Of a stretch of DNA of 64,000 nt, positions 1 through 64,000 are shown piece after piece; position 1 is the first letter of the stretch; each line of letters opens with the position of its first letter. The notes under the pieces are model-generated. The model was not told where the DNA came from and ran no database searches. It saw only the letters and a list, made by a program, of their open reading frames with translations. This DNA comes from Sulfurimonas sp. (GTDB lineage: Bacteria > Campylobacterota > Campylobacteria > Campylobacterales > Sulfurimonadaceae), in NCBI GenBank assembly GCA_026988315.1, contig JALSLJ010000010.1:1-64000 (forward strand), read 5' to 3'. The position numbers and the translations under genes are program-made.

Positions 1-373
1 CATCTCCTTTGAATAAAGAGTAGTAAAGTGTTCCTTGAAATGTATCTCCTGCCTCAAGCATCAACGAGTTTTCTTTTTCTGCTCTTAATTCATTTAATTT
101 TGTAACTAGCCTAGGGTATCCACCAGCGTCATAGTATGTTTTAACACCATCTGCAGTGTAAAAACTAAGTTCCTCACTATCTAAATGTGAATGGGTGTCA
201 TTTAAGTGGAAAATTGAGAGTTTGTAGTTAGAAACCTCGATTATAGGTTCTTCTGTTGTTTGAACATTGTCATTTGTTTGAACATTGTCATTATCATCAT
301 TATTTGAACACCCAGAAAAACTAAGTGCCATAATTGCTGATATACTGAAAGCTAAAAATTTTTTCGAAACCAT
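1..373 (-). CDS. 5'-nucleotidase/UshA-like metallophosphatase lipoprotein, N-terminal part (runs off the window start)
   Basis: Reverse-strand translation MVSKKFLAFSISAIMALSFSGCSNND...LSIFHLNDTHSHLD...AGGYPRLVTKLNELRAEKENSLMLEAGDTFQGTLYYSLFKGD; lipobox-like signal, HLNDTHSHLD and EAGDTFQG metallophosphatase motifs. Confidence 0.8.
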   Translation of the reverse strand, partial: MVSKKFLAFSISAIMALSFSGCSNNDDNDNVQTNDNVQTTEEPIIEVSNYKLSIFHLNDTHSHLDSEELSFYTADGVKTYYDAGGYPRLVTKLNELRAEKENSLMLEAGDTFQGTLYYSLFKGD

Positions 374-548
374 AAATCACCCTTTTTATATTAATGTTAA
401 TGGAATTTTATAGATACAATATTTCACAATCAATACAAAAGGGCTACAAATAAGTTGCAATTTATTTTCAGTAAAATTTGAAATTTGTTAGATTAAAGCT
501 TGAATTTGGTATAATCCACATTATTTTAAACATATAAAAGGATAATTT

Positions 549-1397
549 TTGAACCTCTTAAATCTTTTTTCTCGAAACTCGACAACGAAACAACAGCCAA
601 CAAAAAGTGAAGCTCCAGCCCATTGGATAAAATGTAAATCTTGTCAATCCTTAATGTATTACAAAGAGGTTGAAAATCAAAACTATGTGTGTCCTAAATG
701 TGGGTACCACATCAGAATAGGCGTAGATGAAAGAATTAAACTCTTAGCTGACGAGGGAACTTTTGTAGAGTTTGATGCAAACTTAAAACCTGTCGATCCA
801 CTAAAATTTGTTGATAAAAAATCATATGCAAAGAGGATAGAAGAGGGGTATAAAAAGACAGGTAGAAGCTCGTCTGTAGTGAGCGGAGAATGTCAAATAA
901 ATGGCACATCTACGCAGATTGTTATTTTTGATTTTGCATTTATGGGTGGCTCTTTAGGTTCCGTAGAGGGTGAAAAAATTGTTCGTGCAGTAAACCGTGC
1001 AATAGAAAAAAAAGAGGGACTGATAATCATTAGTGCGAGTGGTGGTGCTAGAATGCAAGAGAGTACATTCTCTTTAATGCAAATGAGCAAGACATCCGCA
1101 GCATTGGCAAAATTAGCTAAACATAATTTAGTGTATATTTCAGTTCTAACTGATCCTACTATGGGTGGAGTAAGTGCTTCTTTTGCAACACTAGGAGATA
1201 TAATTATTGCTGAACCAGGTGCACTCATAGGCTTTGCAGGACAGAGAGTTATTAAACAAACTATTGGTTCTGATTTACCAGATGGCTTTCAGCGTGCAGA
1301 GTTTTTACTTGAAAAAGGTTCCGTTGATATGGTTGTCAATAGAAATGAACTGAAAAATACTCTATCTGATCTTTTAGCACTTCTAAAAGTAAGCTAG
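549..1397 (+). CDS. accD: acetyl-CoA carboxylase carboxyltransferase subunit beta (TTG start)
   Basis: N-terminal zinc ribbon [26 protein letters not shown] and carboxyltransferase core [23 protein letters not shown]. Confidence 0.95.
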
Positions 1398-1402
1398 GTA
1401 TT

Positions 1403-1966
1403 ATGAGATTATATGCTCTTTGCGATCAAGAACTTTTAGATAAAAATCACATCTCCTTAGAAGATTTTATTGAGATTGCAAAAAAAGATAATGCAGAGAT
1501 AATTCAGTATAGAAATAAAACAGCAGATATAGATTTTATAAAGCAGCAACTTATTGCAATTAGAAAACTTTATGATGGCTTCTTGATAGTAAACGACACT
1601 TATGAATTGATAGAATTTTGTGATGGTGTTCATCTAGGTCAGGAAGATCTAAAAAAAATCGATTCTGATATTGGCAAGGCAATTAAAATACTCAGAAGCG
1701 TTGTTACAAGTGAGAAGATTTTAGGTATATCAACACATAACGAACAAGAGGTACTCAGAGCGAATGAACTGGATTTAAATTATATTGGTTTAGGTGCATA
1801 TAGAGGTACTAATACAAAAAAAGATATTAGTGTAGTCTTGGGTGATAGCATTGATAGTATAGCTTCAAAATCAAAGCATCTCGTTGCAGCAATCGGTGGT
1901 GTAAAAAAGAGCGATAGATTCCATAATATCACTTATCATGTTATAGGTAGCGGATTGTTAAAATGA
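1403..1966 (+). CDS. thiamine phosphate synthase-like (ThiE/TenI) protein
   Basis: TIM-barrel motifs [48 protein letters not shown]. Confidence 0.75.
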
Positions 1967-2421
1967 ACATAGATATTATCTCTGTTGCAAAAAAAGAGCG
2001 TTCAACTTATGACCCTTTGTATAAAGAGTTAAAAAAAATGATTTCTCGCTTTGCAAAAGTTGAAGAGATTGAACTTTTTCCAAAGGATGTAGCAAAATCA
2101 CACACTATTTCACCAGAAGCCTCAAGGCAGGCATATACAAGGGCTTTAGAACCATACTTGTGTAAGGGTTTTTGTGTAAGTTTACACCCTGATGGAAAAT
2201 TAATCGATAGTTATGAGTTTAGTAAGCTTTTAAATGATAGAATGTCCATTAAATTTTTTGTTGGTGGAGCTTATGGCTTTGAAGATAGCTTTTTAAAAAA
2301 GAGTGACGCTGTTATAAGTTTAGGAAATATTACTATGAGTCATAAAATAGCAAAGGTTGTTTTGCTAGAACAGATCTATAGAGGTTTTTCTATTTTAAGT
2401 AATCACCCATATCATAAGTGA
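1963..2421 (+). CDS. rlmH: 23S rRNA (pseudouridine1915-N3)-methyltransferase RlmH
   Basis: SPOUT family signature [48 protein letters not shown]...PYHK; overlaps upstream gene. Confidence 0.93.
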
Positions 2422-2430
2422 GGAAAGTAA

Positions 2431-2781
2431 GTGCAAGCAAGTGAATTAAATTATTTTAAAGAAATTTTAGAGAGTCGAAAAACACAAATAACGAAAAATA
2501 TTTCAGGTGTTAATGAAGAGTTGGATCAGTTAAATGCGTTGGAACTGAACGATGAGGGTGATCATGCATCAGTAAATAACAACTCCATGGTTGAGAGCGC
2601 TATAGTTTCTCAGCAATCTCAAGAGCTACATGAGATAAATATTGTATTAGGAAAAATATCTACTGGTGAATATGGGATATGTGAAATGTGTGAAGATCCT
2701 ATTGGATTTCAAAGACTAAAAGTTAAACCACATGCTATTTATTGTATAGACTGTAGAGAGATAGTAGAGAAGTCAAAATAA
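2431..2781 (+). CDS. DksA/TraR-family zinc finger protein
   Basis: GEYGICEMCEDPIGFQRLKVKPHAIYCIDCRE C4 zinc finger after coiled-coil N-terminus. Confidence 0.88.
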   Translation: MQASELNYFKEILESRKTQITKNISGVNEELDQLNALELNDEGDHASVNNNSMVESAIVSQQSQELHEINIVLGKISTGEYGICEMCEDPIGFQRLKVKPHAIYCIDCREIVEKSK

Positions 2782-2795
2782 TTAAAGGAAATAAT

Positions 2796-3812
2796 ATGTA
2801 CATAAAGCGATACACAATAGCAACGATAATATTTGTAATTTTACTTGGATGGTATGTTTATGCATTTATCACTCAAGATAGTTTTGCTATAGATTTTTTT
2901 GGTATTCCATTGCCATCTTTATCTATCGCTTTGTGGGTTGTTATACCAGTAGTGCTCCTTTATATTGCGAGTGTATTGCATATCTCTTTTTACTCATTAA
3001 TGGGAAGCTTTAAACTTCGTAAGTATGAAAAAGATTATGAAAAACTTTTAGAATCAATAATTGATGCGTATCTAGGCAAAAATAACAGAAACCATATGTT
3101 TAAAACTCCTAGATATAAGCTTTTAGGCTCTTTGATTGATAATAGTAAACTCTTTCTAAATCAAACCTTTGAACCTAATACATCTAATGAAAAACTAAAT
3201 GGTGTAATTAAACTTATTGAAGATATCAAAAAAGGTGAAGTTGTTGATCTTAAAAAGTATTCGCTAGAGGCAGAAAATACTTTAGTTATGCAAAACAATA
3301 GAAATAGATATAAAAAAGGGGAAATTAGTGCAGAAGATATTCTAAGTAATGCAACTAAGTATGCAAGGAGTTTATGCGAAGAGGTTTATGCAGACTTTGT
3401 GAAAACTTCCCCTCTGTATGCTATAGAAAAATACAAAGAATCTTTGACTAAAGAATCACTTTTTTCTATATTATCAAGAGTTAATGCTAGTGAAAATACT
3501 TTAGAGGTGTCAAATGAAGCATTAATTTCTCTTTTTAATTGCGTAGAGCTAGATACAAAAGATTATGTAAAAATTTCTATAGCTTTATCAAAACAGATGA
3601 TTCCAGAACAAAGAATAAAGCTTTTTGAGATGCTTAGTGAAGATAAAGAAGAGGTAACTGATGCTTACCTGTTTACACTTTTTGATTTAGAGATGTTAGC
3701 GCCAGCAGATGAAATTTTAGAAAATTCACAACCTGAAGAGTATTTAAAATTTAAAGCATACAGAGCTCTAAAAGAGTGCAATAAACACTTTAATATTAAT
3801 TTATTTATCTAA
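2796..3812 (+). CDS. hypothetical membrane protein
   Basis: Two N-terminal transmembrane segments, soluble helical remainder; intact ORF. Confidence 0.6.
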   Translation: MYIKRYTIATIIFVILLGWYVYAFITQDSFAIDFFGIPLPSLSIALWVVIPVVLLYIASVLHISFYSLMGSFKLRKYEKDYEKLLESIIDAYLGKNNRNHMFKTPRYKLLGSLIDNSKLFLNQTFEPNTSNEKLNGVIKLIEDIKKGEVVDLKKYSLEAENTLVMQNNRNRYKKGEISAEDILSNATKYARSLCEEVYADFVKTSPLYAIEKYKESLTKESLFSILSRVNASENTLEVSNEALISLFNCVELDTKDYVKISIALSKQMIPEQRIKLFEMLSEDKEEVTDAYLFTLFDLEMLAPADEILENSQPEEYLKFKAYRALKECNKHFNINLFI

Positions 3813-3822
3813 AATAATCTTG

Positions 3823-4773
3823 ATGTTAAAAAAATTATCGTTTGATGAACCTCTTTATGTGCTAGCCCCTTTAGCAGGCTTTACTGATTTACCATTTAGA
3901 AGTGTAGTAAAAAAGTTTGGTGCGGATTTAACTGTGAGTGAGATGTTAAGTTCAAATGCACTTGTACATGGCTCAATAAAAACACTGCATATGTTAGAAA
4001 AAAATCCAAATGAAAATCCTTACTCCGTTCAGATAGCGGGATCAAATGTAGATATTGTCAAGGGTGCAGTTGAGATATTGAACAATCAAGATGGGATCGA
4101 TATTATTGATCTAAATTGTGGATGTCCTGTTCCAAAAGTTGTAGGTAATGGAAGTGGAAGTTCACTACTTTTAAATCTACCACTTATGGGTGATATAATA
4201 AAAACTATCAAAGAGACCTCAAACAAAAGTTTAACAAGCGTTAAAATACGACTTGGATTTGAAGAAAAAAATCATATAGCCATTGCAAAAATGGTAGAAG
4301 AGAGTGGCGCTGACTTTATCGCAGTGCATGGTAGAACTCGTGCTGGAAAATTTAAAGCACCTGTTGATTACGATGCAATAAAAGAGATAAAAGAGGCTAT
4401 AGGCATCCCTGTTATTGCAAATGGTGATATCGACTCGTATGAGAAAGCAAAGTGGGTTTTAGAGCATACTGGTGCGGATGGTATTATGATTGGAAGAGGG
4501 GCAGTTGGCGCACCTTGGATTTTTCACCAATTAAAAAGTGGCTCATCAGATATTAGTAATGAGATAAAACATGATATAATAATGGAGCATTTTGATAAGA
4601 TGATAGAGTTTTACGGACAAAGGGGTGTTTCTATCTTTAGAAAACATACTCATACCTACTCCAAAGGCTACAGGGGTGCTTCTGCTCTTAGAAATAAAGT
4701 AAATCATATTGATGATATTTCTGAATATAGGGGAGTGATAGATCACTTCTTTGCAAATAGTGAAATACTTTAA
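3823..4773 (+). CDS. dusB: tRNA-dihydrouridine synthase
   Basis: APLAGFTDLPFR, DLNCGCPVPKVVGNGSGSSLL, VHGRTRAGKFKAPVDY, IANGDIDS, GADGIMIGRGAVGAPWIF; ATG one codon inside the listed TTG start. Confidence 0.9.
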   Translation: MLKKLSFDEPLYVLAPLAGFTDLPFRSVVKKFGADLTVSEMLSSNALVHGSIKTLHMLEKNPNENPYSVQIAGSNVDIVKGAVEILNNQDGIDIIDLNCGCPVPKVVGNGSGSSLLLNLPLMGDIIKTIKETSNKSLTSVKIRLGFEEKNHIAIAKMVEESGADFIAVHGRTRAGKFKAPVDYDAIKEIKEAIGIPVIANGDIDSYEKAKWVLEHTGADGIMIGRGAVGAPWIFHQLKSGSSDISNEIKHDIIMEHFDKMIEFYGQRGVSIFRKHTHTYSKGYRGASALRNKVNHIDDISEYRGVIDHFFANSEIL

Positions 4774-4779
4774 AGGCAC

Positions 4780-5913
4780 ATGGTGTATATTATGTTAGAT
4801 ATCAGCGAATCCATAAAAAAATTAGATGAGAGTGATATATCTGACAATATACTTCATTATGACTATAATACAAAGCATCTCCTTTCTTTAATTGAAAAAG
4901 GTGCTGATAAAGATGATCCGTCTTATTTGAGCTCTTATCGCTCTTTTGAAGGGGAGGTGTTTGAAAACTTTATTTACGAAAAGCTTTTACGCTATGTGGA
5001 ACAAAGCAATGAAGTAGAAAAGTTTATTTTAAAAGGTTATCATCAAAATAAACAAAAAGCATATGCGAATACCCTCTCAATTAGTGAAAAACAACAGATA
5101 GTTTACAGAACAAAGAGTAGAGAAATTAGTGAATTTGACGCTATGATTTTTACAAAGACAGAACTTTATTTTGTTGAAATGACTCTTGTTAAATCTGTAA
5201 TAAAATTACGCAAAAGACTCAGAAAGAAAAAAGCTCTTTTAGAGATTATATTTCCCAACTATGAGATAAAAGCACTTATTATACTTAATGATGGTGCAAC
5301 GGGAACGAAGCAGTTTCCTCCTTATTGTAAGGTTTGGTTTACAGGTTCATATTCTGCTCAAAATGTACTTGACTATATTATTAACCCACAAGATAGACAG
5401 TTAAAACCAAAACTTAAAATAAAATCTAAAAAAATGGTTGAAGCTCACACTCTTAAAACACACCCTTTTAGATACTACAACACAATGTCTTGGATCACAA
5501 AAACATTAAGAAGTCATAAGACACATATAGTAGATATGCAGTTTTTAATGAATTTTAAAATTCAAAGGTATCATGATTTATATAATAAATTTTACATTGG
5601 TTATTTAAGGGTTGATGAGGCTAAAGACTTGCTTAGTTTGGAAGGTGATTATAATGAAGAGCAAAGAGTTATAGTGGCACTGGAGAAAAAACACTCCAAT
5701 GAGATAGTTTTAACTTATTACATACAATTTGCCCGTAAAAATCTGTTTTTATACTCTTTTGATGATGATGAAATGATAACAAAAGAGAAAAAAGACCCAT
5801 ATGGAATCACTGTAACGGAAGTTTTTCATATGAATAAAATGATGGATGAGAAATATGAACTTAGTATTTCAAACATTAACACAATAAAAAAACTTTTAAA
5901 CTTTAAAAGATAA
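4780..5913 (+). CDS. hypothetical protein with possible PD-(D/E)XK nuclease-like core
   Basis: SREISEFDAMIFTKTELYFVEMTLVKS resembles the D...ExT/K core; intact 377-aa ORF. Confidence 0.5.
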   Translation: MVYIMLDISESIKKLDESDISDNILHYDYNTKHLLSLIEKGADKDDPSYLSSYRSFEGEVFENFIYEKLLRYVEQSNEVEKFILKGYHQNKQKAYANTLSISEKQQIVYRTKSREISEFDAMIFTKTELYFVEMTLVKSVIKLRKRLRKKKALLEIIFPNYEIKALIILNDGATGTKQFPPYCKVWFTGSYSAQNVLDYIINPQDRQLKPKLKIKSKKMVEAHTLKTHPFRYYNTMSWITKTLRSHKTHIVDMQFLMNFKIQRYHDLYNKFYIGYLRVDEAKDLLSLEGDYNEEQRVIVALEKKHSNEIVLTYYIQFARKNLFLYSFDDDEMITKEKKDPYGITVTEVFHMNKMMDEKYELSISNINTIKKLLNFKR

Positions 5914-5930
5914 ACTGCTAAAACTTCTTG

Positions 5931-6812
5931 TTAAGTGTTAGTGTAAGAGAGGGTAGCAGCTTTTTCTTTATATATTTCGAGAGGTTCTTTCTCTTCATGA
6001 GTATTATCTAAAAAATCATCTAACTCTTTATGCCTAGTTTGTAAAATTGTTTCAAAGTCTTTTTGATTAGTTGGCTTATTATCTCTAAATTTATCAAGTA
6101 AAATATTACTTTTTCCCATTAAAACAAGATAACTCTCCTCTCCAAAATCAAGCATAACTACACTATTTTCGTTATTGATAGATTTTTGAAATCTTATACT
6201 CACTTCATTGGAAGTGTTGTTTTGAGTATTTGGTACGGGAGGAATGGTCTCTTTAGTTTCTTTAAAAAGCCATGAATTTTGTTGCTGTGGTGTAGTTGGA
6301 GTAACTTTTTTTCTTATAAAAAATAAGATGAGTATTCCAATAATTAATATAGCAATAACTATATAATAACTTTGATTCATATCATCTGTGCGTTTTGTCG
6401 GTAAGTTTGAAAGTGGATTTTCACTTTTGAGTTTTGATTCATTTGAACTTTTTGCTATACGGTCAGTAAATCTAAGTCTTAGTCCGTAAGAGTCGGATGT
6501 TTTAGAGGCTATAAGCTTTACAGACGATGGAACAGATGCTACGATTTGTGTGTATCCAGACATAGGAGTTATTGAGAGCGAATGCAAAAACTTTGAAGAT
6601 AGTTGTTTAATTTTTGATGATTCTATAGAGGTGTCTTGTAGTTTAATAATGATTTTAGATGGGGTTGAGCTTTGCTTAATTACACCTTCATAAGGGGTGT
6701 CAAAAGTTATCATCACATCAGCTCTGTCTGTTCTGTCATAAATATTATAACTTAATATTTTAGAACTAAAAAGAGTAAGAGGGAGTAAAAATATAAGTAG
6801 ATATTTAATCAT
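5931..6812 (-). CDS. fliO: FliO-like flagellar export component with N-terminal AMIN-like periplasmic domain
   Basis: Signal peptide, beta-rich AMIN-like domain, one TM helix (YYIVIAILIIGILILFFIRKK), then cytoplasmic VSIRF...SVVMLDFGEESYLVLMGKSNILLDKF; directly downstream of fliN, as in Helicobacter HP0583/HP0584. Confidence 0.65.
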   Translation of the reverse strand: MIKYLLIFLLPLTLFSSKILSYNIYDRTDRADVMITFDTPYEGVIKQSSTPSKIIIKLQDTSIESSKIKQLSSKFLHSLSITPMSGYTQIVASVPSSVKLIASKTSDSYGLRLRFTDRIAKSSNESKLKSENPLSNLPTKRTDDMNQSYYIVIAILIIGILILFFIRKKVTPTTPQQQNSWLFKETKETIPPVPNTQNNTSNEVSIRFQKSINNENSVVMLDFGEESYLVLMGKSNILLDKFRDNKPTNQKDFETILQTRHKELDDFLDNTHEEKEPLEIYKEKAATLSYTNT

Positions 6813-7141
6813 AGTCTCTCTTTTGAGAGGTAGTATAAAACTGCACTCGAATCTAAAACTTCATTGATACGGATTGCAAGGTTTTTCTCATATACCATAA
6901 CCTCACCTTTGCCTAGTATGCGACCATTTACATATGATTCAACACTTTCACCAGCTGGTTTTTTAAGGTCAATGACTGAGCCTTTTTCAAGTTTCAAAAT
7001 CTCAGCAACAGTAAGTTCTGTTTCACCTAAATCAGATATAAATTCAACTTCCATATCAAGAAGACCAGAGTAATCCATCCATGAAAGCTCTTTTAGTTCA
7101 TCAAAGTGAGTTTCCTCTTTGTTGTTAAATAATTTATTCAT
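6809..7141 (-). CDS. fliN: flagellar motor switch protein FliN
   Basis: DMEVEFISDLGETELTVAEILKLEKGSVIDLKKPAGESVESYVNGRILGKGEVMVYEKNLAIRINEV SpoA/FliN fold. Confidence 0.9.
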   Translation of the reverse strand: MNKLFNNKEETHFDELKELSWMDYSGLLDMEVEFISDLGETELTVAEILKLEKGSVIDLKKPAGESVESYVNGRILGKGEVMVYEKNLAIRINEVLDSSAVLYYLSKERL

Positions 7142-7562
7142 TTAGTTCCTTGATTGCAATAATCATCTCATCACTTTCAACTTGAAGTATTTTAATTGCA
7201 TCATATTCAAAGTTGAATGTATCTATTTTAAGAAAATGAGGGGTATTAATCGTGTACTGATCCTTGCCTAATTCCTCTGCGATTACCTTAGCACTTCCAA
7301 CTATAAGATTTACAGTTTCGAGCATCATATCAATTAGTGTTTCCTCATCGCTTTCATCTTCTTCTAAAAATATTTTTGTTACCCTTTGCACAAACTTATG
7401 ATTTGCAGCGAGGTAAACTCTGTGTTTTGTATTATCCTCTTTATCTATATCGATATAAGCAATAAGTGTTCTCTCTTTAGAAGCTGAGTCTTTTAGCTCA
7501 TACGGAAGACGAATTTGATGTGCACAAAAATTTTCACTTGCTTTTATTATAGTTTCTAACAT
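7134..7562 (-). CDS. CheX-like chemotaxis/flagellar phosphatase-type domain protein
   Basis: MLETVNLIVGSAKVIAEELG resembles the CheC/CheX ExxN helix; cotranscribed with and overlapping fliN. Confidence 0.6.
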   Translation of the reverse strand: MLETIIKASENFCAHQIRLPYELKDSASKERTLIAYIDIDKEDNTKHRVYLAANHKFVQRVTKIFLEEDESDEETLIDMMLETVNLIVGSAKVIAEELGKDQYTINTPHFLKIDTFNFEYDAIKILQVESDEMIIAIKELNE

Positions 7563-7691
7563 TTATCATAGCCTTTAGTTTAGAGTTGATTATACTTTAT
7601 TGAATCTCAAAGTAAAGTTAAAACCATTTATATAAAACTACTATAAAGCCTTAAAAGAGTATAATTGCTAAAATTTAATAGTGGTTATTGT

Positions 7692-8423
7692 ATGGTCGAG
7701 TTGATATTACTTGGGTCTGGTGTTGGTGTTTTATCTGGATTTTTTGGTATTGGTGGAGGAACTATTTTGGTCCCTATTTTACTAATGTTAGGATTCGAGA
7801 CCAAATCAGCCATAGGTATATCAGTTATTCAAATGGTATTTAGCTCTATTTATGGAAGTTATCTCAATAACAAAAAAGGTACATTAGATGTGCCAATGGT
7901 AGGTGTTATTGGTATTGGTGGTTTCTTAGGGGCACTTCTAAGTGGTGGCATTGCATCGTACTTTGATGATACAACATTAGAACTGATCTTTTTAAGTTTT
8001 TCTGTTTTTGCATTGGTGAGGATGTTTTTTAAGACTAAAGAGCATAGAGACCAAAGAGAGATTAGTAAGAGTTTGCTTTTTCTCATTGGTATTGTTTTAG
8101 GTGCTATAAGTATGACTATTGGTGTTGGTGGCAGTATTATATTGGTGCCAATTTTAGTAGGGTTTTTACATGTTCCATTAAAAAAAGCAATTTCGGCTGG
8201 TTTGTTTTTTGTAGTTTTTTCATCTATTGCAGGTTCTATTTCTCATATTGCACTTGGGGGTGTTGATTATGAGAGTGGCATTATTATTGGTTTAGCATCT
8301 TTAGTAGGTGTTTTTATTGGGATTCACTTAAAAGATAAAGTGGATTCAGTTTTACAAAGAAAGCTATTAATAGGATTTTACTTGTTAGTGGTTGTATATT
8401 TAACTCAGAGAATATTTTTATAA
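7692..8423 (+). CDS. TSUP family (TauE/SafE) membrane transporter
   Basis: Duplicated GFFGIGGGTILVPILL / GAISMTIGVGGSIILVPILV motifs and multiple TM helices; ATG at 7692 preferred over TTG at 7665. Confidence 0.88.
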   Translation: MVELILLGSGVGVLSGFFGIGGGTILVPILLMLGFETKSAIGISVIQMVFSSIYGSYLNNKKGTLDVPMVGVIGIGGFLGALLSGGIASYFDDTTLELIFLSFSVFALVRMFFKTKEHRDQREISKSLLFLIGIVLGAISMTIGVGGSIILVPILVGFLHVPLKKAISAGLFFVVFSSIAGSISHIALGGVDYESGIIIGLASLVGVFIGIHLKDKVDSVLQRKLLIGFYLLVVVYLTQRIFL

Positions 8424-8433
8424 AAGGTTTTAA

Positions 8434-11265
8434 GTGAAGAAAAAAGATGTGATAAAAATAACAGGTGCTCGTGAAAATAATTTAAAAAATATAAGTTTAA
8501 CTATCCCTAAGAATGAACTAGTAGTAATGACAGGTATTAGTGGTAGTGGTAAATCAACCTTGGCTTTTGACACACTCTACGCAGAGGGTCAAAGACGATA
8601 TATGGAGTCACTTTCCTCTTATGCACGGCAGTTTCTTGATCGTGTAGGAAAACCTGATGTTGATAAGATAGAGGGACTAACTCCCGCTATTGCTATAGAT
8701 CAAAAAACAACAAGTAAAAATCCTCGTTCTACTGTTGGTACAATTACGGAGATATATGATTACTTTAGACTTTTATATGCTCGTGTTGGTGTACAGCATT
8801 GCCACAAGTGTAAGAAAGTTATTTCGCAGATGTCAGCTTCAGATATTATTGGAGAGGTGCATAAACTTCCTCAGGGGGCTAAACTTGTCCTTTTAGCCCC
8901 TTTGGTTCGTGAGAAGAAAGGAAGCTATGCAGATTTGTTAGAATCATTAGTCCATAAGGGCTATGTCCGTGCAATGATAGATGGTGTTATGGTGAGACTT
9001 GATGAAGAGATTGAACTTGGTAAAACTAAGAAGCATACCATTAAGGTTGTTATAGACAGGGTTGTTGTGAAGCCTGAAAATAAAGAGAGAATTGCAGCAG
9101 ATGTTGAGAAAGCTTTAAAAGAGAGTTATGGTGAATTAGAGATAGAGATACTCAATTATGAAGAGTTAGGTTTAAAGATTCATCAGATTCATTATAGTGA
9201 GCATAATGCTTGTTTTGATTGTAAGATAAGTTTTGACCCGCTAGAACCACTTTCGTTCTCATTTAACTCACCTAAGGGTGCCTGTTCTGAGTGTGATGGA
9301 CTAGGCCTTCGTTATGCACTTGACCACGATAAAATCATAGATATTGACTTGCCAGTTGAAAAAGGTGCAGTAAAAATAGTTTACGGCTTTAACAAGGGTT
9401 ATTATTTTACATTTTTAAAAGGTTTTTGCGCTCATAACGGAATAGATATAACAGTTCCATACTCTGAGTTACCAGAGCATCAGAAAAAAGCTATTTTACA
9501 TGGAAATCCAGAGGAAGTTACTTTTCTTTGGAAAAAACATGAGGTAAAAAGAGTGTGGCCTGGAATCATAAGAATAGCTTACGATATGTTTAAAGATGAA
9601 AAAGAGTTAGCAGATTATATGAGTGAAAAAGTTTGTAATATTTGTGATTCTCATAGACTAAAAAGGGAATCTTTAGCTGTTAGAGTAGGGCAAAAAGGTA
9701 TTGCAGAACTACTTGATATGCCAATTGCTACAACTTATGAATGGTTTGCAAACGAAGAGAATTTTAAATATTTAGATGACCAAGATACTCAAGTAGCCAA
9801 GCCTATACTAAATGAAATCAGAGAGCGTTTATACTTCCTATTTGATGTTGGACTAGGGTATATCACTTTGGGGCGGGATGCTAGAACTATTAGTGGTGGT
9901 GAAGCTCAAAGAATCCGCATAGCATCTCAAATAGGTAGTGGATTAACAGGTGTTTTATATGTTTTAGATGAGCCAAGTATCGGACTTCATGAGAGAGATA
10001 CAAAGAAATTGATTCGTACTCTTAGAAGTTTACAAGAAAAAGGCAATAGCGTCATAGTTGTTGAGCATGACAAAGAGACTATAGAAAATGCTGATTTTAT
10101 TATTGATATTGGTAAAGGTGCCGGAAAATTTGGTGGTGATGTTGTTTTTGCTGGAACATTAGAGAAGCTTAAAAAAGCTAAGACCTTGACTGCTGATTAC
10201 CTTTATGGAAGAAAAAAGATAGAGTACTTTTACAGAAGAATGCAAGATAAATATATTGAAATTAATAATGTAACTTTAAATAATATAGAGAATTTAAGTG
10301 TAAAAATTCCGCTGAATAACTTTGTGTGTATCACCGGTGTAAGTGGGAGTGGAAAAAGTTCACTTATGCTTCAAACACTTCTTCCAACTGCTAGAGAGCT
10401 TCTTAATCATGCAAGGAAAGTTAATAAAGTTGCAGGAGTAGAGATTACAGGACTAGAACATGTAGATAAAGTAATTTACCTTGATCAAAGTCCAATAGGA
10501 AGGACTCCGAGAAGCAATCCAGCAACTTATACAGGTGTTATGGATGAGATTAGAAATCTTTTTTCACAAACAAAAGAGGCTCAAATTAGAGGATATACCA
10601 CTTCAAGGTTTAGTTTTAATGTGAAGGGTGGTAGATGTGAGAAGTGTCAGGGTGAGGGTGAGATTAAAATAGAGATGCATTTTTTGCCGGACATCATGGT
10701 GAAGTGTGACTCCTGTAATGGACAAAGATATAATCAACAAACATTAGAAGTGTTATATAAGGGCAAAAGTATTGCTGATGTACTTGCTATGAGTGTCGAT
10801 GAAGCGTTTAAATTTTTTGAACCAATTCCTAAAATAAATTTGAAAATGAAAACTATAGTGGATGTTGGACTTGGCTATATATCTCTTGGTCAAAACGCTG
10901 TAACACTCTCTGGTGGTGAGGCACAGAGAATTAAACTAAGCAAAGAGTTGAGCCGTAAAGACACTGGAAAAACTTTATACATTTTAGATGAACCAACAAC
11001 AGGGCTTCATTTCGCAGATGTTGATAGACTTACAAATGTTCTCCATCAGTTTGTAGAATTAGGTAATAGTATGTTAATTATAGAGCATAATTTAGACATG
11101 ATTAAAAATGCTGATTATATTATAGATATGGGTCCTGAGGGTGGTTCTGGCGGTGGTCTTATTATCGCTGAGGGTTCACCAGAAGAGTTGGCTGCAACTT
11201 ATGAAAAGACAGGTAGCTTTACCGGTGAGTATTTAAAAGCAGAATTAGCCTTACATAAAGCATAA
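8434..11265 (+). CDS. uvrA: excinuclease ABC subunit A
   Basis: Two ABC ATPase halves (GISGSGKSTLAFDTLYAEGQRRY; GVSGSGKSSL), zinc-binding CHKC, CEKCQGEGEIKIEMHFLPDI, LSGGEAQRIKL. Confidence 0.98.
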   Translation: MKKKDVIKITGARENNLKNISLTIPKNELVVMTGISGSGKSTLAFDTLYAEGQRRYMESLSSYARQFLDRVGKPDVDKIEGLTPAIAIDQKTTSKNPRSTVGTITEIYDYFRLLYARVGVQHCHKCKKVISQMSASDIIGEVHKLPQGAKLVLLAPLVREKKGSYADLLESLVHKGYVRAMIDGVMVRLDEEIELGKTKKHTIKVVIDRVVVKPENKERIAADVEKALKESYGELEIEILNYEELGLKIHQIHYSEHNACFDCKISFDPLEPLSFSFNSPKGACSECDGLGLRYALDHDKIIDIDLPVEKGAVKIVYGFNKGYYFTFLKGFCAHNGIDITVPYSELPEHQKKAILHGNPEEVTFLWKKHEVKRVWPGIIRIAYDMFKDEKELADYMSEKVCNICDSHRLKRESLAVRVGQKGIAELLDMPIATTYEWFANEENFKYLDDQDTQVAKPILNEIRERLYFLFDVGLGYITLGRDARTISGGEAQRIRIASQIGSGLTGVLYVLDEPSIGLHERDTKKLIRTLRSLQEKGNSVIVVEHDKETIENADFIIDIGKGAGKFGGDVVFAGTLEKLKKAKTLTADYLYGRKKIEYFYRRMQDKYIEINNVTLNNIENLSVKIPLNNFVCITGVSGSGKSSLMLQTLLPTARELLNHARKVNKVAGVEITGLEHVDKVIYLDQSPIGRTPRSNPATYTGVMDEIRNLFSQTKEAQIRGYTTSRFSFNVKGGRCEKCQGEGEIKIEMHFLPDIMVKCDSCNGQRYNQQTLEVLYKGKSIADVLAMSVDEAFKFFEPIPKINLKMKTIVDVGLGYISLGQNAVTLSGGEAQRIKLSKELSRKDTGKTLYILDEPTTGLHFADVDRLTNVLHQFVELGNSMLIIEHNLDMIKNADYIIDMGPEGGSGGGLIIAEGSPEELAATYEKTGSFTGEYLKAELALHKA

Positions 11266-11320
11266 TACAAATGTAAGTGATTTTTTTATGTTATAATCAA
11301 TCAATAAACTTTAGGGGCTG

Positions 11321-12370
11321 ATGATGGATTTGTCTTATAATATTTTAATTGTTGATGATGTGAGTGATAATATAAAAGTCGCTATGAATATTCTCAAAGA
11401 AAATAACTATAATTTTTCATTTGCAATGGATGGTAAGCAAGCTTTAGAAATTGTAAAAACAAAAGAGTTTGACTTGATTTTGCTCGATATAATGATGCCA
11501 GAATTGAATGGATTTGATGTTATAAAAATTTTAAAAAAAGATACTAAAACTAAAGATATTCCAGTAATTTTTTTAACAGCAAAAGCAGATATAGACTCTA
11601 TGAGTAAAGGCTTTGAACTTGGTGGGGTTGATTATATTACAAAACCTTTTCATCCATCTGAACTTATCTCGAGAGTAGTAACCCACTTAGAGCTTTATCG
11701 CTCTAAAAAAATATTAAAACACAATAATCTTGATCTTAATGTTAAAATAAAGCAAAATGAACAAAGATACCTCACAGAGCTTGAAACTAGTCAAATAGAG
11801 CTTATCCATACCTTGACAGAGCTTATGGAGTCAACATCTGATGAAACTGGAAAGCATATAAAAAGAGTTGCCCAAATATCAAAGCTTTTAGCATCCCTTC
11901 ACAAAAGTGTTAGCGATGATGAGGCTATAGAGATATATAATGCTTCTCCTATGCATGATATTGGTAAAATAACAATTGACAAAGAGATTTTAGAAAAACC
12001 TTCAAGACTTAGTGAAGAAGAGTTTGTTGCAATGAAAAAGCATACTACAAATGCGCATCATTTTCTTAAAAGATCAAAAAGAAAACTTATAAAAGCGGCA
12101 GATATCATAGCTTATCAGCACCATGAAAAATGGAATGGTTCAGGTTATCCTCAAGGTTTAAAAGGTGAAGAGATTCACATATATGGACGCATTGTAGCTT
12201 TAGCAGATGTTTTAGATGCTTTAACACACAAAAGAATATATAAAGACTCATGGAGCTTTGAAGAGGCAAGAAAGTATATAGTTACACATAAAGGCACGCA
12301 GTTTGATCCATACCTTATAGAGATATTTGAAGAAAATATTGAGAGTTTTAGAAAAATAATTGAGAGTTGA
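11321..12370 (+). CDS. response regulator with HD-GYP c-di-GMP phosphodiesterase domain (RpfG-type)
   Basis: REC domain (VDDVSDN, DLILLDIMMPELNG, ITKPF) and HD-GYP motifs MHDIGKI, YQHHEKWNGSGYPQGL. Confidence 0.92.
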   Translation: MMDLSYNILIVDDVSDNIKVAMNILKENNYNFSFAMDGKQALEIVKTKEFDLILLDIMMPELNGFDVIKILKKDTKTKDIPVIFLTAKADIDSMSKGFELGGVDYITKPFHPSELISRVVTHLELYRSKKILKHNNLDLNVKIKQNEQRYLTELETSQIELIHTLTELMESTSDETGKHIKRVAQISKLLASLHKSVSDDEAIEIYNASPMHDIGKITIDKEILEKPSRLSEEEFVAMKKHTTNAHHFLKRSKRKLIKAADIIAYQHHEKWNGSGYPQGLKGEEIHIYGRIVALADVLDALTHKRIYKDSWSFEEARKYIVTHKGTQFDPYLIEIFEENIESFRKIIES

Positions 12371-12371
12371 A

Positions 12372-15300
12372 ATGAGGTCATTTATAAAGTTGGCTTTATT
12401 GCTATATTTAAGTAGCTCTTTTTTATTTTCCTCAGTTGATTTTACAAAAGATGAAAAAGTGTGGATAAAAAATAATCCTATAGTAAAGTTTGGTGCTGAT
12501 TATAGATGGCCACCTTTTGATTTCATAGATGCAAATGGCAACCATACAGGGCTTTCTTCTGAGTATCTAAAGCTTATCTCTAAAAAAAGTGGTTTAAGGT
12601 TTGAAATTGAGACAGGTGTATGGGCTGATGTACTTAATAATATGAAAGATAAAAAGTATGATGGTTTAACATGTGCAGTTGAAACTGATGAGAGAAAAAA
12701 ATACTTAAAATTCACTACACCATATCTATCTGTACCTATGGTAATAGTCACGAAAAAAAATTTCAAAGGGATAGAAAATATTGAGAGTCTTTACGGCAAA
12801 ACAGTATCAATAAACAAAGGCTCGTATATTCATGAGTGGCTAAGAACGAAGTATCCTCAAATAAATCTACATCTAACAAACTCAAATGAAACATCTTTAG
12901 AGGCTATCTCTTTAGGTGAAGCAGATGCTTATGTTGGCAACCAAGCTGTTGCAACTTTTATAATGAACAAAAATCTATTAACAAATTTGACAATAGCAAA
13001 AAGATTAAAAGGTTTTGATACGGCGATAAGCATCGCAATTGACCGAGATAATATGAAGCTATTTAATATAATTCAAAAAATTTTAAATAATATAACTCCT
13101 CAAGAACATCAAGCCATAAAACAAAAGTGGAATAAAAGCAAAGAGTTCAAAGATGAACTTTTAAGTTTTACAAAAGAGGAACAAAAGTGGATACAAGAGC
13201 ATAAAACTATAAAATATGTGATTGATAATCAATGGAGACCAATAGAATATATATCTAATGATACACAAGAGCATAAAGGAATCACTAGCGAATATATAAA
13301 TATAATCTCTAAAAAAACAGGTATAAATTTTAAGTTAATAGCTACTGATTCTTGGATGCAAAGTGTAAATCTTATAAACAAAAAAGAGGCTGATATGTAC
13401 TCTTGTGTATCGATAACAGATGAGAGAGAAAAAGTTGTCAATTTTACAAATCATTATTTAAAATTTCCACAAGTTTTTGTTACAGATAGAGATGTGAATT
13501 ATATATCTGAGATAGAAGAGTTGTACACAAAAACTATAGTTTTAATAGATGGATATTCCATAACCACAACTATAGAAAAAGAGCATCCAGAAATCAAAAT
13601 AATTAAGGTAAAAAATATTAAAGAGGCCTTTAATCTTTTAACTAAAGGGGAGGCGTATGCTTATATAGACAGTCTTCCTGTTGCTAGTTACTACATACAA
13701 AAAGATGGATATTCCAATCTTAAAATATCAGGTATGAGTCATTATGATTTTAAATTTAGAATTGCAATGAGAAATGATTGGAGTGATCTGGGGATAGATA
13801 TAATTAACAAAGCCTTAGGCTCAATAACAGAAGAACAAAAGAGTGAAATATATAATAAATGGCTTCATGTAAAGTATGATAAAGAGGTTGATTATACTCT
13901 GCTATGGCAGATAGCTGGAATTTTTGTGTTTTTTATCCTCTGGTCATTATACTGGAATGCAAGACTCTCATCAGAGGTAAAAAAAAGAAAGCTCGCTCAG
14001 GTTGAACTTTTAAAAATAAATAAAAAACTAAAAATAGCTACAAGTAAGGCAGAAGCAGCTTCAAAAGCAAAGTCTGATTTTTTATCAAACATGAGTCATG
14101 AGATACGAACACCGATGAATGCAATTTTAGGTTTTGCAGAACTTTTAGATAGTCAAATAGAGGATAAAAAACAAAAATCTTTTATAAAAACAATTAGAAA
14201 TGCAGGTGAAACTTTACTTTTTTTAATTAATGATATACTAGATTTATCTAAGATAGAATCTGGAAAATTAGAGATAGTAAAAAACAGAGTAAATATTAAA
14301 AAATTGTTCGAAGAGAGCATAAATATTTTTAAACTCCAAGCAGAGCAAAAAGGGCTGAAGTTAGAGTTGATAATTGATGAAAATATACCTAAATCTTTAC
14401 TTTTAGACTCCTTTAGAGTTAAAGAGATAGTTATTAACCTAATTGGAAATGCCATAAAGTTTACTGAACATGGGTATATAAAGATTATTGTTTTAGTTGA
14501 TGATGTTTATGAGCATAAGAGTAAGGTGGATCTTACGATAAAAATAAAAGATAGTGGCATAGGTATAGAAAAATCTAGTTTAGAAAAAATATTTAATATA
14601 TTTGAACAAAGCCAAAATCAAGATGTTAGAAAATATGGTGGGACAGGTTTAGGACTTGCTATTAGTAAAAAACTAGCTATTTTAATGGAGGGAACCTTAG
14701 ATGTTGAGAGTGAAGTGGGTGTTGGTTCAACATTTATGTTATGCTTAAAAAATATAGATATTGCATCCATTTCAAATGAATATAGTGATAGTAAAATAGC
14801 AACAAATTATGATTTTATAAAGTTTAAGAAAGCTGTTTTATTAGTAGTGGATGATGTTGATGAGAATAGAAAATTAGTAAGAGAAAATTTTAATGATACA
14901 GAAGTAGAAGTTATAGAAGCTATGAATGGCAACGAAGCGATAGAAGTTATCAAAAAGATAGATGTAGATTTGATACTTATGGATATAAGAATGCCAGTGA
15001 TGGACGGATATAGTGCAACAAGGCTTATAAAAGAGTTTAGCAAGGTTCCTATTGTCGCTCTGAGTGCTTCTATGATGCAAGATGAATTTAAAAAGCTTGA
15101 TGGTGGAAGATTTGATGGCTATCTTAGAAAGCCAGTTACAAAAAATGAGCTTTTTAAAGAGGTTTCGAGGTTTTTAGATTATGAAGATATTAGTAGCAAG
15201 AAAGAAAAAAATACAGTCTTGAAGATAGCTGATATTAAGGAATTGAGTGATTTTTTAAATAGTGTAGATGTTGAAGTAACTGAACTTTATGAAGATGCTA

Positions 15301-15497
15301 TAAGAACTAACGATTTAAAATTGATTGAAGAATTTACTACAAAATTAGAGGAACTTTCTTTGAAGCACGACATCAAATATATGCTAGATTATAGTGAATT
15401 ACTTCAAGAAAAATTAGATGCATTTGAGATAAATTCTATAAGTATGATGCTTCAAGATTATAAAAAAAAGATAGAAGAATTAAAATCTAAATTATAG
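12372..15497 (+). CDS. hybrid sensor histidine kinase with two periplasmic SBP_bac_3 domains (BvgS-like)
   Basis: Signal peptide, two tandem extracellular solute-binding domains (VKFGADYRWPPFDFID; IKYVIDNQWRPIEYIS), TM, HisKA SNMSHEIRTPMN, HATPase GTGLGLAISKKL, REC DVDLILMDIRMPVMDGYSATR. Confidence 0.92.
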   Translation: MRSFIKLALLLYLSSSFLFSSVDFTKDEKVWIKNNPIVKFGADYRWPPFDFIDANGNHTGLSSEYLKLISKKSGLRFEIETGVWADVLNNMKDKKYDGLTCAVETDERKKYLKFTTPYLSVPMVIVTKKNFKGIENIESLYGKTVSINKGSYIHEWLRTKYPQINLHLTNSNETSLEAISLGEADAYVGNQAVATFIMNKNLLTNLTIAKRLKGFDTAISIAIDRDNMKLFNIIQKILNNITPQEHQAIKQKWNKSKEFKDELLSFTKEEQKWIQEHKTIKYVIDNQWRPIEYISNDTQEHKGITSEYINIISKKTGINFKLIATDSWMQSVNLINKKEADMYSCVSITDEREKVVNFTNHYLKFPQVFVTDRDVNYISEIEELYTKTIVLIDGYSITTTIEKEHPEIKIIKVKNIKEAFNLLTKGEAYAYIDSLPVASYYIQKDGYSNLKISGMSHYDFKFRIAMRNDWSDLGIDIINKALGSITEEQKSEIYNKWLHVKYDKEVDYTLLWQIAGIFVFFILWSLYWNARLSSEVKKRKLAQVELLKINKKLKIATSKAEAASKAKSDFLSNMSHEIRTPMNAILGFAELLDSQIEDKKQKSFIKTIRNAGETLLFLINDILDLSKIESGKLEIVKNRVNIKKLFEESINIFKLQAEQKGLKLELIIDENIPKSLLLDSFRVKEIVINLIGNAIKFTEHGYIKIIVLVDDVYEHKSKVDLTIKIKDSGIGIEKSSLEKIFNIFEQSQNQDVRKYGGTGLGLAISKKLAILMEGTLDVESEVGVGSTFMLCLKNIDIASISNEYSDSKIATNYDFIKFKKAVLLVVDDVDENRKLVRENFNDTEVEVIEAMNGNEAIEVIKKIDVDLILMDIRMPVMDGYSATRLIKEFSKVPIVALSASMMQDEFKKLDGGRFDGYLRKPVTKNELFKEVSRFLDYEDISSKKEKNTVLKIADIKELSDFLNSVDVEVTELYEDAIRTNDLKLIEEFTTKLEELSLKHDIKYMLDYSELLQEKLDAFEINSISMMLQDYKKKIEELKSKL

Positions 15498-15542
15498 TTT
15501 TAAAAACTACAGTATAATTACGAAAAAATAAAGGTTCTATAA

Positions 15543-16460
15543 ATGTCAACATATGTTTTTGGTCATACTAATCCTGATAGTGACTCTATCATTGGAGCTA
15601 TCTCTCTTGCGTATCTTAAAAATCAACTCGGTGAAGATTGTGTTGCTACTCGTCAAGGCAACATCTCTGCTGAGACAGAATTTATCCTAAATAAATTTGG
15701 TGGCAAACTACCAGAGCTAAAAACTTCATATGCTGGTGAAAATGTATATATAGTGGATTTTTCAGATTTAGCTCAAGCTCCAAAGGATATTATGGAAGCT
15801 ACAATTTTAGGGATTTATGATCATCATAAGCTTGGTGATTTAACAACATCCACACCACTTGAGTGTTGGATAAGACCTATTGGGTGTTCAAACACTATTA
15901 TTAAAGAGGCTTATGATTATCATGGTATAGAGATTCCAAAAGATATCGCAGGGATGATGTTGTGTGCAATTTTAAGTGACACAGTAATCTTTAAATCACC
16001 AACTTGCACAAAGATAGATACTAAAGCTTGTAAAGAGTTGGCAGCTATCGCTGGTATAGAGGATTATAAGGCTTTAGGTATGGAGATGTTTATAGTGAAG
16101 TCAGCAGTAGATGGGGCGAGTGCAAGAGAGTTAAATACTCGTGATTATAAAGAGTTTGATATGAATGGAGCTAAAGTGGGTGTTGGACAGCTTGAAGTGG
16201 TTGATTTAAGTGTATTTGATGACAAAAAAGATATGTTGTTTGAAGATATGAAAAAGATGAAAGAAACGGAGCAGTTGCATTCGATACTTATACTTTTAAC
16301 AGACATTATGAAAGAGGGTTCACAGCTTTTAGTGCTAAGTGATGATGCAAGTAAAATAGAAAAAGCATTTGATGTTCAACTTGAAGATTCTCAAGCATGG
16401 CTAGACGGAGTTTTAAGTCGTAAAAAACAGGTTATTCCTTTCTTGCAATCACAGTTTTAA
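15543..16460 (+). CDS. ppaC: manganese-dependent inorganic pyrophosphatase
   Basis: DHH family motifs GHTNPDSDSI, VDFSDL, YDHHKLGDL, AILSDTVIFKSPTCT. Confidence 0.95.
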   Translation: MSTYVFGHTNPDSDSIIGAISLAYLKNQLGEDCVATRQGNISAETEFILNKFGGKLPELKTSYAGENVYIVDFSDLAQAPKDIMEATILGIYDHHKLGDLTTSTPLECWIRPIGCSNTIIKEAYDYHGIEIPKDIAGMMLCAILSDTVIFKSPTCTKIDTKACKELAAIAGIEDYKALGMEMFIVKSAVDGASARELNTRDYKEFDMNGAKVGVGQLEVVDLSVFDDKKDMLFEDMKKMKETEQLHSILILLTDIMKEGSQLLVLSDDASKIEKAFDVQLEDSQAWLDGVLSRKKQVIPFLQSQF

Positions 16461-16466
16461 AACTAC

Positions 16467-16495
16467 TTTTTCCATATGCAAAGAGCATGTGGAAA
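16467..16495. terminator. hairpin between convergent ppaC and ABC transporter genes
   Basis: TTTCCATATGC...GCATGTGGAAA imperfect inverted repeat with flanking A/T runs between convergent stop codons. Confidence 0.6.
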
Positions 16496-16500
16496 TTTAC

Positions 16501-17214
16501 TTAGATGAGTGTCTCTTTATTTGATTCTTCAAAAACTATAGCTTTATTTTCTATCTTCATAATTTTGTCACAATATGGAAGAATCCTCTCATCATGTGTT
16601 ACGGCAATGATAGCCACATTTTGCTCCAATGCTATTTGTTTTAGCATTTTGATAACACTTACAGAGCGTTCACCATCTAATGCGGCAGTGGGTTCGTCTG
16701 CTAAAATAATTTCAGGGTTATTTGCTAAGGCACGAGCAATTGCTACCCTTTGGTTTTGTCCACCAGAGAGTTGTGATGACATAGCTTTTGCCTTATCAGC
16801 AATGTCAAAATACTCTAAAAGTTCCATCGCTTTAGCTTGAGCATCCTCCTCACTTACACCATTTGATTGAGGGAGTAGGGTAACATTATCTATAACATTT
16901 AAAAAAGGTATGAGGTAGTGCGCTTGAAAAATAAAGCCAATTTTTTCTCTGCGAATTCTTCTTGTATCTTTGGTAATCCATTTGTTCTCATATACTTTTT
17001 TATCGCCTAGCCAGATGTTGCCGGCACTAGGTTCTTCAACACATCCAATCATCATGAGAAGTGTTGTTTTTCCAGCACCACTTGGTGCGATTAAAGCGAT
17101 AAGTTCACCTTTATTTATTTCAAAGGAAGCATTTTCTATTACCCTAACAAGGTTTTCATCTTTTCCAAAATGTTTTGATAAGTTTTCTACTTTAATTGCT
17201 ATTTCTTTATTCAT
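16501..17214 (-). CDS. ABC transporter ATP-binding protein (LolD/DevA-like)
   Basis: Walker A APSGAGKTTL, LSGGQNQRVAIARALA, Walker B IILADEPTAALDG. Confidence 0.92.
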   Translation of the reverse strand: MNKEIAIKVENLSKHFGKDENLVRVIENASFEINKGELIALIAPSGAGKTTLLMMIGCVEEPSAGNIWLGDKKVYENKWITKDTRRIRREKIGFIFQAHYLIPFLNVIDNVTLLPQSNGVSEEDAQAKAMELLEYFDIADKAKAMSSQLSGGQNQRVAIARALANNPEIILADEPTAALDGERSVSVIKMLKQIALEQNVAIIAVTHDERILPYCDKIMKIENKAIVFEESNKETLI

Positions 17215-17215
17215 C

Positions 17216-18361
17216 TTAACCGCCTATAGCCGCTGCAGGATCAGCTGTAATAACTTTTTTAACACCTATAAAAGAAGCAAAAACAGATGCTATAATCACA
17301 ATACCAAAAAGCATCATAGCATCTGGCATCTCTAATACGACACGCTTTGGAAATTTTTCATATATGAGATGTGAAAATAGATTACCAAAAATAAAAGCAA
17401 ATAGACCAAGAACTAGAGTTTCTTCAACTATCATCTTGATAATGAGGCTATTTGGAAGTCCCATTAGCTTCATAATTGAAATTTCTTTCATCTTTTCAAG
17501 TGTCATTGTATAGATAATAAGTGCGATAATTATGGTAGATACCGCAACTAAGATAGCAGTAAAGAGACCTATTTGTTTAGAGGCTTTCTCAATCAAATTT
17601 TTAGTTAAAATAGTTTTTTGTTCATTTGCTGTATAAACACTTTTATGCTGCCATTTTCGTATATCTTGAGCTATTTCATCTACATTATAACCTGGCTTTA
17701 CTGTGGCAATTATGGAATTTACCATAAGTGAATTGACAGCAGTTAAGCCTCTGTTTCTGTCATTTTCAATCCTTTTATTTGAATACAAAAATTGTAACTC
17801 TTGAGCATCTTTTAGGCTAATATAAGCAAGTGAATCCCCACCTGAGGAGACTGTTCCATGAGTGATGCCAACAACCTTGTAGAGATTGCGTCCTATTTTT
17901 ATCTCTTCATGGAGTTGAAATCCTGTTTTGTCAGTTACAACTATTTCGTAATGGTCTGTTTTTAAACTACGCCCTTTAATAAGTCTTTTTGGGCTTATAG
18001 GATTAATTGTGCCATATACATCATATCCAACAGCGACAACACGAATAGCTTTTTCTTTACCTGGTAGCTGGATGTTTTGAAATGTAATTGCTTCACTTTT
18101 ATCTATACCATTGATAGAAAATATGATGTTTTTTAAATCCTCATGCACTCTTGAAGCTTCAGCAAATGGACCAAGGGTGTCTTCTTGAACTATCCATAAA
18201 TCGGCACTAATATCATCTAATAATACTTCAGCATCCACCATCATTCCACGATAAACACCCATCATAATAAGAACTATTCCAAGCAACATCCCAACACCCA
18301 TAGCTGTAACAATAAACTTGCCAAGAGTATGTTCAATATCTTTTCTTGCTAAATGTATCAT
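17216..18361 (-). CDS. ABC transporter permease (DevC/FtsX-MacB type)
   Basis: N-terminal TM, long periplasmic domain with ADLWIVQEDTLGPFAEASRV, three C-terminal TMs; adjacent to ATPase. Confidence 0.87.
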   Translation of the reverse strand: MIHLARKDIEHTLGKFIVTAMGVGMLLGIVLIMMGVYRGMMVDAEVLLDDISADLWIVQEDTLGPFAEASRVHEDLKNIIFSINGIDKSEAITFQNIQLPGKEKAIRVVAVGYDVYGTINPISPKRLIKGRSLKTDHYEIVVTDKTGFQLHEEIKIGRNLYKVVGITHGTVSSGGDSLAYISLKDAQELQFLYSNKRIENDRNRGLTAVNSLMVNSIIATVKPGYNVDEIAQDIRKWQHKSVYTANEQKTILTKNLIEKASKQIGLFTAILVAVSTIIIALIIYTMTLEKMKEISIMKLMGLPNSLIIKMIVEETLVLGLFAFIFGNLFSHLIYEKFPKRVVLEMPDAMMLFGIVIIASVFASFIGVKKVITADPAAAIGG

Positions 18362-19503
18362 TGATATATTTTCATCCCTTCTCTCAGAGGCTTTTTCTTA
18401 GAGCTTATAACTAACATTTTTGTTTTAGTGTCAATGCCTGATGCTATAGCCGCTTCTTCATCGTTTTGTGCAATAATAGAAATCTCTTGAAAATATGCTT
18501 TATTCTCTTTTGCTATCCAAACACCTTTTTTCCCATCTTTAGTATTTATAAATTGAAGTGGAATTTTTAAAACATTTTCAAAGTTCTGAGTCTCTATCTT
18601 AACTTCAGCCTGCTCATTTATGTAAAAAGGTTCAGGAATTTTCTTAAAAGCTATGTTTATCTCCCTTTGAAGTGTTACGGCATCACTTGTTGGAACAATC
18701 CTTTTTACCACCCCTTTAAATGGGTTGTTTGGTTGAGAACGAAGGGTTATTGAGGCATTTTGCATAAGTTGTATCTTATTACTGATTCGTTCATCAATAT
18801 GAGTATTTACCCATAATGTATTCGGGTCAACTATTGTAAGGATTGTTGTTGCTGGTAAAACAGTTTGTGATTTTTGCATCTGCTTTGAAATTACATAGCC
18901 ATCAACAGGTGAGTAAACTTTAAATCTTTGTAGTTTTGTTTGTACTGCTTCCATACCTTTTTCCAAACGAAGCAACTCAGCTTTTGCTGACTTTATTTGA
19001 AACTTTGAGACCTCTATTTGTGCATCAATGCTTTGCAAATCACTTTTTGCTTTATCGTATTCAGCTTGTGATGCAAACTCTTGCTTTATGAGTTTATCAT
19101 AGCGATTATAAGTTGTTTGCAATAACTCTTTTTGAGCTATTAAGCTCTGCAAACTGTTTTTAGATGCCTCTAGTTCATAACTAGCTCTTGTGAGTCCTAG
19201 TTTGGCTTCTGCTAAAAGTAGTGGTAAATCAACAGGATCGATACTTACAAGTAGTTCCCCTTTTTGTACCCAGTCTCCCTCATCTGCATAAATGTTTTGT
19301 ATTTTTCCACCTGTTTGCGCTGTAATGGAGTAGATATCTTTTGCACTCAGATTGCCTATTCCCCTAACAGCAATTTTTAATGCTCCCATGTTTGGATTTT
19401 GAGTCTCAAATGTAGATTTTGGAATATAAACCTTGTTGTAAAATATAGTTACTCCAAGAATTATAACTATCAATAATGTAAGGTGTTTTATATATTTTTT
19501 CAT
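18358..19503 (-). CDS. HlyD/RND-type periplasmic adaptor (membrane fusion) protein
   Basis: TM anchor; lipoyl halves GGKIQNIYADEGDWVQKGELL and VYSPVDGYVISKQ; coiled-coil hairpin. Confidence 0.9.
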   Translation of the reverse strand: MKKYIKHLTLLIVIILGVTIFYNKVYIPKSTFETQNPNMGALKIAVRGIGNLSAKDIYSITAQTGGKIQNIYADEGDWVQKGELLVSIDPVDLPLLLAEAKLGLTRASYELEASKNSLQSLIAQKELLQTTYNRYDKLIKQEFASQAEYDKAKSDLQSIDAQIEVSKFQIKSAKAELLRLEKGMEAVQTKLQRFKVYSPVDGYVISKQMQKSQTVLPATTILTIVDPNTLWVNTHIDERISNKIQLMQNASITLRSQPNNPFKGVVKRIVPTSDAVTLQREINIAFKKIPEPFYINEQAEVKIETQNFENVLKIPLQFINTKDGKKGVWIAKENKAYFQEISIIAQNDEEAAIASGIDTKTKMLVISSKKKPLREGMKIYQ

Positions 19504-20765
19504 TTTATTTTTCCTTGTAAATAATCTAATCTGTTCATAATATTTGCTCTGTCGAACTTTGCTTGAAGTAATCCAAGCCTTGCATCATAGTAGGTTGATG
19601 TAGCATCTAAAACTTCAATATATGTAGATAAACCCTCTTTATATCTTGCTTGAAGAACTTTTTTTGTAGCTTCTGCAGAGTGAATCAGTGACTTTTTTGC
19701 TTGAATGGTTGATTTGTATCTTTGTATATCTATAAGCAAGGCTTGTAGTTCCGCTCTAAGGGAGAGCTCTTTGGAGTTGTAAATCTCTTTTGCATACTCT
19801 TTTGCTAGTTTTGCCTGCTGAGCTTGAGCACTAATCTTGCCACCGCTATAGAGAGGGATGTTAAGTGTTACTCCAAGAAGAGTTGAGTCGTATTCATTTA
19901 AAGAGTTTACATATGTGTAAGAAGCTATCGCATCTAAAGAGCCATAATGGGAAGCTTTTGTTGCCTTATATAAAAGTTCACTTTTTGTAATCTCTTGAGC
20001 ACTTCTTTGAAGCTTAGGACTTTGTAACAAAATATTTTTTAGTAAAGTATCTTGAGCAAACTCTTTGTCTAAATCTTTAGGCGATAAAATATTTTCTTCA
20101 AGTATGATATCTGGAGATATATCTTCATTTATATATAAAGATAATGTTGATTTAGCTTTGTTAAAGTTTGCTTGAGCTATTGCTAGATTGTCTTTTGCTA
20201 TATAGAGCGCAGATAAGAAGCTACTAGCATCAGCACTCGTTTTAATTCCCTCTCTTACAAGTGCTTTGGCTTGTTTATAAAGTTCCTCTTTTGCTTTTAG
20301 CTCTTGTTCTCTTACTTCAAGGGCTTTTTTGTGAACTAGCATCAAACCATACTGAACTTTGACATTAAATACTATAAGTGCTTCATTCTCTTTAAGTGAG
20401 AGTTTTGCAATTGATTCTGCTTTTTCGTATGCCTTTATGGTTGATGATGTTTTAGAAAAATCCCAAATTTTTTGATTTAAAACAGCGGCTACTTGAAAAT
20501 TGTCACTCTCTATCGTTCTAAAGAGACCATTTGCAGGAAGAGCATATGTCCTTAATGGGTCATACTCTGCGTTAAGTGCAATTTGGGGTAGATAACCAGC
20601 TTGCATGATTGTTGTCATCGTTTTTGCTTGAGATATAACAAGAGCTGAGCTTTTAATATCTGGATGGTTGTGTATAGTTTTATCTATACACTCTTGAAGA
20701 CTTAGAGTTTGAGCGTTGAGAGATAAGATAAAAAGGGCAAAATATAGAGATGAAAACTTAACCAT
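19500..20765 (-). CDS. TolC-family outer membrane efflux protein
   Basis: Signal peptide MVKFSSLYFALFILSLNAQ (start at 20765 preferred), LSLQECIDKTIHNHPDIKSS, tandem coiled-coil OEP repeats. Confidence 0.88.
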   Translation of the reverse strand: MVKFSSLYFALFILSLNAQTLSLQECIDKTIHNHPDIKSSALVISQAKTMTTIMQAGYLPQIALNAEYDPLRTYALPANGLFRTIESDNFQVAAVLNQKIWDFSKTSSTIKAYEKAESIAKLSLKENEALIVFNVKVQYGLMLVHKKALEVREQELKAKEELYKQAKALVREGIKTSADASSFLSALYIAKDNLAIAQANFNKAKSTLSLYINEDISPDIILEENILSPKDLDKEFAQDTLLKNILLQSPKLQRSAQEITKSELLYKATKASHYGSLDAIASYTYVNSLNEYDSTLLGVTLNIPLYSGGKISAQAQQAKLAKEYAKEIYNSKELSLRAELQALLIDIQRYKSTIQAKKSLIHSAEATKKVLQARYKEGLSTYIEVLDATSTYYDARLGLLQAKFDRANIMNRLDYLQGKIK

Positions 20766-20844
20766 TTTAAATCCTTTATACTTTTTATCTATATTATAGT
20801 TTAAAGTTGTGAAATATTTGTGAAGCTTTAGTGCTTCACAAATG

Positions 20845-22512
20845 CTAGTCATTGTAAAGATACCTTTTAATTTTTTTCGTTGGGGTTTTTACAAAAGGTT
20901 CTATCTGTTCTATAAACTTAGTCATTCTACAAAAAGATGATATTTGAGAGTTTATATCTTGACGCATCTCTTCTAAGAATTTCGCTATCTCCTCTCTAAC
21001 TTTGACATCTGGATTTTTATCTGCTTCAAATTTTTTATCTATAAGCTCATAATCTAGGTGTATTCTAGCTACAAGTTTAGAGTCTTTTTCCATCACCAAA
21101 GAGTCTAGAACAGCTTCATTTTGATTTATAACAGATTCTATCTGTTCAGGGTAGATGTTTTCACCACCAGAACCAATGATAACATTTTTACTTCTCCCAC
21201 TGATAAATAAAAATCCATCTTCATCTATATAACCTAGGTCACCAGTTAGGAACCAACCATCTTCCATAACCTCTTTAGTTTTTTCTTTATCTTTAAAGTA
21301 GCCCATCATCACACTTGGGGATTTGGCGATAATCTCACCCTCTCCAGTTTTAGAATCATTCTCTTTGATAGCTAATTCAACTCCAGCCATAGCTGTTCCA
21401 GTTGACTTTAGTTTTGCTGGCTTACCTAAAACAGAACCAGCAAGTAGTGGTGCAGTTTCAGTTAAGCCATAACCTATGATGTATGGAAATTCAGCTTCAA
21501 TTAAAAACTGCTCTACAAAAGGGGAGATACCAGCTCCGCCAATTCCAAAAAATTTCAATCTTCCACCGAAAGTTTCTATAAGTTTTTTCCCTGCAATTTT
21601 ATTTAATTTTTTTCTAAAAAAAGGAATATTATAGAGAGTTCTCATAAGAAAAGAGCCGGTAAATTTTGGCAGAACTTTGTTTTTGTAAATTTTTTCTATG
21701 ATAAGAGGAACACTTATCATCATAGTTGGTTTTACTATGCCAAATGCTTTTAAAAGCACACTTGGAGTTGGTACCTTGTTTATATAATAAACACTTGCAC
21801 CGTGAACTAATGGAACTGTCATCCCAACTGTACACTCTAGTGTATGAGCGAGTGGCAAGATAGATAAAAATACATCATCTTTTGTAATAGTAACTTTCTC
21901 ATAAGCACTCAAAGCATTTGTTACTAGATTTTTATGAGAGAGCATTACCCCTTTTGAATGCCCTGTTGTTCCAGATGTATAAAGAAGAGATGCTAAATCA
22001 TCTTCATCTGGCTTTGTTAGTTCTTTTGATGATGAGATTTTTTCTTTTATCTTCGATATATAGCTTTTGTTTGTAAGCTCTTCAATGAGTATTAAATCAT
22101 CTAACTTTATAACAAATTTGATTTCGGATTCTTCACACTCTTCAATAGTTGAGAGATGTCTATCTGAGACAAAAACTGCTTTGGCTTCAGAGTGCCTAAG
22201 TATATGATGAACATCTGATGGATGGAAGTCAGGAAGCACTGGAACTATAACTCCACCAAAATAGGTAACACTAAAGTAAGCGATGCTCCAATTTGGCATA
22301 TTTTCACTTAGGAGAACTACTTTATCACCCTTTTTGATACCGTTTTCTTGCAGTAGTTTTACCATCTGCATAGTTTTCTCATATAAATCCGAATAGAGCA
22401 TAGCACTCTCACCAGCTTTACCAAAAGAGGGTTTATCTCCATAAAGATTGTTTGAGCGTTCAAGCAGACTAGGAAGTGTAAAGTTTTCTAAATTTTCATA
22501 AGGGTAATTCAT
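20845..22512 (-). CDS. AMP-dependent long-chain acyl-CoA synthetase/ligase
   Basis: AMP-binding motif LLYTSGTTGHSKGVMLSH, IGYGLTETAPLL, WFLTGDLGYIDEDGFLFISGRSKNVI. Confidence 0.92.
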   Translation of the reverse strand: MNYPYENLENFTLPSLLERSNNLYGDKPSFGKAGESAMLYSDLYEKTMQMVKLLQENGIKKGDKVVLLSENMPNWSIAYFSVTYFGGVIVPVLPDFHPSDVHHILRHSEAKAVFVSDRHLSTIEECEESEIKFVIKLDDLILIEELTNKSYISKIKEKISSSKELTKPDEDDLASLLYTSGTTGHSKGVMLSHKNLVTNALSAYEKVTITKDDVFLSILPLAHTLECTVGMTVPLVHGASVYYINKVPTPSVLLKAFGIVKPTMMISVPLIIEKIYKNKVLPKFTGSFLMRTLYNIPFFRKKLNKIAGKKLIETFGGRLKFFGIGGAGISPFVEQFLIEAEFPYIIGYGLTETAPLLAGSVLGKPAKLKSTGTAMAGVELAIKENDSKTGEGEIIAKSPSVMMGYFKDKEKTKEVMEDGWFLTGDLGYIDEDGFLFISGRSKNVIIGSGGENIYPEQIESVINQNEAVLDSLVMEKDSKLVARIHLDYELIDKKFEADKNPDVKVREEIAKFLEEMRQDINSQISSFCRMTKFIEQIEPFVKTPTKKIKRYLYND

Positions 22513-22600
22513 AGCTAATCTTTTATTTTAATATCATTTAAGTATCATTATACACATAAAAGTAAAATATACTATATATAATAAAAAAAGAGGTTTAAAA

Positions 22601-24379
22601 TTGAGTAGAAGACACAAAAATAAACATACACAAAACAAAAACACAGTAACTTTTACAAGTAAAGATTTTTTACCAACAACAAGAGAAGAGATGGATGCAA
22701 GAGGCTGGGATTATTGTGATGTTATCCTTGTGAGTGGAGATGCGTATATAGACTCACCTTTTATTGGCGTAGCTATGGTTGGTCGGATGTTAGAGCGTCT
22801 AGGTTATAAAGTGGGAATGATTGGTCAGCCTGATATAAAAAGTGATATTGATATAAAAAGACTTGGTGAACCGAGATTGTATTGGGGTGTGAGCGGTGGA
22901 AGTGTTGATAGTATGGTTAGTAACTATACAGCCACAAAGAAGTTTAGAAACTCTGATGATTACACTCCAGGTGGAAAGAACGATAAAAGACCTGATAGAG
23001 CTTTAAGTGTTTACTGTAATCTTATAAGAAGATATTTTAAGGGAACAGTTCCTTTGGTACTTGGTGGCATAGAAGCGAGTTTGAGAAGAGTGACCCATTA
23101 TGATTATTGGTCAAACAAACTAAAAAAACCTATACTTTTTGATGCTAAGGCAGATATACTCATCTATGGTATGGGTGAGATAGCTATAGAACAATTAACA
23201 AAAGCGATAGATGAAAAAAGGGATTATACAGATATAAGAGGTGTTTGTTATATCTCTAAAGAGCCAAATTATGAGTATATTCAACTTCCATCTCATGCTG
23301 AGTGTTTAGAGGAAAAAGAGAAATATATAGATCTCTTTGATGATTTTTATGATAACAATGACCCTATAGCTGCAAAAGGTTTATGTCAGCAAGTAGATAC
23401 ACGCTTTTTGATTCAAAATCCTCCATGTGATTACCTGAATGAAGATGAGATGGATGCTAACTCTAACCTGCCTTTTACTAGAGAATTACACCCTTACTAT
23501 GCAAAGATGGGGAAAGTAAAATGTTTAGAGACTATAAAGTTTTCTATCATGACACATCATGGATGTTGGGGTGAGTGTAACTTCTGTGCTATTGGTGTGC
23601 ATCAAGGCAGAACTATTCGTACCCGTTCAGAGACAAATATACTAAGTGAAGCGAAAGATTTTAATAAGTATAAAGACTATAAAGGGATTATCTCGGATGT
23701 TGGTGGTCCTACAGCCAATATGTACGGTTATGAGTGTGATAAGAAGTTAAAGCTTGGAACTTGTGATCATCAACGATGTGTGGATGCTAACCATTTGTGT
23801 AATGTGATGAAAGTTGACCATGGAAGAAATATAAACCTACTTCGTCAAGTTCGTCAGGTCGATGGTGTTAGAAAAGCATTTGTTGCCTCTGGTGTAAGAT
23901 ATGATTTGATTACAGAAGACAAAAGACATGGTTATGATTATTTAAAAGAGATGGTTAAACATCACATATCTGGACAGATGAAAGTAGCACCTGAACATAC
24001 ACAACAGCATGTTTTGGAGCTTATGGGAAAACCAGGTAAGCAAACCCTCGTTGACTTTAAAAAATTGTATGATAAGTTAAACAAAGAAGAGGGAAAAAAA
24101 CAGTTTCTTACCTACTATCTTATAGCAGCACATCCAGGATGTGAAGAGAAAGATATGCATGAGTTAAAACGCTTTACTACAGATGAGCTACAGATGAACC
24201 CCGAACAAGCCCAAGTTTTTACCCCAACACCAGGAACATACTCAGCTGTGATGTATTACACAGAGATGGACCCAGTCACTCGTAAAAAAATCTTTGTTGA
24301 AAAAGATACAAAAAGAAAAGAGAAACAAAAACAGATAGTTGTGAAAAAAGATAACTTTTCTAGTGGATTTGCTTCATAA
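22601..24379 (+). CDS. YgiQ family radical SAM protein
   Basis: Radical SAM CxxxCxxC (CWGECNFCAIGVHQGRTIRTRS), DVGGPTANMYGYEC, HISGQMKVAPEH. Confidence 0.93.
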   Translation: MSRRHKNKHTQNKNTVTFTSKDFLPTTREEMDARGWDYCDVILVSGDAYIDSPFIGVAMVGRMLERLGYKVGMIGQPDIKSDIDIKRLGEPRLYWGVSGGSVDSMVSNYTATKKFRNSDDYTPGGKNDKRPDRALSVYCNLIRRYFKGTVPLVLGGIEASLRRVTHYDYWSNKLKKPILFDAKADILIYGMGEIAIEQLTKAIDEKRDYTDIRGVCYISKEPNYEYIQLPSHAECLEEKEKYIDLFDDFYDNNDPIAAKGLCQQVDTRFLIQNPPCDYLNEDEMDANSNLPFTRELHPYYAKMGKVKCLETIKFSIMTHHGCWGECNFCAIGVHQGRTIRTRSETNILSEAKDFNKYKDYKGIISDVGGPTANMYGYECDKKLKLGTCDHQRCVDANHLCNVMKVDHGRNINLLRQVRQVDGVRKAFVASGVRYDLITEDKRHGYDYLKEMVKHHISGQMKVAPEHTQQHVLELMGKPGKQTLVDFKKLYDKLNKEEGKKQFLTYYLIAAHPGCEEKDMHELKRFTTDELQMNPEQAQVFTPTPGTYSAVMYYTEMDPVTRKKIFVEKDTKRKEKQKQIVVKKDNFSSGFAS

Positions 24380-24407
24380 GTGATATAATAACCTTACTTA
24401 ATAATAA

Positions 24408-24435
24408 TAATCTCACTTTAAGGTTTATGAGATTA
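24408..24435. promoter_or_regulatory. inverted repeat TAATCTCA-N12-TGAGATTA upstream of desulforubrerythrin
   Basis: Perfect 8-bp arms, extended by partly paired AAT-rich flanks, between ygiQ stop and rubrerythrin start; operator or terminator. Confidence 0.45.
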
Positions 24436-24475
24436 TAATAATCAAAAGAAAAAAATTATCCTTAAGGAAAAAGAG

Positions 24476-25135
24476 ATGAGACAATACGAATCGTATAGAT
24501 GTAATAAATGTGGAAATGTGGTGGAAGTACAAAGTGTTGGTGGTGGTGAGCTTCATTGTTGTGGTGAGGCAATGGAGATGATAACGCCTAATCTTACTTT
24601 AGTAAACTTGATGAAAGCATTTGCTGGCGAGTCACAGGCTAGAAATAAGTATGAGTATTTTGCTAAAGTTGCTCAAAAAGAGGGTTATAGAGATATAGCT
24701 GAGCATTTTCAAAGAGCTGCTAACAATGAAAAAACTCATGCAAAACTTGAACTTGCACTTAACAATAGAATGGAAAGTGGTTCTGATAACAATTTTGGAG
24801 ATACAAAAGAGAATCTTCAAGCGGCAATAGATGGTGAATCGTATGAAAATGTAACAATGTATCCTGATTTTGCACAAGTTGCAAAGGATGAAGGTCATAA
24901 AGAAGCGGCGAGACTTTTTACTGGAATCGGTAAGATTGAAGTTGAGCATGAAAATATGTTTAAAATGCTTTTAGAGAGACTTGAAGCAGGTGCTGAGTTT
25001 GTGAGTGAAAATGAAGAGGAAGCTTGGATTTGTGAAGTGTGTGGTCATGTTCACTATGGTAAAAAAGCTCTAAAAGTTTGCCCAGTTTGTAAGCATCCAG
25101 AGGAATATCAATCAAGATTAAACTCTAAAAAATAG
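24476..25135 (+). CDS. desulforubrerythrin (N-terminal desulforedoxin + rubrerythrin + C-terminal rubredoxin-like), Campylobacter Rrc-like
   Basis: YRCNKCGNVVEV...ELHCCGE, ferritin-like FAGESQARNKYEYFA, EVEHENMF, C-terminal CEVCGHVHYG...CPVCKHP. Confidence 0.92.
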   Translation: MRQYESYRCNKCGNVVEVQSVGGGELHCCGEAMEMITPNLTLVNLMKAFAGESQARNKYEYFAKVAQKEGYRDIAEHFQRAANNEKTHAKLELALNNRMESGSDNNFGDTKENLQAAIDGESYENVTMYPDFAQVAKDEGHKEAARLFTGIGKIEVEHENMFKMLLERLEAGAEFVSENEEEAWICEVCGHVHYGKKALKVCPVCKHPEEYQSRLNSKK

Positions 25136-25150
25136 ATAATAAAAACTACT

Positions 25151-25170
25151 TAGCCTCAAAAATGAGGCTA
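25151..25170 (+). terminator. hairpin terminator-like element after desulforubrerythrin gene
   Basis: Perfect stem TAGCCTCA-aaaa-TGAGGCTA 15 bp after the stop codon; no strong T-run. Confidence 0.6.
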
Positions 25171-25258
25171 TAGTATGCAAAAAATGTTCCAACTCTTACA
25201 TTCCTTTCAGTTTTAATACCCTACAATAAAGAAAAAATTATAAAAAAAGTAACAAATT

Positions 25259-25507
25259 ATGAGAATAGACAAGTTTTTAAATTCTGTAAATATAACAAAA
25301 AGACGCTCTGTATCGCAAGATATGATAAGTAATGGGGTTGTCCTTATAAATGATGTAGTTGCAAAGGCTAGTAAAAATGTTGAGGTTGGGAGTGTGATAA
25401 CTATAAATTACCTAAACTCTACAAAAAAATATGAAGTAATACAATTACCTACTACAAAGTCAACGCCAAAAAGTTTACAGCACGAATATATTAAGGAATT
25501 ATCATGA
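25259..25507 (+). CDS. S4-domain RNA-binding protein
   Basis: MRIDKFLNSVNITKRRSVSQDMISNGVVLINDVVAKASKNVEVGSVI S4 fold. Confidence 0.87.
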   Translation: MRIDKFLNSVNITKRRSVSQDMISNGVVLINDVVAKASKNVEVGSVITINYLNSTKKYEVIQLPTTKSTPKSLQHEYIKELS

Positions 25508-26490
25508 CCTACAATGAAACAAAAAAATTATTTACTGCACTATTTCAACATGAGATGAGTGATGAGGTGATGAGAGAATTTTTGTTGAGTTTGAAGTTAG
25601 ATGAAAACACCTCAGTTGAATCAATCGCTGCTGCTGCAGAGGTTATGCGTTCTTATGCTATAGCTTTACCTATAAAAGATGAACTTCGCCCAAAACTTTT
25701 GGATGTTGTTGGAACAGGTGGTGATAAGATAGGAAGTTTTAATATCTCTTCAACTGTTGCCCTATTAGCAGCATCTTGTGGAAGTATGGTCTCAAAACAT
25801 GGAAGCCGCTCTATCACTTCAAAGTCTGGAAGTGCAGATATGTTTGAAGAGTTAGGTGTTCGACTTGATTTAAGTATAGAAAACTCTGCAAAGCTTTTAG
25901 AGGAATCAGGTTTTACTTTTATGTTTGCTCAAAACCACCATCCAGCTATGAAATTTATAGTTCCTGTAAGAAAAACTATACCTGATAAAACTATCTTTAA
26001 TATCCTTGGACCACTAACAAATCCAGCAGGAGCGCAGAAATCTCTCTTGGGTGTATTTGATAAGGCATTTGTTCCTAAAATGGCAGAGGCTCTTTGTATG
26101 AATGGTGCAACTTCAGCTATGGTTGTAAGTTCTGCAGAGGGGATGGATGAGATTAGTATCAGTGATGTAACTTATGCTTCACAACTTCGTGATGGCAAGG
26201 TCAAAGAGTTTATTATAGACCCTCAAGAATACGGGATAAAAAAAGTGCCTCTTGAAGCTATCCTTGGTGGAGATGCAAAGGTAAATGCACAAATACTCCA
26301 TGCTATTTTTAATGGTGAATCTACAGATGCACAAAGAGATATAGTGTTTATAAACACTGCTGCTGCTTTAGTTGTAGATGGGCTTGCTCGTGATATGCAA
26401 GATGGTTTAGAGATGGCAGATGAGGCTATTAGAAACAATCGTGCAAAGAAAAAACTTAGACAAATTATAGAGATTTCAAATAAGTTATGA
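25504..26490 (+). CDS. trpD: anthranilate phosphoribosyltransferase
   Basis: DVVGTGGDKIGSFNISSTVALLAASCGSMVSKHGSRSITSKSGSADMFEELG; GPLTNPAGAQKSLLGVF. Confidence 0.95.
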   Translation: MTYNETKKLFTALFQHEMSDEVMREFLLSLKLDENTSVESIAAAAEVMRSYAIALPIKDELRPKLLDVVGTGGDKIGSFNISSTVALLAASCGSMVSKHGSRSITSKSGSADMFEELGVRLDLSIENSAKLLEESGFTFMFAQNHHPAMKFIVPVRKTIPDKTIFNILGPLTNPAGAQKSLLGVFDKAFVPKMAEALCMNGATSAMVVSSAEGMDEISISDVTYASQLRDGKVKEFIIDPQEYGIKKVPLEAILGGDAKVNAQILHAIFNGESTDAQRDIVFINTAAALVVDGLARDMQDGLEMADEAIRNNRAKKKLRQIIEISNKL

Positions 26491-26900
26491 AAACATACAG
26501 GTTAAAACTAGAAGAACTCTCTTCACTTGTGGAAGATGTTGTAAAAAACTTTGCTAATGGTGTCGTAATTTTACAAGGTGATTTGGCATCGGGAAAAACT
26601 ACCTTTGTAAAAGCAATAGCGAAAAAACTTGGATGTAATGATGATGTCACATCACCAACTTTTTCTCTTCAACAGTGTTATAGTAACAAAGTTTTTCATT
26701 ATGATATTTATAATCATGGGCTAGAGCATTTTATATCTTTAGGGATGTTAGAAGAGTTAGATAAAGATGGACTTCATTTTGTAGAGTGGGGTGATGATGA
26801 ACTTGTTAAAATTTTAGATGATGCAGGCATTGATACACTCACAATAAAAATAGCTAAAACATCGGATGATATGAGAGAATATAGGGTAGAGTATGCATAA
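26487..26900 (+). CDS. tsaE: tRNA t6A biosynthesis ATPase TsaE
   Basis: LQGDLASGKTTFVKAIAKKLG, DDVTSPTFSLQQCY, HYDIYN, FVEWGD. Confidence 0.93.
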   Translation: MKTYRLKLEELSSLVEDVVKNFANGVVILQGDLASGKTTFVKAIAKKLGCNDDVTSPTFSLQQCYSNKVFHYDIYNHGLEHFISLGMLEELDKDGLHFVEWGDDELVKILDDAGIDTLTIKIAKTSDDMREYRVEYA

Positions 26901-26941
26901 GTGCGAAGATAATAGTAAATATATAAAGAGAGTTTTTTAAT

Positions 26942-27664
26942 ATGCACACATTAAAAGCAATTGATTTAAAAAAGAAGATAAAAGATTTAGAGATTGTAAA
27001 GGGGATGAGCCTTGAGGTTTCTAGCGGAGAGGTTGTGGGACTTCTTGGACCAAATGGAGCAGGAAAAACAACTACCTTTTATATGATTTGTGGTTTGGTT
27101 CAAGCAAGTGATGGAAAGGTGTTTTTTGATGAAGAAAATATTTCAGATATGCCTCTGCACCAAAGAGCGATAAAGGGTATCGGTTATTTGCCTCAAGAAG
27201 CTTCTATATTTAAAGATTTAAGTGTTGAAGATAATTTGATGGTGGCTGCACAGGTTGGAATAAAAGGCAAAGAGGCTCAAGAGGAAAGAATTTTAGAGCT
27301 TTTGGATATGTTCAACATAGAGCCGATTCGTTACCGAAAAGGGATAAGCCTGAGTGGTGGAGAGCGTCGTCGTGTTGAGATAGCAAGAGCACTGGTAAAT
27401 GCACCAAAGTTTTTACTTTTGGATGAGCCTTTTGCTGGAGTTGACCCTATAGCGGTTAAAGATATTCAAAATGTAATTAAACAGCTTGTTTCTTATGATA
27501 TAGGTGTTTTGATAACTGATCATAATGTTCGTGAGACTTTGGATGTTTGTGATAGGGCTTATGTTATTAAAGCTGGTGAACTTCTAGCAAGTGGAACAAG
27601 TGAGGAGATAGGTCAAAATGAAGATGTTCGTACTCATTATTTAGGTGAGGGATTTAAGCTTTAA
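26942..27664 (+). CDS. lptB: LPS export ABC transporter ATP-binding protein
   Basis: [71 protein letters not shown]; immediately upstream of rpoN. Confidence 0.95.
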
Positions 27665-27678
27665 GAGCTTCATGAATT

Positions 27679-28947
27679 ATGGCAGCATTAAGACAAACAC
27701 AAAGCGTAGAGACTAAACATAAACTCTCAAATACTTTACGAAATTGGTTGCCGATTTTACACTCTAGCTTGAGTGACTTAGGTGAGGCGATGTCCCCTTT
27801 TATTGAGGCGAATCCTGTTGTAGAAGTTGAGTCTGGATATGAGGAGGAGTTTGAAAAAAAGATTCCTAGAAAGATCATAAGTGGTGCTGTAAGTAATTCA
27901 AGAACTGAGCAAATAGAAGCACTTACTGTTCAAAAACGCTCGCTCTATGATGTTTTACAAGAGCAATTAGGAAAGCCACTTTTTCCTACACCTATCTCTC
28001 AAGATGTTGCATGTTTTGTGATGGAAAACTTAGATGAAAGTGGCTATTTTGAAGGGGATAGCGAAACATTTTGTGAGACAAACTCTATCACCATAGAAGA
28101 GTTTGAGAAAATTCGTTTACGATTTGCTCATGTTGAGCCTGTGGGAATTGCAGCAAAAGATTTAGCTGAGTCTTTTATGTTTCAGTTAGATAGTTCAGAT
28201 ATTAGTGATGATGCGTACCCATTATGTGTTAAAGTTATCAATGATATGCAAGCTATTCATAGCTATTCAGATGAAGAGAATTTTAGTGAGGTTATGAGAG
28301 TCCTAGGTACCTTTAAAAATCCTCCAAATATAGAGTATCAAGAAGAATCAGCCCAAATAGTCCCAGATTTAATGATATTTTTTAATGATGAGGATGCTAT
28401 TGAGGTGAAGTTAAATGATGCATACTATCCAATTATAAAAATAGACACAAACTATGCAGTTAAACATGAGTTTATCACCCAAAAGATAAAAGAAGCAAAG
28501 AGTTTAGTAGATGCTCTTGATATGAGGCGAGCAACACTTTATAAAGTTGGTCTTATGATTGTTGAGTATCAGTATGAATTTTTTACAGGTGGAGCTATTA
28601 TGCCACTCACACTAAAGACATTAGCTGAAGAGTTTGGACATAACCCCTCAACAATTTCACGCGCTATTGCAAATAAATATATCGCTTGTGACAGAGGTGT
28701 TTTTAGCATGAAAGAGTTCTTTACTACTGCTATAGATGAAGATGTTTCAAATGCAGCTATAAAAGAGTTTTTAGTAGCTCTTGTAAAAGAGGAAAGTCAT
28801 ATAAAACCGCTTAGCGATATGAAACTTTTAGCTTTGATTGAAGAAAAATTTAAAGTAAAAATGGTGAGACGCACCATTGCAAAGTACAGAAAACAGTTGA
28901 ATATTGCAGGGTCAAGTGAAAGAAAAAAACTTTATCATTTGCACTAA
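27679..28947 (+). CDS. rpoN: RNA polymerase sigma-54 factor
   Basis: QTQSVETKHKLSNTLRNWLPIL, GHNPSTISRAIANKYIACDRGVFSMKEFFT; RpoN-box-like MVRRTIAKYRKQLNIAGSSERKKLY. Confidence 0.93.
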   Translation: MAALRQTQSVETKHKLSNTLRNWLPILHSSLSDLGEAMSPFIEANPVVEVESGYEEEFEKKIPRKIISGAVSNSRTEQIEALTVQKRSLYDVLQEQLGKPLFPTPISQDVACFVMENLDESGYFEGDSETFCETNSITIEEFEKIRLRFAHVEPVGIAAKDLAESFMFQLDSSDISDDAYPLCVKVINDMQAIHSYSDEENFSEVMRVLGTFKNPPNIEYQEESAQIVPDLMIFFNDEDAIEVKLNDAYYPIIKIDTNYAVKHEFITQKIKEAKSLVDALDMRRATLYKVGLMIVEYQYEFFTGGAIMPLTLKTLAEEFGHNPSTISRAIANKYIACDRGVFSMKEFFTTAIDEDVSNAAIKEFLVALVKEESHIKPLSDMKLLALIEEKFKVKMVRRTIAKYRKQLNIAGSSERKKLYHLH

Positions 28948-28989
28948 AAGATGGATTTAGTAGATGTTAATTTATAAAGATGTATAGTT

Positions 28990-29700
28990 TTAGTATTTAA
29001 TTTTGGCTAGATAGAGTCCATTACTTTTAGCGGGTTTTATTTTATAATTTTTTTTACAATCTATCTGCTTTTGAAGTTCATCTTTTGTAAGTTTTAAAAG
29101 TGCTCCAACCATAAGGCGAATTTGAGAGCGTAAAAAGCCGTTTGCTTCAAAGTTAAGAACTATAAAACCTTTATGTTTATATGCAAAAGCTTTATAGATA
29201 ACTCTTCTTGTACTCTTGACATCACTTCCAGTTTTCATAAAAAATCTAAAGTCATGGGTGCCGAGAAAAAGTTTTATATTTTTTTTAATTGATTCAAAGT
29301 CAACTTTATCTAAAAAAGTTATAAAATCATTTTCAAAGGGATTGCTTGGAGCATCTTTGATTATATATCTGTAAACACGCTTTTTTGCGCTGTAGCGTGC
29401 ATGAAACTCATCAGGCACAGCTTTGATATTTTTAACAGTAATTGAGGTGGGAAGCATCTCGTTCATAACTTTTTTGAGTTTAGCTAAATCATTCCAAAAA
29501 TCAGGCAAATCAATATGTACTACTTGACCTGTGGCATGAACACCCTTATCTGTTCTTCCAGATGCAATCACTTTACTTGTAATATTGAGTCGAGAGAGGA
29601 GATATTCAAAGCTTCCCAAAATGGTATTTTGAGTCTCTTTTTGAACTTGCGAACCTAAAAAGGTGGTACCATTATATGCGATGGTTATAGAGCATCTCAT
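28990..29700 (-). CDS. truA: tRNA pseudouridine synthase A
   Basis: MRCSITIAYNGTTFLGSQVQKETQNTI, ASGRTDKGVHATGQVVHID, GNGFLRSQIRLMVGALL-like; start at 29700 preferred over 29790. Confidence 0.93.
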   Translation of the reverse strand: MRCSITIAYNGTTFLGSQVQKETQNTILGSFEYLLSRLNITSKVIASGRTDKGVHATGQVVHIDLPDFWNDLAKLKKVMNEMLPTSITVKNIKAVPDEFHARYSAKKRVYRYIIKDAPSNPFENDFITFLDKVDFESIKKNIKLFLGTHDFRFFMKTGSDVKSTRRVIYKAFAYKHKGFIVLNFEANGFLRSQIRLMVGALLKLTKDELQKQIDCKKNYKIKPAKSNGLYLAKIKY

Positions 29701-29701
29701 C

Positions 29702-30724
29702 TCAAAATCTAGCCAAAATAGTTTTTTTGTAGAGAGCATATGTACCTGCAAGCCAAGCGAGGGCAACAACAGGGATTGTGTAGTACACAAGTAATTTTTG
29801 AAGTCCTAAAGCAGCTCCATAAAAAACGACAATTCCTAAAAAAAGATAAAGATACACCCTTCCTTTTTGATGTCTTACATGAACTATACCGATACTTGCA
29901 ATAAGGTAGAGGCTGATGAGGGGAAAAAGGCTTAGTAGTGTATTTGTAATTAACATCCGTCTTTTTACATATCTTTTATTATCTGCTCTCCAATATTCTA
30001 TAGCTGAATCATAGCTTAAGAGTTTGGTGGTCATAGTGTCATTTATATGCATAGTTTCAAAATTTATTTGAGAAAATTTATCTTTTGAATAGCTATACCC
30101 TTCACCATCAGTTAATTTAAGTCTTAATATCCCACCATCATTAATTATTTGTGCAGTTTTTGCACCGATAAGAATCTCCTCATTATCCCCTTTTTTGTTA
30201 AAAAGAAAAACTTCCCCATAGGTTCCATCAATGTTGTTTGTTCCAACATAAAGAAGCCAGTCTCCAAAACTGTGTCCAAACTCTGAAGCAGAGAGGTTAA
30301 ATTTCGCTTCACTTTTTTTATAGCTTAAAAAGTTTTTTGATAAAGTCTTTGCGTGTGGAAAGAGTATGAAAAAGTTTATGCCTAAAAGTACACACAGAAG
30401 AAGAGCAGGGGTAAGTAATGTTTTAATAATTAACTTTGGATGTATCCCAAGAGCAAAAAGAACAACTATTTCATTATCTGTTGAGAGTTTAAAGAGAGTA
30501 AGTGTTGCCGCTGCAAAAAATGATATAGGCAATGTAAAAAAGAGAACTTCTGGTAAAACAAAGAAGTAGAGCTTTGCCATCTCCCAAACACTTAGTTGAA
30601 TCACCGCTGTATAGGTGGCTAGTTTTATCAAAAATATGATTGAAGCTATAGAAAATAGCGGAAAAAAAATTGATAAAAATAGTATGGATAAATTACTAAT
30701 AATATATTTTTGAAGTCTATCCAT
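29702..30724 (-). CDS. LptF/LptG family permease (YjgP/YjgQ)
   Basis: MDRLQKYIISNLSILFLSIFF..., VLPEVLFFTLPISFFAAATLTLFKLSTDNEIVVLFALGI; three C-terminal TM helices. Confidence 0.88.
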   Translation of the reverse strand: MDRLQKYIISNLSILFLSIFFPLFSIASIIFLIKLATYTAVIQLSVWEMAKLYFFVLPEVLFFTLPISFFAAATLTLFKLSTDNEIVVLFALGIHPKLIIKTLLTPALLLCVLLGINFFILFPHAKTLSKNFLSYKKSEAKFNLSASEFGHSFGDWLLYVGTNNIDGTYGEVFLFNKKGDNEEILIGAKTAQIINDGGILRLKLTDGEGYSYSKDKFSQINFETMHINDTMTTKLLSYDSAIEYWRADNKRYVKRRMLITNTLLSLFPLISLYLIASIGIVHVRHQKGRVYLYLFLGIVVFYGAALGLQKLLVYYTIPVVALAWLAGTYALYKKTILARF

Positions 30725-30727
30725 GAT

Positions 30728-31546
30728 TTAGTAGTTTGCCTCAATATACGCTAGAATCGGGCTGTCAAATATATAAACAATAAATGTTGCTAGAGCTAAA
30801 AATGGAACAAAAGGAACTCTTTGTTCTTCAGCAGAGCGACCTCTAACAGCCATCATCACAGGAAGAGCTAAGAGTGCAGATAAAAATATGGCAACCAGAG
30901 TAAGTTGTACCCCAAGAAGTGCCCCCATAGTTGCTGCAACCATTATATCCCCCTCTCCCATAGCTTCTATAAAAGGGTAGGTGTGATAATTTTTTGTCCA
31001 AGGTGTGATTGTTTTGCTAGCTTGTCTATGAGCTGAAGATGTTAAAAGGTAAGAGAGGGCAAATCTAAGGAGAGTAAATCCACCAGCAAAAAGTAGAGCA
31101 TTTTGAAAGTTTAATAAAACACCATCGATACTCCACGCTCCAAAAATAGCAAAAACCAAAGCTAAAAGGTTTAATGAGTCGGGAACCATTTTGTATTTAA
31201 AATCAATCATAGAGAGAGCTAAAAGCATTAAAAAACTAAAAGCAATTAAAAATATAGGGAAGTTTATACTATATTTAGCAGCTAAAACGACAAATATAAG
31301 ACCTGAGAGAAGCTCTATTATAGGATATTGAATTGAAATTTTAGAGTTACAAAATGAGCATTTTCCTCTTAAGCATAACCATGAAATTATGGGAATATTA
31401 TGCCAGGGTTTAAGAGGAGTGTTACAGCTATAGCAGTGAGAAGGGGTAAATACTATACTCTCATCTTTAGGGATGCGTAAAATTACTACATTTATAAAAG
31501 AGCCTAAGAGGATTCCTAAAATAAAAGCAAGAAAAAGTTCTATCAT
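30728..31546 (-). CDS. prepilin peptidase (A24 family)
   Basis: GSFINVVILRIP, zinc motif CYSCNTPLKPWHNIPIISWLCLRGKCSFCNSKIS, GEGDIMVAATMGALLG; start at 31546 (MIELFLAF). Confidence 0.92.
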   Translation of the reverse strand: MIELFLAFILGILLGSFINVVILRIPKDESIVFTPSHCYSCNTPLKPWHNIPIISWLCLRGKCSFCNSKISIQYPIIELLSGLIFVVLAAKYSINFPIFLIAFSFLMLLALSMIDFKYKMVPDSLNLLALVFAIFGAWSIDGVLLNFQNALLFAGGFTLLRFALSYLLTSSAHRQASKTITPWTKNYHTYPFIEAMGEGDIMVAATMGALLGVQLTLVAIFLSALLALPVMMAVRGRSAEEQRVPFVPFLALATFIVYIFDSPILAYIEANY

Positions 31547-32220
31547 TTTAAGCCTCCAAATCGACGCTCGATTTTTGTAAAGTTTTTTATTATTTTTTCT
31601 AAATCTGTTGTAGTAAAATCTGGCCAGAGGGTATCTACAAAAAATATCTCCGCATACGCTACTTGCCAAAGTAAAAAGTTTGAAAGTCTATGGTCGCCAC
31701 CTGTTCGTATGAGTATGTCAACATTATGTTTGCAATCAAGCCCATTACTCAGCATCGCCTCTGTAATATTTTCATGAGATTTTTTTAGTTTATTGACAGC
31801 TCGAAGTAGTTCATCATGAGCACCATAGTTGAGTGCTAAACTTTGAACAAGACCATCGCAATCGGAAGTTTTTTCTTGCACATCCTTAATGGTTCTTTGA
31901 AGACTTTTGGAAAAAGCTCTAATATCGCCAATAGGCTCAAAGCGGATATTGTTTTTTATATAAGAAGAGAGCTCATTTTTAAGATGATTTTCTAATAGTT
32001 TCATCAAAAATTCAACTTCTAAGCGGGGTCTTTTCCAGTTTTCAGTAGAAAAAGCATAGAGTGTTAATCGCTCAATATCCTTGTGCTGGGCACAAAAAGT
32101 TGTGATGTTTTTAACTACTTTAGATCCTGCTTCATGCCCTTTAACCCTTTTTTTATTTTGTTGTTCAGCCCAGCGACCGTTTCCATCCATGATAATTGCT
32201 ATATGTTGTGCTCTATTCAT
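31543..32220 (-). CDS. uppS: isoprenyl (undecaprenyl) diphosphate synthase
   Basis: HIAIIMDGNGRWAEQQNKKRVKGHEAGSKVV, YAFSTENWKRP, RTGGDHRLSNFLLWQVAYAEIFFVDTLWPDF. Confidence 0.96.
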   Translation of the reverse strand: MNRAQHIAIIMDGNGRWAEQQNKKRVKGHEAGSKVVKNITTFCAQHKDIERLTLYAFSTENWKRPRLEVEFLMKLLENHLKNELSSYIKNNIRFEPIGDIRAFSKSLQRTIKDVQEKTSDCDGLVQSLALNYGAHDELLRAVNKLKKSHENITEAMLSNGLDCKHNVDILIRTGGDHRLSNFLLWQVAYAEIFFVDTLWPDFTTTDLEKIIKNFTKIERRFGGLK

Positions 32221-32969
32221 ATGCTGACATCCAATATGGAGTTTGTGTTGGTATAGTAAAGTGGTTCAATATTTTCTCGTAGTCGTATCTCTAGGGTATG
32301 TGAAAAGTTTTTCATATCATTTTCCAAAAAGTTTTTTGTTGTGTCATATGCAACATTGAGTTGTACAGCAACATCGCCATTGTCGAGTGTTATGAGACCT
32401 GAAATGGGTCCAAGAACCTCTAGTGCTGCATAAAAATCTATGTATCTCTTTTTTATTTTCTTATTATATCTTTTTTTAAATTGTAAAATAGAAAAATAGT
32501 TGTGATAATTTAATGGAATTGTCATTGTTTGGTTATGAAGCGAGAGTAAAAGGGTAGATATATTTGAAAATTCCTCTTTTGTGCTAGCATTACTTAGATG
32601 TTCTAAAAGATTTTGTTTGAGCATAGAAGTTGGATTTTTAGCATTTAAAATAGTCTGTAGATCTTTAAGAGTGTACTCAAGATTATTGTTGTGTGTGTTT
32701 TGTAAAAATTGAGGTATTTTAACTAGGTTTGAGAGTGTGAGTGTGGAGTTTTTTGTATGGGAGAGTTGTGTCCAGTACTTGTCGCCACTAACTAAAGGTT
32801 TATCGCTTTGCGCTGTTAGTGTTTTATTATCTAGTAAAACAGTATATTTTCCATCACCCAATGACTTTAAAACATCCACTGAAGCGAGTTTTAAAAGTGC
32901 TGTAGCACTATTTGGATTAGTTGATAGTAGTTTTGCTAGCGCATTTATTTTGTTGATGGAAAAATTCAT
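32217..32969 (-). CDS. hypothetical protein (possibly FliK-like beta-rich C-terminus)
   Basis: Intact 250-aa ORF overlapping uppS; no motif assigned with confidence. Confidence 0.55.
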   Translation of the reverse strand: MNFSINKINALAKLLSTNPNSATALLKLASVDVLKSLGDGKYTVLLDNKTLTAQSDKPLVSGDKYWTQLSHTKNSTLTLSNLVKIPQFLQNTHNNNLEYTLKDLQTILNAKNPTSMLKQNLLEHLSNASTKEEFSNISTLLLSLHNQTMTIPLNYHNYFSILQFKKRYNKKIKKRYIDFYAALEVLGPISGLITLDNGDVAVQLNVAYDTTKNFLENDMKNFSHTLEIRLRENIEPLYYTNTNSILDVSI

Positions 32970-32975
32970 ATATGC

Positions 32976-34247
32976 TTAGTTTAACTTTTGTGTATGATTT
33001 ATAATATCAAAAGCTACACTTAATTTATCAGCTTCTTTAAGAGATTCAATACCATCAGGCGTTATAAATTCAATTTTATTTCTATCGCCTCCAAAGCTAG
33101 ATGAGTCTTTTAAAATATTTAAACATACCGCATCTATATTTTTTGTATCTATCATCTTTGAAGCGTTGTGAATAGCATTTTCTTTATCCATCTCCGCTTT
33201 AAACCCAATAACACTAATCCCCTCTTTATCTATTGAATCCAATATGTCAATGTTTTTACAAAGAGCTAGTTCCCATGTATCACCTAAAACATCTTTTTTG
33301 AGTTTTCCATCTTGAGCATATTCTGGGATATAGTCACTTACTGCCGCTGCCATGAAAAGATAAGGTTTTTTTTGGATCACATGGATGTGTTCATCTCGCA
33401 TAAGTGTAGCTTTGGAGAGTTTTCCTTTTTTAGCGATTCGCACGGAATCTATAAGGTACTCCATCATCTCTGCAGAATCTTCCACATCGAGTTTGTGTAT
33501 ATTTTTTGGTAACTCAGTCTCAAATCTGGTAGCTATCAGGTTAACATCCGCACCTTTGCAGTAAAGAGCTGTTGCAAGTGAAGAAGCCATCTTACCACTT
33601 GAATAATTAGAGATATAACGAACATCATCTATCTTCTCTATAGTACCACCACCTGTTACTATTACACGCCTATCTGCCCAAAAATTATCTTTTAGTAAGG
33701 CTCTAGCTGATTGCCAAAAGATATCCATAGGTTCAGCCATAGCACCATCACCCGTAGTCTTGCAAGCTAGCTCTTTTATCTGAGTATCTACAATCTCATA
33801 ATTTGCAATCCCTAACATTTTTAGGTTTGCTTGTGTCATAGGGTTTTGGAGCATATTAGTGTTTGCTGAGGGTGCTAGAATTTTAAGTTTTGGATAAGCT
33901 AGGGCACATTGAAGTAGCATGTTATCTGCTATAGCATTTGCAAGTTTTGCTATAGTATTAGCAGTTGCTGGAGCTATCACAAACAGGTCCGCCCACTCGG
34001 TAGTTTTAATATGATTATGATCAGAGTGCCATGACTCATTCGTGTCATCGAGTATTTGATTTGAGCTAAGTGCCTCAAAACTAAGTGGAGTAACAAACTT
34101 TTTTGCTGCATCACTCATCACAACTTTGACCTCTGCACCAGCTTTGATAAAGAGCCTCACGAGCTCTAATGATTTATAGGCCGCAATTGAGCCAGTTACT
34201 CCAACGAGGATTTTTTTACCTTGTAGTAGATCTAATGAAATAAGCAT
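32976..34247 (-). CDS. coaBC: bifunctional phosphopantothenoylcysteine decarboxylase/phosphopantothenate-cysteine ligase
   Basis: GKKILVGVTGSIAAYKSLELVRLF, APATANTIAKLANAIADNML, VTGGGTIEKIDDVRYISNYSSGKM. Confidence 0.95.
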   Translation of the reverse strand: MLISLDLLQGKKILVGVTGSIAAYKSLELVRLFIKAGAEVKVVMSDAAKKFVTPLSFEALSSNQILDDTNESWHSDHNHIKTTEWADLFVIAPATANTIAKLANAIADNMLLQCALAYPKLKILAPSANTNMLQNPMTQANLKMLGIANYEIVDTQIKELACKTTGDGAMAEPMDIFWQSARALLKDNFWADRRVIVTGGGTIEKIDDVRYISNYSSGKMASSLATALYCKGADVNLIATRFETELPKNIHKLDVEDSAEMMEYLIDSVRIAKKGKLSKATLMRDEHIHVIQKKPYLFMAAAVSDYIPEYAQDGKLKKDVLGDTWELALCKNIDILDSIDKEGISVIGFKAEMDKENAIHNASKMIDTKNIDAVCLNILKDSSSFGGDRNKIEFITPDGIESLKEADKLSVAFDIINHTQKLN

Positions 34248-34481
34248 ATTAGGTTTCCTTTTATAATATTTTACTTTTATCTATTTTTATGTATTATAAC
34301 TCGAATAGATGAAATTTATCTATTTACTTTTTTTAGTAGTTTGCTTATCTGTTTGTTCATTCATACAGTTGATTCCTTCAAAGGGGTGCAAATATTTTAA
34401 GAATTATAGCCGAGTGTAGATAAAATGATGGTTCAACATCTCATATGCTATAATGGCGTCTATATAAACTAAGGTATAAGC

Positions 34482-35945
34482 GTGCAAAACTCATCTACGA
34501 ATACACAAAAATTCATCTTAAAATTTTTCCCAGAGATAATGATTAAAGGCTCTTCCGCAAAACGGCAAATGGTAGGGCAGCTCTACACAAACCTTATCAC
34601 TATACTAGAACGAATAGATTCAGATATTAAAGTCAGAAAATTCTCTGATAAAATAGAGATACTCACACCTAAAAGTGTAATAACAGAAGTAAGACTGGCT
34701 CTTATGGAGACATCAGGGATAGAACAGGTACTTGAGGTTTTACAATTTGATGGTATGGACAGCATTGAAAAGATAAAGCATAAAGTTGGCGAGATAGTTC
34801 ATGAGAGTATTAAGGGCAAAACTTTTGTTGTTAGAGTAAAGCGTACAGGAACACATAGTTTTAAGTCAACTGAGATAGAACAAACTGTAGGGGGCTATCT
34901 ACTAGCACATACAGAAGCTAAAGGGGTTGACCTTCGTAATCCTGAGCTAACTATACAAATGGAGCTTATCGAGCAACAGCTTAATATCATCACTACAAAG
35001 TATAAAGGTTTAAGTGGATTTCCTATTGGAACACAAGGGGATATACTCTCTTTAATGTCTGGAGGGTTTGACTCAACAGTTGCTTCTTACTTGACTATGA
35101 AAAGAGGGATTAAAACTCACTTTGTATTTTTTAATCTTGGTGGTATGGCACATGAGATTGGTGTGAAGCAAGTAGCGCTTTACTTATGGGCTAAGTTTGG
35201 TTCATCTCATAGAGTGAAGTTTATCTCTGTACCCTTTGATGATGTTCTTAGTGAGATATTTCGCTCAACTGCACCCACATACATGGGAGTGACACTTAAA
35301 CGCCTTATGCTTAGGGCATCTCAAAAAATAGCTAATGAACTTGAGATTGATGCACTACTTACAGGTGAGAGTGTTGCTCAGGTATCAAGCCAGACACTTA
35401 GAAATCTTGCTCTTATTGATAAAGCGAGTGATATGTTGATTTTGCGTCCTCTCTCAACTATGAATAAACCAGAAATTATCTCCATCGCAAACGATATAGG
35501 AACACGACACTTTGCAGAAAGTATGCCTGAATACTGTGGTGTAATATCGCAAAACCCAATTACACACGGCTCTTTTAAGCGCATGGAGAGGGAGGCTAAA
35601 AAGTTTAATTACGAGGTGCTAGATAAAGCCGTTGAAGATGCCGAACATATCTATGTAGATGAAATTGTAGATGATGTGAGTAATCTGGCTCCTATTGAAG
35701 TTATTAATGATGTATCAAGTGGTGATTTTGTGGTGATTGATATCCGTGGGGAAGATGAATGTATAGAAACTTCATGTGAAAGTATCAAGATACCATTTCA
35801 TAAACTCAAAACAGAGTTTAATAAACTCCCCAAAGATAAAGAGTATTTACTTTATTGTGAAAAAGGTATCATGAGTCAATTACATGCACAATACCTACGC
35901 GATGCTAAAAAGAGTGAAAATGTTAGGGTGTATCGACCTTTATAA
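34482..35945 (+). CDS. thiI: tRNA 4-thiouridine sulfurtransferase with C-terminal rhodanese domain
   Basis: THUMP domain, PP-loop SLMSGGFDSTVASYLTMKRG, rhodanese YLLYCEKGIMSQLHAQYLRD. Confidence 0.93.
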   Translation: MQNSSTNTQKFILKFFPEIMIKGSSAKRQMVGQLYTNLITILERIDSDIKVRKFSDKIEILTPKSVITEVRLALMETSGIEQVLEVLQFDGMDSIEKIKHKVGEIVHESIKGKTFVVRVKRTGTHSFKSTEIEQTVGGYLLAHTEAKGVDLRNPELTIQMELIEQQLNIITTKYKGLSGFPIGTQGDILSLMSGGFDSTVASYLTMKRGIKTHFVFFNLGGMAHEIGVKQVALYLWAKFGSSHRVKFISVPFDDVLSEIFRSTAPTYMGVTLKRLMLRASQKIANELEIDALLTGESVAQVSSQTLRNLALIDKASDMLILRPLSTMNKPEIISIANDIGTRHFAESMPEYCGVISQNPITHGSFKRMEREAKKFNYEVLDKAVEDAEHIYVDEIVDDVSNLAPIEVINDVSSGDFVVIDIRGEDECIETSCESIKIPFHKLKTEFNKLPKDKEYLLYCEKGIMSQLHAQYLRDAKKSENVRVYRPL

Positions 35946-36606
35946 AGTTAAAATCCGTAGTATCTAGCTGCATTACAGCGGTATTCATACTTCCTACAAA
36001 TTTAGTCTCTTTGTGGGGCAACATAACTCCTTTTACAGATTTGTATTCATCGTATTTGGTTAAAAACTCCATCTGTCTTGGTCCCATTTGAAGTCTGCCT
36101 ATAGTTTTTTCAATAAACAGAGTTCTTTTTGAGACTATGTATTCTACTTTCATACCATCAATATCTAGCTCCAATATATACTGTTTTGAGTTTTGAGTCA
36201 CGCTAAGGTTGCTTAGTTTGTTTTTAAGAACAAGTGGACTATAGAGCCGCATAAGTTGTAGTTTTACAGCGTTGATCATTGGACCTTGTATAGGTGTGAC
36301 TTTGCCAGAAAATATTTTTTGAGCAGAGTTTTTGTTCAGGATTCTCACCTCTGTTCTATCAGGATAGATTATCTCAGTACGAAAGTAATCTGGCATAGAT
36401 ATTTCTCTATTATCGAACCCGCTACTATCTGAAAGCATAAACTCTATGCTCCACCTTTGTTTGTAGCTTAGAAGCTGTAAAAGGTTCTCTTCACCACCAT
36501 AAGCATTTATCATCTTATCTATAATGACACCTTTGTCTAGCTCTTTTGCATCTACTATACCAAAGAGGAGAAGAGTTATTACAAGTGTTTTTAGAATTTG
36601 TTTCAT
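35923..36606 (-). CDS. putative periplasmic/outer-membrane lipoprotein-sorting-like protein
   Basis: Signal peptide MKQILKTLVITLLLFGIVDAKE and LolA/MlaC-like beta-rich content; converges and overlaps thiI. Confidence 0.5.
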   Translation of the reverse strand: MKQILKTLVITLLLFGIVDAKELDKGVIIDKMINAYGGEENLLQLLSYKQRWSIEFMLSDSSGFDNREISMPDYFRTEIIYPDRTEVRILNKNSAQKIFSGKVTPIQGPMINAVKLQLMRLYSPLVLKNKLSNLSVTQNSKQYILELDIDGMKVEYIVSKRTLFIEKTIGRLQMGPRQMEFLTKYDEYKSVKGVMLPHKETKFVGSMNTAVMQLDTTDFNFIKVDTP

Positions 36607-36637
36607 TTTTACCTACCTAAATTAAAATTTTGTTGTG

Positions 36638-37636
36638 TTACTGAGGAAACTTTGTTGGGATGACAAGGTTCATCTCTTTGCCCTCTAAAGTTCTTAAAAA
36701 AGCAACGATTTGTTCTATCTCATCTATATTTAAGCCTCTGTCAATTATAAGCGGAGATAAATTTTGTGTATCTGGATATCTTCCACCGTTCCCACAAATA
36801 GCTGTCGCTTCATGTAGGGTTTTTACTGAGCCATCGTGGAAGTAAGGCCATGTTTTTGTGATGTCTCTAAGAGTTGGAGTCTTCATCTCTCCAGTTCCTC
36901 TGCTTATCCCTTTTCTGATGTGAATCCGCCCTTTGTCACTATCACCTAAGCCAAGGTTATGAAAGCTTCCATCTGTAAAGTTAAAGCCACTATGACAATC
37001 AGTGCAACGACCTTTAGATCTAAAAAGGGTGAATCCATCTTTTGCATCTTGTGAGATTGCATTTTTATCACCTTTGATATATCTATCAAAAGCTGATTCA
37101 GTGGAGAGAATTGTTCTCTCAAAAGAAGCAATAGCCTTTGCTAGGGTCTCTTTAGTGATTTGTGCATTAGGGTAAGCCTCTTTAAAAAGTTTAACATACC
37201 CATCTATTTTTTTCAGTTTTGGTATAAGCTTATTGAGTGGCATATTCATCTCAACTACATTTTCTATAGGGCCTAAAGCTTGCTCTTCTAAGGAGTTTGC
37301 CCTTCCATCCCAAAACTGATGTTCTTGATATGCTGTGTTTATAATGGTTGGTGAGTTTCTAGGTCCCTGAGCACCATTATGACCTATAGCCTTTGGCAGC
37401 GCATCACTCCAGCCCATCTCAGGGTCGTGACAAGTGGCACAAGATATGTTGTTTGCACTTGAGAGACGCACATCAAAGTATAAAAGCTTACCAAGTGCCA
37501 CTCTTTTAGCTGTGAGTTGATTATCGTAGGGGGTGGGAACACTATTTGGCCTAAGCCATTGGGATGCCAGAGTATTGGCAAAAAGTGAACTTGTTGTAAG
37601 GAGAGCTAGCAGTAAGATTATTGTATTCATATTCAA
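36638..37636 (-). CDS. di-haem cytochrome c peroxidase (MauG/CcpA type)
   Basis: Signal peptide, two CxxCH haem motifs (CATCH, CTDCH), DVRLSSANNISCATCHDP, TPTLRDITKTWPYFHDGS. Confidence 0.93.
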   Translation of the reverse strand: MNMNTIILLLALLTTSSLFANTLASQWLRPNSVPTPYDNQLTAKRVALGKLLYFDVRLSSANNISCATCHDPEMGWSDALPKAIGHNGAQGPRNSPTIINTAYQEHQFWDGRANSLEEQALGPIENVVEMNMPLNKLIPKLKKIDGYVKLFKEAYPNAQITKETLAKAIASFERTILSTESAFDRYIKGDKNAISQDAKDGFTLFRSKGRCTDCHSGFNFTDGSFHNLGLGDSDKGRIHIRKGISRGTGEMKTPTLRDITKTWPYFHDGSVKTLHEATAICGNGGRYPDTQNLSPLIIDRGLNIDEIEQIVAFLRTLEGKEMNLVIPTKFPQ

Positions 37637-37838
37637 TCTTCAAGTTTTTTTTGTATTTTCAATGATTTTAAAAGATTATAACAAAATATTTATATAGATT
37701 TACTTGAGAGAATCTCTAAAAAGCCTTAATTAAGTCCTGAGTCAAAATAGCTCTAACATCCAAAAAAGAAGGTTTTTTCGATAAAAAGCTTTGCACAGTG
37801 CTAAAGTGTAATATTTTCACGAAAATCTCCAAATGGTT

Positions 37839-39143
37839 TTATTTTTTTCCAAAAAATTTATAATAAAAACCTTTGAGTGTTTTCATTTTCATTCTGCTTA
37901 TAGCAAGAGAGCCTTTTTCAACTGTTCCACTAGTAACTGTGGTACAAGCAGCAATAATCACATCATCTTCAATCTTAACAGGTGCAATTAGCTGAGAGTC
38001 ACTCCCTATGAAAACATTTTTGCCTATGATGGTTTTGTATTTTTTGATTCCATCATAGTTGCATGTAATCACACCTGCACCTATATTTGTCCCCTCATCA
38101 ACTTGAGCATCCCCTATGTAGCTAAGGTGTCCCGCTTTTACACCTTTGAGTGTACTTTTTTTAATCTCAACAAAGTTTCCAACATGAGTATCTTCTAAGC
38201 ATGAAGCAGGACGGAGGTGTGCGAGTGGTCCAACATCCGAGTTTTTCACTATAGAGTCTTCAATAACACTTCCAGATTTTATATGAGAGTCTTTGATTAC
38301 AGTGTCTCCAGTTAAACGACATCCATTTTCAACTATACACTCACCCTCAAAAACTACACTCTCTTCTATGTAAGTAGTTTCAGGTAATTGCATAATTACA
38401 CCAGCACTCATCCAAGCAGTTTTAATTCTGTTTTGCATGATTATTTCAGAGTCTGCGAGATCTTTTTTAGAATTAACCCCTTTAAAGTGCTCCTCATCCA
38501 CTAAAAGAGGCACTATGCTTAGTCCATCCCCTCTAGCCATAGAAACAACATCCGTTAAGTAATACTCCTCTTGAGCATTATCGTTACTTAAAAGTGGAAT
38601 ATATTTTTCTATAACAGTTTTAGAAAATGCATAGATTCCAGCATTGACACTAGTCGTTTTAAGCTCATCAGATGAAGCGTCTTTTTGCTCAACTATTCGT
38701 TGCACTTGACCATCTTCAATAATAACACGACCATATCCATCAGGATTTTGTAAATCAAAAATAGACATGATGATGTCAGCATCTGTATCTAAAAAACCTT
38801 GCAAAGCTTCTGCAGTTATAAGTGGCATATCACCATTTAGAACTAAAACTTTTTCATTTTTTGGTGCAATGTTTTTCATTGCTCCACCAGTTCCAGGAAA
38901 GTTTTCTGCATCTTGTGTAACAAAAGTGATGTTGTCAAAAAAAGTACTTATCTGCTGAATAACTTCCTCTTTTTGGTGAGCAACAACAACACTTACATCG
39001 TTTGAAATCTCTAATGAAGCCTTAATGATGTGAAACAGCATAGGTTTTCCGCTAATACTATGAAGAACTTTTGCTTTAGGTGATTTCATACGGCTACCTT
39101 TTCCAGCAGCTAAAATAACTATACTTATTTTATTTTTATTCAT
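37839..39143 (-). CDS. glmU: bifunctional UDP-N-acetylglucosamine pyrophosphorylase / glucosamine-1-phosphate N-acetyltransferase
   Basis: VILAAGKGSRMKSPKAKVLHSISGKPM; left-handed beta helix with NVFIGSDSQLIAPV. Confidence 0.96.
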   Translation of the reverse strand: MNKNKISIVILAAGKGSRMKSPKAKVLHSISGKPMLFHIIKASLEISNDVSVVVAHQKEEVIQQISTFFDNITFVTQDAENFPGTGGAMKNIAPKNEKVLVLNGDMPLITAEALQGFLDTDADIIMSIFDLQNPDGYGRVIIEDGQVQRIVEQKDASSDELKTTSVNAGIYAFSKTVIEKYIPLLSNDNAQEEYYLTDVVSMARGDGLSIVPLLVDEEHFKGVNSKKDLADSEIIMQNRIKTAWMSAGVIMQLPETTYIEESVVFEGECIVENGCRLTGDTVIKDSHIKSGSVIEDSIVKNSDVGPLAHLRPASCLEDTHVGNFVEIKKSTLKGVKAGHLSYIGDAQVDEGTNIGAGVITCNYDGIKKYKTIIGKNVFIGSDSQLIAPVKIEDDVIIAACTTVTSGTVEKGSLAISRMKMKTLKGFYYKFFGKK

Positions 39144-39290
39144 TATTTCTCATTTTTGTGATTTTAGTAATGAAATTGTACTCTATTTCGCATATTAATG
39201 AAACAAAATATTAAAAAAATTCTTTTTTAATGTTTAGCATAATATTTTTTGTGGTATCATAAGCCTAATTATAATTTGTAAGGTTATTGG

Positions 39291-40055
39291 ATGGATTTAG
39301 GAACGGTCATTGGTATAGTTTTGATTATGGCTCTTTTATTGGGAGCTATGTCAATGGGTGTTGGTGTTGGTGCATACATTGATATTCCATCTGTTTTAAT
39401 CGTTGTTGGTGGTAGTATCGGTGCGTTGATGATCTCTTTTAAGCCATCACAGATGAAAAACTTTGTAAAAGTTTTTATGATTGCTGTCAAACCACCTCAA
39501 GAGGATTTGGGTGAGCTTATTAAAAAGCTAGTTGAGTTTGCTACAAAAGCAAGAAAAGATGGGATACTCGCTTTAGAGAGTGAAGTTAATTCTGAGCCAA
39601 ATGAGTTTTTGAAAAAAGGTTTATCTATGGCTATTGATGGCAGTGAGCCTGATACAATTAGAGAACTTTTAGAGATAGAGATGGAGCAAACAAGTACTCG
39701 TCATAAGGTAAATGGTTCCATATTTAACAACTGGGCAGGACTTGCAGGGGCTATGGGTATGGTTGGTACGCTCATCGGTCTTGTTGCGATGCTTCTCAAT
39801 ATGGCAGATCCATCAGCGATTGGTCCATCAATGGCGGTTGCTTTACTTACAACAATGTATGGTGCTATTATTGGTAATGTATTTGGTACACCAATCTACA
39901 ATATATTAACTATTAGAAATGATGAAGAGACACAAGTAAAGGAGATGATTTTAGCTGGAATTATGTCAATTCAATCAGGAGATGCTCCTAGGGTTTTAGA
40001 GGCAAAACTTCTAAGTTATTTAGCTCCAAATGAGCGTATAAGCCAATTTGATTAA
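39291..40055 (+). CDS. motA: flagellar motor stator protein MotA
   Basis: MDLGTVIGIVLIMALLLGAMSMGVGVGAYIDIPSVLIVVGGSIGALM, MGMVGTLIGLVAMLLNMADPSAIGPSMAVALLTTMYGA. Confidence 0.95.
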   Translation: MDLGTVIGIVLIMALLLGAMSMGVGVGAYIDIPSVLIVVGGSIGALMISFKPSQMKNFVKVFMIAVKPPQEDLGELIKKLVEFATKARKDGILALESEVNSEPNEFLKKGLSMAIDGSEPDTIRELLEIEMEQTSTRHKVNGSIFNNWAGLAGAMGMVGTLIGLVAMLLNMADPSAIGPSMAVALLTTMYGAIIGNVFGTPIYNILTIRNDEETQVKEMILAGIMSIQSGDAPRVLEAKLLSYLAPNERISQFD

Positions 40056-40070
40056 AAATGGACATAATTA

Positions 40071-40847
40071 ATGGCTAAGAAAAAATGTCCAGATTGTGAA
40101 GAGTGTCTCCCTGCTTGGCTAGCCGCTTTTGGAGATTTAATGTCTCTTCTTTTATGTTTTTTTGTTCTACTCCTCTCCATGTCAAGCATGGATACTAAAA
40201 AAGTATCTGAGGCAATTGGTTCACTCTCGGGTGCAATGAGTGTTTTAGAGGGTGGTACACAAACAGAAATCTCTAAAAAACGCTTACAAGAAGCAACTCC
40301 AATCGAAAATCAAGATGAAACAGTTGATATGGTAAACACGGTTTCTCAAGCAGTAATGGATGCAAATGAGATGATGGAAAAAGGTCATGGACCTACTATC
40401 TCTGTAGAGGAAGCTCAAGAGGGTTTTGTTATAAAACTACCAGCATCTCTACTTTTTAAATCAGGAAGTGCAACTATTGAAAGTGAGGATATTTTACTAT
40501 TTTTAAAGCGGATTGCTTTGATAATTGAAGAACTTCCAAACAACATGGTTGTAAGCGTAAAAGGTCATACTGATAATCTTGGACCTGGAAAAACAAGCCC
40601 TTTTAAAGACAACTGGGAGCTTTCCTCTGCAAGGGCTATCTCTGTTTTAAAAGAACTTTTACTTGATGGTGTTGATCCTCATCGCATAAGTGCAGCTGGA
40701 TATGCAGAGTTCTCTCCATTGGCGACAAATGCAACTAAAAGTGGGCGTGAAAAAAATCGTCGTGTAGAATTACACTTTTATGGTGAAAAATCTGATAATG
40801 TTGCTAAAGCAACAAGTTCCATACTCGACAAGGCGTCAGCTAAATAA
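40071..40847 (+). CDS. motB: flagellar motor stator protein MotB
   Basis: Plug/TM with AWLAAFGDLMSLLLCFFVLLLSMSSMD and OmpA-like SVKGHTDNLG...RISAAGYAEFSPLATNATKSGREKNRRVE. Confidence 0.95.
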   Translation: MAKKKCPDCEECLPAWLAAFGDLMSLLLCFFVLLLSMSSMDTKKVSEAIGSLSGAMSVLEGGTQTEISKKRLQEATPIENQDETVDMVNTVSQAVMDANEMMEKGHGPTISVEEAQEGFVIKLPASLLFKSGSATIESEDILLFLKRIALIIEELPNNMVVSVKGHTDNLGPGKTSPFKDNWELSSARAISVLKELLLDGVDPHRISAAGYAEFSPLATNATKSGREKNRRVELHFYGEKSDNVAKATSSILDKASAK

Positions 40848-41581
40848 TGTTTAAGTTACTCATATTGGTTCTTGCCTTTGCCTCTGGCTTAGGTGCAGAA
40901 GCTGTCACTATCCCTACAATGAACTTTGAGCTTTCTGCTCCCAACACTCCTGAACAGCTTGTGAATTCACTCAATGTTTTAGTATTGCTTACGCTTCTTT
41001 TTTTAGCACCAAGTATGGTTCTTGTAATGACCACCTTTACTCGCTTTGTAATTGTGTTTGGTTTTTTAAGACAAGCACTTGGTACGCAACAAGTTCCACC
41101 AACTCAACTCTTAGTTATGCTTGCAATGATTTTGACATTTTATGTGATGGAACCTGTAGGAACAGAGGCATATGAGAGTGGAATTAAACCATATATAGCA
41201 GAAGAGATAGGCTATGAAGAGGCTTTTGATAAAACGACTCTCCCTTTTAAAAATTTCATGATTAGAAATACTAGAGAGAAGGATTTAGCTCTATTTTTTA
41301 GAATTAGAGAGATGGAAAATCCTGCAACTGTAGCGGATGTTCCACTCTCTATCATCATTCCAGCATTTGTTATTAGTGAGCTAAAAACAGCTTTTGAGAT
41401 AGGCTTTTTGCTCTTTTTACCATTTTTGGTAATAGATATGGTTGTAGCATCTATACTTATGTCTATGGGTATGATGATGCTCCCACCAGTAATGATATCT
41501 TTACCGTTTAAGATACTTATCTTTGTGCTTATAGATGGCTGGAACTTGCTTATAGGTAACTTGATAGCATCAATAAAATAA
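40847..41581 (+). CDS. fliP: flagellar biosynthesis protein FliP
   Basis: LNVLVLLTLLFLAPSMVLVMTTFTRFVIVFGFLRQALGTQQVPPTQLLVMLAMILTFYVMEPV; LPFLVIDMVVASILMSMGMMMLPP. Confidence 0.96.
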   Translation: MFKLLILVLAFASGLGAEAVTIPTMNFELSAPNTPEQLVNSLNVLVLLTLLFLAPSMVLVMTTFTRFVIVFGFLRQALGTQQVPPTQLLVMLAMILTFYVMEPVGTEAYESGIKPYIAEEIGYEEAFDKTTLPFKNFMIRNTREKDLALFFRIREMENPATVADVPLSIIIPAFVISELKTAFEIGFLLFLPFLVIDMVVASILMSMGMMMLPPVMISLPFKILIFVLIDGWNLLIGNLIASIK

Positions 41582-41587
41582 ATAGGA

Positions 41588-42709
41588 TTGGTATTAAAAT
41601 TGGAATGTAGATATTTTGGAGAGTGTGGCGCTTGTAAGCTTTACAGTGATGGGTATGAAACACAGTTAAATAATAAAGCAGAGTTAAATAAAGAAAGGTT
41701 TTTACCATTTTTTAGTGGTGAAATTTCACTTTTTAAATCTCCAGAATCACACTATCGTTCCCGTAGTGAGTTTAAAATTTGGCATGATGGTGATGAAATT
41801 TTTTATGCGATGAATCACACTGATGGAAAAGGCGTAGTTTTAATTGATGCTTGTCCTCAGGTAAATGAACATATAGCACTCTTAATGCCAAAACTTTTAA
41901 AAACCATAAAAGAAAATGATATAGATTTTAAACTCTTTGGTGCTGATTTTTTAAGCTCTAGTAATGGGGAGATAGTTGTTTCACTTCTCTACCATAGAAA
42001 ACTAGATTCGGCTTGGCAGGAGGTAGCTCAAAATATCTCTTTAGAACTAGGTATCTATATAATAGGAAGAAGTCGCAAGCAAAAACTTGTTGTTGGACAA
42101 GACTATGTTACAGAGACTCTTTTAATTGATGGAGATGAGTATAAGTTCAAGCAGATAGAAAATAGCTTTACCCAACCAAATGCAAGAGTTAATGAGCAGA
42201 TGGTATCGTGGGCTATGAATAAGCTCTCAGATATTGGTGGAGATTTGCTTGAGCTATATTGTGGGGCAGGAAATTTTACTATCCCTTTTGCAAAAAAGTT
42301 TGATAAGGTTTTAGCAACTGAGATTTCTAAGTCCTCTATCAATGCTGCAAAAGCAAATATGCTTTTGAATGATGTTGTAAATATAGAGTTTGTTCGGATG
42401 AGCGTAGAGGAGTTTGTTCAGGCTCTTGATGGTGTTCGAGAGTTTAGAAGAATGAGAGAAATTGATATAGATAGTTACACTTTACAAACTATTTTTGTTG
42501 ATCCTCCTAGAAGTGGAATGGATAAAGCCTCTTGTGAGTTTGCTTCAAGACATAAAAATATTTTATATATCTCTTGTAACCCTCAAACTCTAGTAAGGGA
42601 CTTAGAGATACTTTGTAAAACACATAGTGTTATTGATATGGCTCTGTTTGATCAGTTTCCATATACCCATCATGTTGAGATGGGCGTTATGCTTGTCAAA
42701 AAGGTGTAG
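41588..42709 (+). CDS. trmA: tRNA (uracil-5-)-methyltransferase
   Basis: CRYFGECGACKLY, QPNARVNEQM, LLELYCGAGNFTIPFAKKF, FVDPPRSGMD, YISCNPQTLVRDL. Confidence 0.95.
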   Translation: MVLKLECRYFGECGACKLYSDGYETQLNNKAELNKERFLPFFSGEISLFKSPESHYRSRSEFKIWHDGDEIFYAMNHTDGKGVVLIDACPQVNEHIALLMPKLLKTIKENDIDFKLFGADFLSSSNGEIVVSLLYHRKLDSAWQEVAQNISLELGIYIIGRSRKQKLVVGQDYVTETLLIDGDEYKFKQIENSFTQPNARVNEQMVSWAMNKLSDIGGDLLELYCGAGNFTIPFAKKFDKVLATEISKSSINAAKANMLLNDVVNIEFVRMSVEEFVQALDGVREFRRMREIDIDSYTLQTIFVDPPRSGMDKASCEFASRHKNILYISCNPQTLVRDLEILCKTHSVIDMALFDQFPYTHHVEMGVMLVKKV

Positions 42710-42710
42710 T

Positions 42711-43307
42711 ATGAGAGTTATACTTCTTTCGTTGATTTTAAGTGTATTTATATATGCAGATGAGATGCAAAGAATAGAGTCTATTGTAAATGATATTACA
42801 AAACTTAGAACTGATTATGAAGAGTGTAAAACAGAATTAAAATCTCAAGAAACAAAAAAAACAGCACCTAAAGTCTTTATTGATAAAACCAAAGAAATTA
42901 CATGTAAAAATGAGAAAAATCAAATAAAAAAACTTAAAAATATTTTAATAAGCAAAGATAAAGAGATATTAAATTTGAAAAAAGAAATTAATAATTTTAA
43001 AAGTATTATAATTAAAAAATTTGATAATTCAAATAAATTTCCAAAATTAATGATGAAGCCAGAGTATCAAAAGGATAGTAAAAAAATAGAAAAATTTAAA
43101 GCAAAGTCATTTCATTTGAAAAAAGATTCCTATATATATGATGCAAGAGATGGAAGAAAATTAGATAAGTGGTATAAAAACACAACTTTTACATCTAATA
43201 TAAAACATGGAAGATGGATAAAAATAACTGGATATTTTGTAGATAAAAAATGGCGTAAAGCTCAAAAAGAACTTTGGATTAAGCAAAACCATATAGTTCA
43301 AAAATAA
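42711..43307 (+). CDS. secreted coiled-coil protein with SH3-like C-terminus (hypothetical)
   Basis: Signal peptide MRVILLSLILSVFIYA, Lys-rich coiled coil, C-terminal SH3-like beta region; ATG 42711 directly after trmA stop. Confidence 0.6.
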   Translation: MRVILLSLILSVFIYADEMQRIESIVNDITKLRTDYEECKTELKSQETKKTAPKVFIDKTKEITCKNEKNQIKKLKNILISKDKEILNLKKEINNFKSIIIKKFDNSNKFPKLMMKPEYQKDSKKIEKFKAKSFHLKKDSYIYDARDGRKLDKWYKNTTFTSNIKHGRWIKITGYFVDKKWRKAQKELWIKQNHIVQK

Positions 43308-43390
43308 AATTTAATATATACTATTCATATAATTATAAGTTATATAAGTGTATTATGAAAGTAGAAATAAATTATTTAAAGGAGTTTATT

Positions 43391-43582
43391 ATGTGTATTC
43401 CTCATGGTGGTGTAGGTACAAAAGATAGTGGCTACATAGATGTTAAACCAAAAAAACATATAAAAAGAGTCTCTCAACAACAGTTTGAAAAGGGTGATCC
43501 TGATTTTATAGATGAAAGAATTTTTAAGAATAAACAGATAAATGAAAAAAAATCACTTTACAATCGTCTTTTTGGCAATTAA
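43391..43582 (+). CDS. small conserved-looking hypothetical protein (63 aa)
   Basis: aaaggag SD then ATGTGTATTCCTCATGG; ends adjacent to recQ start; internal start preferred over 43355. Confidence 0.55.
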   Translation: MCIPHGGVGTKDSGYIDVKPKKHIKRVSQQQFEKGDPDFIDERIFKNKQINEKKSLYNRLFGN

Positions 43583-45675
43583 TGATAGATAAACTACTTA
43601 AAACAGTATTTGGACATGATGGTTTTAGAGCTTTTCAAAAAGAAGCAGTAGATACCATTTTAAATAAAAAAGATTTGATTACCATTTTGCCAACTGGTGG
43701 TGGAAAATCACTTTGCTATCAACTTCCATCACTTGTCATGGATGGAGTTACAATTGTCATATCTCCACTTATTGCCCTTATGCAAGACCAAGTAACGGCA
43801 CTCAAAAACAACTCCATAAAAGCAGAAATGATTAACTCTTCTTTAGATTTTGATGAGATACAAATGGTGATGTCAAAACTCAGAGCAGGGGAGATAAAAC
43901 TTCTATATATCGCTCCAGAGAGACTGAGTGCAAATGGTTTTGTAGATTTATTAAGAGAGTTAAATATCAACTTCTTTGTGATTGATGAAGCCCATTGTGT
44001 GAGTGAATGGGGGCATGAGTTTCGTGCTGATTATAGAAATTTAAACAGATTAAAGCAACTTTTCCCAGATGTAAGTATTGCTGCATTTACAGCAACTGCT
44101 ACACATAAAGTTCAAGAGGATATTGTAAAAACACTCAATCTCAATAATCCTACTCAATTAAGAGGAAAAACAAAACGAGACAACATCACTATATCTACAA
44201 AAAAAAGACTAGGTAATGGACGCAATCAACTTCTGGAATTTTTACAAAAACATAAAAACAATTGCGGTATAGTTTATGCCTTTAGCAGAAAAGATGTTGA
44301 TAGTACAGCAGAGTTTTTAAAAAAATGTGGCTTAAAAGTTGGAGCTTATCATGCTGGTCTTAGTAGTGAGATTAGAGATGGTATTTATAAAGATTTTGTG
44401 TATGAAAGGTTAGATATTGTAGTTGCAACCATAGCATTTGGCATGGGTATTGACAAGAGTAACATCCGTTTTGTTGTTCATATGAGTATGCCTAAAACTA
44501 TGGAGAATTATTATCAAGAGATAGGTCGAGCAGGGCGAGATGGTCTGGATGCTGAGACACTTTTACTCTATACAAAAGCAGATGAAGTTCAAAGACGGAT
44601 GTTAATTGATGATATCCCAAATAACGAGTATAAAGACCTATTGTATAATAAGCTCAATAAGATGTATAGCTATTCTAACTCATCTGAATGTAGGCATAAG
44701 ATGATTGCTAATTATTTTGATGATGAATTGGATGCTTGTGGTGATATTTGCGACAATTGCCAAAAAGGTGAAGTGCAAAAAGTGGATGTAACTCTTGATG
44801 CTATGAAACTTCTTTCTGCTTTTTATAGGTGTGAACAGAAGTTTGGGCTCATCCATGTTGTGGATGTGCTAAGAGGTTCAAAGAGTCAAAAGGTTTTACA
44901 GTTTAATCATGATAAACTCTCAGTGTATGGAATTGGGGCTGATAAAAGTAAAAATGAGTGGAGTGCAATAGCCGATAGACTTTTTGAAGTGGATGCTTTG
45001 GAGATAGGTGAGCATAGAGCTATAAAAATAAAAGCATTTGGATTTGAGATACTTCAAAAAAAAGCAAGTGTTGAGATTGATATAGACAAGTTAGGCGTGA
45101 AAACAAAAGAGAGTTCAATAGAGAATAAAAAAATAGTAAATGATCAAGTGTTTGAAAAATTCAGAGCACTAAGGTTAGATATTTCGACAAAATCAGAGGT
45201 TCCAGCTTATGTAGTGTTTTCAGACAAAGTTCTCTTAGAATTTTCCAAAAAACTTCCACAGACTAAAGGTGAAATGCTGAGTATAGATGGGGTTGGAGAG
45301 GTTAAATTTGAAAAATATGGAGAGGTGTTTTTAGAACTTTGCCACGAATTGAAAGCAAAAGAAAAATCACAAGAAAAACAACTGAAACCACTTTCTAAAA
45401 CTTATCTCGAAACATTGGCTTTAATTAAAAGTGAGCATAATATAGAAGATATTGTAAGTATAAGAGAACTACAGACCAATACCATTTTAGGTCATATAAT
45501 ACTTTTACATGAGCATAAAGAGATTAGTGATGACGAGAAAAATGATTTGATACAAAGTATAAGAGAAGAGTTCCATCCAGATATAAAAGAGTGGTGTGAA
45601 AAAGGGCTTAAAATATCCGACATCCAAGAGTTAAGGCAACAACTTGCTATTTATGAGAATTTATTTCTGAAATAA
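43582..45675 (+). CDS. recQ: ATP-dependent DNA helicase RecQ
   Basis: FGHDGFRAFQKEAVDTIL, LPTGGGKSLCYQLP, FVIDEAHCVSEWGHEFR, GRAGRDGLDAETLLLY, zinc CRHKM..DACGDICDNC, HRDC domain. Confidence 0.95.
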   Translation: MIDKLLKTVFGHDGFRAFQKEAVDTILNKKDLITILPTGGGKSLCYQLPSLVMDGVTIVISPLIALMQDQVTALKNNSIKAEMINSSLDFDEIQMVMSKLRAGEIKLLYIAPERLSANGFVDLLRELNINFFVIDEAHCVSEWGHEFRADYRNLNRLKQLFPDVSIAAFTATATHKVQEDIVKTLNLNNPTQLRGKTKRDNITISTKKRLGNGRNQLLEFLQKHKNNCGIVYAFSRKDVDSTAEFLKKCGLKVGAYHAGLSSEIRDGIYKDFVYERLDIVVATIAFGMGIDKSNIRFVVHMSMPKTMENYYQEIGRAGRDGLDAETLLLYTKADEVQRRMLIDDIPNNEYKDLLYNKLNKMYSYSNSSECRHKMIANYFDDELDACGDICDNCQKGEVQKVDVTLDAMKLLSAFYRCEQKFGLIHVVDVLRGSKSQKVLQFNHDKLSVYGIGADKSKNEWSAIADRLFEVDALEIGEHRAIKIKAFGFEILQKKASVEIDIDKLGVKTKESSIENKKIVNDQVFEKFRALRLDISTKSEVPAYVVFSDKVLLEFSKKLPQTKGEMLSIDGVGEVKFEKYGEVFLELCHELKAKEKSQEKQLKPLSKTYLETLALIKSEHNIEDIVSIRELQTNTILGHIILLHEHKEISDDEKNDLIQSIREEFHPDIKEWCEKGLKISDIQELRQQLAIYENLFLK

Positions 45676-45697
45676 CAGACTAAAAAGTCTGCTATTG
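45671..45697. terminator. hairpin, likely bidirectional terminator between convergent recQ and rhodanese genes
   Basis: AATAaCAGACT-aaaa-AGTCTGcTATT near-perfect palindrome at convergent stops. Confidence 0.7.
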
Positions 45698-46201
45698 TCC
45701 ACCCCAAGGCATCTCATCTTCAACCCATCCGTTGATGAAGCCATCTTCAAGATTGTAAGCTACAATACCCTCACTCGCTAGCATATTAGCGGCTGCTTTT
45801 GAGCGTGGGCCACTTCTACACACCAGAACTACGCTATCTACACCTTGCATTTTCATAGCTTGCATAACTTCACTTACAAAGTTTTTATTTTGAAGCTCTT
45901 TTGCATTATAGAGCTTCATCGCTGATTTATGGTCTTTTACTTTAGAGTTTTTTATCTCATAAGCAGCACTTTTTACACGAGTCTCAATTGATTTTGGGTC
46001 ATAGCTCCAGTAATAGGCAGGGATGTTGATAAACCCTTCACCATGACCGACATAGATATACTCTAAAGATGTTCTAACATCCACAATGATAGTTTTGCCC
46101 TCTTTTTGCATCTCGTAAGCCTCCTCGGCACTTAAATCTGCTTCGTAGGAATCTGCAAAAGATAGAGAAAAAAGTGTTATGATAGTCAATAATAGTTTCA
46201 T
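45692..46201 (-). CDS. periplasmic rhodanese-domain protein
   Basis: Signal peptide; rhodanese with VVLVCRSGPRSKAAANMLASEGI active-site loop. Confidence 0.9.
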   Translation of the reverse strand: MKLLLTIITLFSLSFADSYEADLSAEEAYEMQKEGKTIIVDVRTSLEYIYVGHGEGFINIPAYYWSYDPKSIETRVKSAAYEIKNSKVKDHKSAMKLYNAKELQNKNFVSEVMQAMKMQGVDSVVLVCRSGPRSKAAANMLASEGIVAYNLEDGFINGWVEDEMPWGGQ

Positions 46202-46301
46202 TGGTATATTCCTTTTTTTTGATACTAATGTGATTATATCTTTTGTAAATTAAGATAACTTAAAAAATGATATAATGGCGAAAATTTCTAAAAGATATGG
46301 C

Positions 46302-47708
46302 ATGAAAAAGATTTTAATTATTAGTGATGGGGATGCTGGCGAGCATTTCATCAGAAGAGTCCTTGAGACTTACAGTACCGAAAATATTTACTATGTTGTT
46401 CAGACAAAAGCGAAAGAGTATGAGGATTTTAATCCTGCTCGTTTTAAATTTTATGAGTTTGATCCAACAAGTTTATATAAGCTCTCAAATCTGCTTAAGA
46501 TGGAGTTTGTCCAAGTATTTGTTGCCATGGAAAATTTAATTGATGTTGAGAACACCATTAAAAACATACGAACTATGAAAAAGCAACTTCGTGTCATAGT
46601 GCTCAATAAATGGCATATGCAAAATGAAGATCCTAACCTTGTGCTGATAAACTCAAATGAACTTTTAGCATCGAGACTTTTAGACTATATGCCAAATGTT
46701 CCCGTTATCGCACAAAATGTTGGGATAGGCGAGGGTGAAATTATGGAAGTTCTTGTTCCATTTGGAAGCTCTTTTGTGTATCGCCACATTGGTGTAATTG
46801 AGCAGAAAAATTGGCGTATAGTTGCTATTTACAGAAATAGAAAACTCATAATGCCTTCTCGAAGAAGAATGATTCAGCCAAATGATTTACTTGTTTTAGT
46901 GGGTGAACCAGCAGTTTTAAAGTCTGTATATCGTGCAATTAAGAGAGAACTTGGACAGTTCCCAGAACCCTTTGGCTCAAACCTCTACCTTTATATAGAT
47001 ATGAATCTCATAAATCCTTTAACCATAGAAGAGTTAGTAAGAAGAGCTGTCTTCGCACATAAAAAATTCAAGCATAACCTAATAATAAAAATTGTAAATC
47101 CTGGTAATATCTCTATAATCAGGTATATAAAAGAGTTTAGAAGTGATAATGTAGTTGTAGATATAGAGTATGATAATGTTAACTTACAAAATGCTTTTCA
47201 TGATGATATAAAAACATATCATATAGGACTTGTGATAGTTTCTAAGGAGATATTTGCAAATTATACGATGAGAAATACCCTTTTTGAATCTCATGTGCCT
47301 GTACTGAAAATATCTGATAAATCCTTTAGTTCTTTAAAAGATGCTGTTTTAGTTTTAACAGATAACCGTGATTTAGAGAAAATTTCTTCCACTATATTTG
47401 ATATATCTGAGCAGATGAGTTTTAATATAGAGATCCACAACTATATGAGTGAACATCAAGAGGAAAAAGAGCAGGTGATTGAGCACTATAATAATCTCTC
47501 AACTATTTTTACAAAAACTATAAAAGTGATAGAAGATGTTGATAACCCTATGCGAACACTAAGACAAAAAGATAACTTTATTCAAATCTTGCCTTTTACA
47601 AATAAATTGACTACAAGGCGAATTTTTTCTCTCCTTTCAACAGATAGTGAGAGACTGTATCATAAACTTGATGATTATCATCAGATTTTTATACCAGTAC
47701 AATTATAA
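46302..47708 (+). CDS. TrkA-N/TrkA-C-type potassium channel-related protein
   Basis: MKKILIISDGDAGEHFIRRVLETY Rossmann start; TrkA-C-like VAIYRNRKLIMPSRRRMIQPNDLLVLVGEP. Confidence 0.8.
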   Translation: MKKILIISDGDAGEHFIRRVLETYSTENIYYVVQTKAKEYEDFNPARFKFYEFDPTSLYKLSNLLKMEFVQVFVAMENLIDVENTIKNIRTMKKQLRVIVLNKWHMQNEDPNLVLINSNELLASRLLDYMPNVPVIAQNVGIGEGEIMEVLVPFGSSFVYRHIGVIEQKNWRIVAIYRNRKLIMPSRRRMIQPNDLLVLVGEPAVLKSVYRAIKRELGQFPEPFGSNLYLYIDMNLINPLTIEELVRRAVFAHKKFKHNLIIKIVNPGNISIIRYIKEFRSDNVVVDIEYDNVNLQNAFHDDIKTYHIGLVIVSKEIFANYTMRNTLFESHVPVLKISDKSFSSLKDAVLVLTDNRDLEKISSTIFDISEQMSFNIEIHNYMSEHQEEKEQVIEHYNNLSTIFTKTIKVIEDVDNPMRTLRQKDNFIQILPFTNKLTTRRIFSLLSTDSERLYHKLDDYHQIFIPVQL

Positions 47709-47743
47709 AAGTTCTCTAAATTCAATAAATATGATATGTAAAA

Positions 47744-47757
47744 ATTCTAAATAGAAT
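47744..47757. promoter_or_regulatory. 14-bp palindrome ATTCTAaaTAGAAT upstream of the SNF2/Wadjet-like operon
   Basis: Perfect 6-bp arms, 2-bp centre, 23 bp before the SNF2 start codon, in the only sizeable gap ahead of the operon. Confidence 0.4.
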
Positions 47758-47780
47758 AATGTAAAGAAAAAAGGTAAAAA

Positions 47781-50540
47781 ATGTTAGAGCTATTTAAACA
47801 AGAGAAAAGTTTTTTAACAAGAGCTAAGGAAAAAAGCTCACTAAAGTATGTTATTGAGTTTGATGATGTGGGTGCTTATATCGAGGTTTGTGATTCTAAA
47901 CTTAAGCTTATAAAAGAGATTGATTATAGGGTTTATAATGGAATAGACAGAGAGATTTTACAACTTTTAGAAGATTCTAGTGAGAGGGATTTTTTTACTG
48001 TGAGTTGGGAGAGTGAAGAGAATCATATATATCTCGACAAACATCCACGCCTTGTTGAGCTTTTAAGACAAAATGGTAAGATTTTTAATCTCTCTGGGGA
48101 TGAAATATCTTTTAGTGAGGGTATTTCTAAAGTTGAGTTAGAGATAGTACAAGATTTGGAAAATAAGGGCAAATTTAAAACATCTTTGCAAGTTGATTCC
48201 CATACAGCCTTTAGATTTATAACTGCAAACTATGTGCTACTGCAAGAGAGAATTGTTCAAGTAAACGATATTGGTGAAAATTTCAATAAACTAGTCACTT
48301 TTAACACAAGCATAGAAAAAGAGAAGCTAGAAGAGTACCTAACAATTCTTTTTACATACTTTGAAAATATAGAGATAAAATATGATAATTATGAAGTTGA
48401 TTTTAAAGATGAAAAAAGGCTGATAAAACCAGCGGTGATATTTGAGAAAATAACATCAGATAATGAGTTGGTTTTAAGAACATCTGCAACAGTTGGAAAG
48501 TTAAGTCCTGAGTTTTTTAACGATTTTAATATCTCTAAAATAGTGCTTATAAATGAGTTGGAATCTAGTATTTCTGTATTTGAATGTGATTTTAGCGATG
48601 TTTTTGAGATATATGGAACTATTTTTTCTAAACTTAATTCGCTTAAGAGAACTCTGAAAGGTACAAGCTTTAGTGAGGAGGATGGGCTTTTTATCATAGA
48701 TGAGGAGTTAAGTCGTGAGTATATACTTAAAAATCTTCAAAACATCATAGCAAAAGCTGAGCTCTTTGGTAGTGAAAAATTAAAATCATACAAGTACAAC
48801 ACAAGCTCACCAACTCTCAATGTGGTCTTTAAAGATAAGATAGATTTTCTTGATAGTGGTGATGTAAGTGTAGATATTGGTGAGGATAATTTTAATGTTT
48901 TTGATATGATAAATCTTTACAAAAAACACTCTTACATCCCACTAAGTAACGGTGAAAAAGCGATAGTTGATAAGTCATACATCTCAAAGTTAGAGAGAAT
49001 ATTTAAAAAAGATGGTAAAAAAATCAAAGTATCGTTTTTTGATTTGCCTGAGATAGAGGATTTGATTCATAAAAAAGAGCAAAAAGTTTTTAAAAATTCC
49101 AGAAAATTTTATGAGGGGTTTAACTCTTTAAAAACATCAAAAACTAGGATGCCAAAGCTTAAAGATGTTGTGATGAGGGATTATCAAAAAGAGGGTGTGA
49201 GATGGCTAAAATATCTCTATGATAACAAATTTGGTGGATGTTTAGCTGATGATATGGGGCTTGGTAAAACACTTCAAGCTATCTCTCTTTTGTCATTTAT
49301 CTATCCTAAATCAAAAACTCCATCTTTAGTTGTTATGCCAAAGTCTCTTCTCTCAAACTGGCAAAATGAGCTAGAGAAATTTAATCCAAACCTATCTTTT
49401 TATATCTACTATGGTGCAAATAGAGAGATACAAGAGTTTAAAAAAAACAATGTTATTTTAACAACTTACGCACTTGTAAGAAATGATATAGAAAAATTTA
49501 GAGATATAAAGTTTGATACTATCATCTTAGATGAATCTCAAAATATTAAAAATGTAGATTCAAAAATCTCTAAGGCTGTGATGCTTTTAGAATCTAGCCA
49601 TAAATTTGCATTGAGTGGAACACCTATAGAGAACTCACTTTTTGAACTCTACTCACTTTTTAGGTTTATAAATGGTGGACTCTTCTCAACTCTAGCTGAT
49701 TTTAAAAGAGACTATGCAGTACCGATTCAAGGTGATGCAAATGAGGATGTTGCAAAAATCTTAAAAGCAAAAATATCTCCATTTCTACTAAGACGACTCA
49801 AAAAAGATGTTTTAAAAGATTTACCAGCAAAACAAGAGCAGGTGATTTATGTAGATATGGATGAGAATCATAAAAAGTTCTATAATCAAAAAAGAGATTA
49901 TTACAAACAGGTATTAGAGCAACAAATCTCTATGAATGGGATTGATAAATCAAAGTTTATGATTTTACAAGCTTTTAATGACTTAAGACAAATCGCATCC
50001 GCTCCAGAGCTAAAGAGTGAGGAGCAGATAGTATCTTCAAAGATAGAATCTCTTTTTGAGATGCTTGAAGATATAGTTTTAAACAACCATAAAGTTCTTA
50101 TCTTTGCAAACTTTTTAGGCTCACTAGATTTGATAAGTCAAAAAGCACAGTCTAAAGGGTATGAGCATCTTTTGATGACTGGAAGTACACGAAATCGTCA
50201 AGAGTTAGTAGATAAATTTCAAAATGACAAAAGTATAAAACTCTTTTTAATGACACTTAAAGTTGGTGGAGTTGGACTCAACTTAACAGAGGCTGATTAT
50301 GTCTTTATATTTGACCCATGGTGGAACAAATCTGCTGAAAATCAAGCCATTGATAGATGCCATAGAATGGGGCAGAAAAATAGAGTGTTTTCGTACAAGA
50401 TGATTACTAAAGGGACCATAGAGGAGAAAATCTTAGAGCTTCAAACTCAAAAGCAAGATATGACAGATATGATAATTAGTGGTGAAGATGGTGGGCTAAA
50501 ACAGCTTAGCAGTGCAGATTTAGAGTATATACTGGGGTAG
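47781..50540 (+). CDS. SNF2/Swi2 family DEAD-like helicase/translocase
   Basis: RDYQKEGVRWLKYLYDNKFGGCLADDMGLGKTLQAISLL, ILDESQNIKN, LSGTPIENSLFELYSLFRFI, GGVGLNLTEADYVFIFDPWWNKSAENQAIDRCHRMGQ. Confidence 0.95.
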   Translation: MLELFKQEKSFLTRAKEKSSLKYVIEFDDVGAYIEVCDSKLKLIKEIDYRVYNGIDREILQLLEDSSERDFFTVSWESEENHIYLDKHPRLVELLRQNGKIFNLSGDEISFSEGISKVELEIVQDLENKGKFKTSLQVDSHTAFRFITANYVLLQERIVQVNDIGENFNKLVTFNTSIEKEKLEEYLTILFTYFENIEIKYDNYEVDFKDEKRLIKPAVIFEKITSDNELVLRTSATVGKLSPEFFNDFNISKIVLINELESSISVFECDFSDVFEIYGTIFSKLNSLKRTLKGTSFSEEDGLFIIDEELSREYILKNLQNIIAKAELFGSEKLKSYKYNTSSPTLNVVFKDKIDFLDSGDVSVDIGEDNFNVFDMINLYKKHSYIPLSNGEKAIVDKSYISKLERIFKKDGKKIKVSFFDLPEIEDLIHKKEQKVFKNSRKFYEGFNSLKTSKTRMPKLKDVVMRDYQKEGVRWLKYLYDNKFGGCLADDMGLGKTLQAISLLSFIYPKSKTPSLVVMPKSLLSNWQNELEKFNPNLSFYIYYGANREIQEFKKNNVILTTYALVRNDIEKFRDIKFDTIILDESQNIKNVDSKISKAVMLLESSHKFALSGTPIENSLFELYSLFRFINGGLFSTLADFKRDYAVPIQGDANEDVAKILKAKISPFLLRRLKKDVLKDLPAKQEQVIYVDMDENHKKFYNQKRDYYKQVLEQQISMNGIDKSKFMILQAFNDLRQIASAPELKSEEQIVSSKIESLFEMLEDIVLNNHKVLIFANFLGSLDLISQKAQSKGYEHLLMTGSTRNRQELVDKFQNDKSIKLFLMTLKVGGVGLNLTEADYVFIFDPWWNKSAENQAIDRCHRMGQKNRVFSYKMITKGTIEEKILELQTQKQDMTDMIISGEDGGLKQLSSADLEYILG

Positions 50541-50545
50541 ACGAT

Positions 50546-52315
50546 ATGAGATTTTTAATTTATGATAACAAAAAGTTACAAGAGATTGTTGGGGCTTGTA
50601 CATATCAAGAGCTACTTAGGTTTACAAAATTTATAAACGATGTAGCACCTGGAAGACTAAATATAACCAAGATAAATTCTACTAAAAAAACAGCACTAGT
50701 TAACTATCTTGTAGAGCTTTTAATGCAAGAGAAAAATGTTTTAAATATTGCTCAAAAGCTAATCAGTACAGAGGTTTCTAGCTTTTTATATATGAATATA
50801 GTTTGGAATAATATGGCTATGCAAACAAGCGAAATAGAAGATATGTTTCATCTAAACCTTGCTACCCCATCTGGAAGCAGATATGGAACCAATGAGGAGT
50901 ATTTGGGTGGAGTCTTAGCTTTAATAGTTCGAGTTACTAGAGTAAGTGGAGGGTTTTATTATGGGGATAGTATGGATATTTTGTCTATGAGTAGTAGTTT
51001 TTTTCCTCTTTTAAAAGTTCTTTTACCTATTCCAGATGATTTTGATTTAGAAAAAGTTGAGCATCCAAACAAGACAGACTACAGTTATACAAACGAAGAG
51101 AATGTGTTTAGCTTCATAAGTGTAGCCTCAGATATGCTAAAGAGTAATCTAGTTGAGTTTGGAAAAACCGGTGAAAAACCCCTTGCAAAATCTTTAAATA
51201 TCTTAAAGGCATCCACAGGGATAAATGAGTTTTATAGTGAGAAAAAGATAGATTCACTGGCTACAGATATGTTGACAAGAAGTTTTTCATACTATTACTG
51301 GGCAGCTAAAAAGTTTAAGCCTACAGAACTTGAGTCTTTGAAAGATTTTATAATGGATAAGTTTGAAGATAAGTATTACTTTTTTATAACAAGAGTACTA
51401 CTCACACACCTAAAAAAAGTAAGATTTGATCACCATTATACAAGAGAATTGGGTCTTTTTAATGCACTCAACTCAATTGTGCAAGATTTGCCAAAAGATT
51501 CATGGGTAAGTATGGAAAATATACTAAAATACTCAAGCTATAGAGAGTTAAAATTTCATTTAGAGTATAAGGGTAAAACTGATAACTATATTTTTGAGAG
51601 TGAAGCTGGTGATTACACTTGTGATACTAACTATACGGCACTGTTTTTTGAGCCAGTTTTAAGGGGTGGATTTTTTTATCTGGCATCTTTAGGGCTTTTT
51701 GAACTTATGTATGACAAACCTAAAAGTAACTACAATATAAAAGCAAAAGACAAAGAGTACATCTCTGTTTGGGATGGGCTAAAATATGTAAAAATAACTG
51801 AACTTGGAAAATATATTTTTGGTTTTTCTAAAAAGTACGAGCAAAAAACCATACAAAAGAGTAGACAAAATTTAAAGTTTGATGAGTATAAGCCTATCAT
51901 AACTATAGATTCCAAAGATACTATTTCGCAGGCAAAGCTAGAGCCATTTACTGAAACCTATGCTCCAAACAGATATATACTGAGTTATGCTAAAATATTT
52001 AAAGATTGTAAAAGCACAAAAGCCTTAGAGCTTAAGATAGAGAGCTTTTACAAACAGATAGAGAAAAACCCACCACAAGTTTTTAAAGATTTCTTTGATG
52101 AGATCAAGGCAAATCAAAATCTATTAAAAAGAGATTTAAAGCAAGTTGTGATAGAGTTGACAAATAATAAAAAACTTTTAAATCTTTTTATGAAAAATAA
52201 AAAAATACAAGAGTTGGTGATAAAAGCTCAGGGTTACAGAGTGATAGTTTTAAAAGAAAATATACCAAAACTTACTAAAATCGTTAAAGATAATGGCTTT
52301 TTTGTTGAGTTTTAG
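50546..52315 (+). CDS. hypothetical 589-aa protein partnered with SNF2 and Wadjet-like genes
   Basis: Intact ORF 5 bp after SNF2 stop and 12 bp before the kleisin-like gene; no family recognised. Confidence 0.7.
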   Translation: MRFLIYDNKKLQEIVGACTYQELLRFTKFINDVAPGRLNITKINSTKKTALVNYLVELLMQEKNVLNIAQKLISTEVSSFLYMNIVWNNMAMQTSEIEDMFHLNLATPSGSRYGTNEEYLGGVLALIVRVTRVSGGFYYGDSMDILSMSSSFFPLLKVLLPIPDDFDLEKVEHPNKTDYSYTNEENVFSFISVASDMLKSNLVEFGKTGEKPLAKSLNILKASTGINEFYSEKKIDSLATDMLTRSFSYYYWAAKKFKPTELESLKDFIMDKFEDKYYFFITRVLLTHLKKVRFDHHYTRELGLFNALNSIVQDLPKDSWVSMENILKYSSYRELKFHLEYKGKTDNYIFESEAGDYTCDTNYTALFFEPVLRGGFFYLASLGLFELMYDKPKSNYNIKAKDKEYISVWDGLKYVKITELGKYIFGFSKKYEQKTIQKSRQNLKFDEYKPIITIDSKDTISQAKLEPFTETYAPNRYILSYAKIFKDCKSTKALELKIESFYKQIEKNPPQVFKDFFDEIKANQNLLKRDLKQVVIELTNNKKLLNLFMKNKKIQELVIKAQGYRVIVLKENIPKLTKIVKDNGFFVEF

Positions 52316-52327
52316 ATAAGAGATAAA

Positions 52328-53491
52328 ATGGCAATCAATAAAAATATAATTGACATAATTCAGGTGCAGAACTCTTGTAGGGAGGTGATGCAAGAGTTAT
52401 ATAATTATGAATCTAGATCTAGTGATGCGATTAGGGATAGCTACGCAAATGCTAAACTTGATGATGCCATTGCTTTTGAAATAATTGAGTACGATGATTT
52501 TAATGAAGAGTTTAGTTTATCTCCCGATACAGAGGAGTATTTTAAAACAAGATTAGGTCAAAGTGGTGAGACAAATATAGGTCTAGTGGATGATAAGCTT
52601 TCTAAGTTGCAAGTGCATTTAAACTTTTACAACAAAAGGTTAAAGAGCCGAGAATCGGTCGATAAAGAGTTGAAGTCAATCTATAAAATACTTTCTCAAA
52701 TCCCTTCTCTTTTGAAGTATAATCTGTATGCCATAACCTCAAGTTCTATTTTTGCTTTTAAAAGTGAGCCAAATTTCGATATAAAAATGGATAAGTTAAA
52801 AATATGTCAAGATGAAATATCTCAACTTATAGATGCTTCACAAAGTATAGATAATTTTTTACAAATTCATTACAATTTTTTTAAAGCGATGAAAAATCCT
52901 AAAATAAGTTCTATGATTTTAAAATTAAAAAATAACTCAATTAAGCTTGAAAAATCATTTATCCAACTTTTTGATGATATTAGAAATTTTATAAATCAAA
53001 GTATAAAAGATGGTGAGTTTATAAAAAAACTTCAAACTCTAAAAGAGTTGAAAGATGAACACAAACTTATGCTCAATACAAATATACAAGAGCTTGCTAA
53101 AGATAAATCACCAGTTTTAAAAAGTACTAAAATCAGAAAGATTCATCCTTATGATAAGATTTTAGACTATATTGAGACAATTAGAAAAATAATAGATTCA
53201 AGAGAGATAGAGCTAAATGAGACAATGTCGGAGAGTGCTTTAGAGTATGATATAGATGAGATAGTTCAAATAGAGAGAAAATTATATAATTACCAAAAAC
53301 TAAATGATGATTTCTTATCTCAAGATGAAAATTTAGTGTCATTTTTGTTGAGCAGTGATATTGATAAAGATAGATTATTGGGCGTATTTGTTAGAATGTT
53401 GAAAAATTATTCACTTAAGTATGAGTTAGATGATGAAATATTTATAAAAATAGATGATAGAAAATATATAGAGGTAAAAAGATGCTTATAA
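52328..53491 (+). CDS. JetA/MksF-like kleisin-type subunit
   Basis: Position before MksE-like gene; winged-helix-like FNEEFSLSPDTEEYFKTRLGQSGE followed by long helical region and beta-containing C-terminus. Confidence 0.65.
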   Translation: MAINKNIIDIIQVQNSCREVMQELYNYESRSSDAIRDSYANAKLDDAIAFEIIEYDDFNEEFSLSPDTEEYFKTRLGQSGETNIGLVDDKLSKLQVHLNFYNKRLKSRESVDKELKSIYKILSQIPSLLKYNLYAITSSSIFAFKSEPNFDIKMDKLKICQDEISQLIDASQSIDNFLQIHYNFFKAMKNPKISSMILKLKNNSIKLEKSFIQLFDDIRNFINQSIKDGEFIKKLQTLKELKDEHKLMLNTNIQELAKDKSPVLKSTKIRKIHPYDKILDYIETIRKIIDSREIELNETMSESALEYDIDEIVQIERKLYNYQKLNDDFLSQDENLVSFLLSSDIDKDRLLGVFVRMLKNYSLKYELDDEIFIKIDDRKYIEVKRCL

Positions 53492-54036
53492 ATGTAGATG
53501 AGTTAGTGCCACAACATATAGAGAAGATTTATCAGATTATAATTAAGGGTGGGTACATAAATGAAAACAGCTCAAAAAATGGTAACTCAGAACTTTATGA
53601 TGCCATAGTAAGTAAAGAGAGTGAACTTAGAGCTTACTTTAGACCTTTAGGCTACGCTCTTAAAAGAAGGGAAGGGTATTACTATTTTGCACGAAATGAT
53701 GCTTCTGATGGAGAGGCGGCGCTTGAGCAGATTGTAGATTATATTGAAATTGCTAATTTTTTTAAAACTCTTGATTCTAACTTTAGTGTTGGGTATAGAT
53801 TTAGTCTTACATCGATGGAGCAGCAGCTAAATAGTAACCTTGAGTTGCAAAATTTATCACTAAAGATGAAGGGTATTAAAGCAGATGATAACAGAGAATT
53901 TATTCAAAAAATAGTGGATAGATTAAGAAAAGATGGATTTGTAGAGGAGCAAAATAGTGCTAATGGTGAATTTATAGTTTTAAACTCTTATGAGTATATA
54001 GAGACATTTTTGGGTGAGGTAGAAGTTTATGAGTAG
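53482..54036 (+). CDS. JetB/MksE-like condensin accessory protein
   Basis: SELYDAIVSKESELRAYFRPLGYALKRREGYYYFAR tandem winged-helix signature; overlaps both neighbours. Confidence 0.75.
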   Translation: MLINVDELVPQHIEKIYQIIIKGGYINENSSKNGNSELYDAIVSKESELRAYFRPLGYALKRREGYYYFARNDASDGEAALEQIVDYIEIANFFKTLDSNFSVGYRFSLTSMEQQLNSNLELQNLSLKMKGIKADDNREFIQKIVDRLRKDGFVEEQNSANGEFIVLNSYEYIETFLGEVEVYE

Positions 54037-57000
54037 AGATGGATTGAAAAAACTATATCTTATTAAGAGTGCTGGTTTTGAGTTTTCTGAGATTGACTTA
54101 ACAAAAAATACTCTACTTCTTGGTGAGAGTGGTGTAGGAAAAACTACTATCATGAGAGCTGTGTTGTTTTTTTACACTATGGATTATTCAGATACAGTTT
54201 TAAACTTAACATCTGATACTAAAAAGTCTTTTAATGATTGGTACTTTAAAGAGCATAATTCACATCTAGTGTATGAATATACAAAAGGTGAGAGTAGATT
54301 TTTATTTGTAGTTAGTAAGAGTGCAAAACTACACTATACATTTATAGATATTACAAACTGTAGTTTGGGTGTAAAAGAGCTTTTTATAGATGCAAACATG
54401 CCTCTGAGTTTAGAAAAAATGAATGAAAAAATTCAAAAAGAAAATCTACCAAACCACTCTACGACTATAAAAGAGCGATATATAAATACATTTCATAGGA
54501 GAGATACTAGCAATAAAAAAATAAAACAAGAATCAGTAGTAGATTTTTCACTTTTTGAGAGGATAAACCTTACGAGTGAATTTGCTAAAACTTTATCAAA
54601 TATTTTTATAAGCTCTAAAGTAAATTCAAGCAGTATTAAAAAAAGCATAGTATCTTTGATAGAAAATTCTAATGCTAAAATAGATTTACATGAGATAAAG
54701 GTTAACCTTGATGAGTATGTGTCACATAAAGATGAAATTGAAAAGTTTGAAAAGAAAATACCAACCATAGAGAAATTATCGCAAAAATTTAATGAGTACA
54801 GTGGCAATAAAAAAGAGTTTAAACAAAGGTCAAATGAGTTACATGCTCTAAATAGTAAAACCACTCTAAGGTTGCAAGAGATAGTTACTGAGATAGATTC
54901 TATTGAGGATGAAAAAGAGAAATTAAAAATAAGTTATGGAGTCAAAATTACGACTATTGATGAAAAAATAGAGATAAATACTAAAGAGATTAATATACAA
55001 GAAAATTATTTAAAAGACTTAAAGCTTAAAGATAGAGAGTATAAAGAGATAAATATAGATTTAATGGTAAATGAGTATCAACAAGAACAAAGTTATATAA
55101 ACTCACTTCAAGATTATAGAGATAGATATGAGGCTTTGACATCAGAGTCTAAAAACTTAACACTACAGTACAAGAATATACAAGAGAGACATTACAAAGA
55201 TAGAGATGATGAGATATTAAAACTCAAAAATGAAAATTTAGAGACTAGTAAGAAAATAAACGATGAGAAAAATATTCTCATAGAGGGAAAAGAGAGAAAA
55301 ATAAAAGAAAAAACTCAAAGATATATAGATGAAAAAGATAGTCTTGAGCTTAATCTAAAAGAGCAAGAGGCAAGATTTAACGAAATAGATATTGAGCTTG
55401 CAAGGATAGAGTTTTTTCAATTTAATAAAGATGAGATAGGCAGATATGAGGATGAGATTAAAAAGTATGATGAAGCTTTAGTTGGAGTTAGTATATCTAC
55501 AAACAACAACAATATAGAGATAAAAGAGGTTGAAAAAGAGATAAAAGAGATAGCCAAAGAGCTAATAAACTCTCGTGCTAAATTAGATTCTGAGCTAAAA
55601 GAACAGAAGGAAAAATTATTTGCAAAAAAAGAGATGCTTGAGAAAAAGCTTGACTTTGAAAAAGATAATTTATACGGGTATTTAAATAAAAACAGTGTAA
55701 AAAACAGAGAAAAAATTGTGACCTATCTAAAAGATGAGATTCTTTTCTCAGATAAAACCTTTAATATAAAAGATACTACAGATGTGGATTCACTCTTTGG
55801 TATAAAGATTGAGTTTGATAAAGAGTTTGAAAATGAGTATGAGTACTCAAAGTTAATGAGTTCTCTTAAACTTGTAAAAGAGAGCATAAAGAATCTTAAC
55901 AAAGAAGCTATAAGAAAAAAACAAACCTTAGAAGATGAAGCATCTAAAAACACAAAACTAAAAGATAAGCTAAGAGCAACTCTATACTTACAAAAAACAG
56001 CTTTAGAGGAGAAGAAAAAAAGTTATTTAAAAAATATAAGTTTAGCAAAACTAAACCTTGATAATGAGAAGCAAACCGCATCCAAAGATAAGATAAATAA
56101 AATAACTGAGCTTCAAAAACAGCGTTTATATTGCAAAGGGAAAAAAGAGGAGTTCGGTTCTAAAATTGATAAGCTAAAAATAGAGATAGAATCTGTGAGT
56201 AAAGCTATCAGCGATGATGTTGAGAGTGCAATATTTGATTTTAAAGAGCAACTAAAAGAGCTGAAGATATCTTTAGTGAGCAAGATAGAAGATGTTAAAT
56301 TTGAGTATGCTAAAAAGCAAGAAGCTACACAAGCAGAGCTTTTAGAAGCACTTAAAAGCAGTGGCATTGATGAAACGTTGCTTTTAACTATTTCACAAAA
56401 GATAAAAGTGTTCAGTGCTAAGCTAAAGAGTATAGATAAAAACAAAACAATGGTGATGGTTTATCTATTTGAATATAAAGATAAAATAAAAACAATCCCA
56501 TTTCTAGAGGAAAAATTTCAAAGTGATAGTAGATATTTAAGTGATTTAAAACATAGAAGAGTAGAGATTCAAAAAGATAATGAACTTAAAGTCTTAGAGC
56601 TAGAAAATAAAAAACAAAGTTTTCAAAGTGGTAAATCTGAAATAAACAGCTTTATACAAAATTACAAACAAAAAATACAAAATCATCCAATAGAAAAAAA
56701 GATAAAAGAGAGTTTGACACTAAATGCTTATCTATTAGATGATGATGTGAAAATTACACCCTTGGTGGTTGATGAGATAATTAAAACCTATGACGATATA
56801 AAATCAGCACAAGAGTCTATAGAATCATCTGTTTTAAAAATTATTCAAAATATAAAACATGACAATATTTTTAAGATAGAGATACCAAACGATTTTGTAA
56901 CAAATAGTTCCTATCTTAAAACCGCTAAGGAGTTGATAGAGTACATCTCTAATGACAAATTATCTCTATTTAAAGATGTCTCATTAGAGAAATTTAAAAG

Positions 57001-57721
57001 CAATATAAATTATATTAAAAAACAGCTTGATCTTTTTGAAGATGCTCTTTTAGATATAGAGGGTGAGGTGAAAAATTTAAGAAATGGTATAAAAAAAGCT
57101 ATTGGCTCATTTAAGGTTATTGATGATATTGACATAAGGTTTCAAGATGCAAATAGCAATATATTTAATACCCTAAAATCACTTGCTCTCTTTTATGATA
57201 ATAATAATGATAAATTTTTAAGTGGACTATTTGATTCACTTAGTGATGATAAAATATCTCAAAGAGCAAGAGAAGAGCTAAGGGAAAAAATCGTTGATTT
57301 AGTGAAATTACTCAATGTTTCAAAGGAGTATTTAGAGCTTGAAAATGGCTTTGTTTTGGAGTTTAAAGCTATAGAGAGAGGGAATGATTTGAAGTGGAGA
57401 CAAACATTAAACGACATTGGTTCAACAGGAACATCTACTTTAGTTAAAAGTATCATTAATATATCTATGCTTAAGATGGTTAGTAAAAATATTGTAAAAA
57501 ACAGTGAAATTGTTACCCATTGTATTTTAGATGAGATAGGTACTATATCAACCCAATATTTTAAAGAGTTGAAAGATTTTGTAAATGATAATGGATTTGT
57601 TTTCTTAAATGGTATGCCAACTGAAGATGATATGCTAATGTCAATGTACCCAAGCATTTATGTTGGGCAAAACTTTGGAAAGTACTCAAAAATGATACTT
57701 GCAAGTAAAATGGAAATATAA
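54029..57721 (+). CDS. JetC/MksB-like SMC-type ATPase
   Basis: Walker A LLGESGVGKTTIMRAVLFFY (54122-54145), very long coiled coils, C-terminal GSTGTSTLVKSIINISML and Walker B ILDEIGTIS. Confidence 0.85.
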   Translation: MSRDGLKKLYLIKSAGFEFSEIDLTKNTLLLGESGVGKTTIMRAVLFFYTMDYSDTVLNLTSDTKKSFNDWYFKEHNSHLVYEYTKGESRFLFVVSKSAKLHYTFIDITNCSLGVKELFIDANMPLSLEKMNEKIQKENLPNHSTTIKERYINTFHRRDTSNKKIKQESVVDFSLFERINLTSEFAKTLSNIFISSKVNSSSIKKSIVSLIENSNAKIDLHEIKVNLDEYVSHKDEIEKFEKKIPTIEKLSQKFNEYSGNKKEFKQRSNELHALNSKTTLRLQEIVTEIDSIEDEKEKLKISYGVKITTIDEKIEINTKEINIQENYLKDLKLKDREYKEINIDLMVNEYQQEQSYINSLQDYRDRYEALTSESKNLTLQYKNIQERHYKDRDDEILKLKNENLETSKKINDEKNILIEGKERKIKEKTQRYIDEKDSLELNLKEQEARFNEIDIELARIEFFQFNKDEIGRYEDEIKKYDEALVGVSISTNNNNIEIKEVEKEIKEIAKELINSRAKLDSELKEQKEKLFAKKEMLEKKLDFEKDNLYGYLNKNSVKNREKIVTYLKDEILFSDKTFNIKDTTDVDSLFGIKIEFDKEFENEYEYSKLMSSLKLVKESIKNLNKEAIRKKQTLEDEASKNTKLKDKLRATLYLQKTALEEKKKSYLKNISLAKLNLDNEKQTASKDKINKITELQKQRLYCKGKKEEFGSKIDKLKIEIESVSKAISDDVESAIFDFKEQLKELKISLVSKIEDVKFEYAKKQEATQAELLEALKSSGIDETLLLTISQKIKVFSAKLKSIDKNKTMVMVYLFEYKDKIKTIPFLEEKFQSDSRYLSDLKHRRVEIQKDNELKVLELENKKQSFQSGKSEINSFIQNYKQKIQNHPIEKKIKESLTLNAYLLDDDVKITPLVVDEIIKTYDDIKSAQESIESSVLKIIQNIKHDNIFKIEIPNDFVTNSSYLKTAKELIEYISNDKLSLFKDVSLEKFKSNINYIKKQLDLFEDALLDIEGEVKNLRNGIKKAIGSFKVIDDIDIRFQDANSNIFNTLKSLALFYDNNNDKFLSGLFDSLSDDKISQRAREELREKIVDLVKLLNVSKEYLELENGFVLEFKAIERGNDLKWRQTLNDIGSTGTSTLVKSIINISMLKMVSKNIVKNSEIVTHCILDEIGTISTQYFKELKDFVNDNGFVFLNGMPTEDDMLMSMYPSIYVGQNFGKYSKMILASKMEI

Positions 57722-57724
57722 TAT

Positions 57725-58585
57725 ATGAAGATAAATAAGAAAGATTTTTTGAATATAAAAACCTTGTTGGAGGTTGGAACTATTACAGAGGGTAAATTCT
57801 CAAATAAAGAGATAGTTGAGAAGCTAAAATTAAATAACTCTATCAAAAGTGGCAAAAAAACTCCAAAAGTTAGATATATTGAGTTGGTAAACAGAGAAAA
57901 TATTTTTATATTTTTAAAAAATTATAATTATAATATAAGCTCCGCGGAGGATATTGATACATATATCAAAGAGATACTTGATAGTAATGCCTCAAGAGAT
58001 ATCATACAAAAACGACACAACAGCTCTAAGGCAAAAGATTCTAAAAGCTTAAAAGGCTTGTATATCTCATCACTACAAGAGATAGATATAAAATTTAATG
58101 GTGAAACTGTAACTATAGCACCTAATGATGGGCTAGGCTATTTTTTATTTCACACACAAAAAGTTGAAGTTTTTAAAGATACTATTGTGGTTGGTATTGA
58201 GAATTATCAGGTGGTTTGGTTTGCTAAGAAGTATAAACAATTTTTTGAGAGCGTTAATGTTTTATTTGTAATGATAAATCCCTATATGTTAGAGTGGATA
58301 AGTGACTTAGAAAATGAGTATATCCATTTTGGTGATTATGATTTAGCAGGTATAAATATCTATCTAAATAAAATTATCCCTAGACTAAATAAATCTAAAA
58401 AATACTCAATGTTTATACCTAAAAATATTGAGCAGTTAATAAAAAATCATGGTGATATAGAGCTGTATGAAAAACAGACAAGATATAAAGATTTGCTTGT
58501 GAACGATAGAAAAATTAATGATTTAAAAAAAATTATTATAAAATACAAAAAAGCGATTGAGCAAGAGGGGTTATACTTACTATGA
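57725..58585 (+). CDS. JetD/MksG-like Toprim (Topo VI A-like) nuclease subunit, compact
   Basis: Toprim Glu in VVGIENYQVVWF (E159), DxD in HFGDYDLAGINIY (D204/D206), C-terminal IEQEGLYLL; follows the SMC gene by 3 bp. Confidence 0.75.
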   Translation: MKINKKDFLNIKTLLEVGTITEGKFSNKEIVEKLKLNNSIKSGKKTPKVRYIELVNRENIFIFLKNYNYNISSAEDIDTYIKEILDSNASRDIIQKRHNSSKAKDSKSLKGLYISSLQEIDIKFNGETVTIAPNDGLGYFLFHTQKVEVFKDTIVVGIENYQVVWFAKKYKQFFESVNVLFVMINPYMLEWISDLENEYIHFGDYDLAGINIYLNKIIPRLNKSKKYSMFIPKNIEQLIKNHGDIELYEKQTRYKDLLVNDRKINDLKKIIIKYKKAIEQEGLYLL

Positions 58586-58604
58586 AAATAAGAGGATTAA
58601 AAAG

Positions 58605-59996
58605 ATGAACAAAAAAGATATAGAGAAATTTGATAAATTGCTACAAGGTAAAAGTGCTGCTGGGTTTAATACCTTTGATGAGATAGGTGACATCATAGTT
58701 GATTTGATTAAGATAGAAGTAGATACAAATCAAAATAGATTGCTAGAGAAAATCACTCAAAATATTGAGTTTAACTCGGTTGATGAAGTAAACGATTTTT
58801 TAGGTAAATATTTTAATTTTCACAATAGTTTGATAATGGAGTTTGACAGACTCCATACAATAGAAAATGATGATTTGTTTGATAAAGAGATAGAAAAATT
58901 TGTAAAAAATATTTTGCATATTCTAAACAAAGAAGAGTTACAAGAGGTGCTTTTAGGTTTTATATTTAAACTTGTTACGACTGTTATGGATGAATATTCC
59001 ATAGAACTTTTGGATTATGAAGATGGTGAAGAGCATCTAAAGCATTTAACTAAGGTATTTGGTGATGAAGATATAGCTTTTTTATATATAGGTGTAAATG
59101 TGGTTGCGACATATTTAAGTAAGCAAAAAAATATCAAATATGATGAGCTGATTGATATGAGTAAATCTGTTTTTATTTTTTGTTTGGCGATGAATAGTCT
59201 AAGAAAAGAGAATTTTTCAAATATTCAAAATCAACAAAATAGTTTCGATAATTCTGCAAACTCTGTAGCTTATAATGTAGGTAGAAATGACCCGTGCCCA
59301 TGTGGAAGTGGTAGAAAATATAAAAAGTGCTGTTTAAATAAAAATAGACCTACAGTTTCACAAAAAATAGATTTTGAAGAACCTCAAGATATATTGCCAG
59401 CACTTAGCAAAAAAGAGCTCCATGAGCTTTATACTATATGGTCAAGGTTTTTAAACTTTGTAAGTAAAGCGTTCGCAGGAGCGGCACAAGAGAAATATAT
59501 GAAAATATACGATAAAAACTCTGAGGGTGAATACTTTTTAACCGATGATGCTATAGGTGAAAAAAGACACTACTTAACCATAAGAAATTTTTTAAATGAG
59601 TACTTTTTTATGCTTCTCGATCACTTTATAGATGACAACAGAGTGAGTCAAAAAAATATAGATATTTTATATGATATAAGAGATACATATAAGTGTGGAA
59701 AGTTTATCTCTTATGAGATGTTTAATAATGGTAATGCCATTATCTATAATCTTGAGGATTCTGAGTGTTTTTATGCATATAAATCATTTTATGATTACTC
59801 AAAAGTTTTTCCAAAAAACGAGATGATTGAGACTATGTTTTTTAGCTACAAAGGGAGAATTATAAGTGATGGAGTAGCTACTAAAGATAATGTAGAGGTT
59901 GGAGATAATATGAAAAATATGATGATGGAGGATTATAAAAACAAAAGAAAAAATCTTCAATTTCAGCTAGAGTTAAATGAGGCACTAAAAAAATGA
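58605..59996 (+). CDS. SEC-C motif-containing protein
   Basis: NDPCPCGSGRKYKKCCLNK (59295-59333); ATG at 58605 preferred over TTG at 58557. Confidence 0.88.
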   Translation: MNKKDIEKFDKLLQGKSAAGFNTFDEIGDIIVDLIKIEVDTNQNRLLEKITQNIEFNSVDEVNDFLGKYFNFHNSLIMEFDRLHTIENDDLFDKEIEKFVKNILHILNKEELQEVLLGFIFKLVTTVMDEYSIELLDYEDGEEHLKHLTKVFGDEDIAFLYIGVNVVATYLSKQKNIKYDELIDMSKSVFIFCLAMNSLRKENFSNIQNQQNSFDNSANSVAYNVGRNDPCPCGSGRKYKKCCLNKNRPTVSQKIDFEEPQDILPALSKKELHELYTIWSRFLNFVSKAFAGAAQEKYMKIYDKNSEGEYFLTDDAIGEKRHYLTIRNFLNEYFFMLLDHFIDDNRVSQKNIDILYDIRDTYKCGKFISYEMFNNGNAIIYNLEDSECFYAYKSFYDYSKVFPKNEMIETMFFSYKGRIISDGVATKDNVEVGDNMKNMMMEDYKNKRKNLQFQLELNEALKK

Positions 59997-61249
59997 ATAA
60001 ACAAGATTTTAACGAGGGCTTACTAGGCTTTTTAGACGCATCACCTACACCTTTTCACGCGACACGAAATATGAGTATGATGTTTGAAAATGCTGGATTT
60101 ATTAAACTTTTAGAAGAGCAGAAGTGGGAGTTAGAGGAGGGTAAGAAGTACTTCGTTACTCGGAATGATTCTTCTATCATCGCTTTTACATACCCTAAGG
60201 CTAAAAACTATACTATGGTTGGAGCACATACAGATTCGCCGAATTTGAAACTAAAACCAAATCCTATGATTAAAGAGCATGGAGTTGTGAAGTTTGGAGT
60301 TGAATCTTATGGTGGCTTACTTTTAAACCCTTGGTTTGATAGAGATTTGTCTTTGGCTGGACGGGTGTCTTATCTTGACTCTAGTGACAAGATAAAAGAT
60401 GTTTTGATAGATGTTAAAAAGGCTATTGCTATCATCCCATCACTCGCAATTCATTTAGACGATAAGGCAAACAAAGAGAGAACTGTCAATAAGCAGACAG
60501 ATATGTGCCCTGTTTTGACAACAAATGATGATTTTGAGTTTGATGAGTTTTTGAAGTGGCAACTCTCCAAAGTGGATGTTTTAGATGTCAAAGAGCTTTA
60601 TGCTAGTGAACTAAGTTTTTACGATACTCAAAAAGCTTCTTATGTAGGTTTACATGATGATTTTATAGCGAGTGCTAGAGTTGATAATTTGCTATCTTGT
60701 TATGTTGGGATGCTGAGTATTTGTAGTGTGGATGTGGAGAAACCTATGCTTTTTATTGCCAGTGACCATGAAGAGGTTGGGAGTGAGTCAACGAGTGGAG
60801 CAGGGGGAAGTTTTTTAGAAAACACTTTGAAACGGATGTTTAACAATTATGATGAATATATGCAGATGATACGAACCTCTATCATGATCAGTGCAGATAA
60901 TGCCCACGCAATTCATCCAAACTACCCAACAAAACATGACTCAAACCACGCACCCCACATAAACAAAGGGTGTGTAATAAAGGTCAATGCAAATCAAAGA
61001 TACGCATCCAACTCAAAAACTATTTCAAGATTTATGAAAGTTGCCTCATCTTTAAATGAACCGCTTCAACACTTTGTAACGAGAAGCGATATGGGATGCG
61101 GCTCAACTATTGGACCTATCACTGCATCAAGACTTGGAATAGAAACACTCGATGTTGGACTACCAACATTTGCTATGCACTCCATACGGGAGCTTTGTGG
61201 GAGTGATGATGCACTCTCCCTTTATAAAATCATAGTAGGATTTGAGTAG
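59993..61249 (+). CDS. M18 family aminopeptidase
   Basis: FLDASPTPFHATRNM, VGAHTDSPNLKLKPNP, GLHDDFIASARVDNLLSC, IASDHEEVGSESTSGAGG, MGCGSTIGPITASRLG. Confidence 0.95.
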   Translation: MNKQDFNEGLLGFLDASPTPFHATRNMSMMFENAGFIKLLEEQKWELEEGKKYFVTRNDSSIIAFTYPKAKNYTMVGAHTDSPNLKLKPNPMIKEHGVVKFGVESYGGLLLNPWFDRDLSLAGRVSYLDSSDKIKDVLIDVKKAIAIIPSLAIHLDDKANKERTVNKQTDMCPVLTTNDDFEFDEFLKWQLSKVDVLDVKELYASELSFYDTQKASYVGLHDDFIASARVDNLLSCYVGMLSICSVDVEKPMLFIASDHEEVGSESTSGAGGSFLENTLKRMFNNYDEYMQMIRTSIMISADNAHAIHPNYPTKHDSNHAPHINKGCVIKVNANQRYASNSKTISRFMKVASSLNEPLQHFVTRSDMGCGSTIGPITASRLGIETLDVGLPTFAMHSIRELCGSDDALSLYKIIVGFE

Positions 61250-62238
61250 TGTCAGGTATAACACCAGAGGAGCTCAATCTTTTAATCGAGCAAACATATA
61301 AGGTTGAGCGTGAGTTTACTGAACTAAAAGAATCCTATACTCATCTGCAAGATACTGTTGAAAAAGTTGTAGAATTTTTGCCAAATGCCATCTGGATTTT
61401 AAATGAAGATGGTAATGTATTTTTGCAAAATTCACACGCAAAACTTTTAGATAAGCTCTTAGAGCTCTTAGAGCCAAAAAATGATAATTATGAAGTGAAG
61501 TTTAATAAACGCTCGTATCTTGTAAAGAGTTCCTCATATAAAGATAAAATCATGTTGAGTGCTACTGATATTACAGAGCAAAAAAGGAAAGAAAATTTGG
61601 CGACTATGGGGCAAATGGCTGCACATCTTTCCCATGAAATCAGAAATCCTATAGGCTCCATTTCGCTTCTAAGTTCAACCTTAAAAAAGAGAGTAATTGC
61701 AGAAAATATCCCCATAGTCGAGGAGATTCAAAAATCTGTTTACCGTATAGACAGGATTATAAAAGCCACTTTGATGTTTTCTAAAGGTGTTGAGGCAAAT
61801 AAAGAGCCTTTTCTTTGGAGTGATTTAAAAGAGTCTCTGAATTTAGATATTGGCTACTATGCGTATTCTAAAGATATTACTTTTATATTTCCTGAGCAAA
61901 AGTTTATACTCAATGCAGATAAGGACTTGCTAGAGATGTTGTTTTCAAACTTTATAACAAATGCTATAGATGCTATAGAGCTTGATGAAGAGGATGGGGA
62001 TGAAGGTGTTGTGGAGATAGTATATGAGGCTGATGATGAGTTTCATAAGTTTTACATCTATGATAGCGGTGCTGCAATAGAGAGTAAAAAAGAGTTATTT
62101 GAAGCCTTTAAAAGTACAAAAGTGAAGGGCAATGGCTTAGGTTTGGTACTCTCTCGTCAGATTGCTGAAGCTCATGGTGGAAGTGTTGCTTTAATTGCAG
62201 GTGATAAAAAATGTTTTGAGATAAAGCTTTCTAAATAA
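61249..62238 (+). CDS. flgS: PAS-type sensor histidine kinase, FlgS-like
   Basis: PAS-like region, LATMGQMAAHLSHEIRNPIGSISLLSSTL, NFITNAIDAIE, KGNGLGLVLSRQIAEAHGG; resembles Campylobacter/Helicobacter FlgS. Confidence 0.7.
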   Translation: MSGITPEELNLLIEQTYKVEREFTELKESYTHLQDTVEKVVEFLPNAIWILNEDGNVFLQNSHAKLLDKLLELLEPKNDNYEVKFNKRSYLVKSSSYKDKIMLSATDITEQKRKENLATMGQMAAHLSHEIRNPIGSISLLSSTLKKRVIAENIPIVEEIQKSVYRIDRIIKATLMFSKGVEANKEPFLWSDLKESLNLDIGYYAYSKDITFIFPEQKFILNADKDLLEMLFSNFITNAIDAIELDEEDGDEGVVEIVYEADDEFHKFYIYDSGAAIESKKELFEAFKSTKVKGNGLGLVLSRQIAEAHGGSVALIAGDKKCFEIKLSK

Positions 62239-62410
62239 AGATAAAAACACCTCGAAATAGGACTTGATATCCATAATTGAGCAATTTTGAATAAAAATTA
62301 TTGAAAAGTATCATAAATAGCTCAATTAAGCCAAACAAATGTTTATGGTTCTTGCTTAAAGTGTGTTTCTAAGTATAAATAGTATAATGTAAACAATATA
62401 AGGAGTAGTT

Positions 62411-62695
62411 TTGAAAAAAGAGTTAGTAGAAGTACCTAGGACAACACTTGAATTTTATAAGTATGAAGAAGATGGCTTAGTATTTTATGAGTTTAATGCA
62501 ACCGCTTGTCAGCCACCAGAACCAATGGTAAATGCTATGAATGGGTTAGGGATGTTGCAAAATGAAAATGATAGATTAGTTGGTATTTTTTTTCATGAAC
62601 CAAGTCCATTATTGGACAAAGTATCTGCTACTTTTAGCTATGAATCACAAGAGCAGGAAAATGGTGATTTTAAGATAATATTTAAAAAAAAGTAG
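62411..62695 (+). CDS. small hypothetical protein (94 aa)
   Basis: Intact ORF with aaggag SD 5' of TTG start; distinct from neighbours. Confidence 0.65.
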   Translation: MKKELVEVPRTTLEFYKYEEDGLVFYEFNATACQPPEPMVNAMNGLGMLQNENDRLVGIFFHEPSPLLDKVSATFSYESQEQENGDFKIIFKKK

Positions 62696-62710
62696 TAAAA
62701 AGGTATAGCG

Positions 62711-63421
62711 ATGTCAAAGGTTTTAATACTCTCTGGAGCGGGGATAAGTGCTGAATCTGGAATATCTACATTTAGAGATAGTAACGGGCTATGGGAAAAA
62801 CATCGCATAGAAGATGTGTGTACAGCTGGATGTTTAGATACTAACGGTGAAGCAACAAAAGCATTTTATGATGCGAGAAGAGCGGATATAGAAGAAAAGC
62901 TTCCAAATTATGCGCATAAGGTGATAGTAAAACTCAAACAAAAATATCCAAATGAAATCTCTGTTTTAACTCAAAATGTAGATGATTTGTTTGAAAAAGC
63001 AGGAATAAAAGAGAACGAGATAGTTCATCTTCACGGTTTTTTGAGAGAATTGAGATGTCGTGAGTGTGAGGAGGTATTTAATATTGGATACAAAAAACAA
63101 GATGAGTGTTTTAATGCACAGTGTCCTGAGTGTGGCGGTGAGCTTAGACCAAATATTGTATTTTTTGGAGAGGCAGCACCAAAGTACCAGATACTTACTC
63201 AAGAACTGAATAATTGTGAGCTTATTGTTATCATTGGAACGAGTGGCAATGTTTTGGATGTTACATATTTTGCACAACTTACAAGTGTGTCTATTTTAAA
63301 CAACCTAGAACCAAGTGAAGCAATAGATGATAAATATTTTACAAAAGTTTATTATGAAAAGGCTACCCAAGCAATAGATGTAATAGCTGAAGATATAGAA
63401 GAGTTTTTAATAACACTTTAG
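62711..63421 (+). CDS. cobB: NAD-dependent protein deacylase (sirtuin)
   Basis: LSGAGISAESGISTFRDSNGLWEKH, TQNVDDLFEKAG, HLHG, zinc CREC...CPEC, GTSGNV. Confidence 0.93.
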   Translation: MSKVLILSGAGISAESGISTFRDSNGLWEKHRIEDVCTAGCLDTNGEATKAFYDARRADIEEKLPNYAHKVIVKLKQKYPNEISVLTQNVDDLFEKAGIKENEIVHLHGFLRELRCRECEEVFNIGYKKQDECFNAQCPECGGELRPNIVFFGEAAPKYQILTQELNNCELIVIIGTSGNVLDVTYFAQLTSVSILNNLEPSEAIDDKYFTKVYYEKATQAIDVIAEDIEEFLITL

Positions 63422-63474
63422 CCTTCTGTTATCTTATTTTGACTAAAATATCTTTTTTTAAAAAGGTATATTAA

Positions 63475-64000
63475 ATGAAAAAACTTCTATCTCTATTTGG
63501 CTCAATGAGAACTATGGTAGTTCTTATGAGTATATTCGCTGCTGCTTGTGGTTATGCCACATTTATTGAAAATGATTATGGTACTTTTACTGCTAAATCA
63601 GACATCTATAATGCTCGATGGTTTGAAGTGCTACTTGCACTGTTAACTATAAATCTTTCTTATAATATCTATAGATATAAAATGTTTACTCTTCAAAAGG
63701 CTCCTTTGTTTATTTTTCACATAGCTTTTATAGTGATTATTATTGGTGCTGCTATTACTCGTTATATTGGATATGAAGGACAGATGCACATTAGAGAGGG
63801 TGAGAGCTCTTCAACTATGGTGAGTACAGATACATTTTTTAGTGTGGATGCCATAGTTGGTGATAAAAAAGTTTCTTCTGAAGAAATTTTGTATTTGTCC
63901 AAAAAATTTAAAAATACACTAACATCTTCTTTAAATATTGATGGTCAAGATGTTTTTGTTGAGATGATAGAGTATATACCAAACTCTACAGAGACAAGTT
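63475..64000 (+). CDS. cytochrome c biogenesis protein CcsBA/ResB N-terminal part (runs off window end)
   Basis: MKKLLSLFGSMRTMVVLMSIFAAACGYATFIENDYGTFTAKSDIYNARWFEVLLALLTINLSYNIYRYKMF...FHIAFIVIIIGAAITRYIGYEGQMHIREGE. Confidence 0.88.
   Translation, partial: MKKLLSLFGSMRTMVVLMSIFAAACGYATFIENDYGTFTAKSDIYNARWFEVLLALLTINLSYNIYRYKMFTLQKAPLFIFHIAFIVIIIGAAITRYIGYEGQMHIREGESSSTMVSTDTFFSVDAIVGDKKVSSEEILYLSKKFKNTLTSSLNIDGQDVFVEMIEYIPNSTETS

What the first reader, a model, noticed from the sequence alone, without database searches (positions are those of the whole stretch)
47781..59996. SNF2-associated Wadjet-like (JetABCD/MksFEB-G) operon with a 589-aa orphan and a SEC-C protein
Seen directly: seven co-directional genes with gaps of 20 bp or less, or overlaps. 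The order is SNF2 translocase, 589-aa unknown, kleisin-like, MksE-like, 1230-aa SMC-like ATPase, Toprim/JetD-like protein, SEC-C protein. Established: JetABCD Wadjet systems (MksBEFG, EptABCD) recognise and cleave closed circular plasmid DNA using an SMC motor plus a Toprim nuclease. Inference: this is a divergent Wadjet-class module that has gained a second, SNF2-type DNA motor. I do not associate a SNF2 gene or the 589-aa protein with Wadjet types I-III, so it may be an undescribed subtype. I cannot exclude that it has been catalogued.
Basis: partly seen in the sequence, partly recalled or inferred. Interest (0 to 1): 0.92.

Follow-up and report, generated by a model that had tools for sequence, protein, structure and literature searches.

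The report
Two neighbouring modules: Wadjet-like operon plus SNF2 pair
The seven genes are real, but they are two independently inherited DNA-handling gene sets that sit next to each other in a variable spot of this genome: a distant relative of the plasmid-destroying Wadjet system, and an unnamed helicase pair; the 'SNF2-powered Wadjet' does not recur in any other genome examined.

Summary
Seven co-directional ORFs are confirmed at 47781-59996. They are not one conserved system. (1) F387-E184-B1230-D286 (52328-58585) is a self-contained four-gene operon in canonical mksFEBG (JetABCD) order. It recurs without SNF2 or U589 in Campylobacterota and Bacteroidota. E passes Pfam's MksE cut-off, B passes DUF3584 and D passes DUF7281. 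D folds like topoisomerase VI-A/Spo11, keeps the Toprim E and DxD and a C-terminal ExE, and has no conserved CAP tyrosine. This is a divergent Wadjet/MksBEFG-class operon. PADLOC's type I-III models see it only weakly. The kleisin call for F is by position only. (2) SNF2+U589 (47781-52315) is a separate two- or three-gene module. It occurs without the SMC genes in 13 of 16 U589-bearing congeners and in Bacteroidota and Fusobacteriota. No searched library names U589. (3) The SEC-C gene is an extra gene specific to this locus. Both modules insert independently at the same hotspot upstream of an M18 aminopeptidase. In G036 the dnaE-FEBD-aminopeptidase order has neither SNF2, U589 nor SEC-C. In the genus (136 genomes) the two modules co-occur in 3 genomes (p=0.07) and are adjacent only here. 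The 'SNF2-associated Wadjet subtype' is not supported.

The parts
47781..50540 (+). SNF2-family helicase (919 aa), first gene of the SNF2+U589 module
   Evidence: Pfam SNF2-rel_dom 9e-70 and Helicase_C 8e-21. Paired with U589 homologues elsewhere without SMC genes.
50546..52315 (+). U589: 589-aa partner of the SNF2 helicase, no family name
   Evidence: No match in Pfam, PADLOC, NCBIfam or PHROGs. Homologues 42-54% identical directly downstream of SNF2 in congeners, more distant in Chondrinema and Fusobacterium. Some loci carry a second paralogue between them.
52328..53491 (+). F387: putative kleisin (MksF/JetA position)
   Evidence: First gene of the recurrent F-E-B-D operon. Helical low-confidence model, pLDDT 51. 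No Pfam, PADLOC or PDB-sequence match.
53482..54036 (+). E184: MksE-family KITE subunit (JetB position)
   Evidence: Pfam MksE PF21980, 94.3 bits vs cut-off 27; Bacteroidota orthologue 141 bits.
54029..57721 (+). B1230: MukB/MksB/JetC-like SMC ATPase
   Evidence: Pfam DUF3584 full length, 103.4 bits vs cut-off 31. Walker A, signature (IGSxGT) and Walker B (DEIG) regions conserved in alignment A1.
57725..58585 (+). D286: Toprim nuclease (MksG/JetD position)
   Evidence: DUF7281 30.1 bits vs cut-off 27. PADLOC JetD1 weak, C-terminal. AlphaFold pLDDT 79.7, Foldseek best hits topoisomerase VI-A and Spo11. E159, D204, D206 and E281 invariant; EQE at 279-281.
58605..59996 (+). SEC-C motif protein (about 463 aa); extra gene between D and the aminopeptidase
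   Evidence: Pfam SEC-C 6.6e-10. Absent between D and the aminopeptidase in G036, G452 and G505. Long homologues only in G294 and G439, without the SMC genes nearby.
59993..61249 (+). M18-family aminopeptidase: conserved right border of the variable site (family name is my reading of the sequence)
   Evidence: Found in 56 of 61 congeners, with the HK gene downstream in nearly all loci read; usual upstream neighbour is dnaE-like.

Best explanation
Two independent horizontally variable modules have landed next to each other in a hotspot upstream of the M18 aminopeptidase gene. Module 1 (F-E-B-D, 52328-58585) is a divergent Wadjet/MksBEFG-class complex. Inferred mechanism: the SMC dimer (B) with KITE (E) and kleisin (F) loads on DNA and extrudes loops using ATP; on small closed circles extrusion completes, the motors collide, and the autoinhibited Toprim nuclease (D) is released to cut the plasmid. 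Module 2 (SNF2+U589, sometimes plus a U589 paralogue) is a separate helicase-based DNA-handling module, probably also defence-type, in which U589 would be the DNA- or target-binding partner of the motor. Shown: gene content, separability, hotspot, Toprim fold and motifs. Inferred: plasmid cleavage, complex formation, and everything about module 2's function.
For: F-E-B-D recurs without SNF2/U589 in L022-L027, Bacteroidota L035, L036, L038, L039, congeners L114-L117 and Persicobacter plasmid L163. No fifth gene is shared across these loci. SNF2+U589 recurs without F-E-B-D in L028, L029, L030, L006, L149-L155 and L160, L161; no F387 is near any other U589 copy. Same site, different load: dnaE-like gene directly upstream of the aminopeptidase (L043, L046, L048), dnaE then FEBD then aminopeptidase (G036: L147, L113), B-D-aminopeptidase (L111, L112), U589-aminopeptidase (L148), SNF2-paralogue-U589-AAA-aminopeptidase (L152). 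G452 carries both modules at different sites; its U589 is followed by a different gene. D has a topoisomerase VI-A/Spo11 fold, Foldseek E 8e-6, with E159, D204, D206, E281 invariant. MksG needs E236/D279, and two conserved JetD glutamates correspond to MksG E349/E351 (PMC10123090). Canonical order is mksFEBG (PMC10123090).
Against: The SNF2 to SEC-C spacings (19 bp or less) suggest co-transcription, so cooperation in this one genome is not excluded. Co-occurrence in the genus (3 observed, about 1 expected, p=0.07) is slightly above chance. Kleisin identity of F is not shown by sequence or a confident model. PADLOC Wadjet models match only weakly, and the Foldseek top 50 list topoisomerase VI-A and Spo11, not JetD/MksG. 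Several congener contigs break inside B, so what precedes F there could not always be read.
Confidence: 0.8

Rival explanations
1. One integrated seven-gene 'SNF2-Wadjet' in which SNF2 and U589 load, remodel or license the SMC-Toprim complex.
For: Tight co-directional spacing in the window; slight co-occurrence excess in the genus (3 vs about 1 expected).
Against: The seven-gene order is found in no other genome examined. Both halves occur alone, even at the same site in congeners.
Confidence: 0.07
2. F-E-B-D is a chromosome-organising MksBEF-type condensin with an accessory Toprim protein, not a defence system.
For: E is called MksE by Pfam. F-E-B without D occurs in Parabacteroides L164. P. 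[quoted passage not shown]
Against: Sporadic: 9 of 136 congeners with a strong D match; present on a plasmid; found at different sites in different genomes; D retained with intact Toprim and C-terminal glutamate motifs.
Confidence: 0.12
3. The SEC-C protein is a functional fifth subunit or regulator of the F-E-B-D operon.
For: Starts about 19 bp after D and overlaps the aminopeptidase start.
Against: Absent from all other F-E-B-D loci; D abuts the aminopeptidase directly in three congeners; its long homologue in G294 sits in an unrelated neighbourhood.
Confidence: 0.06

Closest known systems
MksBEFG / JetABCD (Wadjet, EptABCD)
   Same: Same four-gene order F-E-B-G. MksE-family KITE; MukB-like DUF3584 SMC; Toprim effector with topoisomerase VI-A fold, Mg-site E and DxD, C-terminal ExE, no conserved CAP tyrosine.
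   Different: Sequences lie near the edge of PADLOC's Jet models (only weak, partial hits). D is 286 aa, shorter than the PADLOC JetD profiles (about 345-430 positions). F matches no kleisin family.
MukBEF / MksBEF condensins
   Same: SMC-KITE-kleisin parts list, with MksE and DUF3584 family matches.
   Different: A Toprim nuclease is added; distribution is sporadic and at variable sites.
Bacterial SNF2 helicases in defence (ZorD, DrmD, DpdE)
   Same: SNF2 helicase core.
   Different: Essentially only the helicase core matches. The partner U589 and its paralogue match no PADLOC component of Zorya, DISARM or Dpd; scores are far below the NCBIfam cut-offs for ZorD, DrmD and DpdE.

Membership tests
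Wadjet / MksBEFG (JetABCD) | Four adjacent genes kleisin-KITE-SMC-Toprim in F-E-B-G order | tested here: met
   Order F-E-B-D in the window and more than a dozen other loci; canonical order per PMC10123090. The kleisin label itself is positional.
Wadjet / MksBEFG (JetABCD) | MukB/MksB-type SMC with Walker A, signature and Walker B | tested here: met
   DUF3584 above Pfam cut-off; motifs conserved.
Wadjet / MksBEFG (JetABCD) | KITE subunit of the MksE/JetB family | tested here: met
   PF21980 MksE 94.3 bits vs 27.
Wadjet / MksBEFG (JetABCD) | JetD/MksG: CAP-like domain plus Toprim with E and DxD, C-terminal ExE, no catalytic CAP tyrosine | tested here: met
   Top6A/Spo11 fold; E159, D204, D206, E281 invariant and no invariant N-terminal tyrosine.
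Wadjet / MksBEFG (JetABCD) | Kleisin subunit JetA/MksF | tested here: inconclusive
   No Pfam, PADLOC or PDB-sequence match; model too poor, pLDDT 51.
Wadjet / MksBEFG (JetABCD) | Matches catalogued type I, II or III Jet models | tested here: inconclusive
   Only weak partial PADLOC hits, mostly JetB1/JetC1/JetD1; subtype cannot be assigned.
Wadjet / MksBEFG (JetABCD) | Cleaves small circular DNA / restricts plasmids | not testable with these tools
   Needs an assay.
   Adjacent only in the window; 13 of 16 U589-bearing congeners lack a strong F-E-B-D-type D match and 6 of 9 D-bearing congeners lack U589.
Zorya / DISARM / Dpd (SNF2-containing) | SNF2 protein passes the family cut-off and has its partners | tested here: not met
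   ZorD 229 bits vs 1500, DrmD 118 vs 950 and DpdE 42 vs 500 in NCBIfam; no adjacent gene matches a partner of these systems in PADLOC.

The most novel reading that the evidence does not exclude
SNF2+U589 (with an optional U589 paralogue) is an undescribed mobile two- or three-gene defence module spread over Campylobacterota, Bacteroidota and Fusobacteriota, sharing an insertion hotspot with a Wadjet clade that the 2023 PADLOC models largely miss.
Probability: 0.4. Interest if true: 0.55.

Novelty: new member of a known kind. Interest (0 to 1): 0.33.

Why it matters
It corrects a misleading reading: operon-like spacing in a variable hotspot does not by itself make a single system. The useful remainder is a divergent Wadjet-class clade (MksE + DUF3584 + short DUF7281 Toprim) in Campylobacterota and Bacteroidota that the PADLOC 2023 models see poorly, and an unnamed SNF2+U589 module worth testing for defence activity on its own.

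Tried and rejected
JetD_C (PF09983) search of the whole genome: no match. Single-sequence U589 scan of genome contigs: nothing. Scans of viral contigs with U589 and D: nothing. U589 against phage records: nothing. PDB sequence searches with D, U589, B and F profiles: nothing meaningful. The idea that U589 is an XPB/Ssl2-type Helicase_C_3 protein (PF13625): no match in the genome. Profile comparison of D and F with the Acinetobacter SMC-Toprim operon L165: not significant. Structure of F: too low in confidence to use. Literature: no paper held combines Wadjet, SNF2 and kleisin terms; the only Wadjet+SNF2+SMC hit is a general review.

Full report
Observation. The seven ORFs are present exactly as described. 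Spacing is tight: 5, 12, -10, -8, 3 and about 19 bp, and the SEC-C gene overlaps the next gene, an M18 aminopeptidase, by 4 bp. Pfam gives SNF2 (SNF2-rel_dom 9e-70), MksE (94.3 bits, cut-off 27), DUF3584 (103.4 bits, cut-off 31), DUF7281 (30.1 bits, cut-off 27) and SEC-C. It gives no family for the 589-aa protein (U589) and no match above cut-off for the 387-aa protein (F387).

The genes are two modules. A class-wide search with D286 found the same four-gene order F-E-B-D, with no SNF2 or U589 beside it, in six further genomes of the window's class. A scan with the B alignment found it in four Bacteroidota contigs; a fifth contig, L037, has E-B only. Within the genus, nine of 136 genomes carry a strong D match, and the complete readable operons L114-L117 stand alone. 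It is also on a Persicobacter plasmid. Comparing the neighbours of 22 such loci showed no recurrent fifth gene.

Conversely, U589 (or, in G067, only its paralogue) occurs in 16 of 136 congeners. Wherever the upstream gene could be read it belongs to an SNF2 locus, sometimes with a U589 paralogue (435-598 aa) between the two, and F387 is never near it except in the window. The SNF2+U589 pair also stands alone on a Chondrinema plasmid (Bacteroidota) and in Fusobacterium vincentii. In a class-wide set of 398 good genomes U589 is in the window's genome and G294 (a third match, G067, is the paralogue), while F-E-B-D-type D is in several others.

Hotspot. Most congeners read have a dnaE-like gene directly upstream of the aminopeptidase (for example L043, L046, L048; naming dnaE and M18 aminopeptidase is my reading of the sequences). 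In G036 the order is dnaE, an OmpA-like gene, then F-E-B and, on the next contig, B-D-aminopeptidase, with no SNF2, U589 or SEC-C; joining the two contigs is inference. G452 and G505 have B-D-aminopeptidase directly. G488 has U589-aminopeptidase, with its F-E-B-D on another contig. G440, G495 and G483 have U589 at the same site with other genes between. G452 carries both modules, but its U589 is followed by an unrelated gene (a methionine-synthase-like start, my reading), not F. So each module is found at this site without the other. Co-occurrence in the genus is 3 genomes against about 1 expected (Fisher p=0.07), and adjacency is seen only in the window. I conclude that the seven-gene unit is a local juxtaposition. 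It may be co-transcribed here, which is inference from spacing.

What F-E-B-D is. The order matches mksFEBG of C. glutamicum (PMC10123090). D286 models at pLDDT 79.7, and the six PDB matches with E below 0.001 are all topoisomerase VI-A or Spo11 chains. Alignments keep E159, D204, D206 and E281 invariant in seven sequences of the class and in the window-plus-Bacteroidota set. A C-terminal ExE (EQE at 279-281) is present in the clade members listed. In MksG, E236 and D279 are needed for cleavage, there is no CAP tyrosine candidate, and E349/E351 correspond to JetD's two conserved glutamates (PMC10123090). D has no invariant tyrosine in its N-terminal domain. PADLOC's JetD1 models match D only in the C-terminal Toprim; a related D in L118 passes Pfam's JetD_C cut-off marginally (22.5 vs 22 bits). 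F387 remains a kleisin by position and helical content only.

Mechanism. By analogy with reconstituted Wadjet (PMC10586767), B with E and F would extrude loops, and completion on a small circle would release D to cut. Only the parts list, motif integrity and D's fold are shown here; the activity is inferred. SNF2+U589 is most likely a separate helicase-based defence-type module, judged from its sporadic distribution, hotspot location and presence on an IS-flanked plasmid segment. Its target and effector step are unknown; one paralogue carries a Rho_N domain at its N terminus, which suggests nucleic-acid binding.

Membership and novelty. F-E-B-D meets the tested architectural features of Wadjet/MksBEFG, except that the kleisin test is inconclusive and the subtype cannot be assigned, because PADLOC type I-III models give only weak partial hits. 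I file it as a divergent new member of a known kind. The 'SNF2-associated' subtype fails its defining test. The literature searches found no description of either module, but the library held is incomplete.

Limits. Many congeners are fragmented assemblies, so absences are lower bounds.

Noticed in passing
L160:3635-8269; L161:3722-8215: Stand-alone SNF2+U589 pairs in Bacteroidota (plasmid, IS-flanked) and Fusobacteriota; U589 has no family match in any library searched.
   Followed up: partly
L028:12312-13619; L029:2289-4085; L152:6465-8195; L149:1142-2449; L157:7282-8592: A U589 paralogue (435-598 aa) sits between SNF2 and U589 in several congeners, and alone with SNF2 in L157; one copy has a Rho_N domain.
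   Followed up: partly
L118:1-5154; L121:51-6008; L031:1-4982: A second SMC-Toprim clade in the same class with a different order (D, then a ~360-aa gene, then E, then B); its D matches DUF7281 and, marginally, JetD_C.
   Followed up: partly
L165:5899-12405: Acinetobacter plasmid operon SMC(DUF3584)-217 aa-416 aa-Toprim(DUF7281/DUF2399), annotated only as ATP-binding/hypothetical/DUF2399 proteins.
   Followed up: no
L033:4399-10254: McrC gene next to an SMC-like ATPase, a JetD_C-like Toprim protein and a 390-aa unknown: possible McrBC-linked Toprim system.
   Followed up: no
G454:C4:830-2599 and G454:C31:11845-13614: Two near-equal U589 copies on different contigs of one genome; duplication or assembly effect not resolved.
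   Followed up: no
L164:4191-9630: F-E-B without D on a Parabacteroides record annotated as a plasmid: an MksBEF-like remnant or condensin.
   Followed up: no
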